DNA from: Spirochaetaceae bacterium | GTDB taxonomy: Bacteria > Spirochaetota > Spirochaetia > DSM-27196 > SLAA01 | DNA length: 47,877 nucleotides | NCBI GenBank assembly: GCA_007695055.1 | Contig: REEM01000135.1 | Location: 1-47,877 of the forward strand | Direction of reading: 5' to 3' | Shown here: piece after piece, positions 1 through 47,877 of the stretch | Layout: each line of letters opens with the position of its first letter | Numbering within the stretch: the stretch's first letter is position 1 | The notes under the pieces: generated by a model | Told to the model about the DNA's origin: nothing | Seen by the model: only the letters and a program-made list of their open reading frames with translations | The model's database searches: none | Program-made: the position numbers and the translations under genes

Positions 1-1
1 A

Positions 2-1564
2 ACGCCGCAGCAAGGTCTTGCCACTGCAGTGGTTGCCGGGGCGGCAGTTGCGTTCTTTGGAGGGGGGCGTGTTCAGATCAGTGGGCCCACAGGCACCTTC
101 GTCGTGGTGGCCTACGCAATTGGCTCGCAGTACGGTTATGATGGGCTGGCACTTGCAACTGCCATGGCTGGCGTCATGCTTGCAATTATGGGAATTGCGC
201 GGCTCGGACGCGTCATTCAGTATGTCCCCTACCCGGTGGTTATTGGATTCTCGTCCGGAATCGGAACGGTCATTCTGATATCGCAGATTGGTGATCTCCT
301 GGGAATGTCCTTGGTTGGAGCTCCCCCCGACGTGCCAGCACGCATTATCACTTATATCGGAGCGCTAGGACAGGTAAGTATCGCAGATACTGTGGTGTCG
401 TTCGTCACGATACTTATTGTGGTGTTCTGGAAACACTTATCCAAACGTATCCCCGGTGCGCTGGTGGCAATACTCGCCGTAACAATTCCTGTAGTCATGT
501 TTGACCTCTCGGTGGTGACCATTAACTCTCGTTTCGGAGGTCTTCCGCGTGGGATGACCTGGTATGGTCTGCCTCCGATCTCACTTGAGCTTGTTCAGCA
601 GATGCTGATGCCTGCGTTTACAATAGCGCTTCTTTGCGGCATAGAAAGTTTATTTACTGCGGTGGTGGCAGACGGGATGGTCGGCGACCGCCACGACCCC
701 AACACCGAGCTCATTGGTGAGGGTATTGCCAACTTCGCCTGTGCGATCTTTGGCGGTATCCCAGCTTCTGGCGCAATTGCGCGGACCGCGACCAACGCTA
801 AGAATGGTGGTCGCACTCCTGTTGCGGCTCTTGCCAATGTAGCGTTGGTCCTTATGGTAATGACCGTCTTAGCTCCGCTGGTGGGCTACATTCCTATTGC
901 CGCACTTGCCGGTGTTCTGGCCGTTGTTGCGTACAATATGGCTGAGTGGCACTCCTTTATAGCACTCATGAAGGGCCCAAAAAGCGATGTCTCGGTCATG
1001 CTTACCACCTTTGCCCTCACCATCCTGATTGACCTTTCGGTTGCTATACAGGCAGGCATGGTGCTTGCCGCATTTCTATTCATGCACCGGATGAGTGTGG
1101 TTGCCCAGATCAACGTTCTTGGTGCGGAAAAGAAAACACGAGATGGAGAGCGAGTCGGCCGCGCCGCATTGAGCTCCCACGTTCAACGCGGGCACAGCCG
1201 TGTCATTCCCGAAGGAGTAGAGGTCTATGAGGTGAACGGCCCTTTCTTCTTTGGTGCAGTCGAGAAGTTTCGCAACATCATGATGTTTATCGAACGCAGG
1301 CCCAAAGTTCGAATTGTCCGCATGGGTGCGGTAGGAGCCATTGATGCAACTGGACTACGGCTCTTGGAAGACCTTGTAAACGACAGCAAACGGCACAATA
1401 TGCATTTCATTGTGTGTGAGCTTCAATCGCAGCCGGAAAGGGCGCTGAAGAAGACCGGGCTCTACGAGCGGCTGCAACCGGGGCATTTGTGTGATAGCCT
1501 GAACGAAGCCCTCGAATACGCGCGCACATATATTCAGGAGACGAGCGAGACCCAGGAACCTTAG
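2..1564 (+). CDS. SulP family anion transporter, 5' end cut by window
   Basis: Secondary anion transporter of the SulP/SLC26 family in the inner membrane; the substrate (sulfate, bicarbonate or another anion) cannot be told from sequence. The frame is open to the window edge, and codons before the first GTG (base 29) already read PQQGLATAVVAG, the conserved start of the SulP core, so the true N-terminus lies upstream. The fragment has the SulP signature VQISGPTG, many hydrophobic segments, and a C-terminal cytoplasmic STAS domain from about residue 400 (VEVYEVNGPFFFGA, then DATGLRLLEDL). About 520 residues are present, so only some tens are missing. No terminator is visible; the spacer to lysA holds degenerate short repeats. 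Family call is firm, substrate unknown. Confidence 0.93.
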   Translation, partial: TPQQGLATAVVAGAAVAFFGGGRVQISGPTGTFVVVAYAIGSQYGYDGLALATAMAGVMLAIMGIARLGRVIQYVPYPVVIGFSSGIGTVILISQIGDLLGMSLVGAPPDVPARIITYIGALGQVSIADTVVSFVTILIVVFWKHLSKRIPGALVAILAVTIPVVMFDLSVVTINSRFGGLPRGMTWYGLPPISLELVQQMLMPAFTIALLCGIESLFTAVVADGMVGDRHDPNTELIGEGIANFACAIFGGIPASGAIARTATNAKNGGRTPVAALANVALVLMVMTVLAPLVGYIPIAALAGVLAVVAYNMAEWHSFIALMKGPKSDVSVMLTTFALTILIDLSVAIQAGMVLAAFLFMHRMSVVAQINVLGAEKKTRDGERVGRAALSSHVQRGHSRVIPEGVEVYEVNGPFFFGAVEKFRNIMMFIERRPKVRIVRMGAVGAIDATGLRLLEDLVNDSKRHNMHFIVCELQSQPERALKKTGLYERLQPGHLCDSLNEALEYARTYIQETSETQEP

Positions 1565-1645
1565 GGCTGCGCGGCCATAGAGCCGAAAGGTCGTAGGGCC
1601 GTAAAGTTCTAGGTTTGTAGAGCCGTAGAAAAACTTTGGTTTACT
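1561..1645. repeat. Degenerate tandem repeat of about 9 bases in the SulP-lysA spacer
   Basis: The spacer is filled with loose copies of a GGCCGTAGA-like unit (GGCCATAGA, GTCGTAG, GGCCGTAAA, GTTTGTAGA, GCCGTAGAA). No reading frame or hairpin of note. It ends where the lysA promoter begins. Confidence 0.6.
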
Positions 1646-1651
1646 CAGTCT

Positions 1652-1687
1652 TTACTTTTCGGTCGCGGCAGCTGTAATATTCAGTTC
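1652..1687 (+). promoter_or_regulatory. lysA promoter, leaderless type
   Basis: TTACTT (1652-1657), 17 bases, TAATAT (1675-1680), then 7 bases to ATG 1688. Transcription would start at about the A of ATG; no Shine-Dalgarno is present. Confidence 0.6.
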
Positions 1688-2944
1688 ATGAACGAAAAAC
1701 AACTGCCTTTTACCCACGAGTTCCTAGAGCAACTCACGCAAACCTATTCGACACCATTTCATATATACGATGAAGCCGCAATTCGTGAGAATGCGCGAGC
1801 TCTCAACGGGGCCTTTGATTGGGTCGAGGGTGGATTCAAAAACTACTACGCCGTCAAAGCGCTGCCGAATCCTCACGTAATGAAAATCCTTCATGAGGAA
1901 GACATGGGTTTCGACTGCAGCTCCTACATAGAGCTTGTACTATCTGAGCGTGTCGGCGTTACCGGCGAGGAAATTATGTTTACCTCGAACGCTACACCGC
2001 TCCACTACTACAAGAAAGCACTAGATCTTGGGGCAATAATTAACCTCGACGACATCTCACATATTCCCTACCTGGCAGGAAATCTTGAGATGCCGGAATT
2101 GATCTGCATGCGCTACAATCCAGGCTCCCTGAAGGAAGGGAACGTAATTATTGGCAAGCCGCAGGAAGCAAAGTTTGGCTTTACAGAGGATCAAATTCTA
2201 TCGGGATTTAAGCAGGCGCGTGACCTTGGTGCAAAGCGTTTTGGGCTGCATGCCATGGTCGCCTCCAATGAGCTTGATTCTGCCTACTTTGTAGAAACGG
2301 CAGAACTCCTGTTTGATCTGGCCAAAAAACTCTGGAAGCGGCACCATATCAAACTTGAGTTCATTAATTTGGGTGGTGGTATGGGGATTCCGTACAGACC
2401 GGAACAGAGTCCGCTCAACTACCAAGAGATATCCGACGGTATTCGTGCGGCTTACAATTCCACAATACGCGACACCGAGTTTGGCCCTATTCGCATTGTC
2501 ACAGAGAACGGGCGGATCATTACCGGGCCATATGGGTATCTTGTTTCACGAGTGACGCACCTTAAAGATACCTATAAGCAGTTTGTGGGTCTAGATGCAA
2601 ATATGGCAAATCTCATGCGCCCGGGGATGTACGGAGCATATCATCACATTTCTGTGCTCGGAAAGGACGACTCAACTCCACGCAGGCTCTACGACGTGAC
2701 TGGAAGTCTATGCGAGAATAACGACAAGTTCGCTATTGATCGTGAGCTTCCCGAAATTGAGGTAGGTGACTTGGTTGTGATTCATGACACAGGGGCGCAC
2801 GGGCACTCTATGGGCTTTAACTACAACGGGAAATTGCGCTCTGCGGAGTTGCTCTACCAAAGTGACGGAACCGTTAGGCTTATTCGCCGCGCTGAAACAA
2901 CTGAGGATCACTTGTCAACGCTTGACTTCAGCGAGTTTGACTAA
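1688..2944 (+). CDS. lysA: Diaminopimelate decarboxylase
   Basis: PLP-dependent, alanine-racemase-fold decarboxylase predicted to convert meso-diaminopimelate to L-lysine in the cytoplasm. Length (418 residues) is normal. Visible are the PLP lysine in YYAVKAL (Lys57), the phosphate-binding GGGMGIPY near residue 230, the Cys-Glu active-site stretch GSLCENND near 340, and a C-terminal HDTGAHGHSMGFNYNG that matches the family's GAYGxSMxxxYN block. A related decarboxylase such as carboxynorspermidine decarboxylase is less likely given these motifs. No Shine-Dalgarno precedes the ATG; a -35/-10 pair ends 7 bases before it, so the transcript is probably leaderless. It converges on the PtsN-like gene with 9 bases between stop codons. 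Confidence 0.85.
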   Translation: MNEKQLPFTHEFLEQLTQTYSTPFHIYDEAAIRENARALNGAFDWVEGGFKNYYAVKALPNPHVMKILHEEDMGFDCSSYIELVLSERVGVTGEEIMFTSNATPLHYYKKALDLGAIINLDDISHIPYLAGNLEMPELICMRYNPGSLKEGNVIIGKPQEAKFGFTEDQILSGFKQARDLGAKRFGLHAMVASNELDSAYFVETAELLFDLAKKLWKRHHIKLEFINLGGGMGIPYRPEQSPLNYQEISDGIRAAYNSTIRDTEFGPIRIVTENGRIITGPYGYLVSRVTHLKDTYKQFVGLDANMANLMRPGMYGAYHHISVLGKDDSTPRRLYDVTGSLCENNDKFAIDRELPEIEVGDLVVIHDTGAHGHSMGFNYNGKLRSAELLYQSDGTVRLIRRAETTEDHLSTLDFSEFD

Positions 2945-2953
2945 CTCGAGATC

Positions 2954-3538
2954 TCAGCCGAGCCGCCGTTCAAGTGTCTGGTGTGTCTCGAAACCGCTTC
3001 TACACGCGTCTTCCGGACTACATTGTTCATTTCCCTCGGTCTCCTGGCGGTAGTTTTTTGCCAGGAGGCTCATGAAGGAACTACACAGTTTGTTTTCCAG
3101 TTCAGTTCTTGATGCGCAGGATAACAGCTCGTGTCGAAAGAGTTCATTGCGCACCAGGCCTACGAGACAGGAAAGAACCTTGAGGTAGTCCATTTCCGAG
3201 TCAGGATGATTTGCAACCACAAATAGTAGCTGTACCGGGCGACCATCCATGGAACCAAACTCTAGCCCGTTGTTCGAGACACCAAGCGCTACGAGCGGAA
3301 CCGAAACATCCGCAGTTCGACCGTGTGCAACCGCGACCCCATGACCGAACCCGGTGGACTGAACCTTTTCGCGTTCAATAACTTTAGCGGCGAAATCTTC
3401 AATGTCCAGTTGTGGTATCCGACGAAAGACCTGTGAGCGGTACACTACCTCACGAATAGCCTCAAACTTGTCGGTACTCTCTATATTCCAAACAACGCTT
3501 CCGTCGCTAAAAAAACTATGTTCACAGAGGTTGTTCAT
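2954..3538 (-). CDS. PtsN-like EIIA (fructose/mannitol type) phosphotransferase protein
   Basis: EIIA-Fru/Ntr fold protein of 194 residues. Such proteins accept phosphate from HPr/NPr on a histidine; stand-alone ones usually regulate (nitrogen, potassium or stress responses) rather than transport sugar. The active-site block reads GFGHGVAVAHGR; by comparison with PtsN (IAIPHG) the phosphorylated histidine would be His72, with the usual Pro replaced by Ala. No EIIB or EIIC gene is nearby, which supports a regulatory role (inference). The start ATG lies 7-9 bases after a -10-like element and lacks a Shine-Dalgarno. It is divergent from purL across a 75-base spacer. Confidence 0.75.
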   Translation of the reverse strand: MNNLCEHSFFSDGSVVWNIESTDKFEAIREVVYRSQVFRRIPQLDIEDFAAKVIEREKVQSTGFGHGVAVAHGRTADVSVPLVALGVSNNGLEFGSMDGRPVQLLFVVANHPDSEMDYLKVLSCLVGLVRNELFRHELLSCASRTELENKLCSSFMSLLAKNYRQETEGNEQCSPEDACRSGFETHQTLERRLG

Positions 3539-3574
3539 AGTTTTAGTACTATAGTTTTCAAAGGACTAAGTCAA
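3539..3574 (-). promoter_or_regulatory. PtsN-like gene promoter, leaderless type
   Basis: TTGACT (3574-3569) with TAGTAC 17 bases on and 7 bases before ATG 3538; the better hexamer TATAGT (9 bases before ATG) would need a 15-base spacer. Confidence 0.5.
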
Positions 3575-3594
3575 TAGCCCCCAGTTAGCTTTTC

Positions 3595-3613
3595 TGTTAG
3601 TATGGCCTTGCCT
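3595..3613 (+). promoter_or_regulatory. purL extended -10 element
   Basis: TGtTAGTAT at 3595-3603, 10 bases before ATG 3614; no convincing -35. It overlaps ATG 3602, which argues for the downstream start. Confidence 0.45.
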
Positions 3614-6600
3614 ATGAGACGTGAAATACGAACAAAACCCGGTATACAAGACGGGCGCAGCACCGAACTCGCGGCGCTCATTTCTCGGCTTCTGCCAACG
3701 GTACAGCTCAGCTTTCTAGAGGTACGCGATGTCTTTATTCTGCAGGGCTATCAGCATGTTGACCACCGCACCTTTGGGAGCGTCTTCATTGATCCCGTGT
3801 GTTCTGAGTTACTCAGGGAAACCGGCGGAGATCCTGAGGGATTCGCAGAGTCAGCCGCCCAGGAAGCCAGTACTCAGGAATCGACCTGGGACTACTCAAT
3901 AGAGATTGCATTTAAACCGGGTGTTACCGACACTGTTGCGGATACAGCCGAGGAAGCGCTTGCTGGCCACATGTCTTTCGGTATGTCCGGTACAACGGGT
4001 TCCCCTTTAGATAGCACCGCGCCCACAGAAAAAGGAACCGTACAGACGGCCCGTCGATATCTACTCGGGGGCCTTGGTTTTGAGGAAGCTCAGGCAGTCG
4101 CTGCCGAGATTCATAACCCGCTTATTGAGTTTGCTGAGATTATTTCTTGGAAAGCCTATAAGGCCGGAAAGCGGCACCCGGAAAGCTACCCGCTCTACCC
4201 AGATCCGGTACCGCCAGTTATTGATCAATACGATGTCGCCGGAATGGACACCCCTTCACTTCTCAAACTCTCCAATGAACGCCTGCTGGCCCTGAGCAGA
4301 GAAGAACTCCATGCAATAGCTGAGCATTATCGTGACCCCAAGATCATTGAAGTAAGGCTTGGCGCCGGTCTGCCCGCTGAGGCAACCGACTGCGAGCTTG
4401 AGATGCTGGCTCAGACCTGGAGCGAACACTGTAAACACAAGATCTTTCAGGCTGGCATTCGCTACCTCGAGTATTCAAGTGTGCCGGACGCGCAAGGATC
4501 CGGTCAGGCAGGTGTGAGTGAGGAACGAATTGAAGGCCTTTTTGCCACCTATATTCGCGGAGCTACCGAGGCCGTAGCAAAAGGGCGGGACGATGTCCTC
4601 TCGGTCTTTCATGACAACTCCGGGGTGGTCGCCTTTGATGACGAACACGTGGTGTGCTTCAAGGCCGAGACTCATAACTCGCCAAGTGCACTTGACCCAT
4701 ACGGTGGGGCAATTACCGGTATTGTAGGCGTGAATCGAGACATAATGGGCACCGGGCGCGGCGCGCGACCAATTCTCAACACAAACGTGTTGTGCTTTGG
4801 GTATCCGGACACTTCCGGTTCCGAACTGCCACGCGGGATTATGCCGCCTGAGAGGGTTCTGCGCGGGGTACATCACGGAATTGTAGACGGCGGGAATCAG
4901 TCTGGCATTCCGACAGTTGCTGGCGCCTTCCTTTTTGACGAGAGCTACATGGGAAAACCCTTGGTCTTTTGCGGTACGGCGGGAATAATGCCTCGCCTGC
5001 TTGGGGGGCGGCCGTCTTGGGAAGAAGACATTGATCCAGGTGATCTTGCTGTTATGGTCGGTGGCCGCATAGGCAAGGACGGCATACATGGCGCTACCTT
5101 TTCCTCTCTTGCTCTTGAAGAGGAGTCGCCGAGCTCCGCCGTTCAAATTGGTGATCCCATTACCCAGCGCCGAATGATGGACTTTCTGCTTGAGGCACGC
5201 GACCTGGGCCTGTACAAGGGAATTACCGACAACGGCGCCGGGGGGCTTTCCTCCTCACTCGGTGAAATGGCACGGAGCAGCGGCGGAGTTGAGATTGAGT
5301 TAGCATCCTGTCCATTGAAGTATCCAGGGCTTGCTCCGTGGGAGATTCTGGTGTCCGAAAGCCAGGAACGCATGAGCCTTGCGCTTGACCCCACAACACA
5401 AGAGCAGTTTTTTGAGTTGGCTCGGAGGCGAGGTGTTGAGGCCTCTCTAGTTGGCCGATTTACCGGCGACGGTTACATTAGACTCTACTACGAGAACAAC
5501 GCAGTTGGGCTTCTGCCGCTCTCTTTTCTGCATGACGGTGTACCGCAGATGGAGCTGAGCGCACGTTGGATACCGCCGGAACACCGCTATGCCGCAAGCA
5601 TTCTTCCTGCCTTGCCCATTCACACCAAGCTACTACCGGATCCTGGTATACCTCCACTGCCCGCCCACACCGACCATCCTGAACGACTGAGAGCCGACTT
5701 TTTGCGCATACTCGCCAACCCCAACGTTTCTTCCAAGGAAAGTTGGATTCGACGTTATGATCATGAAGTCCAAGCGGCGTCTTATGGCAAACCCTTCAGC
5801 GGACCGGAGCAGGCGGGGCCAAGCGACGGGGCTGTACTCCGCCCTGGCTTTTCCGGAAGCCGCGGCTTGAGCGTTACTCACGGAATTTGTCCTCGTTATG
5901 GTGACTGGGACACCGAACACATGGCCGCCGCCGCGGTGGATGAGGCCTACCGGGCCCACATAGCACTTGGGGGAGATCCCAACCGGGCTTATCTGCTTGA
6001 TAACTTTTGTTGGCCAGATCCGGTGCAGTCGGAGTCTACACCGGATGGTGAGTACAAACTTGCGCAGTTGGTGCGAGCATGTCGCGGTCTACGCAGCGCG
6101 TGTGAGGCATTTGGGCTGCCACTCATTTCCGGTAAAGACTCCATGAAAAACGATGCTGATCTTGCGGGCCGAAAGGTATCTGTTCGGCCTACACTGTTAG
6201 TGAGCCTGATAGGTATAATTGAGCAGTCAGAGAACTATGTCTCAAGTGATTTCAAGGTCGCCGGTGACCTCATTTACGTTTTGGGCGAGACCCGTGGCGA
6301 ACTCGGCGGCACAATGTATGAAACCATCTCCGGTCACCCGTTAGGCGAGTCACCTTGTCCCGATCTCAAGACCGCTCCATCTTTCTACCGGGCCGTTGCG
6401 GCACTTACCGGGGCGGGGCTTGTTCGCTCGGCACATGACCTGTCCGACGGAGGGCTTGCCATAGCGGTTGCGGAATGTGCAATTGGTTCTCGAAATGACG
6501 GACAGGCTCTTGGGGCAGACATCAAACTGGAGACTCTTCCTTTGGGAGCGCGTCCAGGTCGCGCTGACCTCATTCCCCTGTTTGAAACAGCTAGGCTCCT

Positions 6601-7747
6601 CTTTAGTGAGTCCTGCTCACGGTTCCTGGTAACAGTTGCGCCCAAAGACCGGGTCGCCTTTGAGGCTGGCCTAAAGGGCTTTAGCTTTGCTCAGGTTGGG
6701 ACGGTAACGCGCAAGGCCTTTGTTCGTTTCACTCGTTCCGGAGAAGAACAGGTTCAGATTCCAGTTGCAGAACTAGAACAAGCTTTTACTACACCGATTC
6801 TCCCGGGTGAGTCACGGCATGCTCACCGGGCTGCTGTTGGGTGGGGCTCGGGGGCTGCAAACGCTTCTATCGGCCCAAAGCCCACCAAGCCCACCAAGGC
6901 CACGAAGCCCACCAAGGCAACAGAGACGCCAGAGGCAACAGAGACGCCAAAGCCCGGGCCGGTGGGTGTCAGTTCGTCCGCTCATTCCGCGCCCCGAGCC
7001 CTTGTCCTTACCGGTTATGGTATTAATGCTGATTTAGAGTTGGCTGAGGCATTTCGACGGGCTGGAGCCGATGTCGAAATGCTCCCGTTTAGTGAACTGC
7101 TGCTTGATGCTCGGCTCTTGAGTCGTGGGCGTATACTGGCCTTGCCAGGAGGCTTTTCCTTTGGCGACCACTTGGGTTCGGGAATGGTACTCGCTAGTTT
7201 GCTCAAGACTAAACTTCGTCAAGAAATTGATGCGTATATCGCTGACGGTGGATTAGTGCTTGGTGTATGCAATGGTTTTCAAGTGCTGGTTAAGTCCGGC
7301 CTTCTGCCGAACCTCTCGGGTGACTGGGAGCCAGCAGTTTCGTTGACCCATAACGACCAAGCCTCCTTTGAAGACAGCTGGGTGGGATTAGATAGGGAAC
7401 CAGGCAATGAATCTCCATGGTTGACTGGTTTGTCCCGACTTGAGTGTCCAATTAGGCATGGCGAGGGCCGGTTTCTCTATGCCAATACGGATGTCCGAGA
7501 AGCAGTTCAGAAGCGTAAACTTATTGCGTTTCGGTATTCTCTACGGAACCCCAATGGCTCTGAGGACGATGTAGCTGGAATCACCGACGCACGCGGCCAA
7601 GTTCTGGGGCTTATGCCTCATCCAGAGGCCTTTCTTGAGCCTGCCTTGCACCCGGCCTATCCTCTTTCTCAATGTGGCAATTATTCGGTGCCACATGATG
7701 CGCTCGGACCCTTTCGCAATGCAGTGAGTTTTGTGCGCCGAACTTGA
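3614..7747 (+). CDS. purL: Phosphoribosylformylglycinamidine synthase, single chain with fused glutaminase
   Basis: Fourth step of purine synthesis: ATP- and glutamine-dependent conversion of FGAR to FGAM. About 1377 residues, longer than the usual 1240-1300. The order is an N-terminal PurS-like region, a linker, two AIRS-type halves (KAETHNSPSALDPYGGA; later SGKDSMKND) and a C-terminal class I glutaminase with the nucleophile in GVCNGFQ (Cys1219) and the MPHPEA block (His1336, Glu1338). The glutaminase is joined by a low-complexity Lys/Pro/Thr linker encoded by a tandem repeat around 6880-6960. Architecture resembles the Clostridium/Bacteroides clade. I chose ATG 3614 because an extended -10 (TGtTAGTAT, 3595-3603) overlaps the alternative ATG at 3602. 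Confidence 0.93.
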   Translation: MRREIRTKPGIQDGRSTELAALISRLLPTVQLSFLEVRDVFILQGYQHVDHRTFGSVFIDPVCSELLRETGGDPEGFAESAAQEASTQESTWDYSIEIAFKPGVTDTVADTAEEALAGHMSFGMSGTTGSPLDSTAPTEKGTVQTARRYLLGGLGFEEAQAVAAEIHNPLIEFAEIISWKAYKAGKRHPESYPLYPDPVPPVIDQYDVAGMDTPSLLKLSNERLLALSREELHAIAEHYRDPKIIEVRLGAGLPAEATDCELEMLAQTWSEHCKHKIFQAGIRYLEYSSVPDAQGSGQAGVSEERIEGLFATYIRGATEAVAKGRDDVLSVFHDNSGVVAFDDEHVVCFKAETHNSPSALDPYGGAITGIVGVNRDIMGTGRGARPILNTNVLCFGYPDTSGSELPRGIMPPERVLRGVHHGIVDGGNQSGIPTVAGAFLFDESYMGKPLVFCGTAGIMPRLLGGRPSWEEDIDPGDLAVMVGGRIGKDGIHGATFSSLALEEESPSSAVQIGDPITQRRMMDFLLEARDLGLYKGITDNGAGGLSSSLGEMARSSGGVEIELASCPLKYPGLAPWEILVSESQERMSLALDPTTQEQFFELARRRGVEASLVGRFTGDGYIRLYYENNAVGLLPLSFLHDGVPQMELSARWIPPEHRYAASILPALPIHTKLLPDPGIPPLPAHTDHPERLRADFLRILANPNVSSKESWIRRYDHEVQAASYGKPFSGPEQAGPSDGAVLRPGFSGSRGLSVTHGICPRYGDWDTEHMAAAAVDEAYRAHIALGGDPNRAYLLDNFCWPDPVQSESTPDGEYKLAQLVRACRGLRSACEAFGLPLISGKDSMKNDADLAGRKVSVRPTLLVSLIGIIEQSENYVSSDFKVAGDLIYVLGETRGELGGTMYETISGHPLGESPCPDLKTAPSFYRAVAALTGAGLVRSAHDLSDGGLAIAVAECAIGSRNDGQALGADIKLETLPLGARPGRADLIPLFETARLLFSESCSRFLVTVAPKDRVAFEAGLKGFSFAQVGTVTRKAFVRFTRSGEEQVQIPVAELEQAFTTPILPGESRHAHRAAVGWGSGAANASIGPKPTKPTKATKPTKATETPEATETPKPGPVGVSSSAHSAPRALVLTGYGINADLELAEAFRRAGADVEMLPFSELLLDARLLSRGRILALPGGFSFGDHLGSGMVLASLLKTKLRQEIDAYIADGGLVLGVCNGFQVLVKSGLLPNLSGDWEPAVSLTHNDQASFEDSWVGLDREPGNESPWLTGLSRLECPIRHGEGRFLYANTDVREAVQKRKLIAFRYSLRNPNGSEDDVAGITDARGQVLGLMPHPEAFLEPALHPAYPLSQCGNYSVPHDALGPFRNAVSFVRRT

Positions 7748-7860
7748 GCATTCGCGACTGAAAATGGGGTTTTCCAAACAAGAGAGTCCTTTCGAAGGAG
7801 TCGGCGTAGAGCTTGTCGAAGGGCCTTTAATTTTCTCTCTCCGCGGTGTATATTGTCCGC

Positions 7861-8445
7861 ATGGGAAACAGCTCCTTCGTAGAAGCAGAAATATGGACCG
7901 TCGCACGCACCGACAAAGGCAATGCCGTCTTGGTAAAGCCGCTTGGCTCGGAGCGCGCGGTTCCAATCTTTATTGGACAACTCGAGGCTCAGTCAATTCT
8001 GATTGGGCTTGGGAATGTACCTATGCCGCGCCCTCTCACGCATGACCTGGTTATTCAGATACTGGAGAAGCTAGGAGTCACCGTGGAGCGAGTGGAAATC
8101 ACCGATTTACGAGATGGAACGTTTTATGGTCGCATACTCATGAAACAAGGCATAAAAAAAATAAGTATTGATTCACGCCCATCCGACGCCCTTGGGTTGG
8201 CTGCTCGCCTTCATTGTCCGGTCTTCATTGCGGAAAGTGTTGTAGAGGAAGCTGGAATTGCCGTGAATATGATTCAAACAGAGGATGATCAGACGGTTTC
8301 CCCATTCAGCGAGGGCGAGGATGAGTCTGACTCTCAGCCCGAGAATGAAAAAGATCGGCTCCTCACTGAGTTGCAACAAGCTGTCGAGGCCGAAAACTAT
8401 GAAGAAGCGGCTCGGCTTCGAGATCAGATCAACGAGCTCTCCTAG
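7861..8445 (+). CDS. Bifunctional nuclease (DUF151) domain protein with C-terminal UVR motif
   Basis: 194-residue protein. Residues 1-130 form a BFN/DUF151 domain (conserved stretches LPIFIG-like VPIFIGQLEA, RPLTHDL, SRPSDALGLA). Family members are reported to have DNase/RNase activity; the native substrate is unknown. The last 35 residues form a UVR motif (LLTELQQAVEAENYEEAARL), the coiled-coil helix pair UvrB uses to bind UvrC and also found in Clp/McsA proteins. A negatively charged linker joins them. This BFN-UVR fusion is seen in several bacterial phyla. ATG 7861 is preferred over GTG 7846 because TATATT sits 6 bases before it; no Shine-Dalgarno is visible. It follows purL by 113 bases. 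Confidence 0.85.
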   Translation: MGNSSFVEAEIWTVARTDKGNAVLVKPLGSERAVPIFIGQLEAQSILIGLGNVPMPRPLTHDLVIQILEKLGVTVERVEITDLRDGTFYGRILMKQGIKKISIDSRPSDALGLAARLHCPVFIAESVVEEAGIAVNMIQTEDDQTVSPFSEGEDESDSQPENEKDRLLTELQQAVEAENYEEAARLRDQINELS

Positions 8446-8483
8446 TTAGCTCTATTAAGATTATTGCAACCAATTTCTCTCTA

Positions 8484-8544
8484 TTGCTGATTGACGGCTT
8501 GGTACGTATACTTAGACTACACATCAGACGTAGGAGCCGAGCCA
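8484..8544 (+). promoter_or_regulatory. malQ operon promoter and ribosome-binding site
   Basis: TTGCTG (8484-8489), 17 bases, TATACT (8507-8512), predicted start near 8519, then GGAG about 8 bases before ATG 8545. This rules out the longer TTG start. Confidence 0.6.
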
Positions 8545-10527
8545 ATGTTGCCGCATGAGTTAAATAGTCTTTCTACTGGCGTTCTTACTCCCGTAACCAG
8601 TCTCCGCAGTGAGCGTAGTGTGGGATCAGGCGAGTTCGCCGATCTAACGCTTCTGGCGGATTGGGTAAAGGCAGCTGGCCTGAATCTCATTCAAATACTC
8701 CCGGTCAACGATACCGGCACCGACAGCTCACCCTACAGCGCGCAAAGCGCTTTTGCTCTACACCCTTTGTACATCCGGCTGGACGACCTACCTGAGCTCA
8801 GTGGTTCAGGCAATTTTGCAAACCGAGTACAGGAGCTCCGTACCGAGCTCAGTGGTGAGCAGCGTCTGGAGTATGAGCGTGTTCTTAGCGCAAAACTCAC
8901 CTTGCTTCATGAGTTATACCAGGCCCGGCAGACCGAGATTGAAAAGGACTCGGAGCTCAAGGCTTGGATGCATGAGAATGACTGGGTACAAGACTATGCG
9001 GTCTTTAGAGTCTTAAAGGCGCGCAACAATGCGCAGGCTTGGTGGCAGTGGGAAGAACATCAGGTACCTAGCGACCAACTCATAGAGAACTTTTGGGAAG
9101 ATGCAACTATAAAGCCACAACTGATGTTCTATGCTTGGATTCAGTATCGACTTGAGCAACAACTCCGCGCGGCAAAGTCTGAGTTGACCCAGTTGGGAGT
9201 GATACTCAAGGGCGATATACCCATCCTGATGAATGAAGACAGTGTTGACCTGTGGCGCCGACGCGACCTTTTCCGGACCGATCTTCGTGCCGGGGCACCT
9301 CCGGACATGTTTAGCGAGCTTGGACAGAACTGGGGCTTTCCCATTTACGACTGGAGCGAGCTGCAGAAGTCCGATTTCGGTTGGTGGCGGGATCGTGTTC
9401 GTCAAGCTGCCAAGTTCTATCATGCCTACCGTATTGACCACGTGCTTGGGTTTTTCCGCATTTGGGCTATTCCAGCCGAGCACGAAAGTGGGATTCTTGG
9501 TCGTTTTGAACCAAGCGCAACTCTCAGTCGGGCCGAGCTGCAGGCCGCAGGCTTTTCCAATGACCGAGTACGCTGGCTTGCCGAACCACATCTTTCGGGA
9601 GACATGCTCCGTAATGCTCTTGGTGAGGAGTCGGAACCCTGCATGAACGAGCTACTGGAACAGATAGGTAGCGAAGACCTGTACCTTTTTCAGCCGCAGG
9701 TAGGGGGCGAGCGCGGAATCTATAATGCCAGGGCCTCAGCTGAGGCAAAAGCCTTTCTTGTCGAGCAGTATCGAGATCGCGCATTGATCAAGATTGATGA
9801 CGACTCATACGCATATAGCTGGAGCTTTAGAAGCTGCACCCGCTATCAAATGTTGAATGAAGATGAGAAGCAGGTATTTGAAGGTTTGGTTCACCGCATT
9901 GGTGAGGAAAACGAAAGAGTCTGGGAGTCTCACGGACAGAAGACGCTTCAGATGATGCGCGAGACCGTGGATATTCTCCCATGTGCCGAGGATCTTGGCG
10001 TAGTGCCGGACTCGGTTCCTGAGGTGCTCGGCTCCCTTGGAATCCTTAGTTTGAAAGTGCCTCGTTGGACCCGTGACTATGATCAAGCAGATGAACCGTT
10101 CATTCCACCTCACAGCTACCCCTTTTTGTCGGTGTGCGCGCCCTCGGTACATGATACCAGTACGCTGAGAGAATGGTGGGAACTCGAGTTGTCCGAGGAG
10201 GAGCGGGAATCATTCTGGACTTTGCTCGGTTACGCCAATCCGACACCGTCCACCTTTGATCCACAAACCGCAGGCAAGGTCATTCAGGGCCTTCTTGGTA
10301 CATCATCCGTATTTTGTATATTTCAACTGCAAGACCTTTTCACGCTGGAGCCGGAACTGTGTTCTGTCGATCCGGCTCGTGAGCGTGTGAACATTCCCGG
10401 CACGGCCAATAGCGTTAACTGGAGTTATAGAATTCCTGAGAACGTGGAGGCGCTGCTGCACCGGGAAAACCTAATCCAGAGCATTCGAAAGCTCGTTGAC
10501 GAACGAAATCAAAGGAGTATTCTATGA
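8545..10527 (+). CDS. malQ: 4-alpha-glucanotransferase (GH77)
   Basis: Cytoplasmic amylomaltase/disproportionating enzyme transferring alpha-1,4-glucan segments between maltodextrins and releasing glucose. From ATG 8545 it has 660 residues. Conserved GH77 features are ILPVNDTGTDSSPYSAQSAF near the N-terminus, the nucleophile in YRIDH (Asp298), the acid/base in CAEDLG (Glu482) and the third carboxylate in VHDTSTLREWW (Asp537). The longest frame opens at TTG 8491, but that codon lies inside the promoter (TTGCTG, 17 bases, TATACT); ATG 8545 is preceded by GGAG, so it is preferred. The stop overlaps the next start (ATGA), implying translational coupling with the GH13 enzyme. Confidence 0.9.
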   Translation: MLPHELNSLSTGVLTPVTSLRSERSVGSGEFADLTLLADWVKAAGLNLIQILPVNDTGTDSSPYSAQSAFALHPLYIRLDDLPELSGSGNFANRVQELRTELSGEQRLEYERVLSAKLTLLHELYQARQTEIEKDSELKAWMHENDWVQDYAVFRVLKARNNAQAWWQWEEHQVPSDQLIENFWEDATIKPQLMFYAWIQYRLEQQLRAAKSELTQLGVILKGDIPILMNEDSVDLWRRRDLFRTDLRAGAPPDMFSELGQNWGFPIYDWSELQKSDFGWWRDRVRQAAKFYHAYRIDHVLGFFRIWAIPAEHESGILGRFEPSATLSRAELQAAGFSNDRVRWLAEPHLSGDMLRNALGEESEPCMNELLEQIGSEDLYLFQPQVGGERGIYNARASAEAKAFLVEQYRDRALIKIDDDSYAYSWSFRSCTRYQMLNEDEKQVFEGLVHRIGEENERVWESHGQKTLQMMRETVDILPCAEDLGVVPDSVPEVLGSLGILSLKVPRWTRDYDQADEPFIPPHSYPFLSVCAPSVHDTSTLREWWELELSEEERESFWTLLGYANPTPSTFDPQTAGKVIQGLLGTSSVFCIFQLQDLFTLEPELCSVDPARERVNIPGTANSVNWSYRIPENVEALLHRENLIQSIRKLVDERNQRSIL

Positions 10528-13500
10528 GATTCAATTGTCCCCGCCCACTTGTTCTGTACCCAGTTGGCGGTACTCACCCTGGGGACGACTCATCACTTGA
10601 GCAACCCATGCATGGTGCTCGTGAGTTTCATGTCTCGGCAGCAGCCCGAAAGCGTTATGGTTTTGACAAGGGCCTATTCAGCCTCAGGGGAAATGTTATT
10701 TTTGCCGACTTCAGAGCGGCGCGTGAGTTTTCCTACCTGATCAATAAACAGCGAGATCTCGTACATCATCCTGAGCAGGCTGTCCGCACCGGCGATATCA
10801 ATGCAATGGCGCTCATTGACGAGATTCTCCATTACGTTACGGTGCAGTATCGGGAACAGCATGGGGTTGAGATTTTCTCCCAGCTGCACAGTCGCCTTGT
10901 AGAGAAACTGGGTGAGTCTAAAGTTGAGGGTCTCCTCACACGGTTTGTTGAGCAGTTTCCCCCATTGGCGGTCTTCAATGGTGAGATGACACCGGCTGTT
11001 TATCTTTCCTCTCAGCCTGAGCCCGGTTTAGGGGGCCGTGAGCTGGCACTTGAGGAGTTGCTTATGCTCTGGGTAGCCAACATGAACCCAGCATTTGCTC
11101 CTTTTGGTGAGCTGTTTGACGACACGGAGCTCAAGCAAGACGGTGTCTACGAGTTGGCAATTCAGGAGCTCAACGCCTTCTTTGGCGAGCAACCGACCTT
11201 CGGACCGGACGAGGAGTCCTTGACCGAGATGCTCCGGGCGCCAGCCCGCGAGTTTCCCGACTCCTTGGAGGACCAGCTTGCGTATATTCGCCGCAAGTGG
11301 GGCTCCGTGCTTGGGCGCTTTCTTTTCAGACTCCTGCGTAGTCTCGACGTTATGCATGAAGAACAACGAATGCGTGGGTTTTCCCCAGGTACAACGACGC
11401 CCTACGACTATCATGGTTCAGGTACGGCCGAAGAGGCTGAACGATTCAGTCCAGACAAGGACTGGATGCCAAGTGTGGTGTTGCTTGCCAAGAGTACTCT
11501 TGTTTGGTTGGATCAGCTTTCACGCAGTTACCAAAGAGAAATTCGAACGCTTGACCAGGTTCCGGATGAGGAGCTTGATGTTCTTGCATCACGTGGGTTT
11601 ACCGGCATTTGGCTTATTGGTCTGTGGGAAAGGAGCCAGGCTTCCAAGAAGGTTAAGCAGATGTGTGGAAACCCGGAAGCGGAAGCCTCTGCCTACTCCT
11701 TGTGGAACTACGAGATTGCTAACGAGCTAGGCGGTTGGGAGGCCCTTACCAACCTTCGTCTGCGTTGTGAACGTCGCGGTATGCGGCTTGCAAGCGACAT
11801 GGTGCCGAATCATACCGGAATTGACTCCGAGTGGGTCCACAAGCATCCGGACTGGTTTGTTCAACTAGATCATCCCCCCTTTCCTAGTTACAGCTTCAAT
11901 GGCGAGAATCTTTCAAGTAAGCCAGGTGTAGGAATTTATCTTGAGGATCACTACTACGACCGCACCGACGCCTCGGTAGTGTTTAAGCGAATTGAGTTTG
12001 ACGGCGGAAGAGATCGTTACATCTATCATGGTAACGATGGAACCCATATGCCATGGAACGATACGGCTCAGCTCAATTTTCTCAATGCTGAGGTGCGTGA
12101 AGCAGTTATCCAAACGGTACTGCATGTAGCGCGCAACTTTTCCATTATTCGGTTCGATGCAGCAATGACCTTGGCAAAGCGCCATTTTCAGCGTCTGTGG
12201 TTTCCGCAGCCGGGTAGCGGTGGGGATATTCCCACTCGCGCCGAGTATGGACTCACAACTGAGCAGTTTGACGAGGCCATGCCGGAAGAGTTCTGGCGGG
12301 AGGTTGTAGACCGGGTTGCCGCCGAGGTACCGGACACCCTGTTGTTAGCCGAGGCCTTTTGGATGATGGAAGGCTACTTTGTGCGTACCTTGGGTATGCA
12401 TAGGGTATACAACAGCGCATTCATGAACATGCTTAAGATGGAAGAGAATGCCAAGTACCGCAGGACTATTAAGAATACCATTGAGTTTGACAAAGATATC
12501 CTGAAGCGCTTTGTGAACTTCATGAATAATCCCGACGAAGATACTGCAATTGAGCAGTTTGGAGACGGTGATAAGTACTTTGGCGTGTGCACCCTCATGG
12601 TGACTATGCCCGGGCTTCCCATGATTGGGCACGGTCAGATTGAGGGCTTCAAAGAAAAATACGGTATGGAGTATAGGCGCGCATACTGGGATGAGACGCC
12701 AAGCCTCAGCTTAGTTGAGCGGCATGAACGCGAAATATTCCCGCTGATGAAGTGCAGGCCGCTTTTTTCTGAGGTCGAGAACTTTTTTCTCTTTGATCTT
12801 TACGACCAACAGGGAAACATCAATGAGAACGTGTTTGCCTACAGCAATCAGGCAGGTTCCGATCGGGCCTTGATATTCTACAACAACAGTTTTGAGCAGG
12901 CCAAAGGCTGGATCAAGGACTCGGCCGGATATGTTGAGAAAGCCGGAGATGGTTCCAAAGAGCATAGACGTGATGGTTTGGGCTTTGTGCTTGGATTAAC
13001 GAACAGTCACAAGCACTATCTCATTATGCGCGAACAACGGAGCGGGCTCTGGTTTATCCGCAATAGTCGGGATATCTGGGAAGGTGGGCTTTACGTGTCA
13101 CTTCGGGGATACGAGTCGCAGGTCTTTCTTGATGTCTATGAGGTCGCCGATAGCGAATTTTCCTACTATGCGCAGCTCGCAGACTCCCTCGGTGGAGCCG
13201 GTGTGCAGGATATAGACGAGGCACTCAAGGACGTCTTTTTCAAACCGGTATATGATATGTTCTTTCGGGTACTCAACTCCTCAAGCAAGCATGAAATTGA
13301 GTCTGAGCTAACCGGGGCTTCACCAGCCGGAACTGTGGATCAAGAAGTGCTTGCGGGGAGTTACGAACAGTTTCTCTATACCACGCGTGAACACTGCCGT
13401 GGAGAGGGCAATGTCAATGCCGCGCTACGGCTGTTTCGACAGCGGTTACAATCGCTGCTGTCCCTACGGTATCAGACTCTTGAACCACCCGCAAAACAGG

Positions 13501-14246
13501 CTAAAGTCTACCGTGCCGCTTTTGCTCACCTCCTGTCAAGAATGAGCGAAAGCTCACTCGTGCGCCATGCGCTGCTTGCGTACGTCACGATCAGTCCAGT
13601 GGAAACAGCGCTCTTCTCAGCCGAACAACCTGCACAGGGTGTGAGCGGCGAAGGCCCCTCACGAGATCTGAGACTTATCGCGAAGGTTCGGTCGTTGTTT
13701 CCCGAAACGGAACTTCAGGGTCCAGCCGCGCGTGACTGGGATCTGTTGGTGGAGCTCATTACCACCTATGATACATGGCACCACGACATGCTCAGTGAGA
13801 AGAAGACCGCGGCCGAGGTTCTGCAGGATCTCTTAGGTCACTCCGAGGTAGCCGGGTATCTTGAGTTGCATACCTATCAAGGGAATGTCTGGTTCAACCG
13901 TGAAAAGTTCGAGTCTTTCTGTGACACATTTGAAGCCGTGGCTATTCTTGAACACACCAGGACACGGCTTGAGGCGGACTCACTCACCGAAAAGGCAGCG
14001 GCTGGAGTCTGTAGTGCGTATGAGCTGGTTGAGTCCTGGCGTCTCGCGGCCGAGCGCAGCAAATTTCAGGTGCCCCCCTTACTTGAAGAGGTTGCGGCCC
14101 TCAATGGTGATGGTCCGGTTCCGGCCAAGAAGTCAAAGGAGAAGACGAGCGGAAAGGCGACTGGGAAATCCGGTGCAAAGGCCGCCGGGAAGTCCTCCGG
14201 GAAGTCCGATGATAAGACTGGCGGCACGTCTAAGGGAGTCAAGTAA
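10524..14246 (+). CDS. Very large GH13 alpha-amylase-family enzyme with unknown N-terminal region
   Basis: 1240 residues, about twice the usual GH13 size. The first ~300 residues match nothing I recognise. A GH13 barrel follows: region I DMVPNHTG, nucleophile in IRFDAAM (Asp545), acid/base in LLAEAFW (Glu610), and a third acidic site in NNPDEDT (about 671) where family members usually have NHD. After ~residue 900 is another unassigned region, and the last ~35 residues are a Lys/Gly/Ser/Ala-rich tail (repeated SGK/AGK). No signal peptide is seen, so it probably acts in the cytoplasm with MalQ on glycogen or maltodextrin. Whether it hydrolyses, branches or transfers cannot be told. Start ATG overlaps the malQ stop and has AAAGGAG upstream. 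Confidence 0.85.
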   Translation: MRFNCPRPLVLYPVGGTHPGDDSSLEQPMHGAREFHVSAAARKRYGFDKGLFSLRGNVIFADFRAAREFSYLINKQRDLVHHPEQAVRTGDINAMALIDEILHYVTVQYREQHGVEIFSQLHSRLVEKLGESKVEGLLTRFVEQFPPLAVFNGEMTPAVYLSSQPEPGLGGRELALEELLMLWVANMNPAFAPFGELFDDTELKQDGVYELAIQELNAFFGEQPTFGPDEESLTEMLRAPAREFPDSLEDQLAYIRRKWGSVLGRFLFRLLRSLDVMHEEQRMRGFSPGTTTPYDYHGSGTAEEAERFSPDKDWMPSVVLLAKSTLVWLDQLSRSYQREIRTLDQVPDEELDVLASRGFTGIWLIGLWERSQASKKVKQMCGNPEAEASAYSLWNYEIANELGGWEALTNLRLRCERRGMRLASDMVPNHTGIDSEWVHKHPDWFVQLDHPPFPSYSFNGENLSSKPGVGIYLEDHYYDRTDASVVFKRIEFDGGRDRYIYHGNDGTHMPWNDTAQLNFLNAEVREAVIQTVLHVARNFSIIRFDAAMTLAKRHFQRLWFPQPGSGGDIPTRAEYGLTTEQFDEAMPEEFWREVVDRVAAEVPDTLLLAEAFWMMEGYFVRTLGMHRVYNSAFMNMLKMEENAKYRRTIKNTIEFDKDILKRFVNFMNNPDEDTAIEQFGDGDKYFGVCTLMVTMPGLPMIGHGQIEGFKEKYGMEYRRAYWDETPSLSLVERHEREIFPLMKCRPLFSEVENFFLFDLYDQQGNINENVFAYSNQAGSDRALIFYNNSFEQAKGWIKDSAGYVEKAGDGSKEHRRDGLGFVLGLTNSHKHYLIMREQRSGLWFIRNSRDIWEGGLYVSLRGYESQVFLDVYEVADSEFSYYAQLADSLGGAGVQDIDEALKDVFFKPVYDMFFRVLNSSSKHEIESELTGASPAGTVDQEVLAGSYEQFLYTTREHCRGEGNVNAALRLFRQRLQSLLSLRYQTLEPPAKQAKVYRAAFAHLLSRMSESSLVRHALLAYVTISPVETALFSAEQPAQGVSGEGPSRDLRLIAKVRSLFPETELQGPAARDWDLLVELITTYDTWHHDMLSEKKTAAEVLQDLLGHSEVAGYLELHTYQGNVWFNREKFESFCDTFEAVAILEHTRTRLEADSLTEKAAAGVCSAYELVESWRLAAERSKFQVPPLLEEVAALNGDGPVPAKKSKEKTSGKATGKSGAKAAGKSSGKSDDKTGGTSKGVK

Positions 14247-14252
14247 GCCCGA

Positions 14253-15056
14253 ATGGACAACGCTGCTGAACAACTGGTCTGGGAAGAACCGGTGCGAATT
14301 CACACCTTTGACGTAGGCCCGGACAACCGGGCCACCGCTCCAGCCTTGGGCAAATACTTGCAGGAGGCGGCTTCGAGGCAAGCCGCCTCACTCGGCTTTG
14401 GATACGACAACCTGGGAGAAAATGATCTCTTCTGGGTGCTGTCACGGCTTGCGGTAGAGGTGTACAGATACCCGCGCTGGAACGAGGAGCTGAGCCTGTA
14501 TACCTGGCCAGCCGGTCTTGCGCCACCATACGCCCTAAGGAGCTTTCGGTTGATCTCGTCCTCCGGTGAGACTGTGGCCGAGGCCGGTAGCGCTTGGTTA
14601 ACCATTGAGGCTTCAACCCGGCGACCTCGGCGAGTTGAGACGGTTATAGATGCAAAACAATACGAACAGGCTGAGCGTGTCCTTGCTGACCGTCTGACGC
14701 GTATTCGAGTCCCGGAACGGGCAAGTTCTGCCGCGAGCACAGCACTGCTGCACGCCTGGGAGGAAACCCGCCGCGTTCGTCCGAGTGATCTTGACGGACA
14801 GAACCATACGAACAACATGACCTACCTGGAGTGGATCCTCGACGGCTTTGATGGTCCACAACCCAGCGAGCTTGAGCTCAAAAGCTTCCGGATGAACTTC
14901 CTCAAAGAAACACACAACGGAGATCTGGTGGAGTTGTGGTATGTACCCTTGGATGCGACTGAGACCGAGACTATTGGAATGAGCGGTATAGCTCTCCAGA
15001 ACGGTGGTGGTCCGGTGGTGAGTACCGAGCTTACATTTGTACCGCGTCGTGCTTAA
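14253..15056 (+). CDS. Acyl-ACP thioesterase (FatA/FatB-like double hot-dog)
   Basis: 267-residue member of the acyl-ACP thioesterase family, which releases free fatty acids from acyl-carrier protein in the cytoplasm. Two hot-dog halves are visible: the first with LGKYLQEAA and LFWVLSRLAVEV, the second with the conserved DLDGQNHTNNMTYLEW block carrying the catalytic Asn/His residues. Chain-length preference cannot be read from sequence. It starts 6 bases after the GH13 stop, so it is probably the last gene of the malQ operon; why a fatty-acid enzyme sits there is unclear. It converges with nadE, and the two stop codons overlap by two bases (TTAA). Confidence 0.87.
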   Translation: MDNAAEQLVWEEPVRIHTFDVGPDNRATAPALGKYLQEAASRQAASLGFGYDNLGENDLFWVLSRLAVEVYRYPRWNEELSLYTWPAGLAPPYALRSFRLISSSGETVAEAGSAWLTIEASTRRPRRVETVIDAKQYEQAERVLADRLTRIRVPERASSAASTALLHAWEETRRVRPSDLDGQNHTNNMTYLEWILDGFDGPQPSELELKSFRMNFLKETHNGDLVELWYVPLDATETETIGMSGIALQNGGGPVVSTELTFVPRRA

Positions 15057-16708
15057 GACAGGTGGTGTTCATAGATCTTTCGGGCCAGCGGCATGCGACG
15101 ACCGGTGCCGAAGGCTCGGGTAGAAACCTTGAGCACAGGCGGGGCCTGGCGCCGTTTGTACTCGGACTGTCCAACCATCTTGAGAATCTCCGCAACGGTA
15201 TTTGCCTGAAATCCTTCCGCAACAATCTGCTTGGCCGTTAAGTTACGCAACAGGTATCGTGAGAGGATTTCATCTAGAATCTCATAGGGAGGCAAGGAGT
15301 CTTCATCTCGCTGATCAGGGCGAAGCTCCGCCGACGGCGCCTTGGTGAGAATTGCTTGCGGAATGATTTCCTCATCTCTGTTGATGTGCGCGGCAAGAGC
15401 ATATACCTCAGTCTTCAACAGGTCACCAATTACCGCCAGGCTCCCGGCCATGTCGCCATAGAGTGTGCAGTAACCTACCGCAAGCTCACTCTTATTTCCG
15501 GTTGTAACTACCAGGGAACCAGTGCGGTTGGAGTGCGCCATAAGCAGTGTGCCGCGAATACGTGCCTGAATGTTCTCCTCTGCCATGCCGATGTTTGTGT
15601 CTGAGTAGTCTGGGCCGAGTGCAGTCAAAAACTGCGAGAAGACCGGTTGAATGGCAATGGTCTCATAGCTTATGCCAAGTTTCTTACAGAGGCGCTCAGA
15701 GTCGCTGATGCTCCCCTCTGAAGAATACTCAGAAGGTAGCAGGAAGGCGTGGGTGTTCTCTGTTCCAACCGCCTTGGCTGCAAGGTAGGCCACAACGGCG
15801 GAGTCAATTCCGCCAGACAATCCCAAATGAACTTTACGAAAGCCGGTCTTTCGTAGATAGTCGCGTATTCCAAGGCATAATGCGGCCTCGATCTCTGCGT
15901 ACCGCTCTAGCTCTTCATGTACCGCGGGCTGCGACTCCAGCGTGCCAAGGTCGACAACTGCAAGTGACTCCTCAAAGGCTGCGCCTCGGTACACCACGGT
16001 GCCGTCACTTGACGACACCATGGAGCGCCCGTCAAAGATCAAATTGTCGTTGCCCCCAACCATATTCACATACACTACCTGTGCACCTGAGGAACGGCCA
16101 ATTTGATTCAGAATAGCGGTGCGCACGGCCGCCTTTCCTGCATAGTACGGTGAGGCCGAGGGAGCAAGGATAAGGTCGGCACCCTGGTCAAGCAGATCTC
16201 GAACCGGGTCTATAGGGTAGCGGGTTCCGGGACTCGGTTCGGTCTCCCACCAGAGATCCTCACAGATTGCAATGCCAATACATCGACCCCCAAATTCAAA
16301 GACAGTCCGAGTAGTGGCTGGTTCAAAGTAGCGGGCCTCGTCAAACACGTCGTAGGTGGGCAGCAAGGTCTTAGCCTGGGTATGAATGAGTTCACCCTCA
16401 CTGAGAACCGCAACACTATTGCTCAGTGCCTTACCGACCGGTGCGGGGTTTCTCTCAACATAACCCACAACGGCGGCTATTCCCGCTGGCATGCCGCGTT
16501 GCAGGGTTCGGATTGCTCGCCGGCTTTCCTCAACAAAGGTGTCGTAGTCAAGCAAGTCCATAGGGGGATATCCACATAACGCGAACTCGGGAAAGACAAT
16601 CATCTCGGCGCCGTCAGAAAGCGCCTGTTTCATTGCATTGATCATTTTGGCAGTGTTCCCAGCAAAGTCACCAATGACGGGATTCATCTGCGTAACTGCA
16701 AGCTTCAA
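15053..16708 (-). CDS. nadE: Glutamine-dependent NAD+ synthetase
   Basis: Last step of NAD synthesis: amidation of deamido-NAD with ATP and glutamine. The N-terminal half is a nitrilase-fold glutaminase (VFPEFALCGYPP with the catalytic Glu, AKTLLPTYDVFDE with Lys, GIAICEDLWWE with the Cys nucleophile); the C-terminal half is the NAD synthase with PP-loop LSGGIDSAVVAYLAAK. From the chosen start it has 551 residues, typical of the two-domain enzyme. The frame is open further up to about 16738, but TTG 16708 is preceded by GAAGAGGAGA at good spacing and gives the family-like beginning MKLAVTQMNPVIGD. It converges with the thioesterase and diverges from the SDR-like gene. Confidence 0.92.
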   Translation of the reverse strand: MKLAVTQMNPVIGDFAGNTAKMINAMKQALSDGAEMIVFPEFALCGYPPMDLLDYDTFVEESRRAIRTLQRGMPAGIAAVVGYVERNPAPVGKALSNSVAVLSEGELIHTQAKTLLPTYDVFDEARYFEPATTRTVFEFGGRCIGIAICEDLWWETEPSPGTRYPIDPVRDLLDQGADLILAPSASPYYAGKAAVRTAILNQIGRSSGAQVVYVNMVGGNDNLIFDGRSMVSSSDGTVVYRGAAFEESLAVVDLGTLESQPAVHEELERYAEIEAALCLGIRDYLRKTGFRKVHLGLSGGIDSAVVAYLAAKAVGTENTHAFLLPSEYSSEGSISDSERLCKKLGISYETIAIQPVFSQFLTALGPDYSDTNIGMAEENIQARIRGTLLMAHSNRTGSLVVTTGNKSELAVGYCTLYGDMAGSLAVIGDLLKTEVYALAAHINRDEEIIPQAILTKAPSAELRPDQRDEDSLPPYEILDEILSRYLLRNLTAKQIVAEGFQANTVAEILKMVGQSEYKRRQAPPVLKVSTRAFGTGRRMPLARKIYEHHLS

Positions 16709-16786
16709 AAGCTGTCTCCTCTTCCAGAAAGTTGCCAATATCTGTGCGTGTTGGATACTCGACCGACCGGCTCACAGGCTCTCGTC

Positions 16787-16823
16787 TTGACCGCGCACAT
16801 CGCCGCTGCTACTATAGCCTACC
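16787..16823 (+). promoter_or_regulatory. Promoter of SDR-like gene, leaderless type
   Basis: TTGACC (16787-16792), 17 bases, TACTAT (16810-16815), 8 bases to ATG 16824. Expected leader of 0-2 bases. Confidence 0.7.
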
Positions 16824-17462
16824 ATGAGCAAACGAGTCCTGATAACCGGGACACACCGTGTACTTGCCCTACAACTGGGCACAAAACTACGAACTCGAGG
16901 CGATGAAGTCCGAATTGCCATACCGGACAGCCAAGAGTCGGGGATTGATCCAGCCGATGAGACAATCCCTTGGAACCCAACATCTACCCTCTCAACTCGG
17001 GCTGTGATTGCTGCATGCAAGAGTAGTCTGGAAAGCTGTGATCTTGCCTATGTGTTGTGTGGAGCAGGCGCGGTGCCGACATCGTTCCATGAGCCGAGTG
17101 CGGTTTCGCTTCAGGAGTATGTAGACACCAACTTCACCGGGCCAACACTTATGCTCAAGGAACTTCTGCAACATTTCTTGTCCCAAGAATATGGAAGTAT
17201 CGTTCTCATTCACCATCAACCGGGTGGGCTGTACGAGTCTCCGTTATACGTTGCGGTTCAGGCAGCTCTTGAGCAACTAGGAGACGAGCTTTTTCGTGCC
17301 TACGCCGAGTCACCTGTTACTCTACAGGGATTTCGTAGCAGCGAGTCCGACCTCAGTGTGCTGACTGATTCTCTCTCCGAAGAAGCTCCCACGCTTCGAT
17401 CCAGCACGAAATGGCAACGACTTGGTGCACGCTCCGGGCGCTTTCCATTCCGCAACCCATAG
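16824..17462 (+). CDS. SDR/epimerase-like Rossmann protein, probably not a normal dehydrogenase
   Basis: 212 residues, weakly similar in layout to short-chain dehydrogenase/epimerase proteins: an N-terminal beta strand and turn (KRVLITGTHRVLA) and a region resembling the SDR core (NFTGPTLMLKELL, GSIVLIHH, LYVAVQAALEQL). The glycine-rich NAD(P) motif lacks most of its glycines and the Tyr-x3-Lys pair is absent (Tyr present, Lys replaced). I therefore cannot assign an activity; it may be a binding or scaffolding relative. It has the clearest leaderless promoter here: TTGACC, 17 bases, TACTAT, then 8 bases to ATG. The DAACS carrier follows by 76 bases with a possible promoter of its own. Confidence 0.6.
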   Translation: MSKRVLITGTHRVLALQLGTKLRTRGDEVRIAIPDSQESGIDPADETIPWNPTSTLSTRAVIAACKSSLESCDLAYVLCGAGAVPTSFHEPSAVSLQEYVDTNFTGPTLMLKELLQHFLSQEYGSIVLIHHQPGGLYESPLYVAVQAALEQLGDELFRAYAESPVTLQGFRSSESDLSVLTDSLSEEAPTLRSSTKWQRLGARSGRFPFRNP

Positions 17463-17501
17463 AACTTGCCCGCACCGCATAGCCTCAGGAAACCGCGTCA
17501 A

Positions 17502-17538
17502 TTGACCGGTCGGGATCAAATCGATTAAGGTAAGCCTC
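17502..17538 (+). promoter_or_regulatory. Possible promoter of DAACS gene
   Basis: TTGACC (17502-17507), 18 bases, weak TAAGGT (17526-17531), 7 bases to ATG. The same AAGG could be a weak ribosome-binding site, so the case is ambiguous. Confidence 0.4.
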
Positions 17539-18771
17539 ATGAAATTATGGATGCGTCTTCTGGTTGGTAGCGTCATTGGGATTCTACTTGGTGCATATCT
17601 TCCGGAACAAGGTGGTGACACCGCAGCGGGTTTTGCATACTGGTCACAGATTGGGCTTCACCTTGGCCGTTACGTGATTCTGCCTTTGGTTTTGTTCCAA
17701 GTGGGTGTTTCGGTCTATGAACTGCGCAGTGAACGGAAACTCATTCGTGTATATGTGAAGTCCTTTATCGTTCTCATTGCGGGTACCGTCGTCATGGTGC
17801 TTATTGGGACCTTAGCCGTACTGGTTTTTTCCCCGGCCCGCATCCCGCCTATTCTCCAGGAAGCACAGCTCCTTGACCTTCCCTCTGCTCGCGAGCTGCC
17901 CTTTATGCTGTTTCCCAAGAACCTGTTCAGCATCTTTGTAGCGGGCAGCGCGAATCTTCTTCCAATTTACTTTCTGTCCTTCCTTCTGGGCTGTCTATTT
18001 GGTGGTGATGGATACGGCGGTGATGGTCTTGCGGGACTGTTTGAGTCGGCGGCACATCTATTCATGCGTCTCAACGCACTGGTCTGTGAGGTGATTGGCC
18101 TGGCCTTCATCGCTTTTGGGGCGCTTTTTCTCCTGCGGTTTCGCGCCATTAATGACATTGATATTTTTGCGCCCTATCTCTTGGTTGTGGTCGTGAGTGC
18201 CTTCTTCATTGTCCTTGGTGTGCTTCCTCTGGCGGTCTACCTGCTTGGGGGGCGTGAGAATCCTTATCGGTGGCTGTACGGCATGCTTGCGCCCATGCTG
18301 GCCGGTCTGTTCTCAGCCGACTCGTTTTTCTCCTTGGGAATGCTGGAGCGAGTGGGTGGCCCCAATCTTGGAGCACCACGAATGGTACGGGGTGCAGTCT
18401 TTCCACTGTATGCAATGTTTGGTCGCGCTGGCACCGCTATGGTGAGTGCCTCGGCCTTTATGGTTATTCTGCAGTCCTACACCGCACTGGAGATTGGCTT
18501 TGGGCGTGTTATCTGGGTTATGGCGAGCGCTATGTTTGCTGGACTGCTTCTGGCGGCATATCCCGCGGCGGGTGTTTCTATAAGCCTTGCTATGCTCTCA
18601 GCCTCGTACCAAAGTGGCAACGAAGAAATCTATCTCATTATGCAGCCTATACTCCCCATTCTGCTGGCTCTTGCGGTCTTGCTTGATGTAGCTTTTGCCG
18701 GATTTGCGGCACATGTGGTGTCTCGCCATGAGGAAGTAGGTTCGCAACTTGATATGATGGAGATGCAGTAG
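17539..18771 (+). CDS. Divergent dicarboxylate/amino acid:cation symporter (DAACS) family protein
   Basis: 410-residue inner-membrane protein with the SDF/DAACS beginning KLWMRLLVGSVIGILLGAYLP, several further membrane segments and the typical Ser-rich-hairpin/TM7-TM8 spacing (LFSADSFFSLGMLERVGG, later GRAGTAMVSASAF). Family members import glutamate, aspartate or C4-dicarboxylates with Na+ or H+. The family's NMDGT sodium-binding motif in TM7 is replaced by FGRAGT, so ion coupling or substrate may differ (inference). A -35 TTGACC with a weak -10 TAAGGT ends 7 bases before the ATG, and AAGG could also act as a weak ribosome site. The 84 bases downstream consist of degenerate GGTGGC-type repeats. 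Confidence 0.75.
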   Translation: MKLWMRLLVGSVIGILLGAYLPEQGGDTAAGFAYWSQIGLHLGRYVILPLVLFQVGVSVYELRSERKLIRVYVKSFIVLIAGTVVMVLIGTLAVLVFSPARIPPILQEAQLLDLPSARELPFMLFPKNLFSIFVAGSANLLPIYFLSFLLGCLFGGDGYGGDGLAGLFESAAHLFMRLNALVCEVIGLAFIAFGALFLLRFRAINDIDIFAPYLLVVVVSAFFIVLGVLPLAVYLLGGRENPYRWLYGMLAPMLAGLFSADSFFSLGMLERVGGPNLGAPRMVRGAVFPLYAMFGRAGTAMVSASAFMVILQSYTALEIGFGRVIWVMASAMFAGLLLAAYPAAGVSISLAMLSASYQSGNEEIYLIMQPILPILLALAVLLDVAFAGFAAHVVSRHEEVGSQLDMMEMQ

Positions 18772-18852
18772 GCGCTGGAAGCTGGCCGGTGGCCGGTGGC
18801 TGGTGGTAGCTGTCCGGTGGCCCGTGGTAGCCGCTGGCTGGTGGAAGCCGCT
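18772..18852. repeat. Degenerate GGTGGC/GCTGGC repeats between convergent genes
   Basis: Spacer between the DAACS and outer-membrane protein genes is made of imperfect copies of GCTGGCCGGTGGC and GGTGGAAGCCGCTGGC-type units. No U-tract terminator is visible. Confidence 0.6.
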
Positions 18853-18855
18853 GGC

Positions 18856-19566
18856 CTATTCAGCGCCTAACAGAAAGACTACTCCCGCACTGAGAGACAG
18901 CATCATTTCGTCCCAGAACGGGACATCAGGCTCGGATATCCAGAGGTTGTAGATGGGTATCATGCCCCGAAGCTCTATACCAAGCTCCAACTGTTCGGAA
19001 ACCGCGTAGGCAGCGCGCAGCCGTGGTTCTGGATACAGGAAGCGACCATCTGAGAAGAAGTGCTGCAGAACAGGATCGGTGTCGCCACCGTCTATACCAA
19101 AGAGCGGAACCCGAAAAGCCAAGGTCGGGGAAAAAGCGGGCGTGATAGTCCAGCTGTCACCCAGCTGAAACTCCCAGCCAATGGGGAAACTCAGAATGAG
19201 CCCGAGGGTACCCGCAATATCACCGGCAGCAGAGCCGGTCTCTATCGAATTCGGAACAACCTTTACCGGGTCGTTACCATAACGCTCCATATTTGGCGCA
19301 AGGTATTCTTGGTAGTAGAAATCTAGTCCCGGGTTGAACACCAGGTTCTCGTTTATGCGGAAGCGTGCGGACACCCCGGGACTGAAGCGCAGAGGACTTA
19401 CATCACTGCCCTGTACCGTTACTCCAGACTCGGTCTCCTGGAAGGCGTTTCCGATCCACAGAACGGCACCGCGCAGTTCAACTGCTTCCAGAGTAAAGGT
19501 GTAGAGTGATTGTGGTACAAGAAGGGTCAGCCACATTGCCAGGCAGACAGCGGTTCGTCGTCGCAC
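18856..19566 (-). CDS. Predicted outer-membrane beta-barrel protein, unknown function
   Basis: 236 residues with a clear signal peptide (RRRTAVCLAMWLTLLVPQS) followed by alternating, aromatic-rich segments (GLDFYYQEYL, FPIGWEFQLGDSWTITPAF, RLRAAYAVSEQLELGIELRG) and a C-terminal strand, as in small outer-membrane barrels. No specific family is recognised. The frame opens at GTG 19596, but GTG 19566 has GGGGGAG five bases before it and places the signal peptide correctly, so it is preferred. TATATT (minus strand, 19583-19588) may be a -10. It lies 43 bases after proS and could also be read from that transcript. Confidence 0.65.
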   Translation of the reverse strand: MRRRTAVCLAMWLTLLVPQSLYTFTLEAVELRGAVLWIGNAFQETESGVTVQGSDVSPLRFSPGVSARFRINENLVFNPGLDFYYQEYLAPNMERYGNDPVKVVPNSIETGSAAGDIAGTLGLILSFPIGWEFQLGDSWTITPAFSPTLAFRVPLFGIDGGDTDPVLQHFFSDGRFLYPEPRLRAAYAVSEQLELGIELRGMIPIYNLWISEPDVPFWDEMMLSLSAGVVFLLGAE

Positions 19567-19609
19567 GGTTTCTCCCCCGGCTAATATACCACGCAACCGA
19601 CAAAGCGTC

Positions 19610-21043
19610 CTAATACGACTTGGCGAACACCGCCATATGCTTTGCTGCCTTTCCGCTCATTGCGCAGAGGCGACCTTGTGCTGCTTCTTCGTTGCCTTCT
19701 GGGAGAACACGGATCGTTGCTTTAGTCTCGGCCTTTACCTTGGCCTCTGACTCAGGGTCACCGTCCCAAGGTACAACAGCAAAACCACCATCGTTGGCAA
19801 AGAACTCTACCAACTCACTGTAGGAACTGATCTCTTTAGTGTTTTCCTCTTGGAAGGCCTTGGCGCGGTCAAACAGACCCTGCTGAATGTCGGTCATAAG
19901 TGTTCGAATGAGCTCCAGGGCCTCACCGCGGTCAGTTAGAACCTTTTCGCCGGTATCTCGGCGTACCACCATGACCTTACCGTTCTCCATGTCACGCGGG
20001 CCTATCTCAACTCTGACCGGAACACCGCGCATTTCCCACTCGGCGAACTTCCATCCAGGTGAGTTATTCTCGTCTTTATCAATGAGGCAGCGAAACTCAC
20101 TGCGAATCTCATCATAAAAGCCACCCGCGTAGTCCAAGACTGCGGCCTTGGTCTCATTTTTGAAGATAGGAACCACGACTACCTGAGTGGGAGCGAGTTT
20201 TGGCGGTAGTACCAGGCCGCGATCGTCGGAGTGGGTCATGATCAGGGCGCCCACTAAACGAGTAGAAACACCCCACGACGATGCCCACACATACTCAAGC
20301 TCACCAGCTGCGGTTTGGTAGGTCACATCAAAGGCCTTGGCAAAGTTCTGGCCCAGGAAGTGACTGGTGCCAGCCTGCAGAGCCTTGCGGTCCTGCATGA
20401 GAGCCTCAATGGCGTAGGTCTCTACCGCGCCAGCAAATTTTTCAGCATCACTCTTCTTGCCGGTGAGTACCGGCATTGCCATGAACTCCTCGGCAAAGGT
20501 CTTGTAGACTCCCAGCATGCGCAAGGTCTCTTCACGAGCCTCGTCTGCGTCTGCATGGGCGGTGTGCCCTTCCTGCCACAGAAACTCGGTGGTGCGCAGG
20601 AATAGTCGCGTTCGCTTTTCCCATCTGAGTACATTGGCCCACTGATTAATGAGCAGCGGCAGGTCCCTATAGGACTGAATCCACTTCTTGTACATGCTCC
20701 AGATGATGGTCTCGGAGGTTGGGCGAATGACCAAGGGTTCCTCAAGCTTTTCGCCTCCGCCATGGGTTACGACAGCAAGTTCAGGTGCAAAGCCTTCTAC
20801 GTGCTCTGCCTCTTTGTGAATAAAGCTCTCGGGAATGAGCAAGGGAAAGTAGGCGTTCTGATGCCCTGTCTCCTTGAACATGTCGTCCAAAGCCCGTTGC
20901 ATGAGCTCCCAAAGGGCGTATCCGCGCGGACGAATGACCATGCAGCCCTTGACGGGACTGTAGTCGGCTAGTTCAGCTTGCAATACTATATCGATATACC
21001 ATTCCGAATAGTTTTCTTGGCGAGAAGTAATTTTTTTGGACAT
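19610..21043 (-). CDS. proS: Prolyl-tRNA synthetase, archaeal/eukaryotic-type short form
   Basis: Class II aminoacyl-tRNA synthetase that charges tRNA-Pro. 477 residues matches the short ProRS without the bacterial editing insert, also found in Borrelia and mycoplasmas. Class II motif 2 is visible in [24 protein letters not shown], and the anticodon-binding plus C-terminal extension follows ([21 protein letters not shown]). A near-consensus sigma70 promoter (TTGACA, 17 bases, TAGAAT) lies 30 to 58 bases upstream and gives a leader of about 22 bases with GAGGG before the ATG. Confidence 0.95.
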
Positions 21044-21065
21044 GAACCCTCACAGATGTGCGTGT

Positions 21066-21101
21066 GGCGGTTATTCTATGCGTTGATTCGGGGGCTGTCA
21101 A
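21066..21101 (-). promoter_or_regulatory. proS promoter
   Basis: TTGACA (21101-21096), 17 bases, TAGAAT (21078-21073), predicted start near 21066, giving a leader of about 22 bases. The nearest-to-consensus promoter in the window. Confidence 0.75.
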
Positions 21102-21126
21102 GTTTTTGGAATTTTTCTGGGTTCAT

Positions 21127-21235
21127 AATTCCTTGGCAGCTTGAGTCCCCAGATTGGAAGGATATCCGGGGATACTCAGCGCTTCGGCATTGGCTTTACA
21201 GCCCACTGGCCTTAGAGTCCATTGGCTTTTGAGAA
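21127..21235. repeat. Degenerate 16-base repeats in the DUF2259-proS spacer
   Basis: On the minus strand, about 2.7 copies of an AARGCCARTGGRCTST unit (CCAATGGACTCT, CCAGTGGGCTGT, CCAATGCC) lie near 21180-21232. The rest of this 199-base spacer holds only the proS promoter; no RNA gene seen. Confidence 0.5.
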
Positions 21236-21242
21236 CTCAGAG

Positions 21243-21950
21243 TCAGCGAATCTTGACTGTTTCTACCATGTAACTTATGGAGCGGTCGGTGGCGTGGGGA
21301 TATTTCATCTCAACGACGAACACCAGTGAAGACTCATCAGGCGAGGCAAGAATCTGGGATATACGATAGGTTCCAACCTGCGACCGATCAAATTCCGGTA
21401 GGCCTATTACAAACCTCTCGGTACTACCGGCTCTGGGTGACTTTTCCAGCTCAATATGGAAACGTGCCCGAAGCTCGTCACGGGATCCGCTACTTTCTTG
21501 ATTGAGTTTCACGATAAAACGGCTGTCGGACTCAAAGTCACGAAACTCAAGGCGCTCGCGTGGAGGTTCATCACCGTTGAGCAGAATGTACAGCAGGCGC
21601 CCCTGCGAGAGGTGATTGATTTTGTGATTCACAATCAAGTTCTGATGTTCGCCAAGAAGTCTCAAGAGGGCGCCGTGCCCGTCCTGGCCAGGCCCAGGCC
21701 TTACCGGGTATTCGGTTCGGTGCACTCCACCGCTCACAAATTGATTTCGCGGAACGTCTACGGTCACTATCTCGGCATATGGACTGCCTGTGTCGCCCGA
21801 TACTCCATGGAGCCCAAACATAAAGGTTCGAGAGTCCTCGGAGAATCCAAGGTTTACAAACGTCGCCACATCCCGAGCATATGCGGGCATTGCGGCGAGA
21901 AGAATGAGTCCAACGAGTACCGGCATGATCAACGCTTTTTTGCTGTGCAT
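21243..21950 (-). CDS. Secreted DUF2259-like protein
   Basis: 235 residues with an N-terminal signal peptide (KALIMPVLVGLILLAAMPAYA) and then ATFVNLGFSEDSRTFMFGLHG, which resembles DUF2259 predicted secreted proteins known chiefly from spirochaetes. It is probably periplasmic; function unknown. A second half repeats similar themes (GTYRISQILASPDESSLVFVVEMK), suggesting two beta-rich repeats describing a propeller-like or lipocalin-like fold (inference). The ATG has GGGAGG 6 bases upstream and GATACT as a possible -10. It is divergent from the unknown membrane protein at 22035, whose promoter lies in the same 84-base spacer. Confidence 0.7.
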   Translation of the reverse strand: MHSKKALIMPVLVGLILLAAMPAYARDVATFVNLGFSEDSRTFMFGLHGVSGDTGSPYAEIVTVDVPRNQFVSGGVHRTEYPVRPGPGQDGHGALLRLLGEHQNLIVNHKINHLSQGRLLYILLNGDEPPRERLEFRDFESDSRFIVKLNQESSGSRDELRARFHIELEKSPRAGSTERFVIGLPEFDRSQVGTYRISQILASPDESSLVFVVEMKYPHATDRSISYMVETVKIR

Positions 21951-22019
21951 CGAAAGCCTCCCAGTTATGAGTATCGAACGAAAGGGAAATTCCTATAGTT
22001 TTTTCTTTAATTCGTCTGT

Positions 22020-22034
22020 TATACTCAAGCCGAT
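22020..22034 (+). promoter_or_regulatory. -10 element of unknown membrane protein gene
   Basis: TATACT (22020-22025) lies 9 bases before ATG 22035; the -35 is poor. Near-leaderless transcript expected. Confidence 0.45.
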
Positions 22035-22883
22035 ATGACACTTGCTGCTCGTAACAATATTCTGCGCTTGGGTGTTCTGGTGTCCATGCTGCTTTTCGGC
22101 GTCTACATCGCCACATTATACTACCTCTTCTTCCACATCGAGTCGCTTGTCGAGGTCTTAGAACTGATTCTCTCGGTTTCCAGTGGGAGATCGGCGCCGA
22201 TTGTAGCTGAGTCAAACACAACATTAGGCTTTTTTGTGGCCTTGACTGTGGTCGTGGGTTCCATTGGGGTCTTTGCTGTGATCATGGTGAAGTCACTTTC
22301 CCGCTATTTCCGGAAGACGACAGCCCCAGAGGTGTTCTTCTTTTTGCTGTGTCTTCTGTTTTTGGTGCCGGATATGATGAAACCATTGCAGGTGGTCATG
22401 GTAGACCTTTCTCTACCGCCTGCGTATCTGGCCTTGTTGACGCGAGTGCTCTACTTTTCATTGAGTTTTGGCGTGCTTTCGTTGTTCGCTGCCAGCTTGT
22501 TTGTAGTAGGCATTGAGCACCAGCGTGGTGGCATCGTGCTGGCTGTAGTTCTGGCAATTTCGGTTGGAATTGCCTACGTGCTTCCGGTGGATTCTCTTGT
22601 ACTTAGCCTCTCTATGACCCATCGGGTCGGTTCGCAGAGTCTGTATCGAATGGTTCTTGCGGTGATTGCGGGACTGACGGTCCTGAACTTCATAAATGCA
22701 TCGCTGGCTTCGGGAAGCCGGGACTACATTGTACTCGCTGGGGCGGCCGGGGCATTGCTGGGCGGCCGGCTTTGGGGATTCTGGGGTACGCAGACCTGGG
22801 AGCTGACCTCTGCTGCGGCTCTGCTTGTTTTAGGTGCAGTCGTTTTTGGAGTTCGCTGTTACAACATGTATCTGTGGAAGTAG
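22035..22883 (+). CDS. Polytopic membrane protein, unknown function
   Basis: 282 residues with about eight hydrophobic segments, beginning with one right after the N-terminus (LGVLVSMLLFGVYIATLYYLF) and ending at VVFGVRCYNMYLWK. No family signature, charged motif or enzyme site is recognised, so no function is proposed. It may be specific to spirochaetes. No Shine-Dalgarno precedes the ATG; TATACT ends 9 bases upstream, so the mRNA is probably near-leaderless. It converges with the polyprenol-kinase-like gene, 45 bases between stops. Confidence 0.7.
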   Translation: MTLAARNNILRLGVLVSMLLFGVYIATLYYLFFHIESLVEVLELILSVSSGRSAPIVAESNTTLGFFVALTVVVGSIGVFAVIMVKSLSRYFRKTTAPEVFFFLLCLLFLVPDMMKPLQVVMVDLSLPPAYLALLTRVLYFSLSFGVLSLFAASLFVVGIEHQRGGIVLAVVLAISVGIAYVLPVDSLVLSLSMTHRVGSQSLYRMVLAVIAGLTVLNFINASLASGSRDYIVLAGAAGALLGGRLWGFWGTQTWELTSAAALLVLGAVVFGVRCYNMYLWK

Positions 22884-22928
22884 CGTGACGCGCGCCAGAC
22901 ACCACGGTGTGTGCTTGGGGCGCGGAAC

Positions 22929-23579
22929 CTATACAAAAAGGAGTACTGCGAATGCTCCTACTACCACGGGTAGAATAAGATTATCTGCATCCTTACTCGG
23001 AAGTAACTCTACGGATGCTGCAATAGCGGCAAGTGTGAGTGATTCACGAGGTAGCCCGGTTACGGCAACTGTACTCAAGAAGACTGCGCTGAGGCAGGTA
23101 GCACTCCCTTCAAGTGTCTTTCCGCCGGTAAAAGGAATTTCAAATGTACCGAACAACTTGCCTGCCAGACTGGAAAGACCGTCACCAAATGCCAAGGCAT
23201 AGATTGCCACCGCGGCTGCCGGATTAGGATACAACATGAGAGCCATCATTGCGCCGAGCCCAAGGGTAATTGGCCCAAGGACAAACTTGCCTTGATCACG
23301 ACCTCGTGCTGCTGCTGCAGTAATTTTACCAACGAAATAGACTTCTGTGCCGCGCGCGCGGAGGAACTCGGAGTAGGTGTAAAACATGGTTCCAGCTGCA
23401 AGTAATGCAAGCGCAAAGTTTACCCCAACCAGCTGAGCAAGCGCTGGCACTACCGCTATTGTCATGTGAATGCTTTTTCTTAGGAGTTCTTTCTGAAGCT
23501 CCTCGGTTCCGAGGAGTTCTACGATTCCTGGTCGTCGCCTTACTGTCTGAAAATCAGTGATGCTTGCTTTGTTGATCAT
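22929..23579 (-). CDS. Polyprenol/dolichol kinase-like (CTP-dependent lipid kinase) membrane protein
   Basis: 216 residues with about six membrane segments. The conserved core of the SEC59/VTE5/DGK1 CTP-dependent lipid kinase family is visible: RKSIHMT near the N-terminus, then YALAFGDGLSSLAGKLFG and GGKTLEGS. Such proteins phosphorylate dolichol, phytol or diacylglycerol using CTP; in bacteria the substrate is usually not established and a phosphatidate cytidylyltransferase annotation is often given. The first ~30 residues are hydrophilic. No strong Shine-Dalgarno or promoter is apparent; upstream lies the 280-base AT-rich spacer. Confidence 0.72.
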   Translation of the reverse strand: MINKASITDFQTVRRRPGIVELLGTEELQKELLRKSIHMTIAVVPALAQLVGVNFALALLAAGTMFYTYSEFLRARGTEVYFVGKITAAAARGRDQGKFVLGPITLGLGAMMALMLYPNPAAAVAIYALAFGDGLSSLAGKLFGTFEIPFTGGKTLEGSATCLSAVFLSTVAVTGLPRESLTLAAIAASVELLPSKDADNLILPVVVGAFAVLLFV

Positions 23580-23859
23580 AGCTGCTGCTCAACCCTTCTG
23601 CTCCGTAACAATTATTTGTCCGGGCTTGACTGCCTTATTTTCATATTAACATGCAATATTCATGCCGACAGTTATGCTAATTCAGAAACATTTATAAACT
23701 GCTGTATTGTAAAGAATTGTATTCAATTCCGCTGGGAAGGTCAACCGTGAGCCATAAGCAGTTGTATAGTTTTGTGCACCTGAAGATTGTGATTTTACTA
23801 ACGCCACTTGGCAATCCTGGCCGTTTTCTCATTGGGCCCAGTTTAGTATACTGTCGTCA
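23580..23859. other. 280-base AT-rich spacer without a gene
   Basis: Noticeably more AT-rich than its surroundings. It holds a perfect 6-base inverted repeat with a 4-base loop (GAATTG tatt CAATTC, 23714-23729), an isolated TTGACT (23626-23631), and at its end TATACT (23847-23852), 7 bases before the nagZ ATG. No tRNA, long reading frame or clear riboswitch is seen. Confidence 0.5.
23847..23859 (+). promoter_or_regulatory. -10 element of nagZ-like gene, leaderless type
   Basis: TATACT (23847-23852) then 7 bases to ATG 23860. The -35 position reads TTTTCT, weak. Confidence 0.5.
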
Positions 23860-25284
23860 ATGCAGGTGACAACAACTCCAAGCCTACCGCGTTCTGCGGC
23901 GAATCACAGAATTGCAATTATATCAGATGTGTGGGTACCTAACTACGGTAGCCGAGCAGCGGGCCTAGGTCTGCTTATTCTTCTATGGGTATTCGTTCTT
24001 AGTAGCTGTGCTGGCTTAACCGTAACCGAGGCCGAGTACACCGAAGCAGCCTTCACGGTTGAAACAGAACTTGAGGCTCAGGCTATTCACCTTGATGATC
24101 CCGAACCCGAGCAGCAACGAGTTCAGGAACGAGAGCTCTTCATTGAGTCGCGACTGGCTGAAATGGATCTTAGAATGAAGGTTGGGCAGCTTCTTATGAT
24201 AGGTATGCCCTTTGACCCCAGTGCGCGCCCACTTCATCATGTTGATGCACGTCTGCGTCGCATTGTAGACACGGTACAACCAGGTGGTTTTTTGCTGTTT
24301 GGCCACAACCTCGCCTCTCCCCAGCAAGCAGCGGCCTTCATTGAGGAGTTACAAGACCTGAGTTCACAACCTTTGGTGATTGGAATTGATCATGAAGGAG
24401 GAACGGTCAGCAGGTTCTCTGAAGGCGGGCGACTCGGTGCTACCGTGGTGCCGCCTGCGGCCGACATCGGGGCAACCGGCGATCCTAACTACGCCTACTT
24501 GATTGGGGGTTTGCTCGGGCGTGAGCTTCGTGAAGTGGGAATAAGCATGAACATGGCTCCCGTTGCGGATGTATACACGAATCCGGCCAACTCGGTGATA
24601 GGGAGCCGTGCCTTTGGATCCGACCCCGAGTTGGTTGCTCTCATGACCGCGGAGATGGTGCGGGGACTTCAAAAGGAGCAGGTGAGCGCGGTGCTCAAAC
24701 ACTTCCCGGGGCATGGCGATACCCTTGAGGATACGCACTACGAGAGAGCGGTCATTGCTCATGATAGAGCACGACTTGAAGCAGTTGAGTTTCTTCCCTT
24801 CCGAGCTGGTATTGAAGCCGGTGCCGATGCAGTCATGATTGCCCATATTGGGGTGCCCGAGTTGACCGGCAATGCTACTCCAGCCACATTCTCGTATATC
24901 CTTGTTACCGAGATTCTCAGGGGCGAGTTGGGCTTTGACGGCGTGGTCATTACCGACTCGCTTACCATGGGTGCTTTGCGTGGAAACTCCGAGGCGGAAA
25001 TGGTGATATCGGCAATTGAGGCCGGAGTTGATGTTGCCCTTTTGCCTTCGGCGCCCATACATGCTGCCGAGGCAGTAGTTCAGGCGGTTCAGAGCGGTCG
25101 GCTCAGCGAGGAGCGCATTGATGACTCGGTGCGTCGCGTGCTACGCCTCAAGTATGACCGAGGCCTCTATGATGACTCGGTTGGGTCTCCCCGTCCTGTT
25201 ACCTATTCCGGCGCTTCGGTGCTGGGTTCGCCTGAGCATTTGCGGCTGATAGAAGAAATCCGTCGCGCCGGAGCGGGGAGATAG
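23860..25284 (+). CDS. Beta-N-acetylhexosaminidase, GH3 (NagZ-like), predicted lipoprotein
   Basis: Removes N-acetylglucosamine from muropeptides or other beta-linked GlcNAc. 474 residues; the GH3 barrel spans about 110-440 with FLLFGHNL, IGIDHEGGTVSRF, the catalytic loop KHFPGHGDT followed by EDTH (acid/base Asp-His pair), and ITDSLTMGAL (nucleophile Asp). It has a membrane-spanning signal ending in LSSC (Cys50), a good lipobox, then an acidic Glu-rich linker. Gram-negative NagZ is normally cytoplasmic, whereas exported lipoprotein forms occur in Bacillus, so this one likely acts in the periplasm. The N-region before the signal is long (~34 residues); TATACT 7 bases before ATG supports this start. 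The CrtI-like gene follows by 4 bases. Confidence 0.87.
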   Translation: MQVTTTPSLPRSAANHRIAIISDVWVPNYGSRAAGLGLLILLWVFVLSSCAGLTVTEAEYTEAAFTVETELEAQAIHLDDPEPEQQRVQERELFIESRLAEMDLRMKVGQLLMIGMPFDPSARPLHHVDARLRRIVDTVQPGGFLLFGHNLASPQQAAAFIEELQDLSSQPLVIGIDHEGGTVSRFSEGGRLGATVVPPAADIGATGDPNYAYLIGGLLGRELREVGISMNMAPVADVYTNPANSVIGSRAFGSDPELVALMTAEMVRGLQKEQVSAVLKHFPGHGDTLEDTHYERAVIAHDRARLEAVEFLPFRAGIEAGADAVMIAHIGVPELTGNATPATFSYILVTEILRGELGFDGVVITDSLTMGALRGNSEAEMVISAIEAGVDVALLPSAPIHAAEAVVQAVQSGRLSEERIDDSVRRVLRLKYDRGLYDDSVGSPRPVTYSGASVLGSPEHLRLIEEIRRAGAGR

Positions 25285-25288
25285 GGCT

Positions 25289-26770
25289 ATGCGAGTAGGC
25301 ATTGTCGGGGCCGGACTTGCAGGACTATCGGCTGCGGCACGCCTGGCAGCAACGGGGCATGAGGTCACGGTCTTTGAGCAGGGTCTCAGGCCGGGTGGTA
25401 AGGCTGGCACCGAGTCCGCGGCGGGCTACCGCTTTGATACCGGGCCGTCCTTGTTAACATTGCCGGAGGTCTTTGACGAGCTATTTTCTTTTGCCGGCCG
25501 CAAGCGTGAGGACTATCTGAGCTTTCTTCCGCTGGAAGAAATATGCCGCTACGTCTTTGATGACGGCACGCGACTTTCGGCCTTCCACGACCAGGAAGCC
25601 TTTGGCGCCGAGTTGCACCGCGCGCTTGGTGAGTCTCCCAAGGCGCTCCGACAGTACTTTCGCTCCTGTGCCAGACTCAACCGCATAGCAGGTGAGTTAT
25701 TCATGCGGAATAGTCTGCATGAGCTTTCAACCTACACAAAGCCCAGTATCTTGCTGTCGGTTCTGCAGCTCTGGCGGCTGGATCTCCTTCGTAGTATGGA
25801 CCAGGCACACCGCGCATTCTTTCGTGATCCGCGTACCACACAGTTGTTTAATAGGTACGCGACGTACAACGGCTCCAGTCCCTACCGGGTACCGGCCACA
25901 CTGAACATCATTCCCGCGGTCGAGTACCTGGGCGGCGCTTATGCGGTTGCCGGTGGTATTCACGCACTTCCCTGCGCCATAGAGCAGCTCTGCCGCGAAC
26001 TCGGGGTGACGTTCAGGTATGGCACTCCTGTGCGCCGCATACTATCCGAGAGGGCTGGTGGTGGCCGGCGTGTGCTAGGTCTTGAGACCGATTCTGAGGA
26101 GTTTCGGGCCGATGTTGTCATTTCCAACCTGGATGTGATTGGCACCTACCGTGACCTATTGCAGGATACCGAGGCACCCCTGTACAAGAGGTACCAAAAA
26201 CTGGAGCCTTCCAGCTCCGGCATGGTGTTTCTTTTTGGCATTGGCACCGCTTTTCCGCAGCTCTCACATCACAACATCTTCTTTAGCGCAGACTATCCTG
26301 CCGAGTTCCGCAGCTTGTTTGAAGAGCTGCGGTGCCCGGAAGATCCAACGGTCTATGTGAATGTGGGGTGCAGAAGCACGCCGGGCGACGCTCCGGAGGG
26401 CAAGGAGAACTGGTTCGTACTTCTGAATGCGCCGCGAGATGCGGGCCAGGACTGGATGGCTGAGCGTGCGCTGATGCGTGCGGCGGTGCTCAAACGTCTT
26501 ACCTCAGCGCTGGGGCGCGATGTAGAAGCACATATTGAGTACGAGTCCGGCTTCAACCCGCCAGACATAGAGAAAAAAACCGGCGCCGCATATGGTAGCC
26601 TCTATGGAATATCCTCTAATACCAAACTGGCGGCATTTCTTCGGCATCCAAACAGGTCGCGGAGATACAAAGGGCTGTTTTTTTGTGGTGGCTCGGCCCA
26701 CCCTGGAGGGGGAATGCCTTTGGCGGTGTTGTCCGGAGCAATTACTGCTGGCCTCGTGAACGGGGAATAA
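25289..26770 (+). CDS. Phytoene desaturase-family FAD oxidoreductase (CrtI/CrtD-like)
   Basis: 493-residue flavoprotein of the carotenoid desaturase/isomerase family: N-terminal FAD-binding VGIVGAGLAGLSAA, the second-half motif GGSAHPGGGMPLAVLSGA, and substrate-domain stretches such as GYRFDTGPSLLTLPEVF. It likely acts on a carotenoid (phytoene, neurosporene or a hydroxylated derivative); orange pigments are known in Spirochaeta. No crtB or other carotenoid gene is in the window, so the exact step is open. GGGGAG precedes the ATG, which sits 4 bases after nagZ, so the two are probably co-transcribed. A strong hairpin follows the stop. Confidence 0.85.
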   Translation: MRVGIVGAGLAGLSAAARLAATGHEVTVFEQGLRPGGKAGTESAAGYRFDTGPSLLTLPEVFDELFSFAGRKREDYLSFLPLEEICRYVFDDGTRLSAFHDQEAFGAELHRALGESPKALRQYFRSCARLNRIAGELFMRNSLHELSTYTKPSILLSVLQLWRLDLLRSMDQAHRAFFRDPRTTQLFNRYATYNGSSPYRVPATLNIIPAVEYLGGAYAVAGGIHALPCAIEQLCRELGVTFRYGTPVRRILSERAGGGRRVLGLETDSEEFRADVVISNLDVIGTYRDLLQDTEAPLYKRYQKLEPSSSGMVFLFGIGTAFPQLSHHNIFFSADYPAEFRSLFEELRCPEDPTVYVNVGCRSTPGDAPEGKENWFVLLNAPRDAGQDWMAERALMRAAVLKRLTSALGRDVEAHIEYESGFNPPDIEKKTGAAYGSLYGISSNTKLAAFLRHPNRSRRYKGLFFCGGSAHPGGGMPLAVLSGAITAGLVNGE

Positions 26771-26777
26771 GGGGATT

Positions 26778-26799
26778 GGCAGGCCCCGAGGGGCCTGCC
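26778..26799. terminator. Bidirectional hairpin between convergent genes
   Basis: Perfect 10-base inverted repeat GGCAGGCCCC ga GGGGCCTGCC between the CrtI-like and PfpI-like stops. No U-tract follows on either side, so it is a strong hairpin but not a classical intrinsic terminator. Confidence 0.6.
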
Positions 26800-26810
26800 C
26801 ACGTAACGAA

Positions 26811-27347
26811 TTACCGAGCAGCCGGTAGGGCAGATAGCGCGTCGATAAGCGCTTTTCCGTACTCAGGAAGATCGGGGGGTCTACGACTTGAGACAAGATT
26901 GCCGTCTACCACAACGGCTTCGTTGAACCAAGTAGCACCTGCGTTCTCCATGTCGTCCTTGATTCCAGGCGTGCTGGTGACCTTCTTGCCGGAAAGAATT
27001 CGTGCCGAAATGAGCACCCAGCCCGCATGACAGATCTGGCCTATGATTGCTCCGTTAGAGTTCATTTCTTGAACCATAGAGATTACTTCAGGGTAGCGGC
27101 GCAGTTTGTCCGGCGCCCATCCGCCTGGTACCAATATTCCATGGTACTCACTTGGATCTACCTCACGAAACTCCATGTCAGCGGTTGCTGGCACACCGTA
27201 CTTGCCATGGTAAATCTTGCCTCTTCCCTCTCCTGCGGTGCGTACCTTGATTCCTGCTTCACGCAGTCGAAAGACCGGGTACCAATACTCAAGATCTTCA
27301 AAGTCGTCATGGATCAAAGCCACAACCTGTAGTTTTTCCAAACCCAT
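26811..27347 (-). CDS. DJ-1/PfpI family protein
   Basis: 178-residue protein of the PfpI/DJ-1 superfamily. The nucleophile elbow is present (GQICHAGW, Cys106-His107) and the N-terminal acidic stretch DDFEDLEY carries the Glu that pairs with the cysteine. Members include stress chaperones, deglycases/glyoxalase III and Pfp1-type proteases; which applies cannot be decided. A strong ribosome-binding site (AGGAGG, 6 bases before ATG) is present and the gene starts 22 bases after the MATE stop, so the two are probably one operon. Confidence 0.85.
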   Translation of the reverse strand: MGLEKLQVVALIHDDFEDLEYWYPVFRLREAGIKVRTAGEGRGKIYHGKYGVPATADMEFREVDPSEYHGILVPGGWAPDKLRRYPEVISMVQEMNSNGAIIGQICHAGWVLISARILSGKKVTSTPGIKDDMENAGATWFNEAVVVDGNLVSSRRPPDLPEYGKALIDALSALPAAR

Positions 27348-27369
27348 TAGGTTCCTCCTGTGATTCGAG

Positions 27370-28770
27370 CTAACTCATTGCCTCGTCTGCCGAGACGAAC
27401 TCGTCGTGCTGTTCAATTTTGCGTAACCATCGCCCCTTTTTCAGAACTGCCATTCCCCAGACCGCAGTCACCAAGTTTGAGACGAACATCGCCATCCATA
27501 TTCCGTTTGGACCAAAGCCCAACCTGAGTGAGAACAACCACGCAAGAGGTACTCTTAGTCCCCATAAGCGAAAGACACTCAGGTACATAACCGGTTTTGT
27601 GTATCCGCCACCTTCAAAGGCCCCAAAAAGCACGGTGAGCAGAGCAAAGGTGACTACCGATGCCGACACAATGCGAAACATTACCGCGCCATGGGCAATG
27701 ACTTCCGGGTCATTAACAAAGAACCGAACAAAAGAGTGCCCAAAAAAGAAGGTAAGGGTCATTCCCAGAGTAATAAAGACCAAAATGCTCCGAGTTGCGT
27801 AGCGAACGACGGTTTTTGCCTTCCAGAACTGTTCCGCACCCAAACATTGTCCAACCAACGAAGATGTAGCTCGTGAAAGACCAATTGCTGGCATAATAAA
27901 CAGGTTGATAATACGGTTACCAATTCCAAAAGCGGCCACAACTGCTGATCCAAAACTGTTGACCACGCCTTGTAGCACCGTGAAGCCCAGTGCCGATACG
28001 CCCTGCCCGAGTGAAGCGGGAACACCAATGCGCAGCAGAACGCCTAGACCCTGGCGGTCCGGCTTCAGGTGGCGCAATTTCAGTCGCAGTCCGCTCCGCC
28101 CGCGCAGCAGAATGGTGACCGCGATAATGGAGCCCAGGCCGCGAGCAATAACGGTTGCAACCGCGGCTCCTGCAACCTCAAGTCGGGGGAATGGCCCCAC
28201 GCCAAAAATGAGCAGCGGATCAAGGGCAACGTTAAGGGTGACCGCAATAAGCTGAACTATGAGCGGCGTGACACTGTCGCCTACGCCCTGCATAGCGGCC
28301 TGGAGAACAAAGGACATGAACATAAGCGGTAGTGCGGCGAAAATGATGCGCGTGTAGATCAGTGTCTCGGCGAAGGCATCTGGCGGCACCTGCATAAGCT
28401 GCAGGATCTGCGAGCCAAAGACGGTCATGAGCAGTGAAAACAGCACTGCTCCCACCATGAGCACCAAGGTGGTCTGCCCAAGGTAGAAGTTTGCGCGTTC
28501 CTGGCGACCGGCGCCAATTGACTGGGCAATAAGTGTTGTACCAGCGTTTGCGAGCCCAAGCCCCACCACCACAACAAACATCACGAGGTTAAAGGCGATA
28601 GAGGCCGCAGCGACCGCCTCGCGTCCAAGGCGACCAAGAAAGAAGGCGTCGGCCAGGTTGTACATCATCTGCGAGAGGTTCGCGAGCATGATGGGCACCG
28701 CAAGGCGAACGAGGTTTTTGTAGATTCCTTTTGGCGAGTCGGTTTGAACAACTGAAGGCGGCGTTACGAT
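27370..28770 (-). CDS. MATE family efflux transporter (possible ATC start)
   Basis: Na+ or H+-driven multidrug exporter with about 12 membrane segments; PIMLANLSQMMYNLADAFFLG and ANAGTTLIAQSIGAG are typical MATE N-half features. The first standard start codon in the frame is GTG 28698, but that would cut the protein inside TM1. The frame continues upstream with VQTDSPKGIYKNLVRLAVPIM, exactly the residues a MATE N-terminus needs. No ATG, GTG or TTG occurs there; the codon 6 bases after a perfect AAGGAG is ATC (28770). I annotate that as the start, with a base change in the assembly as alternative. A TTGATA-17-TATTCT promoter lies upstream. Confidence 0.8.
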   Translation of the reverse strand: MVTPPSVVQTDSPKGIYKNLVRLAVPIMLANLSQMMYNLADAFFLGRLGREAVAAASIAFNLVMFVVVVGLGLANAGTTLIAQSIGAGRQERANFYLGQTTLVLMVGAVLFSLLMTVFGSQILQLMQVPPDAFAETLIYTRIIFAALPLMFMSFVLQAAMQGVGDSVTPLIVQLIAVTLNVALDPLLIFGVGPFPRLEVAGAAVATVIARGLGSIIAVTILLRGRSGLRLKLRHLKPDRQGLGVLLRIGVPASLGQGVSALGFTVLQGVVNSFGSAVVAAFGIGNRIINLFIMPAIGLSRATSSLVGQCLGAEQFWKAKTVVRYATRSILVFITLGMTLTFFFGHSFVRFFVNDPEVIAHGAVMFRIVSASVVTFALLTVLFGAFEGGGYTKPVMYLSVFRLWGLRVPLAWLFSLRLGFGPNGIWMAMFVSNLVTAVWGMAVLKKGRWLRKIEQHDEFVSADEAMS

Positions 28771-28856
28771 TCCGGGCTCCTTTGACCTTGCGTGCAGATA
28801 ACACGCTGTAGCACGATGAATCTGATGAGAATACGCATTGCTCGTCGAGATATCAA
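28771..28856 (-). promoter_or_regulatory. MATE-PfpI operon promoter and ribosome-binding site
   Basis: TTGATA (28856-28851), 17 bases, TATTCT (28833-28828), leader of about 50 bases, then AAGGAG six bases before the ATC at 28770. Confidence 0.6.
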
Positions 28857-28911
28857 GCGACTATCCCAACTCACCATGCATTGATGACGAACGGGCCTAG
28901 CTGCTATACTC

Positions 28912-28947
28912 GCCCTCCAGGCTAGACTACTCGCTGGAGGATGCAAC
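28912..28947 (+). promoter_or_regulatory. pnt operon extended -10 and ribosome-binding site
   Basis: TGCTATACT (28912-28920) is an extended -10; no good -35. GGAGG lies 7 bases before ATG 28948. Confidence 0.5.
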
Positions 28948-30102
28948 ATGACAATTGGAGTGCGGAAGGAAACCGCCAAGGGTGAACGACGGGTCGCGCT
29001 GGTACCAAGCGACGTTGCGGCCGAGATCAAGGCAGGCGCAGATGTGCTTATTGAGAGCGGTGCCGGTGAGACTGCCGGGTATCCCGACCAAGAATACAGT
29101 GACCGCGGGGCCGAGATCGTTAAGGACGCTGACAGCGTTCTACAACGCAGTGATGTACTGCTGACGGTTCGTTTTGCTGCTGCGGATTCCGAAAACGCCG
29201 TTCAACAGATTGCTCAACTCAAGGAAAATGCGGTGGTGATCGGGCTCATGGAGCCCTACGCCAAAGCCGAGCTTTTCCAAGCCATGGCCGAGCGAGGAGT
29301 AAGTTCCTTTTCACTGGAGCTCCTGCCACGAATTACGCGCGCCCAGTCTATGGATGTTCTCTCCTCTACCGCGAACCTTGCCGGGTACAAGGCTGCGCTC
29401 ATTGCCGCCGACCGGCTACCGCGGCTTTTCCCAATGATGATGACCGCAGCCGGGACCATCGTACCAGCCAAGGTGTTTGTTATTGGTGTAGGTGTTGCTG
29501 GACTCCAGGCAATTGCCACCGCCAAGCGTCTTGGAGCGGTGGTCAGCGCCTACGATGTTCGCCCTGCCGTCAAAGAGCAGGTGCAGAGCCTTGGGGCCAA
29601 GTTTGTGGAAATGGAGCTTGAAACCGAGTCTGCCGAGAGTTCCGGCGGTTATGCTAAGGAGATGGGCGAGGAGTTCTACCGCAAGCAACGCGAGCTCATG
29701 GCGGCGGTACTCGCCGAGACCGACGCAGTCATAACGACTGCCTCTATTCCCGGAAAACCCGCACCGCGCCTCATCACCACCGAGATGGTTGAGGGCATGA
29801 GTACCGGCTCGGTCATTATTGACCTTGCCGCCGAGCGCGGGGGTAACTGCGAGCTTACGAAGGTAGGCGAAACGGTAGTGCACAAGGGCGTCAGCATTAT
29901 TGGCCCTGAGAACATAGCCTCCCAACTTGCCTATACCGCGGGCCGGCTCTATTCAAAGAACATAACTACCTTTCTCAAGGCCCTTCGCAACAAGGAAGGC
30001 GAGCTTGAGATAAACCGCGAGGACGAGATTGTAGCCGCAACCTTGGTTACCTATAGCGGAGAGATCGTAGCGGCAAGCCTTGGCGCCGGTGAACAGAACT
30101 AA
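28948..30102 (+). CDS. pntAA: Proton-translocating NAD(P) transhydrogenase subunit alpha, part 1 (NAD-binding)
   Basis: Soluble NAD(H)-binding subunit (domain I) of the membrane transhydrogenase, which uses the proton gradient to reduce NADP+ with NADH. 384 residues, as in the three-subunit enzyme of Rhodospirillum. It resembles alanine dehydrogenase: TIGVRKETAKGERRVALVP at the N-terminus and the Rossmann motif VIGVGVAGLQAIATAKRLGA near residue 175. A GGAGG 7 bases before ATG and an extended -10 (TGCTATACT, 28912-28920) are present. First gene of a tight three-gene operon, divergent from the MATE pump. Confidence 0.95.
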   Translation: MTIGVRKETAKGERRVALVPSDVAAEIKAGADVLIESGAGETAGYPDQEYSDRGAEIVKDADSVLQRSDVLLTVRFAAADSENAVQQIAQLKENAVVIGLMEPYAKAELFQAMAERGVSSFSLELLPRITRAQSMDVLSSTANLAGYKAALIAADRLPRLFPMMMTAAGTIVPAKVFVIGVGVAGLQAIATAKRLGAVVSAYDVRPAVKEQVQSLGAKFVEMELETESAESSGGYAKEMGEEFYRKQRELMAAVLAETDAVITTASIPGKPAPRLITTEMVEGMSTGSVIIDLAAERGGNCELTKVGETVVHKGVSIIGPENIASQLAYTAGRLYSKNITTFLKALRNKEGELEINREDEIVAATLVTYSGEIVAASLGAGEQN

Positions 30103-30114
30103 ACGGGGGAATTC

Positions 30115-30405
30115 ATGCTAGATACAGCAGCGTTTATTAACATCCTGACGATATTCGTGCTGGCAATTTTTGTCGGCTTTGAGGTTATTACAAAAGTCCC
30201 ACCTATCCTGCATACCCCGCTTATGTCGGGATCAAACGCCATTAGTGGAATTACCGTGATCGGTGCCTTGTTGGCGTTGGGCGCGGGCGGTGGAACTTTT
30301 ACAACCGTGCTTGCCACCGCTGCCCTCTTTTTTGCCACCATCAACGTGGTCGGCGGTTTTGTGGTGACTCATCGAATGCTTAGTAAGTTCAAGAAGAGGG
30401 ATTAA
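30115..30405 (+). CDS. pntAB: NAD(P) transhydrogenase subunit alpha, part 2 (membrane)
   Basis: 96-residue membrane subunit with three hydrophobic segments (FINILTIFVLAIFVGFEVI; AISGITVIGALLALGAG; ATAALFFATINVVGGFVVT), corresponding to the N-terminal part of the proton channel domain II. PPILHTPLMSGSNAISG is a highly conserved stretch. It sits 12 bases after pntAA and 2 bases before pntB; AACGGGGG precedes the ATG. The split alpha subunit is the arrangement seen in alphaproteobacteria and spirochaetes, unlike the fused PntA of E. coli. Confidence 0.93.
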   Translation: MLDTAAFINILTIFVLAIFVGFEVITKVPPILHTPLMSGSNAISGITVIGALLALGAGGGTFTTVLATAALFFATINVVGGFVVTHRMLSKFKKRD

Positions 30406-30407
30406 AC

Positions 30408-31817
30408 ATGCAGCCTGAACACCTGAATCTCTTGTATTTGGTAGCCGCGGTGCTCTTCATTTTAGGGCTCAAGAATCTGGGGCATCCGCGCACCGCGGTA
30501 CGCGGAAACATCCTGGGCGCCGTTGGCATGGCTTTGGCCGTGGTGGGTACGCTCTGGTTTCAAGGTTTTGTACATATGGAACTGGTGGCTGGCGGCATCA
30601 TTGGTGGTTCCGTAATAGGAATTGTGCTGGCCATTAGGATCAAAATGACGGCAATGCCGCAGCTCGTAGGTCTCTTCAACGGCTTTGGCGGTGTGGCCTC
30701 GGTACTGGTTGCTGGTGCGGTGCTTATTGCGGCGGTCACTACCGCGGTCATGAGTGCAGGATCCGGGCTGGCTATGAGCCTGCAGGAGTCGGTTGCGACA
30801 GCGGCCTCCGGTCTCATTGGTGCCGTTACCTTCCTGGGTAGCCTCATTGCTTTTGGAAAGTTGCAAGGCATAGTTACCGAGAAACCGCTGCGCTACCACG
30901 GCGAGCAGGTTGTAAAGGTAGTTGTCCTTGGAGCTGCCCTTGTGCTATCTGCCATGATTGTGCTCGATCCAAGTAGAACCGAGTTGTACTGGATCTTAGT
31001 AGCCCTGTCGGCAGTTCTTGGTATCTTGTTGGTTATGCCTATTGGTGGCGCCGACATGCCTATTGTTATTGCATTGCTCAATTCCTACTCTGGAATTGCT
31101 GCGGCTGCCACTGGTTTTGTTCTCAGCAATAACGTGCTTATTGTTGCTGGCTCCCTGGTTGGAGCTTCCGGCATTATCCTTACCCAGAATATGTGTAAGG
31201 CTATGAATCGTTCCCTGGCTAATGTCTTGTTCGGCGGTGTGGGTGCCATTGTAGAGAATAAAGAACAGGGCGATATTTACGCGGGCAAGGTGAAGTCGAC
31301 CTCGGCAGAGGAGGTGGCAATGATCCTGAAAACCGCTTCCCGGGTGGCCTTTGTTCCTGGTTACGGTATGGCGGTTGCACGTGCACAGACCGGGGTTCGG
31401 CTGCTTACCGAGGCAATGGAGGCCGACGATATTCACGTAGAGTTTGGTATTCATCCGGTGGCGGGACGAATGCCGGGTCATATGAACGTGCTGCTTGCAG
31501 AGGAAAACATCTCCTACGACAAGCTACGCGAGATGGATGCCATTAATCCTGACTTCCCTAACACCGACGTGGTCATTGTTCTGGGGGCTAATGATGTCGT
31601 GAATCCCATTGCACGTGAAAGTGCAGGGTCGCCCATTTCCGGCATGCCAATTCTTGATGTGGACAAGGCGCGCACCGTCGTGGTGATTAAGCGTAGCCTG
31701 AGCCCCGGCTTTGCAGGCATTGCTAACCCGCTCTTTGCGGCCGACAATACGCTTATGCTGTTTGGGGATGGCAAGAAGGTAATGGAAGAACTCGTAGCGG
31801 CCTACAAGGACGCGTAG
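30408..31817 (+). CDS. pntB: NAD(P) transhydrogenase subunit beta (NADP-binding)
   Basis: 469 residues: an N-terminal membrane half with about nine segments completing the proton channel, then the soluble NADP-binding domain III (FVPGYGMAVARAQ, GIHPVAGRMPGHMNVLLAE, VIVLGANDVVNP). Together with the two alpha subunits it gives a complete transhydrogenase, a major NADPH source. It ends 9 bases before the convergent HD-GYP gene; a short inverted repeat (GTAGC/GCTAC) overlaps its stop. Confidence 0.95.
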   Translation: MQPEHLNLLYLVAAVLFILGLKNLGHPRTAVRGNILGAVGMALAVVGTLWFQGFVHMELVAGGIIGGSVIGIVLAIRIKMTAMPQLVGLFNGFGGVASVLVAGAVLIAAVTTAVMSAGSGLAMSLQESVATAASGLIGAVTFLGSLIAFGKLQGIVTEKPLRYHGEQVVKVVVLGAALVLSAMIVLDPSRTELYWILVALSAVLGILLVMPIGGADMPIVIALLNSYSGIAAAATGFVLSNNVLIVAGSLVGASGIILTQNMCKAMNRSLANVLFGGVGAIVENKEQGDIYAGKVKSTSAEEVAMILKTASRVAFVPGYGMAVARAQTGVRLLTEAMEADDIHVEFGIHPVAGRMPGHMNVLLAEENISYDKLREMDAINPDFPNTDVVIVLGANDVVNPIARESAGSPISGMPILDVDKARTVVVIKRSLSPGFAGIANPLFAADNTLMLFGDGKKVMEELVAAYKDA

Positions 31818-31830
31818 CACGGGCCGCTAC
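31814..31830. terminator. Weak hairpin at pntB / HD-GYP convergent ends
   Basis: GTAGC (31814-31818) and GCTAC (31826-31830) can pair around a 7-base loop; no U-tract. Only weak support as a terminator. Confidence 0.3.
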
Positions 31831-33062
31831 TGTTCGTTATGGTCCTTGTACTTGTCCGATATTGTCTCAATTGTCGGTAGTACCTTGAAGAAAATCTCAA
31901 CGAGCTCTGGGTCAAACTTAGACCCCGACATTTTGCGGATTTCCTCAAGAGTCTGTTCATCTGTCCAGGACTCTTTGTAAACGCGCCGCGATCTGAGTGC
32001 GTCATAGACATCCGAGATTGCAACAATTCTACCGAATAGTGGAATTTCCTCGCCTTTCTTACCGACTACATTTCCATCTGCATCTGTCTTGAGCGGTGCC
32101 CCGGTTTCTACATCGACATGCCCAGGATATCCGGTACCGTCCCAGTTTTCATGATGGTTAAGCGCGACCTCTATGGCCATTTCGTCAAAGATTGATTGCT
32201 TGTTCAAAAAGAGGCGAGCGCCGTGGAGGGTGTGTTGCTTCATTATCGCGTACTCGTCGTCGGTGAAACGGCCGGGCTTTTTGAGAATGTTGTCCGATAT
32301 AGCCACCTTGCCGACATCATGAAGAATTGCGGCCATGCGAAAACTGTCCTTGGTGCGCTCAATCTCGCGTGGCTCTACCCCCTGTTCCTTGGCCCAGCGC
32401 TCATAGATCTCCACGGCATAACCGGCCACGCGGTTTACATGGGGCCCGGTTTCTTTTGGGTCTCGCAACTCGGCCATTTTAATCATGCGTAACAGAATGG
32501 CACGTGTCATCTGCGCCCGTTGCAGTGCGACCGTGGCATTCGTCGCAAAGTGGGTAACCAGCAGTTCGTCTTCTTTGGAGAAAGCAATGACGTTAGCTTT
32601 CTCGTCCAGTTTGTTTATTACCTGAATCACGCCGAGGATATCGCCCATATTTGTGCTTAAAGGCACTGCGAGCATGGAGGTGCTTTTGTAGCCTGAGACT
32701 CTATCGTAATGCGGGTTGAAGCCGTAGGGTGCACTTTCAGGTATTTCATAGGCATCTGGAATATTGACTGCCTCACCAGTGGCGGCGGCATATCCGGAAA
32801 TTGTCTGAGTGTTAATGGGTATACTAAACACGCTGTAAATGAGTTTCTCTCCTGAGGGAAGCTCGCGCTGTTTTGTATCGTTCTGGGCATAGTTGATAGT
32901 GAGTTTTTCACCATCGCTAATGTAGAGTGATCCGGCATCGGCACCTACAACTCTGCGTGCCTCGGTGAGTATTTTTTCTAGCAGGATATCCATATCCTGC
33001 AACTTGTTTAATTCCGAGTCGATACCGATAATCTCGTGTAGTTTCACATTCTCGGAACGCAT
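31827..33062 (-). CDS. GAF domain / HD-GYP cyclic-di-GMP phosphodiesterase
   Basis: 411 residues. An N-terminal coiled-coil-like start and GAF sensor domain (about 10-170; LLEKILTEARRVVGADAGSLYI) precede an HD-GYP domain (about 195-390) with all main metal and signature residues: HDVGKVAI, HTLHGARL, HHENWDGTGYP and SDVYDALRSRR. It should hydrolyse c-di-GMP in response to a ligand or redox signal at the GAF domain. No membrane segment is seen, so it is cytoplasmic. AAAGGA lies 10 bases before ATG. The RHH protein lies 133 bases upstream on the same strand. Confidence 0.92.
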   Translation of the reverse strand: MRSENVKLHEIIGIDSELNKLQDMDILLEKILTEARRVVGADAGSLYISDGEKLTINYAQNDTKQRELPSGEKLIYSVFSIPINTQTISGYAAATGEAVNIPDAYEIPESAPYGFNPHYDRVSGYKSTSMLAVPLSTNMGDILGVIQVINKLDEKANVIAFSKEDELLVTHFATNATVALQRAQMTRAILLRMIKMAELRDPKETGPHVNRVAGYAVEIYERWAKEQGVEPREIERTKDSFRMAAILHDVGKVAISDNILKKPGRFTDDEYAIMKQHTLHGARLFLNKQSIFDEMAIEVALNHHENWDGTGYPGHVDVETGAPLKTDADGNVVGKKGEEIPLFGRIVAISDVYDALRSRRVYKESWTDEQTLEEIRKMSGSKFDPELVEIFFKVLPTIETISDKYKDHNEQ

Positions 33063-33195
33063 CTAATTCTATCCTTTCGTGTGTATCAGCCTTGTGAAGA
33101 CTGCTATTTCCTCATAGGGGAAAACCCCAGCGACCCTTTACATCATAGTCATTTTTCCATTCATTTCCACTCTCATCACGGGCTGTTTAGCCTAT

Positions 33196-33486
33196 TTACG
33201 CATGCTCGTGGGGCAGGAATCCATCACCGGATTCGTCGCACACGATATGGAACTCGTTACAGACCGTGCATTCCTTAATGGAATGATGTTCGGCAAAACG
33301 ATCCCAGTGTGCTCGTTGATTCGGTGTAAGAATGCCCACACCCTTACACAGAGGACAAGCGTTCTCGAGTGCGTGCAGTATAGAATTACGAATAAACTCG
33401 GATCTATTTGGAATTCCTTCAAGTGCGTGCGCTAACGACTCGTCTACCTTGAAGGTTATTACTTCGCCTTTCTTCTTTCCAGCCAT
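33196..33486 (-). CDS. Ribbon-helix-helix DNA-binding protein with Cys/His metal cluster
   Basis: 96-residue protein. Residues 7-40 (GEVITFKVDESLAHALEG, NRSEFIRNSILHAL) form a CopG/Arc-type ribbon-helix-helix, so a dimeric DNA-binding repressor is likely. The rest holds two CxxC knuckles (Cys44/Cys47 and Cys73/Cys76) plus His80, Cys83 and a His93-x-His95 tail, suggesting bound zinc or another metal. Family name not recognised; it is not NikR, whose C-terminal ACT domain is absent. GGGAG precedes ATG. It diverges from yidD, with the COG0523 GTPase just beyond, so control of metal genes is a reasonable guess but unproven. Confidence 0.8.
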   Translation of the reverse strand: MAGKKKGEVITFKVDESLAHALEGIPNRSEFIRNSILHALENACPLCKGVGILTPNQRAHWDRFAEHHSIKECTVCNEFHIVCDESGDGFLPHEHA

Positions 33487-33514
33487 GCCTTGCTCCCTAC
33501 TCTCCAGCTATCGT

Positions 33515-33910
33515 ATGATCATCTTAACAGATATGTGTGTCCATCGTCCAATTCGCCTCCTGCGAAAACTATTCGCCTTTCCTGTTGTTGTGTATCGGCA
33601 TGTTATTTCTCCCCATTTGCCTGCTGCATGCCGCTACAGTCCAACATGTTCGCGATATACAGAAGAGTCAATTCTCAAGCATGGGTTCTTGCGTGGAAGC
33701 GTCCTGGGACTATCGCGGATTCTGCGTTGTAATGGTTGCTTTCATGGTGGTGATGATCCGGTACCGGAGAGCTTCAGCTGGGCGTATATGAGGCAGGAGT
33801 ATCGGAACCGCCGGGCTTCAAAGGAGTCCGGATCTGAGCATCAGCATCTCCAGGAGCATGAGAAGCAGCATCAGAATCCGCATCAGCATCACTCGGATGA
33901 CAACCAGTAA
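33515..33910 (+). CDS. yidD: Membrane protein insertion efficiency factor YidD with His-rich tail
   Basis: 131 residues. The YidD core is clear: RLLRKLFAFPVVVYRHVISPHL, RYSPTCSRYTEESILKHG and a GGDDPVP end motif, with the conserved cysteines. YidD assists YidC-dependent membrane insertion, and its gene is usually next to rnpA/yidC; here it is alone. After the core comes a ~35-residue hydrophilic tail with seven histidines (repeated HQH type) that other YidD proteins lack. The tail overlaps the end of the convergent COG0523 gene by 137 bases. ATG 33515 is used; ATG 33533 is an equally good start. Confidence 0.85.
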   Translation: MIILTDMCVHRPIRLLRKLFAFPVVVYRHVISPHLPAACRYSPTCSRYTEESILKHGFLRGSVLGLSRILRCNGCFHGGDDPVPESFSWAYMRQEYRNRRASKESGSEHQHLQEHEKQHQNPHQHHSDDNQ

Positions 33911-34817
33911 TTCCGGTGAGAAGTTCCTGTTCATTACCGTGATTGTGTAACAGCAGCAATGCGCTCTCATGCGGTTCGTCCAGCTTCCATGGGCGCGGGT
34001 AACGTTCATAACGCCCACTGGTATACTGGACAATGTATTTCACATAGGGCTCTTCCGGCCCGGCAGCAGCAAAAAAGCCCTTGCCGCGGATTACCTCCGG
34101 CGCTAGCGACTCAAAGAAGGCATCAACTTGATCTCGGTCAAGCGGCGTTTGGGAGCGGTAGAAGGTAGGCGTTAGCGAATGTGCTACCTGCTCGGCTTCA
34201 TAGGCTTCCAGTAACGATTCCAGACGTGATATGTCGTAACTACTGTGCTCAAAAACCACGGCGAGGTTCAAGTCCGGGTCCCAGGTCAGAACCGGTGTTC
34301 GTGGAGCGTAACGCTGAATATCCTCACGGGCAGCATCCGGCAAGACTACATCGACCTTACTGAGAAGAATCACATCTGCACCGGCAATTCCCCTCCGGAG
34401 GAGCGGGTTGCTGGTAGACAAAGCCTCATAACAGGTGACATCAACAACACATACAACTGCGCCGAGCATGACAGCTTCACGAAAGCCACCGGCAGCGAGC
34501 GTTTGTATGATCGGCACCGGATCGCTGTCGCCGGAGGCCTCTACAAATATGTGCTCAAGTTCCGGATCGGCGGCGCACAAGGAGTCTACCGCAGCGACTA
34601 TATCGTCCCGCGCCAAACAGCACATGCATCCAGAGCGCAGCTCACGCACCGCGTCATTGAGGGGTTCAATAATTGAACTTTCAAGCGCAGTCTCACCAAA
34701 CTCGTTCACCACAACTCCGACACGACGGTCCGGAAAACTGTGAATGATGTGATTCAGCAAGGTGCTCTTCCCTGAGCCTAGGCATCCAATTACCAGGGTA
34801 AGCGGAGTGGTACGCAT
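33774..34817 (-). CDS. COG0523 (CobW/ZNG1-like) G3E family GTPase
   Basis: 347-residue P-loop GTPase of the G3E family that handles metal delivery (zinc, cobalt or iron) to target enzymes. Walker A GCLGSGKST lies at residues 11-19, and the hallmark metal motif CMCC at 64-67 (GCMCCLARDD). The C-terminal CobW_C domain (YVKYIVQYTSGRYERYPRPW) is followed by an Asp/Ala-rich low-complexity tail (DADADSDAAS, GDADAQ) that overlaps yidD antisense. Metal specificity cannot be told. ATG 34817 is preferred over TTG 34823; it lies 2 bases after the MOSC stop, so the genes are coupled. Confidence 0.88.
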   Translation of the reverse strand: MRTTPLTLVIGCLGSGKSTLLNHIIHSFPDRRVGVVVNEFGETALESSIIEPLNDAVRELRSGCMCCLARDDIVAAVDSLCAADPELEHIFVEASGDSDPVPIIQTLAAGGFREAVMLGAVVCVVDVTCYEALSTSNPLLRRGIAGADVILLSKVDVVLPDAAREDIQRYAPRTPVLTWDPDLNLAVVFEHSSYDISRLESLLEAYEAEQVAHSLTPTFYRSQTPLDRDQVDAFFESLAPEVIRGKGFFAAAGPEEPYVKYIVQYTSGRYERYPRPWKLDEPHESALLLLHNHGNEQELLTGITGCHPSDADADSDAASHAPGDADAQIRTPLKPGGSDTPASYTPS

Positions 34818-34819
34818 GA

Positions 34820-35587
34820 TCAATCCTGAACCTTCGTGGCAAAGGGTCCGTAGAGTCGTCCCTTCCAGTCCTCTACGGTGCCGGTCTCAAGGCGTTTGGC
34901 TGCGAGCGCTCTCCACCCGGCGCCAAGTTCGGGAAGTGAGATAAGGCTGCTGAGAAACTCCGGATCAGGCGGGGTTTCGTAAACCCCACGAATAATGCGT
35001 TCAAGCGGCCAGTCCGGATGGGGCCGGGAGATCAGCTCAAGTGTTGCACCTGCGGCTACAACCCCGGCTGTGATAACCCTGTAGTACCAGCCGGTTGCGG
35101 CCTCTTGTTGAATAAGTAGAGGTAATTCTCGTACGCCTGCATTGTGGCCGAGTTTCCAGCAGGGTTGCCGTGGTTCGCTGAGTTCCAAGACCACCTCGTT
35201 CCGATTCTCTGCGCCGGAGCCCTTGGTGGTGTCCGCGACGATCTGGCCGGGCAGATGAACACGAAAGCGGTCTCCAATACATACTGTGCCCTCGGTCATG
35301 CCCATGGTGGAGAGGTTCTCTCCCAAGCCACCTGGTGTAAGGCGAAAGCTCGGATGGCGGTTACGCCACAACTGGTAATGCTCGGCTGGGTAGTGCAGAA
35401 GAGCCTTGTCTGGGCCCCCGTGACCATGTTCGGCTTGTTCATCGCCCCTCAGGCCGGTGCTCTCCAGGGCAACTGCGCCCGATACAGGGGTCTTCTGAAT
35501 TGCACTCAGTTCACCGGCTGGTCCAAATGGGACTCGGCGTCCGAGTAGAACTGCCTCGAGTCTGGTAGGTGCTGGAGTCGCTGTCAT
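34820..35587 (-). CDS. MOSC domain protein (YiiM-like)
   Basis: 255-residue protein with a MOSC domain (ALESTGLRGDEQAEHGHGGPDKALLHY is characteristic of the YiiM/MOSC group; I note the HGGPDKAL motif). MOSC proteins bind molybdenum-sulfur cofactors and may transfer sulfur or detoxify N-hydroxylated compounds. The conserved cysteine is visible in PRQPCWKLG. It is upstream of, and overlapping, the COG0523 gene. The ATG has no Shine-Dalgarno; TTGTCC, 17 bases, TAACAT ends 6 bases before it, back-to-back with the lnt promoter. Confidence 0.85.
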   Translation of the reverse strand: MTATPAPTRLEAVLLGRRVPFGPAGELSAIQKTPVSGAVALESTGLRGDEQAEHGHGGPDKALLHYPAEHYQLWRNRHPSFRLTPGGLGENLSTMGMTEGTVCIGDRFRVHLPGQIVADTTKGSGAENRNEVVLELSEPRQPCWKLGHNAGVRELPLLIQQEAATGWYYRVITAGVVAAGATLELISRPHPDWPLERIIRGVYETPPDPEFLSSLISLPELGAGWRALAAKRLETGTVEDWKGRLYGPFATKVQD

Positions 35588-35622
35588 GTATCGATGTTAC
35601 TTTCCCTGTGCAAAAAGGACAA
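35588..35622 (-). promoter_or_regulatory. MOSC gene promoter, leaderless type
   Basis: TTGTCC (35622-35617), 17 bases, TAACAT (35599-35594), 6 bases to ATG 35587. Confidence 0.65.
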
Positions 35623-35643
35623 GCGAGTCTGGGTGGGAACCTC

Positions 35644-35717
35644 CGTTCAGCCGAACGTGAGGTTTGGGCGAGGAGCTGAGGTGCCGAGGCGACCGCGACC
35701 GCGACGGCGACCGCGAC
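35644..35717. repeat. Inverted repeat and GCGACC hexamer repeat between divergent promoters
   Basis: CGTTC agcc GAACG (35644-35657) is a perfect inverted repeat; then about 4.8 copies of GCGACC (35689-35717). Both lie between the MOSC and lnt promoters. Confidence 0.6.
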
Positions 35718-35729
35718 TACAGTGATCCC

Positions 35730-35764
35730 TTGTCGTCCGGCCCCTTTCATCTTAGTATGCACAA
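35730..35764 (+). promoter_or_regulatory. lnt promoter, leaderless type
   Basis: TTGTCG (35730-35735), 17 bases, TAGTAT (35753-35758), 6 bases to ATG 35765. Confidence 0.65.
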
Positions 35765-37897
35765 ATGCTACGGAACTGGAAAAAGACGCTTGGTACTTGG
35801 ATGCATCGGCCGGTGTTGGTGTGTGGGCTTGGGTATATTGTTGTATCGGCGCTTGTCTTTGGTACAACTGCCATGGGCCCCTTGGCCATTGCAGATCCGG
35901 GGCCGGGTGATGCCCCTTATTACTTGCTGATAGCCTTGCACTTTTTGTACGGGCTCGTGCTCCTCATTTCTGCTCTCTTACCAACCCAAGGGGCCTTTGC
36001 TCGCAGGCGCTTATACAGCCTTGCCTTCATACCAGAAGCCCTGTTCTTCTTTGGTCTGCTCTTGTTCTTGTTTGCTTATGTCTTTGCTCTAAACGCAGAG
36101 ATGGACTATGTCCAACGCTTCATAGAAAGCGGCGGCAATTTGCGTCTGGCTCTTGATACCCGCACCGAACGGGCGCGGGCTGCGGCAAGGTTTTTGCCGC
36201 TCATGCTGGCGAACTTGCCTATTTATTTTTACTTTCGCATTGGCAGACGCCAGCTTGCTGAATCGGTACTGCCAGGCTCATGGGGCTTTGGACTCTTTGC
36301 TTTTGGCTGGGTTGCTGTTGCGGTACTTCTTTCGGTTTTTGCTCAACCTTCGTTTCTGCGGCTCAATGGCATACCCTGGCTTGCCTGGATATCCTTGCTA
36401 CCGCTCCTGCTTGTGTGGCGTTTCGCGCGATTCGGGGTTGCCTGGTTCTACGGAATTGCCTACGGAGTCACCACCACACTCTTGACGAATTACTGGCTCG
36501 GAACTTTTAGTCTTGTTTCGTTGCAGTTCGTGACGGTTGTGTTCCTGGGTTACTACATCCTCTTTTCGCCCATTCTCCTCCTGCTGTATAGGCGTACGCG
36601 CGTATCACGGTACTTGATTATTCCTCTGGCCTGGACTGGTTTTGAACTTATCCGTTCATCAGGTTTTCTGGGATATCCGTGGGCGCTGATTGGACATTCG
36701 CAGTGGAGTCTGGTACCACTGATTCAAATCTCCAGTATTACCGGAGTCTGGGGTGTGACTTTTCTCGTTGTGCTGGTGAACACTGCCCTTGCCGAGCATG
36801 TAGGGAGCCGGCTCATTGGCACGAAAGGGCTTGACCGGTGGCAGGGGCGACCATTGAGGGTTGCAGGTATTGCACTGGCAGCAACACTCCTGTACGGTGT
36901 GGTCAGTCTCACCGTTGAGCATTACTTCGGCCCGCCGACCTACGATACCGCACGCGTGGCGCTCATCCAACAAAACTCCGATCCTCGTAAACACGACTAT
37001 GATCACACACTCAATGCCTTGATTAGGCTTACAGATAAGAGTCTGGAACATGAACCCGACCTCATTGTATGGAGCGAAACTGCTTTTGTGCCGAACATTC
37101 GGCGGTGGAGCCAGGAAGACCCTCAGCGACAGTATTTCGCCCGGCTGGTACAGCGTTTTCTGGACTATCTGGAAGAGACTAGCACCTATCTGGTCACCGG
37201 CAACGACGACTATGAACTGGTATTGGACGAAGACGGTAATGAGATAGACCGACTCAACTATAACGCCGCTGTGCTGTTTTCGGACACTGGCGAGCGGAAA
37301 CAAACCTATCACAAGATCCGGCTTGTGCCCTTCACCGAGCATTTCCCCTACAAAGAGACTTTACCCTGGGTTTACAACATGCTTCTTGATTTTGACGTCC
37401 ACTTCTGGGAGCCGGGGAGCGAACGCACCGTTTTTGAGCACCCGAAGTTTGCGTTTGCCACACCGATCTGCTTTGAAGATGTCTTTTCAGACGAGGTGCG
37501 CCACTTTGTGCTGAATGGAGCAGAAGTGATTGTTAATCTCACGAACGACTATTGGTCGCTGAATGAGCTACAGGCTAAGCAACACTTTGCTGGCGGCATG
37601 TTTCGTGCGGTGGAAAACCGACGTCCGGTTGTGCGCGGCACCGCAAGTGGACTCACCTCTGTCATAGATGAGTTTGGCCGCCTTGAAGCTCGGCTCGACT
37701 ACTACGTGGAAGACTATCTGGTACATGATGTTCAGCTGCGGAGTCGAGGCTTGACGGTGTACACCCGTTTTGGCGACTGGTTTCCTGTCTTGTGTTTGCT
37801 TGCAGCGCCTCTTCTATGGTTTGTGTCACGTTTCTATGACCGTCGAAGTCAGCGTGTACGAGTAGGCCGCTTCTACCGTCGATTCGACGCCGGATAA
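35765..37897 (+). CDS. lnt: Apolipoprotein N-acyltransferase
   Basis: Third enzyme of lipoprotein maturation, adding an N-terminal acyl chain to the diacylglyceryl-cysteine at the inner membrane. 710 residues, well above the ~510 of E. coli, mainly because of a longer N-terminal membrane region. Multiple hydrophobic segments fill the first ~380 residues; the nitrilase domain then shows Glu438 (IVWSETAF), Lys517 (HKIRLVPFTEHFPY) and Cys569 (PICFEDVF). A TTGTCG-17-TAGTAT promoter ends 6 bases before ATG. It overlaps the convergent OmpA-like gene by 25 bases. Its presence with lgt places two lipoprotein-maturation genes within 4 kb. Confidence 0.93.
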   Translation: MLRNWKKTLGTWMHRPVLVCGLGYIVVSALVFGTTAMGPLAIADPGPGDAPYYLLIALHFLYGLVLLISALLPTQGAFARRRLYSLAFIPEALFFFGLLLFLFAYVFALNAEMDYVQRFIESGGNLRLALDTRTERARAAARFLPLMLANLPIYFYFRIGRRQLAESVLPGSWGFGLFAFGWVAVAVLLSVFAQPSFLRLNGIPWLAWISLLPLLLVWRFARFGVAWFYGIAYGVTTTLLTNYWLGTFSLVSLQFVTVVFLGYYILFSPILLLLYRRTRVSRYLIIPLAWTGFELIRSSGFLGYPWALIGHSQWSLVPLIQISSITGVWGVTFLVVLVNTALAEHVGSRLIGTKGLDRWQGRPLRVAGIALAATLLYGVVSLTVEHYFGPPTYDTARVALIQQNSDPRKHDYDHTLNALIRLTDKSLEHEPDLIVWSETAFVPNIRRWSQEDPQRQYFARLVQRFLDYLEETSTYLVTGNDDYELVLDEDGNEIDRLNYNAAVLFSDTGERKQTYHKIRLVPFTEHFPYKETLPWVYNMLLDFDVHFWEPGSERTVFEHPKFAFATPICFEDVFSDEVRHFVLNGAEVIVNLTNDYWSLNELQAKQHFAGGMFRAVENRRPVVRGTASGLTSVIDEFGRLEARLDYYVEDYLVHDVQLRSRGLTVYTRFGDWFPVLCLLAAPLLWFVSRFYDRRSQRVRVGRFYRRFDAG

Positions 37898-38880
37898 TGT
37901 AACTCCACCTCAACACGGCGATTCTCGTCCTGTAACTCTGGGTTGAGAGTAAGCGGTTGCTCGGCGCCGAATCCACGAACCTGGACATCCGAGCCAAACT
38001 GAACTCCCGCGGTTAATAGCTCAGCTGACACAGCCTCAGCGCGTTGACGCGAGAGTGGCAAACGTCCAGCTGGCGGCCCGGCTAGCGCGGTATGTCCACT
38101 AATCCGACTGTATGTTGCTGGAGTAGTGGGTAGCTGGGCTGCGAAGTTACGAAGTTCCTGTGCAGCGTGCGCGCTTATTTGGGCACTGTCGGGACGGAAA
38201 TACACAATTAACTCATACTCGCGTGGCTCAGGAGCTTCGGGTTCAGGACTCTCGGGGGTTAGGGTTGTCGGAGCCTCGGCGGCGGCCGGTGGAGCTGGTG
38301 GAGTCGCTGGTTGAGCTGGTTGAGCTGGTTGAGCTGGTTGCTCCACCGGTGGAGCGGCGGCCGGTGGTGGTGTCTCGGGTTCAGGAGGTGCTGCGGGTTG
38401 AGTCGACCTGGTGCGAGGGGTCTCCGTGGTGGCGGCCGGGGCCTCACGTGCTGCTGTCCGGCTGCGTGCCTCTGCCTCAGGTGAGGGGCTTGGCCACATG
38501 AGCCACAAAGCGCCCAGTAGAAGTAGCAGAATAAGCGGCACCGCCGCCACCAAGGGTGAGAGGCCGGGGAGTCGGACATCGCGCTCGGCGTACAGGCGCC
38601 CCTCGTGAAAGAGCTTAAGCTGCGCCCGTCGCTTACCGGTCCAACTGCCATCCAATCTTAGGTCGGGAAAATCGCGCGATGCCCCCCGCGGAGGAATGAA
38701 CTCGAAGTCCGTAATGGGACTGCGTTTCCCTTGGCGTTCATGAAAGACGCTGATAACTGCACGCTGCTGATGAGGGTGAATGGTGGTCAGTCTCACTGAG
38801 CCGTCTGCCCTGTTTTGGTTGTCTAGCAGGGTTTTGTAGCGAGTATGCTCAATCTCTACCGTGAGAAGGTTGTGGGACAT
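37873..38880 (-). CDS. Inner-membrane protein with Pro-rich linker and OmpA-like C-terminal domain
   Basis: 335 residues in three parts: an unassigned basic N-domain (1-105), one membrane segment (about 107-129, PLVAAVPLILLLLLGALWLMW), an Ala/Pro/Glu-rich periplasmic linker (130-220, containing QPA repeats), and an OmpA/MotB-like domain (222-335). The layout resembles MotB-like inner-membrane proteins, with the N-domain cytoplasmic. The peptidoglycan-binding GHTD motif reads GHTA (Ala265), while the partner Arg (LSRQRAEAV, Arg280) is kept, so peptidoglycan binding may be weak or altered. A strong leaderless-type promoter (TTGCAA, 17, CATACT, 6 bases to ATG) precedes it. It lies between lgt and lnt, but on its own promoter. 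Confidence 0.82.
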   Translation of the reverse strand: MSHNLLTVEIEHTRYKTLLDNQNRADGSVRLTTIHPHQQRAVISVFHERQGKRSPITDFEFIPPRGASRDFPDLRLDGSWTGKRRAQLKLFHEGRLYAERDVRLPGLSPLVAAVPLILLLLLGALWLMWPSPSPEAEARSRTAAREAPAATTETPRTRSTQPAAPPEPETPPPAAAPPVEQPAQPAQPAQPATPPAPPAAAEAPTTLTPESPEPEAPEPREYELIVYFRPDSAQISAHAAQELRNFAAQLPTTPATYSRISGHTALAGPPAGRLPLSRQRAEAVSAELLTAGVQFGSDVQVRGFGAEQPLTLNPELQDENRRVEVELHYPASNRR

Positions 38881-38915
38881 ACTCTAAGTATGTCTCGAAC
38901 CTAGTAATCTTGCAA
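38881..38915 (-). promoter_or_regulatory. OmpA-like gene promoter, leaderless type
   Basis: TTGCAA (38915-38910), 17 bases, CATACT (38892-38887), 6 bases to ATG 38880. Confidence 0.65.
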
Positions 38916-38960
38916 GCTTGGAGATAGCGCGCCGGTGCCTGTTCTATGGGGTGCGACAGA

Positions 38961-40007
38961 TCACTTCTTTCGTCCCGCCTTCTTCCGCAGGGCCCGCCGC
39001 TTGTTGGACTCAAGGCTAGCGCCACCCCGTTTTTCGTTACCGGAGCTAAAGGTCTCTACCTTAGGCTCACGGTCCTTGATGTAGGCAAATGCTGCAAGCG
39101 CAACGGCTCCTCCCAGGATCATGAGAGCGCTTAACACCTGCCCCATGGTGAAGTTGAGCGGGCTGACAAAGAGTTGCGGTGGGTTTGGGCGCGAGGAAAG
39201 CCGGATGATAAAGCCGAGTCCTGGGTCTGGTTCGCGGAAGTACTCTGCAATAAAGCGGAATAAGCCGTAACCGATCATGTACATCGATATCATGAATCCA
39301 CGGAAAGGACTGCGTTTGCGAATGACGAACCACAGCAGAAGCCACAGCAGCACACCCTCAAGCCCAGCCTGATACAGCTGTGACGGATGTCGGGGTAGGT
39401 TCACCATTGCACCCGGGTCAAAAGCTATTCCTAGCTCTTCGGCGTAGTTTGCAACCCAGGGCTCAGCAGTGCTGAGTCGGCGAGCCTGTGGGAAAATTAT
39501 ACCCCATGACGCGGTCGTAACACGTCCATACAGCTCACCGTTGATGAAGTTGCCCAGTCGTCCAAAGGTAAAGCCAGCCGGAACAGCCGCAACAATCATG
39601 TCGCCCCAGGTGAGGACATCTAGCTTGCGCACACGACAATAGATTACTGCTCCAATCACGCCACCGAGCATTCCGCCGTGGTAACTCATGCCTTGTAGGC
39701 CGGTGAAGTTCATGTTCTCGTCAAAGGGCCAGAAAATGAGCCAAGGGGCGGCTCGGAACCGGCCGCTGGTATCGTAGATGAGTGCGGCAAATACCCGTGC
39801 ACCCACCAACAACGCAATGATTCCCCAGAAGAACAGGTTCGCAACTTCTTCATTGTCGACCTGGAGTTTTCGTTCTTTTACTTGACGCTGCACCAAATAG
39901 TATCCAACCGCGAAGGCGACGAGGTACATCATGCCGTACCAGCGGAAAGGAAGACCGGGAATAATCTCAGGGGAGAGCCATGCAGGATAGTTCACATATA
40001 AAGGCAT
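38961..40007 (-). CDS. lgt: Prolipoprotein diacylglyceryl transferase
   Basis: First step of lipoprotein maturation: transfers diacylglycerol from phosphatidylglycerol to the lipobox cysteine at the inner membrane. 348 residues with about seven membrane segments, the diagnostic FGRLGNFINGELYGRV signature and PRHPSQLYQAGLEG. The C-terminus has an extra basic tail (Lys/Arg-rich, ending in KKKAGRKK). ATG directly follows the fapA stop (TAAATG) with AAAGGA upstream, so it is translated from the flagellar operon transcript. Confidence 0.94.
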   Translation of the reverse strand: MPLYVNYPAWLSPEIIPGLPFRWYGMMYLVAFAVGYYLVQRQVKERKLQVDNEEVANLFFWGIIALLVGARVFAALIYDTSGRFRAAPWLIFWPFDENMNFTGLQGMSYHGGMLGGVIGAVIYCRVRKLDVLTWGDMIVAAVPAGFTFGRLGNFINGELYGRVTTASWGIIFPQARRLSTAEPWVANYAEELGIAFDPGAMVNLPRHPSQLYQAGLEGVLLWLLLWFVIRKRSPFRGFMISMYMIGYGLFRFIAEYFREPDPGLGFIIRLSSRPNPPQLFVSPLNFTMGQVLSALMILGGAVALAAFAYIKDREPKVETFSSGNEKRGGASLESNKRRALRKKAGRKK

Positions 40008-42953
40008 TTAGCCGTCCTTTGTTTGGAGCTTATTAATTTCTATACGTCCGGATTTCTGTTGAAACTCTACCCGCACCGCCTTGTGAGCCGAGGTGATCTC
40101 TTGACGGCGCCCATGGCTCTCAAAAACTACACCCGGGTAGAGGGTGCCTCTGACTTCAATCCGTGACTCATGATGCTCCTCAAAGCGCTCACGTAGGTCA
40201 AAAAGCCGTAGACTGCGCTTCTCCATGATCTTCATGAGGCGCAGTTTTTCGCGCCGGGCCTTGAGAAGCCCCTCATTATCCAGGTCATGTTCGTACTGAC
40301 GCATCTGAAAGTCAAGATCAGCGGTCTGTTTCTTTAACTTCGCAATTTCGCGTTCTTCTTTCTCAATCTGGTCACCAATGAGATAGTCCTGGCCAAAGGA
40401 CAGCTCCGTTCGTATACCACGGTCATTACCAATGTTGGTGGCCAGCAAGCCTCGTCTTGCCCGAATAGTGCCGCCTACAACCGAGCCTTTCTCACCGGAT
40501 AGCTGTACCACACTGTTACATTTCACATCACAGCGCATGCAGTGATTCTTAACCGTGACGTCGCCAATGGCAAGAATGGTTGCCTGCTCCATAAATGCCG
40601 CAGAAATTCGCTTCTTGCTTCGGAGCACCGCTTTACCTTGGCCCCGGACTCCCTGCTGAATGAGAATATCGTCATCCGCCGAAAGCAAGGCACCGTCCAC
40701 TGACTCGGAAACATGTATAGCACCTGAAGCCATAACCGCGTATCCGTTGGTCACCGAACCAGCAATCTGTACCGTACCCGCAAACTTAATATTCCCGGTC
40801 TGAACTCCGACATCGCCCTGTACGGTATGCGTCTTTCTAACTTCAAGCCGGTTACCCTGTCGAACGAATTCGCCGGCGCAGTCGGCAAGAATAGTAACTT
40901 TGCCGTCTGCCTCCTCACGTCGGGTGAGATTTGACACGAGCTCCACCGGGGCGCCTTCACCGCGCTCCGCTGTGACGGTGTTGCCCAGAACATCTCGTCC
41001 GTCCTCCGGGGTCTTCTCGGCCGGAACTATTTTGGCGACTTCTTGACCGCTCTTGACGGTAATAATACGATTCAGGTTCTTGTAGTCGGCTGCTCCGTCG
41101 CTACCTATAACCACACGGTTGTGCCCGGTCTCGCCGACCAACAGCTCCAGTCTGTCGCTTCCACCATTGCGTGCGGGTAGACCTTCAGCAACCGTAAGCT
41201 CCTTGATCTGTTCACCCTTTGCAAGAGCGCGCAAGGCACCTGCGACGCGGCCCTCAATTATACCTTCGCACACTCCCGCCGCTTTCAGCGCTGCCATGAC
41301 GGCCTCTTCGCCTACCGGTTTGCCAAGGCCAACAGCGGGCGTCAAACTCAAGGCGGCCGACATCTTGTCATCGGCTATAGTGACCTTGATCGCTGCGTCT
41401 TTGTGTGGTCGCACGCGTAAGAGATAACCGTTCTCGGTATCTGCTCGGTCGAGTATTCCTTCAGTCAAGGAAATAATGACGTTTCCTTTCTGCTCTAGGT
41501 TTTCGAATAACCTGAACGTGGGTGCAGGTCCGGGAAGTCCAGGAATGGTAGCCCCGTAGACATTTGTGCCGGGCTGCCCATTCTCGGCTGGTGTAATGGT
41601 GACTATACGCTGATCCTCAATGACCGGGGCCATGTGCGTAACCGCCGTGATTGGCAGCTCCGTAAGCGAGCGCATTCCCGATATGGCATCCGGAAATAGA
41701 CGAGCACGCTCTTTCAGTTGAGCAAGTTTTTCGTCCGGAACTGGATGAGCTTCGAACTCATACTCTTGAGCTTGCCCTACGGTTGGTGCGGTTCCTTCCG
41801 CAAGGATGTATCCGGTGAGTTGCGTCTCAGGGCTCTCGTAGAACTCCATAATATCTTGCTTGATTTGGGCAAGGTTGAGTCCCTTGAGCTTGCTGTCCTT
41901 AATGGCTGCACCCAACTCTTTAAGCGATAGGGGCTTACCTCGGCCGGTGCCTTTGGTAATGTTCAGTACCGCCTTGAGTTTGTCCTCTGACACAAAGATG
42001 TCAAAAGATGCGTCACTGCTCCTGCTGAGCGGGCCGTTCTCAATTGGCTTCATTGTGGCAATAGCGTTGTCGATCATGTCCGCGATTTCGGCAGCGGACA
42101 GGAGCCGGTCTTCGTCATAGCCAAGTTCAACGGCTTTTGCACGAATTGCAGCGGGTTCGGGACGTTCCACCTGCGTGCTGCCGGGTTTAAACTGGAGCAG
42201 TGCGGTTGCTTGATCTTTGCTTAGGATTACTTCCCAGTCATGGGGCGCAAAAGGTACAATATCGACCCAGTTCTTGCCAATTCTCACGAGACCGGTCAGG
42301 GTTGTAAGAAGCTCGTCCCTTTGTTTGTTTACACCACTCCCGGTATAGAACTCCGGGTCTGCTGCCTTCTTAGCGGGAACCATTTGACCGTGGACATCGA
42401 CGCCTGAGACTCCTGCAACTCGAGGTTTCAAGGTGCCAATTTTTGTACCTTCGTACGCGAATCCGCTCTGAATTAAGGTTGGGTCGATGTAGATACGGTC
42501 AAAATACTTCTCAGTTTCAGTGACCTTTTCTTGTTTCGTGCCGAGCAAGGTCTTTTTTTTCACAATTTTGTCGACCTTGCGGGATCGTTCCACACGGATA
42601 TGTGCGGCGCGGGCTTCTGACAAGGTGCTTTCTGCTACCTCGCTCAGATGCGGAGGAATGGAAATGTCCTCCCAGGTCACTGTTTCCGGCTTCTCATCCT
42701 GGGGCGGGATACCTTCCGAGATCGTGATTTTCTCTTTGCTTAGGCTTTTGCGGTTAATCCGGTCCAGATGGTCCACGAGTTCCCGGCGGCTTATGCTTTC
42801 GGAAATGTTTTCCTGAGCCGCTAACTTGAGAATTGTATCTGGTGTATGTTCTGCTCCGTTCGGGTCTCCGGAATACTCCGCAACGACCTTCATTTTGTCT
42901 GGGGCTACCTCAATGGTAATGGTTCCCCGGATGCTTGGCTCTTTGGCGCCCAT
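40008..42953 (-). CDS. fapA: FapA (DUF342) family polymer-like protein with three N-terminal modules
   Basis: 981 residues, longer than the ~550-650 common for FapA/DUF342. Three similar modules sit at about 10-100, 315-420 and 515-620 (each with an xxDKMKA/KLKAVL-type strand, then a helix ending in EG). Then comes a repetitive right-handed beta-helix (about 690-870; GDVGVQTGNIKFAGTV, then SVTNG, DDILIQQGVRG) and a charged coiled coil (about 875-930). FapA links flagellar placement to metabolic signals in Vibrio. Here it follows flhG by 28 bases. No clear Shine-Dalgarno; it may be reinitiated from flhG. Confidence 0.85.
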   Translation of the reverse strand: MGAKEPSIRGTITIEVAPDKMKVVAEYSGDPNGAEHTPDTILKLAAQENISESISRRELVDHLDRINRKSLSKEKITISEGIPPQDEKPETVTWEDISIPPHLSEVAESTLSEARAAHIRVERSRKVDKIVKKKTLLGTKQEKVTETEKYFDRIYIDPTLIQSGFAYEGTKIGTLKPRVAGVSGVDVHGQMVPAKKAADPEFYTGSGVNKQRDELLTTLTGLVRIGKNWVDIVPFAPHDWEVILSKDQATALLQFKPGSTQVERPEPAAIRAKAVELGYDEDRLLSAAEIADMIDNAIATMKPIENGPLSRSSDASFDIFVSEDKLKAVLNITKGTGRGKPLSLKELGAAIKDSKLKGLNLAQIKQDIMEFYESPETQLTGYILAEGTAPTVGQAQEYEFEAHPVPDEKLAQLKERARLFPDAISGMRSLTELPITAVTHMAPVIEDQRIVTITPAENGQPGTNVYGATIPGLPGPAPTFRLFENLEQKGNVIISLTEGILDRADTENGYLLRVRPHKDAAIKVTIADDKMSAALSLTPAVGLGKPVGEEAVMAALKAAGVCEGIIEGRVAGALRALAKGEQIKELTVAEGLPARNGGSDRLELLVGETGHNRVVIGSDGAADYKNLNRIITVKSGQEVAKIVPAEKTPEDGRDVLGNTVTAERGEGAPVELVSNLTRREEADGKVTILADCAGEFVRQGNRLEVRKTHTVQGDVGVQTGNIKFAGTVQIAGSVTNGYAVMASGAIHVSESVDGALLSADDDILIQQGVRGQGKAVLRSKKRISAAFMEQATILAIGDVTVKNHCMRCDVKCNSVVQLSGEKGSVVGGTIRARRGLLATNIGNDRGIRTELSFGQDYLIGDQIEKEEREIAKLKKQTADLDFQMRQYEHDLDNEGLLKARREKLRLMKIMEKRSLRLFDLRERFEEHHESRIEVRGTLYPGVVFESHGRRQEITSAHKAVRVEFQQKSGRIEINKLQTKDG

Positions 42954-42981
42954 AGTTTAGGTTTTCTCACACATAAAGTTG

Positions 42982-44124
42982 TTATGGCCTATAGCCTTGA
43001 TGCATGGCCTTAACCAGTTTTGACTTGTAGAGCGTGTTCTCCTTTTTTAGATGGGAGATCTCAAGGTGCTGATTCTTGATTGTCTCAATAAGATCTCCAG
43101 TAGTCAGCGCCCCTGAATGCAGCAAGTCTTCAATATAATCCATCTTGGACTCAAAATCTGCGGCCGCTTCCAGCTCAGCCTCATTGTAGCCAGACTCAAC
43201 CTCTGACTTTGACAGCGGGCCGCTTGGGTCATCTTCTATTTGGGTGATTTTGTCCGCAATTCGATACAAGGCCTGCGAGAGAACTGAGTTAGGTTTGTAT
43301 ACCAGTATAGGGAGGCGCGAGCCCAAGGCGACGTCCTGGAGGTCGTCCCGGTACGCAATTCCTAGGTGTTCCATATTGAGCCCCAGGTATTGCTGACAAG
43401 ATATACGCAGGCGGTTGATCTTGTCCGAGTCCTTTGGATCCTGAAGCATGTTGAGGATAATCCGTGGATGAAAATGAGACATTGCCTCTTGGTAGGCGTC
43501 GTAACTTTTTGGGTCAAAGGAGCGTATCTTCTCTATGAGGGCCGGGACGTAGAGTTTCTGCAGCGAGGGCGTATCTTTTCGTAGCGTCTCAAGATACTCG
43601 GCAGCCTTACTCTTTTTGCCGAACGAACTCTGAATAATGCGAAAGACCGCGTTTTTGAGAAACAGATACGCATTCACAATTGCGATAGGTGTAGGAGTGG
43701 TTACCACAATACCGTTACCGGACATGAGGAAGAAGTCTATAACGTTGTAGCTCGTTCCCGCTCCAAGATCAAGGATGAGAATATCGCTATCAATAGACCC
43801 AAGCCTGCGGATGAGTTTTCTCTTTTGCCCTGATCCCAAATTGGCAATGCCCGGTATTTCGGCGTCTCCGGGGATGAAACGTAGGTTCTTGTACTCGGTG
43901 TGGATAATAACATCTTCAAACTTTGCCTTGGGATCGGTGAGGAAGGTGCCTATGCCTTTCTGTCCCGCAGGAATCCCTAGCATGAGGTGTTGGTTTGACG
44001 CTCCAAGATCCAGGTCTGCAAGTACAACGCGGCGACCGCTTTGCCCAATGGCTACGGCCAAGTTCGCGGCTACGAGGGACTTGCCTACGCCGCCTTTGCC
44101 ACCGGCAATCGGAAGTATCAACAT
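42982..44124 (-). CDS. flhG: FlhG/YlxH-type MinD-like ATPase
   Basis: 380 residues with a deviant Walker A (GGKGGVGKS, residues 8-16) and the MinD/ParA signature DLDLGASN; LDLGAGTSYNVIDFFL is typical of FlhG. FlhG controls flagellar number and placement, probably by binding FliM/FliN-type switch proteins and FlhF; no FlhF is in the window. The last ~70 residues form an acidic, coiled-coil-like tail not part of the core and could contact FapA (inference). The start ATG follows the upstream stop directly (TAGATG) with GGAGG before it, so translation is coupled. Confidence 0.9.
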   Translation of the reverse strand: MLILPIAGGKGGVGKSLVAANLAVAIGQSGRRVVLADLDLGASNQHLMLGIPAGQKGIGTFLTDPKAKFEDVIIHTEYKNLRFIPGDAEIPGIANLGSGQKRKLIRRLGSIDSDILILDLGAGTSYNVIDFFLMSGNGIVVTTPTPIAIVNAYLFLKNAVFRIIQSSFGKKSKAAEYLETLRKDTPSLQKLYVPALIEKIRSFDPKSYDAYQEAMSHFHPRIILNMLQDPKDSDKINRLRISCQQYLGLNMEHLGIAYRDDLQDVALGSRLPILVYKPNSVLSQALYRIADKITQIEDDPSGPLSKSEVESGYNEAELEAAADFESKMDYIEDLLHSGALTTGDLIETIKNQHLEISHLKKENTLYKSKLVKAMHQGYRP

Positions 44125-44535
44125 CTATTCCTCCGGTTCATGTCGCAATGATACCAGGAACACCGTGAAAAGAAAATCGATACCTAGTACAAGAATTCCA
44201 AATGATACCTGAGGGTTAAGCATGGGCTGCAGCAGTAGCGCCGGAATTGATGAACCTCCAGCAATTGCGGGCACCGCAAGCACACCAACGAACAGAGAAA
44301 GCACCTTGGCAACAATGATCAATTGCAAGAAAGGCCGATACTTGAGCGGGCGCCAAGCGGCGAAAAAGAAGCCAGCCGACAGGCTTAGTTGGGGGGCTCC
44401 AAACCATAATAGACCCAGATATCCGGCCGCCAACGTTGTGAGCGAAGGCGAGGCCGCGTAGAGCGTGTACAACGCAGCGAACCGAAATACCTCCCAGAAG
44501 GCTCCGATGTAAAGAATGAGCTTTGTAGGACGCAT
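44125..44535 (-). CDS. Small membrane protein upstream of flhG, unknown function
   Basis: 136 residues with four hydrophobic segments (LILYIGAFWEVFRFAALYTLY; LTTLAAGYLGLLWFGA; LQLIIVAKVLSLFVGVLAVPA; VSFGILVLGIDFLFTVFLV). No family is recognised. It is the first gene of the flhG-fapA-lgt operon, which suggests a membrane partner in flagellar placement or lipoprotein export, but the sequence gives no direct support. ATG 44535 is chosen because TTGACC-17-TAAACT ends 7 bases before it; a TTG start at 44571 would overlap this promoter. Confidence 0.7.
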   Translation of the reverse strand: MRPTKLILYIGAFWEVFRFAALYTLYAASPSLTTLAAGYLGLLWFGAPQLSLSAGFFFAAWRPLKYRPFLQLIIVAKVLSLFVGVLAVPAIAGGSSIPALLLQPMLNPQVSFGILVLGIDFLFTVFLVSLRHEPEE

Positions 44536-44571
44536 TGGGGCGAGTTTACGGACGAATCTAGGCCCGGTCAA
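44536..44571 (-). promoter_or_regulatory. Promoter of the small membrane protein-flhG-fapA-lgt operon, leaderless type
   Basis: TTGACC (44571-44566), 17 bases, TAAACT (44548-44543), 7 bases to ATG 44535. Later genes of the operon use Shine-Dalgarno or stop-start coupling. Confidence 0.7.
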
Positions 44572-44676
44572 TAGAAAGTTCCGCTCAAGGACTGTATATT
44601 CAGAAAGAGATATTGAGTAGTGTCGCGGCTGACAGCCGCTTTAGTCGAGTGTACCGGACATGAGGAGTACAATGGT

Positions 44677-46140
44677 ATGGCAATTGATGGCGAAAAAAAA
44701 GTAGCACGGAGTGAACGAGCGGTATGGGTGGGGATTACCACTATGCTGTGCGTTGGACTTTTGATTGTGTTGGTTTCCCCTGCAGTCTTTGCGCAGGGTT
44801 TACAGTCGAGTAACGACCGACATATTGAGGTCTTTCGGCAGATCTTTGAGTTTATTGAAAACAACTATGTCGACGAGGTCGATGCAGAAGAACTGTTGGA
44901 AGGCGCGCTTAAGGGGATGTTTGATAGCCTAGATGACCCGCACTCGGCCTACCTGACCGCGCGTGATATGCGTGGGCTGACGGACACCACTGCCGGTGAG
45001 TTTGGCGGAGTTGGACTCAACATTGTCAAACAACCCAGTAGCAATGACAGCGGTGGATTTGTTGAGGTTGTGTCTCCTATAGAGGGTACACCGGCATTTG
45101 AGGCTGGTATTATTGCTGGCGATCTCATTGTAGAAATTGAAGATGACTCGACGCGACCTCTGAGCATGGATGAGGTACTCAATCGGCTGCGTGGCACCCC
45201 TGGTAGTGACGTCACAGTCACCATACAGCGTGGTTCTCAGCATCGCTTTCCGGTAACCATTACGCGAGCTATCATTGAGGTTCCCACGGTCCGAAGAGAC
45301 ATGATCGGTGACGATATTGGATTTCTCCGCATTATTCAGTTTACCCCCCACACCGACGATCGGGTGAAGGAAGCAATTGAGTACTTCAAGGGGAACGGCT
45401 ATAGCTCCATGGTTATAGACCTACGCAGTAACCCGGGCGGCATGCTCACCGGGGTGGTTGATACCGCCAACCTCTTTTTTTCCGGAGGCACAATTGTCGG
45501 AACTCGTGGGCGGGTTCCAAGTGAAAATAAGGTCTTTTCCGCCCGCCGTGGACAGGAGGTGCCGGACGAGCTGCCAATTATTGTACTCATAGACGGGGGC
45601 TCAGCCTCTGCTGCGGAGATCCTTGCGGGCGCCCTCAAAGATCGTGAACGCGCACTGGTACTTGGCGAGACAACCTTTGGCAAGGGCTCGGTCCAGCAGG
45701 TACGGCGTATTGGAGCAGGCGGGTTCCGGCTTACAATGTCCCGCTACTACACTCCCAGCGGAGTCTATATAGACAAAGAAGGTATAGTTCCAGATATTGA
45801 GCTGTCACTGCCGAGTCTTGAAGATGATGAGATTGAGGCCTTTGCCAGGCTTCGCACCGATGGCCTGGTGCGCGAGTTTGTTGCCGAGGAAGCCGATCGC
45901 TCACCTGCCGAAATAGACGCCTTCATCCAAAAACTTCAAGATGACGGTTACGCTATTCCGGACTTCTACCTGCGGCGAATGATTCGTGATGCGGCTAATC
46001 GGGCAGCCGGGGTTACCTTGGTGTACGACCTGGAATTTGACCCTGTGTTGCAAGAAGCGGTTCGCATTCTGCGTGAAGGTGAGTACCGCAATGAACTCCG
46101 CGCCGCTGCGGCCGCAGCAGCTGGTGGATCCAACAATTAG
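44677..46140 (+). CDS. ctpA: C-terminal processing peptidase (S41)
   Basis: Periplasmic serine protease that trims the C-termini of exported proteins. 487 residues: an N-terminal signal/anchor (AVWVGITTMLCVGLLIVLVSPAVFA), a helical region, a PDZ domain at about 90-175 (GGVGLNIV, GTPAFEAGIIAGDLIVEI) and the S41 catalytic domain with Ser311 (GGSASAAE) and Lys336 (FGKGSVQQ). An Ala-rich C-terminus follows. The frame opens at GTG 44620, but ATG 44677 has GAGGAG 9 bases upstream and starts just before the signal region, so it is preferred. rsmE follows by 15 bases. Confidence 0.94.
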   Translation: MAIDGEKKVARSERAVWVGITTMLCVGLLIVLVSPAVFAQGLQSSNDRHIEVFRQIFEFIENNYVDEVDAEELLEGALKGMFDSLDDPHSAYLTARDMRGLTDTTAGEFGGVGLNIVKQPSSNDSGGFVEVVSPIEGTPAFEAGIIAGDLIVEIEDDSTRPLSMDEVLNRLRGTPGSDVTVTIQRGSQHRFPVTITRAIIEVPTVRRDMIGDDIGFLRIIQFTPHTDDRVKEAIEYFKGNGYSSMVIDLRSNPGGMLTGVVDTANLFFSGGTIVGTRGRVPSENKVFSARRGQEVPDELPIIVLIDGGSASAAEILAGALKDRERALVLGETTFGKGSVQQVRRIGAGGFRLTMSRYYTPSGVYIDKEGIVPDIELSLPSLEDDEIEAFARLRTDGLVREFVAEEADRSPAEIDAFIQKLQDDGYAIPDFYLRRMIRDAANRAAGVTLVYDLEFDPVLQEAVRILREGEYRNELRAAAAAAAGGSNN

Positions 46141-46155
46141 CCTTGGGCGCTGGCG

Positions 46156-46944
46156 GTGAAAAGATTTGTACTTCCTCCCGACTGTCACGGCGAGGGGGAA
46201 ATAACCCTTTCCGGAAACGACTTCCACTATTTGTGCCGGGTTCGTCGCCTCAAGGGCGGCGACTCGGTGCCAGCAATGTTAGCCGACGGAAGTCGGTATT
46301 TCTTGTCCCTAACCGAGCGTGGGACAAACACCTGTCGTGCTCGTGTGCTCCCTGACCCGGATACAGATCGCCAAGGCGAGTCAGGTTTGGAGGAGATCCC
46401 GCCCATTGAGGTGTATCAAGCGGTTCCCAAGGGACGTGCGCTTGATGATGTGGTGCGGCGTTGTGTCGAGGCGGGCGTAACCCGGGTCGTGCCAGTGTAT
46501 ACCGATTTTTCGGTTGCCACAGCCCAGCCGGAGTCCTCTGAACGCAATCGTCGCGAGGAACGGCTCCAGCGTATAGCTCGTAGTGCAGCTGAGCAGTGCG
46601 GTGCGGTGCGGCTACCCGAGATCGCTCCAGCTGTGGAACTGAGCCAAATACCTAGTTTCGCGGCCAAGGAAGACGCTGCTTTTTTTCTTCATCAAGAACC
46701 GCTTGCAGAGCAGAGCCTACACGGGTATCTTGAAGCGGCCATTCGGAAAGTCGTATTGGCAGTTGGCCCCGAAGGTGGGTTCTCTCCCCCGGAGCTCCGG
46801 CTCTTGGAACACAAAGGTTTCTGCCCGGTGTATCTTGGCCCGCAGGTTTTGCGAGCCGAGAACGCGGCGTTTTTTGCTGTTGCAGCAATTCGAGTACTGC
46901 TTCTGGAGCGTGAGTCGTGGACAACGAGGAACAGACAAACCTAA
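46156..46944 (+). CDS. rsmE: 16S rRNA (uracil1498-N3)-methyltransferase
   Basis: SPOUT-class methyltransferase for 16S rRNA U1498. 262 residues; the N-terminal PUA-like domain (KRFVLPPDCHGEGEI) is followed by the trefoil-knot SAM site with VGPEGGFSPPELRLLEHKGF and LGPQVLRAENAAFF, which match the family. Starts with GTG. Its 3' end overlaps the next gene by 28 bases, indicating coupling in the ctpA operon. Confidence 0.93.
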   Translation: MKRFVLPPDCHGEGEITLSGNDFHYLCRVRRLKGGDSVPAMLADGSRYFLSLTERGTNTCRARVLPDPDTDRQGESGLEEIPPIEVYQAVPKGRALDDVVRRCVEAGVTRVVPVYTDFSVATAQPESSERNRREERLQRIARSAAEQCGAVRLPEIAPAVELSQIPSFAAKEDAAFFLHQEPLAEQSLHGYLEAAIRKVVLAVGPEGGFSPPELRLLEHKGFCPVYLGPQVLRAENAAFFAVAAIRVLLLERESWTTRNRQT

Positions 46945-47675
46945 TCACACGTATTAAGGTAGTGGGTGTGCCACTGCACATTGTGCGTGAAGAGAACTTT
47001 GAGCGAGTAGTCGAGGAGCTCGTGGCCCGCGACGCGCTCAAGCAGGTCATGCTAGTGGGACTATGGGATGTCTTACGAACTATCTGGAATAGAAGGCTTC
47101 GCGAAGCCATGGAGAGGTCGGCACTGGTTATTCCATTAAGCCGGGCCTTGGTGTACGGGGCACAATTTCAGCAGAAGCGTTTACCAAGTCGTTATCACGC
47201 CTTTCCCTTTGTCATTCGCTTTCTCTCAGCCCTTGAGTCGCATGGACGTTCGATATACCTCTTGGGTGCACCCGCATCTGGCACTGCCGTTGCCGAACGC
47301 AATATCCGCAGCACCTTTCCGGGACTGCGAATTGTTGGGCGCTACAGCGGTTTTTACCCGGCTGCGCGGGAATTGGACATTGTGACGGCCATTAACAAGG
47401 CGGCGCCAGACTTCGTACTCTTGGGATCTGGCCTACCGGGAAAGGAAGGATGGGTGCGTGCTCATGCTTCGGAACTGCGTGGTGCCTTGTACCTCTGGCA
47501 TGCACAGGTTTTTGACGTGCTGGCCGAACGCGCGAGCCGAAGGCCGGAGAAAGTGTTAGAAAGGGTTCCTGGTATAGTAACCGGTCTCATAACACACCCG
47601 TGGCGCATCCTTCGAGGGCCGGTTTATGCATTGTATCCGCTCCTCCTTCTCTACCACCGTCTGAGAAAGCTTTAA
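46917..47675 (+). CDS. WecG/TagA-family glycosyltransferase-like protein lacking the usual catalytic motif
   Basis: 252 residues matching the WecB/TagA/CpsF fold: VVGVPLHIV start, GRSIYLLGAPASGTAVAERNIRSTFPGLRIVG and a PDFVLLGSGLPGKEGWV block are family features. Such enzymes add N-acetylmannosamine (or related) to polyprenol-linked GlcNAc. At the catalytic aspartate (normally PDG) this protein has VIPLSR (71-76), and the upstream Thr-x-Asn pocket is also missing. It may use another substrate or be non-enzymatic. The C-terminus is hydrophobic and basic (LLLLYHRLRKL), suggesting membrane association. GTG start overlaps rsmE; last gene of the ctpA operon. Confidence 0.8.
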   Translation: MDNEEQTNLITRIKVVGVPLHIVREENFERVVEELVARDALKQVMLVGLWDVLRTIWNRRLREAMERSALVIPLSRALVYGAQFQQKRLPSRYHAFPFVIRFLSALESHGRSIYLLGAPASGTAVAERNIRSTFPGLRIVGRYSGFYPAARELDIVTAINKAAPDFVLLGSGLPGKEGWVRAHASELRGALYLWHAQVFDVLAERASRRPEKVLERVPGIVTGLITHPWRILRGPVYALYPLLLLYHRLRKL

Positions 47676-47690
47676 ACCTGAGCTCCATGC

Positions 47691-47836
47691 TTGCCTTCGT
47701 TCCAAAGCGGCAATATAATTCAACAGGTGTCAGGTATGAAGCCGTGACGTTTGCCTGTTGTTACAGCCCCAAAATGGCGAGCCTAAAGCTCTTGGGCCCG
47801 CCTCTATCTCGTTTTTCCAATCACAAGGAGTAGGTC
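47691..47836 (+). promoter_or_regulatory. Promoter and long leader of the terminal flavoprotein gene
   Basis: TTGCCT (47691-47696), 17 bases, TATAAT (47714-47719), predicted start near 47726 and a leader of about 110 bases. The 7-base inverted repeat CAACAGG/CCTGTTG (47721-47727, 47754-47760) encloses a second pairing (TGTCA GGT / GCC g TGACG). A further GAGC/GCTC hairpin and AAGGAG follow. Confidence 0.55.
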
Positions 47837-47877
47837 GTGGTATATGAGTTTGACGCGGTGATTGTCGGCGCTGGTGG
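47837..47877 (+). CDS. FAD-dependent oxidoreductase, first 13 codons only
   Basis: The window ends inside the gene. GTG 47837 is preceded by AAGGAG six bases away; the translated start is MVYEFDAVIVGAGG, a beta strand plus dinucleotide-binding loop. The double Gly favours a succinate dehydrogenase/fumarate reductase flavoprotein (SdhA/FrdA) or L-aspartate oxidase over thioredoxin-reductase-like enzymes, but too little is present to decide. Confidence 0.6.
   Translation, partial: MVYEFDAVIVGAG

Follow-up and report, generated by a model that had tools for sequence, protein, structure and literature searches.

What does a compact cluster that places a MinD-type ATPase and a FapA-type scaffold beside lgt do in a spirochaete, and does it serve the flagella? 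In the window (the whole stretch of 47,877 nucleotides analyzed here), four genes are transcribed head to tail from the minus strand, in the order small membrane protein (44125..44571), MinD/ParA-type ATPase (42982..44124), FapA-type scaffold (40008..42953), and lgt (38961..40007), with spacers of 0, 28, and 0 bases, respectively. The lgt gene encodes a prolipoprotein diacylglyceryl transferase of 348 aa (TIGR00544, 227.3 bits for a cut-off of 118.9). A four-gene operon had been proposed by the first-pass annotation within 40008-44535; the compact cluster with lgt in last position was confirmed, but lgt itself falls outside that range. On the other flank, ctpA, encoding an S41 protease (44620..46140, plus strand; Pfam Peptidase_S41), is divergently transcribed and is accompanied by WecG (Pfam names), with an ORF between the two that we take to be RsmE. 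An OmpA-type gene and lnt lie 3' of the cluster. No flagellar gene adjoining the cluster was found in the window among its ORFs and Pfam matches, and scans for promoters and terminators gave results at about the chance level. Our search of the openly licensed literature returned no paper on an ATPase–FapA–Lgt cluster and no experiment on the ATPase or the FapA.

The ATPase (380 aa; Pfam CbiA/ParA) carries the deviant Walker A motif GKGGVGK, invariant in 21 aligned sequences, which places it in the MinD/ParA P-loop superfamily. A canonical MinD was ruled out by NCBIfam scores far under the curated cut-offs (77.5 against 201.75 bits for TIGR01969 and 51.7 against 212.9 bits for TIGR01968). The gene had initially been labelled FlhG, and this label had to be abandoned. 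The N-terminal DQAxxLR enhancer helix, described as a mark of FlhG in the available part of PMC12826062, was found in the first 40 residues of 0/46 window-type ATPases, and the genuine FlhG of the same genome, with DQAETLR at residues 3–9, belongs to a flhA, flhF, FlhG run on a separate contig, C50 (flhF at C50:2356-3201, with the FlhG ORF next). No flhF was found in the neighbourhood of the window ATPase, which shares 26% identity with FlhG and 38% and 35% with two other paralogues. The gene encodes a spirochaete paralogue, and the cluster holds a second MinD–FapA pair that exists beside the ordinary flagellar FlhG–FapA pair and is distinct from it. The extra coiled-type tail noted at first reading is conserved: alignments place it at residues ~330-380 (42985..43137, minus strand), and it matched a loose pattern in 45/46 sequences, its helical or coiled character being judged by eye. 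It is retained at loci that have no FapA.

The small membrane protein starts in the ORF list either at TTG 44571 (148 aa) or at ATG 44535 (136 aa). AlphaFold2 modelled the 136-aa form as a membrane protein with four main helices (pLDDT 88.9), and, numbered from the ATG, Arg18 in helix 1 is invariant and Asp120 in helix 4 is conserved at 90% or more among 26 aligned sequences. No Pfam family scored above its cut-off and no NCBIfam model matched; a comparison of Pfam with the 26 aligned relatives gave nothing better than E 0.019, and no significant match of the fold was found in the PDB. The description of a four-segment membrane protein outside any assigned family therefore holds. The protein is present in 8/9 genomes of the family to which the window belongs, and its profile matched 26/40 class loci (E up to 2.2e-7), some contigs of these 40 having also supplied the profile.

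The FapA-type scaffold (981 aa) scored above the Pfam cut-offs for both PF20250 (208.5 bits, cut-off 27) and PF03961 (183.6 bits, cut-off 31), and Pfam divided it into four FapA_N stretches and one solenoid. Profile comparison over 48 sequences distinguished three homologous modules (residues ~5-238, 309-512, and 513-706; pairwise probability 99.0-99.6%), all encoded, like the segments that accompany them, on the minus strand. N-module 1 (residues 5-238; 42240..42941) was matched by hhalign to module 2 at 99.5% and to module 3 at 99.0%, N-module 2 (residues 309-512; 41418..42029) to module 3 at 99.6%, and N-module 3 (residues 513-706; 40836..41417) contains the best Pfam FapA_N stretch (522-700). 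An extra half-module consisting of the first subdomain only (residues 240-308; 42030..42236) was delimited by hhalign and the structural model; its likeness is to the first half of module 3 (probability 92.5%, E 5e-7), module 2 giving just 12.4%. The three N-modules initially described were hence all recovered from profiles and model, together with one half-module that the description had not included. A beta-solenoid begins at residue 707 (40011..40835; PF03961 at 709-967), and in this same region the modelled secondary structure shows long helices at 857-889 and 893-924, followed by C-terminal strands. In the AlphaFold2 model (pLDDT 86.9, pTM 0.43), a strand-strand-helix-helix-strand unit occurs four times (8-80, 239-308, 316-386, and 521-590), the arrangement of the domains being unsure because of the pTM value.

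Full-length FapA relatives are mostly ~980 residues long. Searches of the PDB gave no convincing relative by sequence and no significant Foldseek E with the model, and the bL27-like structural matches of modules 2 and 3 (Z ~7) were within the range of common arrangements. Four FapA matches were found in the genome of the window. By eye, FlhG on contig C50 is followed by a sigma-factor-like ORF and then by a FapA-like ORF, of which the contig, ending there, contains only the beginning.

The first-pass annotation had tied its proposal to a gene order conserved across spirochaetes and to the occurrence of the small protein in other flagellated members; the order is indeed conserved in Spirochaetia, but the small protein went undetected in some flagellated members of the class. 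In the family of the window, the full gene order was observed in 6/7 fetched loci, the other one (G004) being without FapA. At the level of the class, the ATPase profile matched 185/248 genomes at 1e-50 and an operon-type FapA was found in 106/248 at 1e-150. Among these 106 genomes, 96 have a listed ATPase match, and FapA lies directly 3' of the ATPase on the same strand in 89 of the 96, with a median gap of 30 bases; for the remaining seven, the two genes were on different contigs (six) or a partial FapA match was on the same contig (one). Outside the class, only five genomes of the phylum sample gave a match, with E between 1e-106 and 1e-98.

A set of 80 named loci, whose titles all point to spirochaetes apart from a single bare "bacterium", gave lower figures: where the contig left room, FapA was directly downstream of the ATPase in 49/67, Lgt followed in 42/52, and a divergent CtpA was present in 51/70, with 15 loci having Lgt without FapA. 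Since ORF picking in this set missed genes (the ATPase of L085 and L104, and some hidden FapA genes), 89/96 is the better count of adjacency. A membrane ORF directly upstream, called at a threshold of three hydropathy peaks, was found in 57/76 loci, a rough figure because hydropathy counting misses helices, including two of the four in the small membrane protein of the window. The cluster is a real and old spirochaete operon, spread through the class, with a MinD-type ATPase other than FlhG at its core; a conserved neighbourhood is not, in itself, proof of a joint function.

The lgt region was also fetched from 18 genomes in which no ATPase match reached orthologue level. In 10 of the 11 FlhA-negative genomes, CtpA was divergent beside Lgt, with neither MinD nor FapA, and the eleventh locus ends at a contig edge. 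Three of these FlhA-negative genomes (G038, G011, and G025; E 7e-7 to 6e-11) had a match to the small-protein profile in the interval from CtpA to Lgt, as did three FlhA-positive ones (G019, G181, and G207), with no match at the other FlhA-negative loci; G202, whose contig starts there, matched the profile too. Since three genomes without FlhA still carry it at this place, the small protein is not tied to flagella. Across these loci, MinD–FapA comes and goes whole or in parts, and lgt can retain the membrane protein as its neighbour.

Two known loci resemble the cluster. All nine Borrelia-type loci (9/9) contain CtpA, the membrane protein, the ATPase, Lgt, and an ORF of 663–670 aa, without FapA; this ORF is an EAL protein in the one locus tested. 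By gene order and size, B. burgdorferi bb0360-bb0364 has the same divergent CtpA, four-helix protein, ATPase, and Lgt, and differs by the absence of FapA and by an EAL phosphodiesterase after Lgt. Its membrane protein scored only E 0.82 against the small-protein profile and was assigned by position and predicted helices. According to the available part of PMC9108270, which cites Sultan 2010, bb0360-bb0364 are co-transcribed and bb0363 is a phosphodiesterase needed for motility; in that part and in the accessible text of PMC4013479, a mutant description was found for bb0363 only. The second locus, bb0270-bb0267 of B. burgdorferi, is the FlhF/FlhG-FlgV-FapA sub-module of the flagellar superoperon (PMC11607428, as far as its text was available). 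It likewise combines a MinD-type ATPase, FapA, and a small membrane protein in one operon. The window differs in having no flhF and no DQAxxLR helix, and lgt in place of the flagellar neighbours, and its genome keeps an ordinary flhA-flhF-flhG elsewhere. FlgV, encoded inside the superoperon, has two transmembrane helices according to the same source; the four-helix model and the ctpA and lgt neighbours of the small membrane protein ruled out that it is FlgV.

The co-occurrence with flagella was analyzed in 248 genomes, the ATPase being counted at orthologue level and ten genomes with a best E weaker than 1e-110 being set aside as paralogue-only. FlhA and the ATPase were both present in 173 genomes, FlhA alone in 29, the ATPase alone in two (both fragmented), and neither in 44. 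Thus, 44/46 FlhA-negative genomes are without the ATPase and 173/175 ATPase genomes have FlhA, as would be expected if the ATPase and FapA worked alongside FlhF/FlhG in fixing how many periplasmic flagella there are or where they sit. The family name of FapA, a polar flagellar-assembly protein in Vibrio (Park 2016 and 2019, known from their titles in the references of PMC6877527 and PMC8789113), points in the same direction, as does the EAL protein of the Borrelia operon, which by gene order is PdeA, the mutant of which cannot reverse swimming according to the accessible text of PMC4013479.

Fisher's test gave p ~1e-26 for the association, a value that treats related genomes as independent, and we rejected the association as proof because the loss of FlhA is that of one clade. 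In a tree of CtpA and Lgt (72 rows, obtained by a quick search, several rows filling ~40% of the columns), the 11 FlhA-negative rows grouped in a single clade (SH-aLRT 100), which reduces the joint loss of the ATPase and FlhA to one event; the independent-pairs test found one pair (p = 1). Five Borrelia-type rows had been excluded beforehand from the clade and independent-pairs analysis. We counted one change for FlhA, four for the ATPase (70 rows; six with G048 and G202 included), and nine for FapA (71 rows, counted without four rows), and such counts cannot separate gain from loss. If these changes were losses, the ATPase would have been lost about three times without loss of FlhA, and FapA more often. 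Also against this role, the 29 FlhA-positive genomes without an orthologue-level ATPase, some of them fragmented assemblies, include at least three lineages with an intact ctpA-lgt, and no flagellar gene stands beside the cluster in the window. The MreB control gave a strong match in only 4/46 FlhA-negative genomes, so that cell shape is inseparable from flagella in this comparison. The flagellar placement role put forward at first reading is weakened by the single joint loss and by the flagellated lineages without the ATPase. It is possible that the ATPase/FapA cluster serves flagella, and an accessory function in their placement can be entertained as a tentative reading that falls somewhat short of even chances.

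It is rather doubtful, though in keeping with the neighbourhood, that the ATPase acts with the four-helix protein to position or regulate Lgt and the maturation of lipoproteins where the envelope grows. Lgt adjoins the ATPase with or without FapA, ctpA and lnt are nearby, and in 3/11 FlhA-negative genomes, as well as in G019, G181, and G207, the four-helix protein is still found in the space from ctpA to lgt. This neighbourhood is all that speaks for such a module, however; the four-helix protein was not found at the remaining FlhA-negative loci, and Lgt functions without this ATPase in most bacteria.

A Min-like division-site system, in which FapA would replace MinC in a class without MinC, appears improbable, though we retain it as a lead. 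The cluster resembles MinCD in setting a beta-solenoid protein beside a MinD-type ATPase, and a search for the MinC_C domain gave matches above the cut-off in 0/119 Spirochaetia genomes as compared with 6/14 controls. Weak MinC_C matches occurred in 13/119 genomes, two of the listed places being inside operon-type FapA genes (G026 and G020), and in 6/34 FapA relatives (best E 0.0011). The likeness of FapA to MinC is nevertheless weak: the window FapA reached just E 0.11 against MinC_C, and FapA and E. coli MinC, compared directly by their profiles, gave a probability of 2.5%, the best of 30 shuffles giving 0.8%. A contact between FapA and MinD, postulated by analogy with MinC, would have no more than these weak matches in its favour. 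Finally, genes of unrelated function that merely stayed neighbours through slow rearrangement are an equally improbable explanation, because, although in FlhA-negative genomes ctpA and lgt remain neighbours with no MinD–FapA, and the locus thus tolerates the coming and going of genes, order and near-zero spacing were kept over many families, and co-transcription has been reported for the Borrelia genes (available part of PMC9108270).

Judged from the sequence, the operon may well encode, at about even confidence, a MinD/ParA-type system that is bound to the membrane and serves spatial organisation. In such a system, the ATP form of the ATPase would bind the membrane and its tail would be held not by FapA but by some other partner, since the tail persists at loci without FapA. 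FapA, where present, might act as a removable adaptor between the ATPase and a cargo. This cargo would most likely be located at a pole of the cell or in its growth zone, and could be either the flagellar basal bodies or the neighbouring lipoprotein and envelope machinery. A bolder version, which we consider unlikely, is that of a positioning machine evolved in spirochaetes, with MinD and FapA beside lgt and the four-helix protein as anchor; it would mark the site at which periplasmic flagella, the growing envelope, and the loading of lipoproteins come together, and would take a Min or polar-landmark role without MinC.

For work on placement in spirochaetes, a FlhG or MinD label on this ATPase would be misleading. 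The class-wide MinD–FapA operon offers a direct test of how flagella, growth zones, and division sites are placed in these bacteria; its Borrelia counterpart is an already mapped transcription unit, and genomes that naturally lack FapA, MinD–FapA, or flagella can guide such tests.

Downstream of lgt, the window encodes an OmpA-type protein (37873-38880) with a long Pro/Ala-rich linker, and the 3′ ends of this gene and of lnt overlap.

Elsewhere in the window's own genome (G000), what seems to be one MinD paralogue was found on two contigs (C231:219-1187 and C61:1-751), running into the start or end of both. The first 60 residues of the two copies were identical, and the pair is perhaps an assembly end, duplicated or strain-variant. 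Another MinD paralogue of 375 aa (contig C218, locus L029, 7864-8991) shared 38% identity with the window ATPase and carried its own end of the coiled type. The flagellar FapA of this genome seems to be broken across two contig ends, with its start on C50 (locus L032) and the remainder on C2 (L026).

More distant relatives of the ATPase were observed in five genomes from the phylum's other classes (G250, G252, G262, G263, and G271). Among the class genomes, G048, G023, G159, G176, and G197 matched the operon-type FapA in profile searches and gave no match in the ATPase profile search. Since the G048 assembly is 94% complete, the operon-type FapA may occur without the window-type ATPase.
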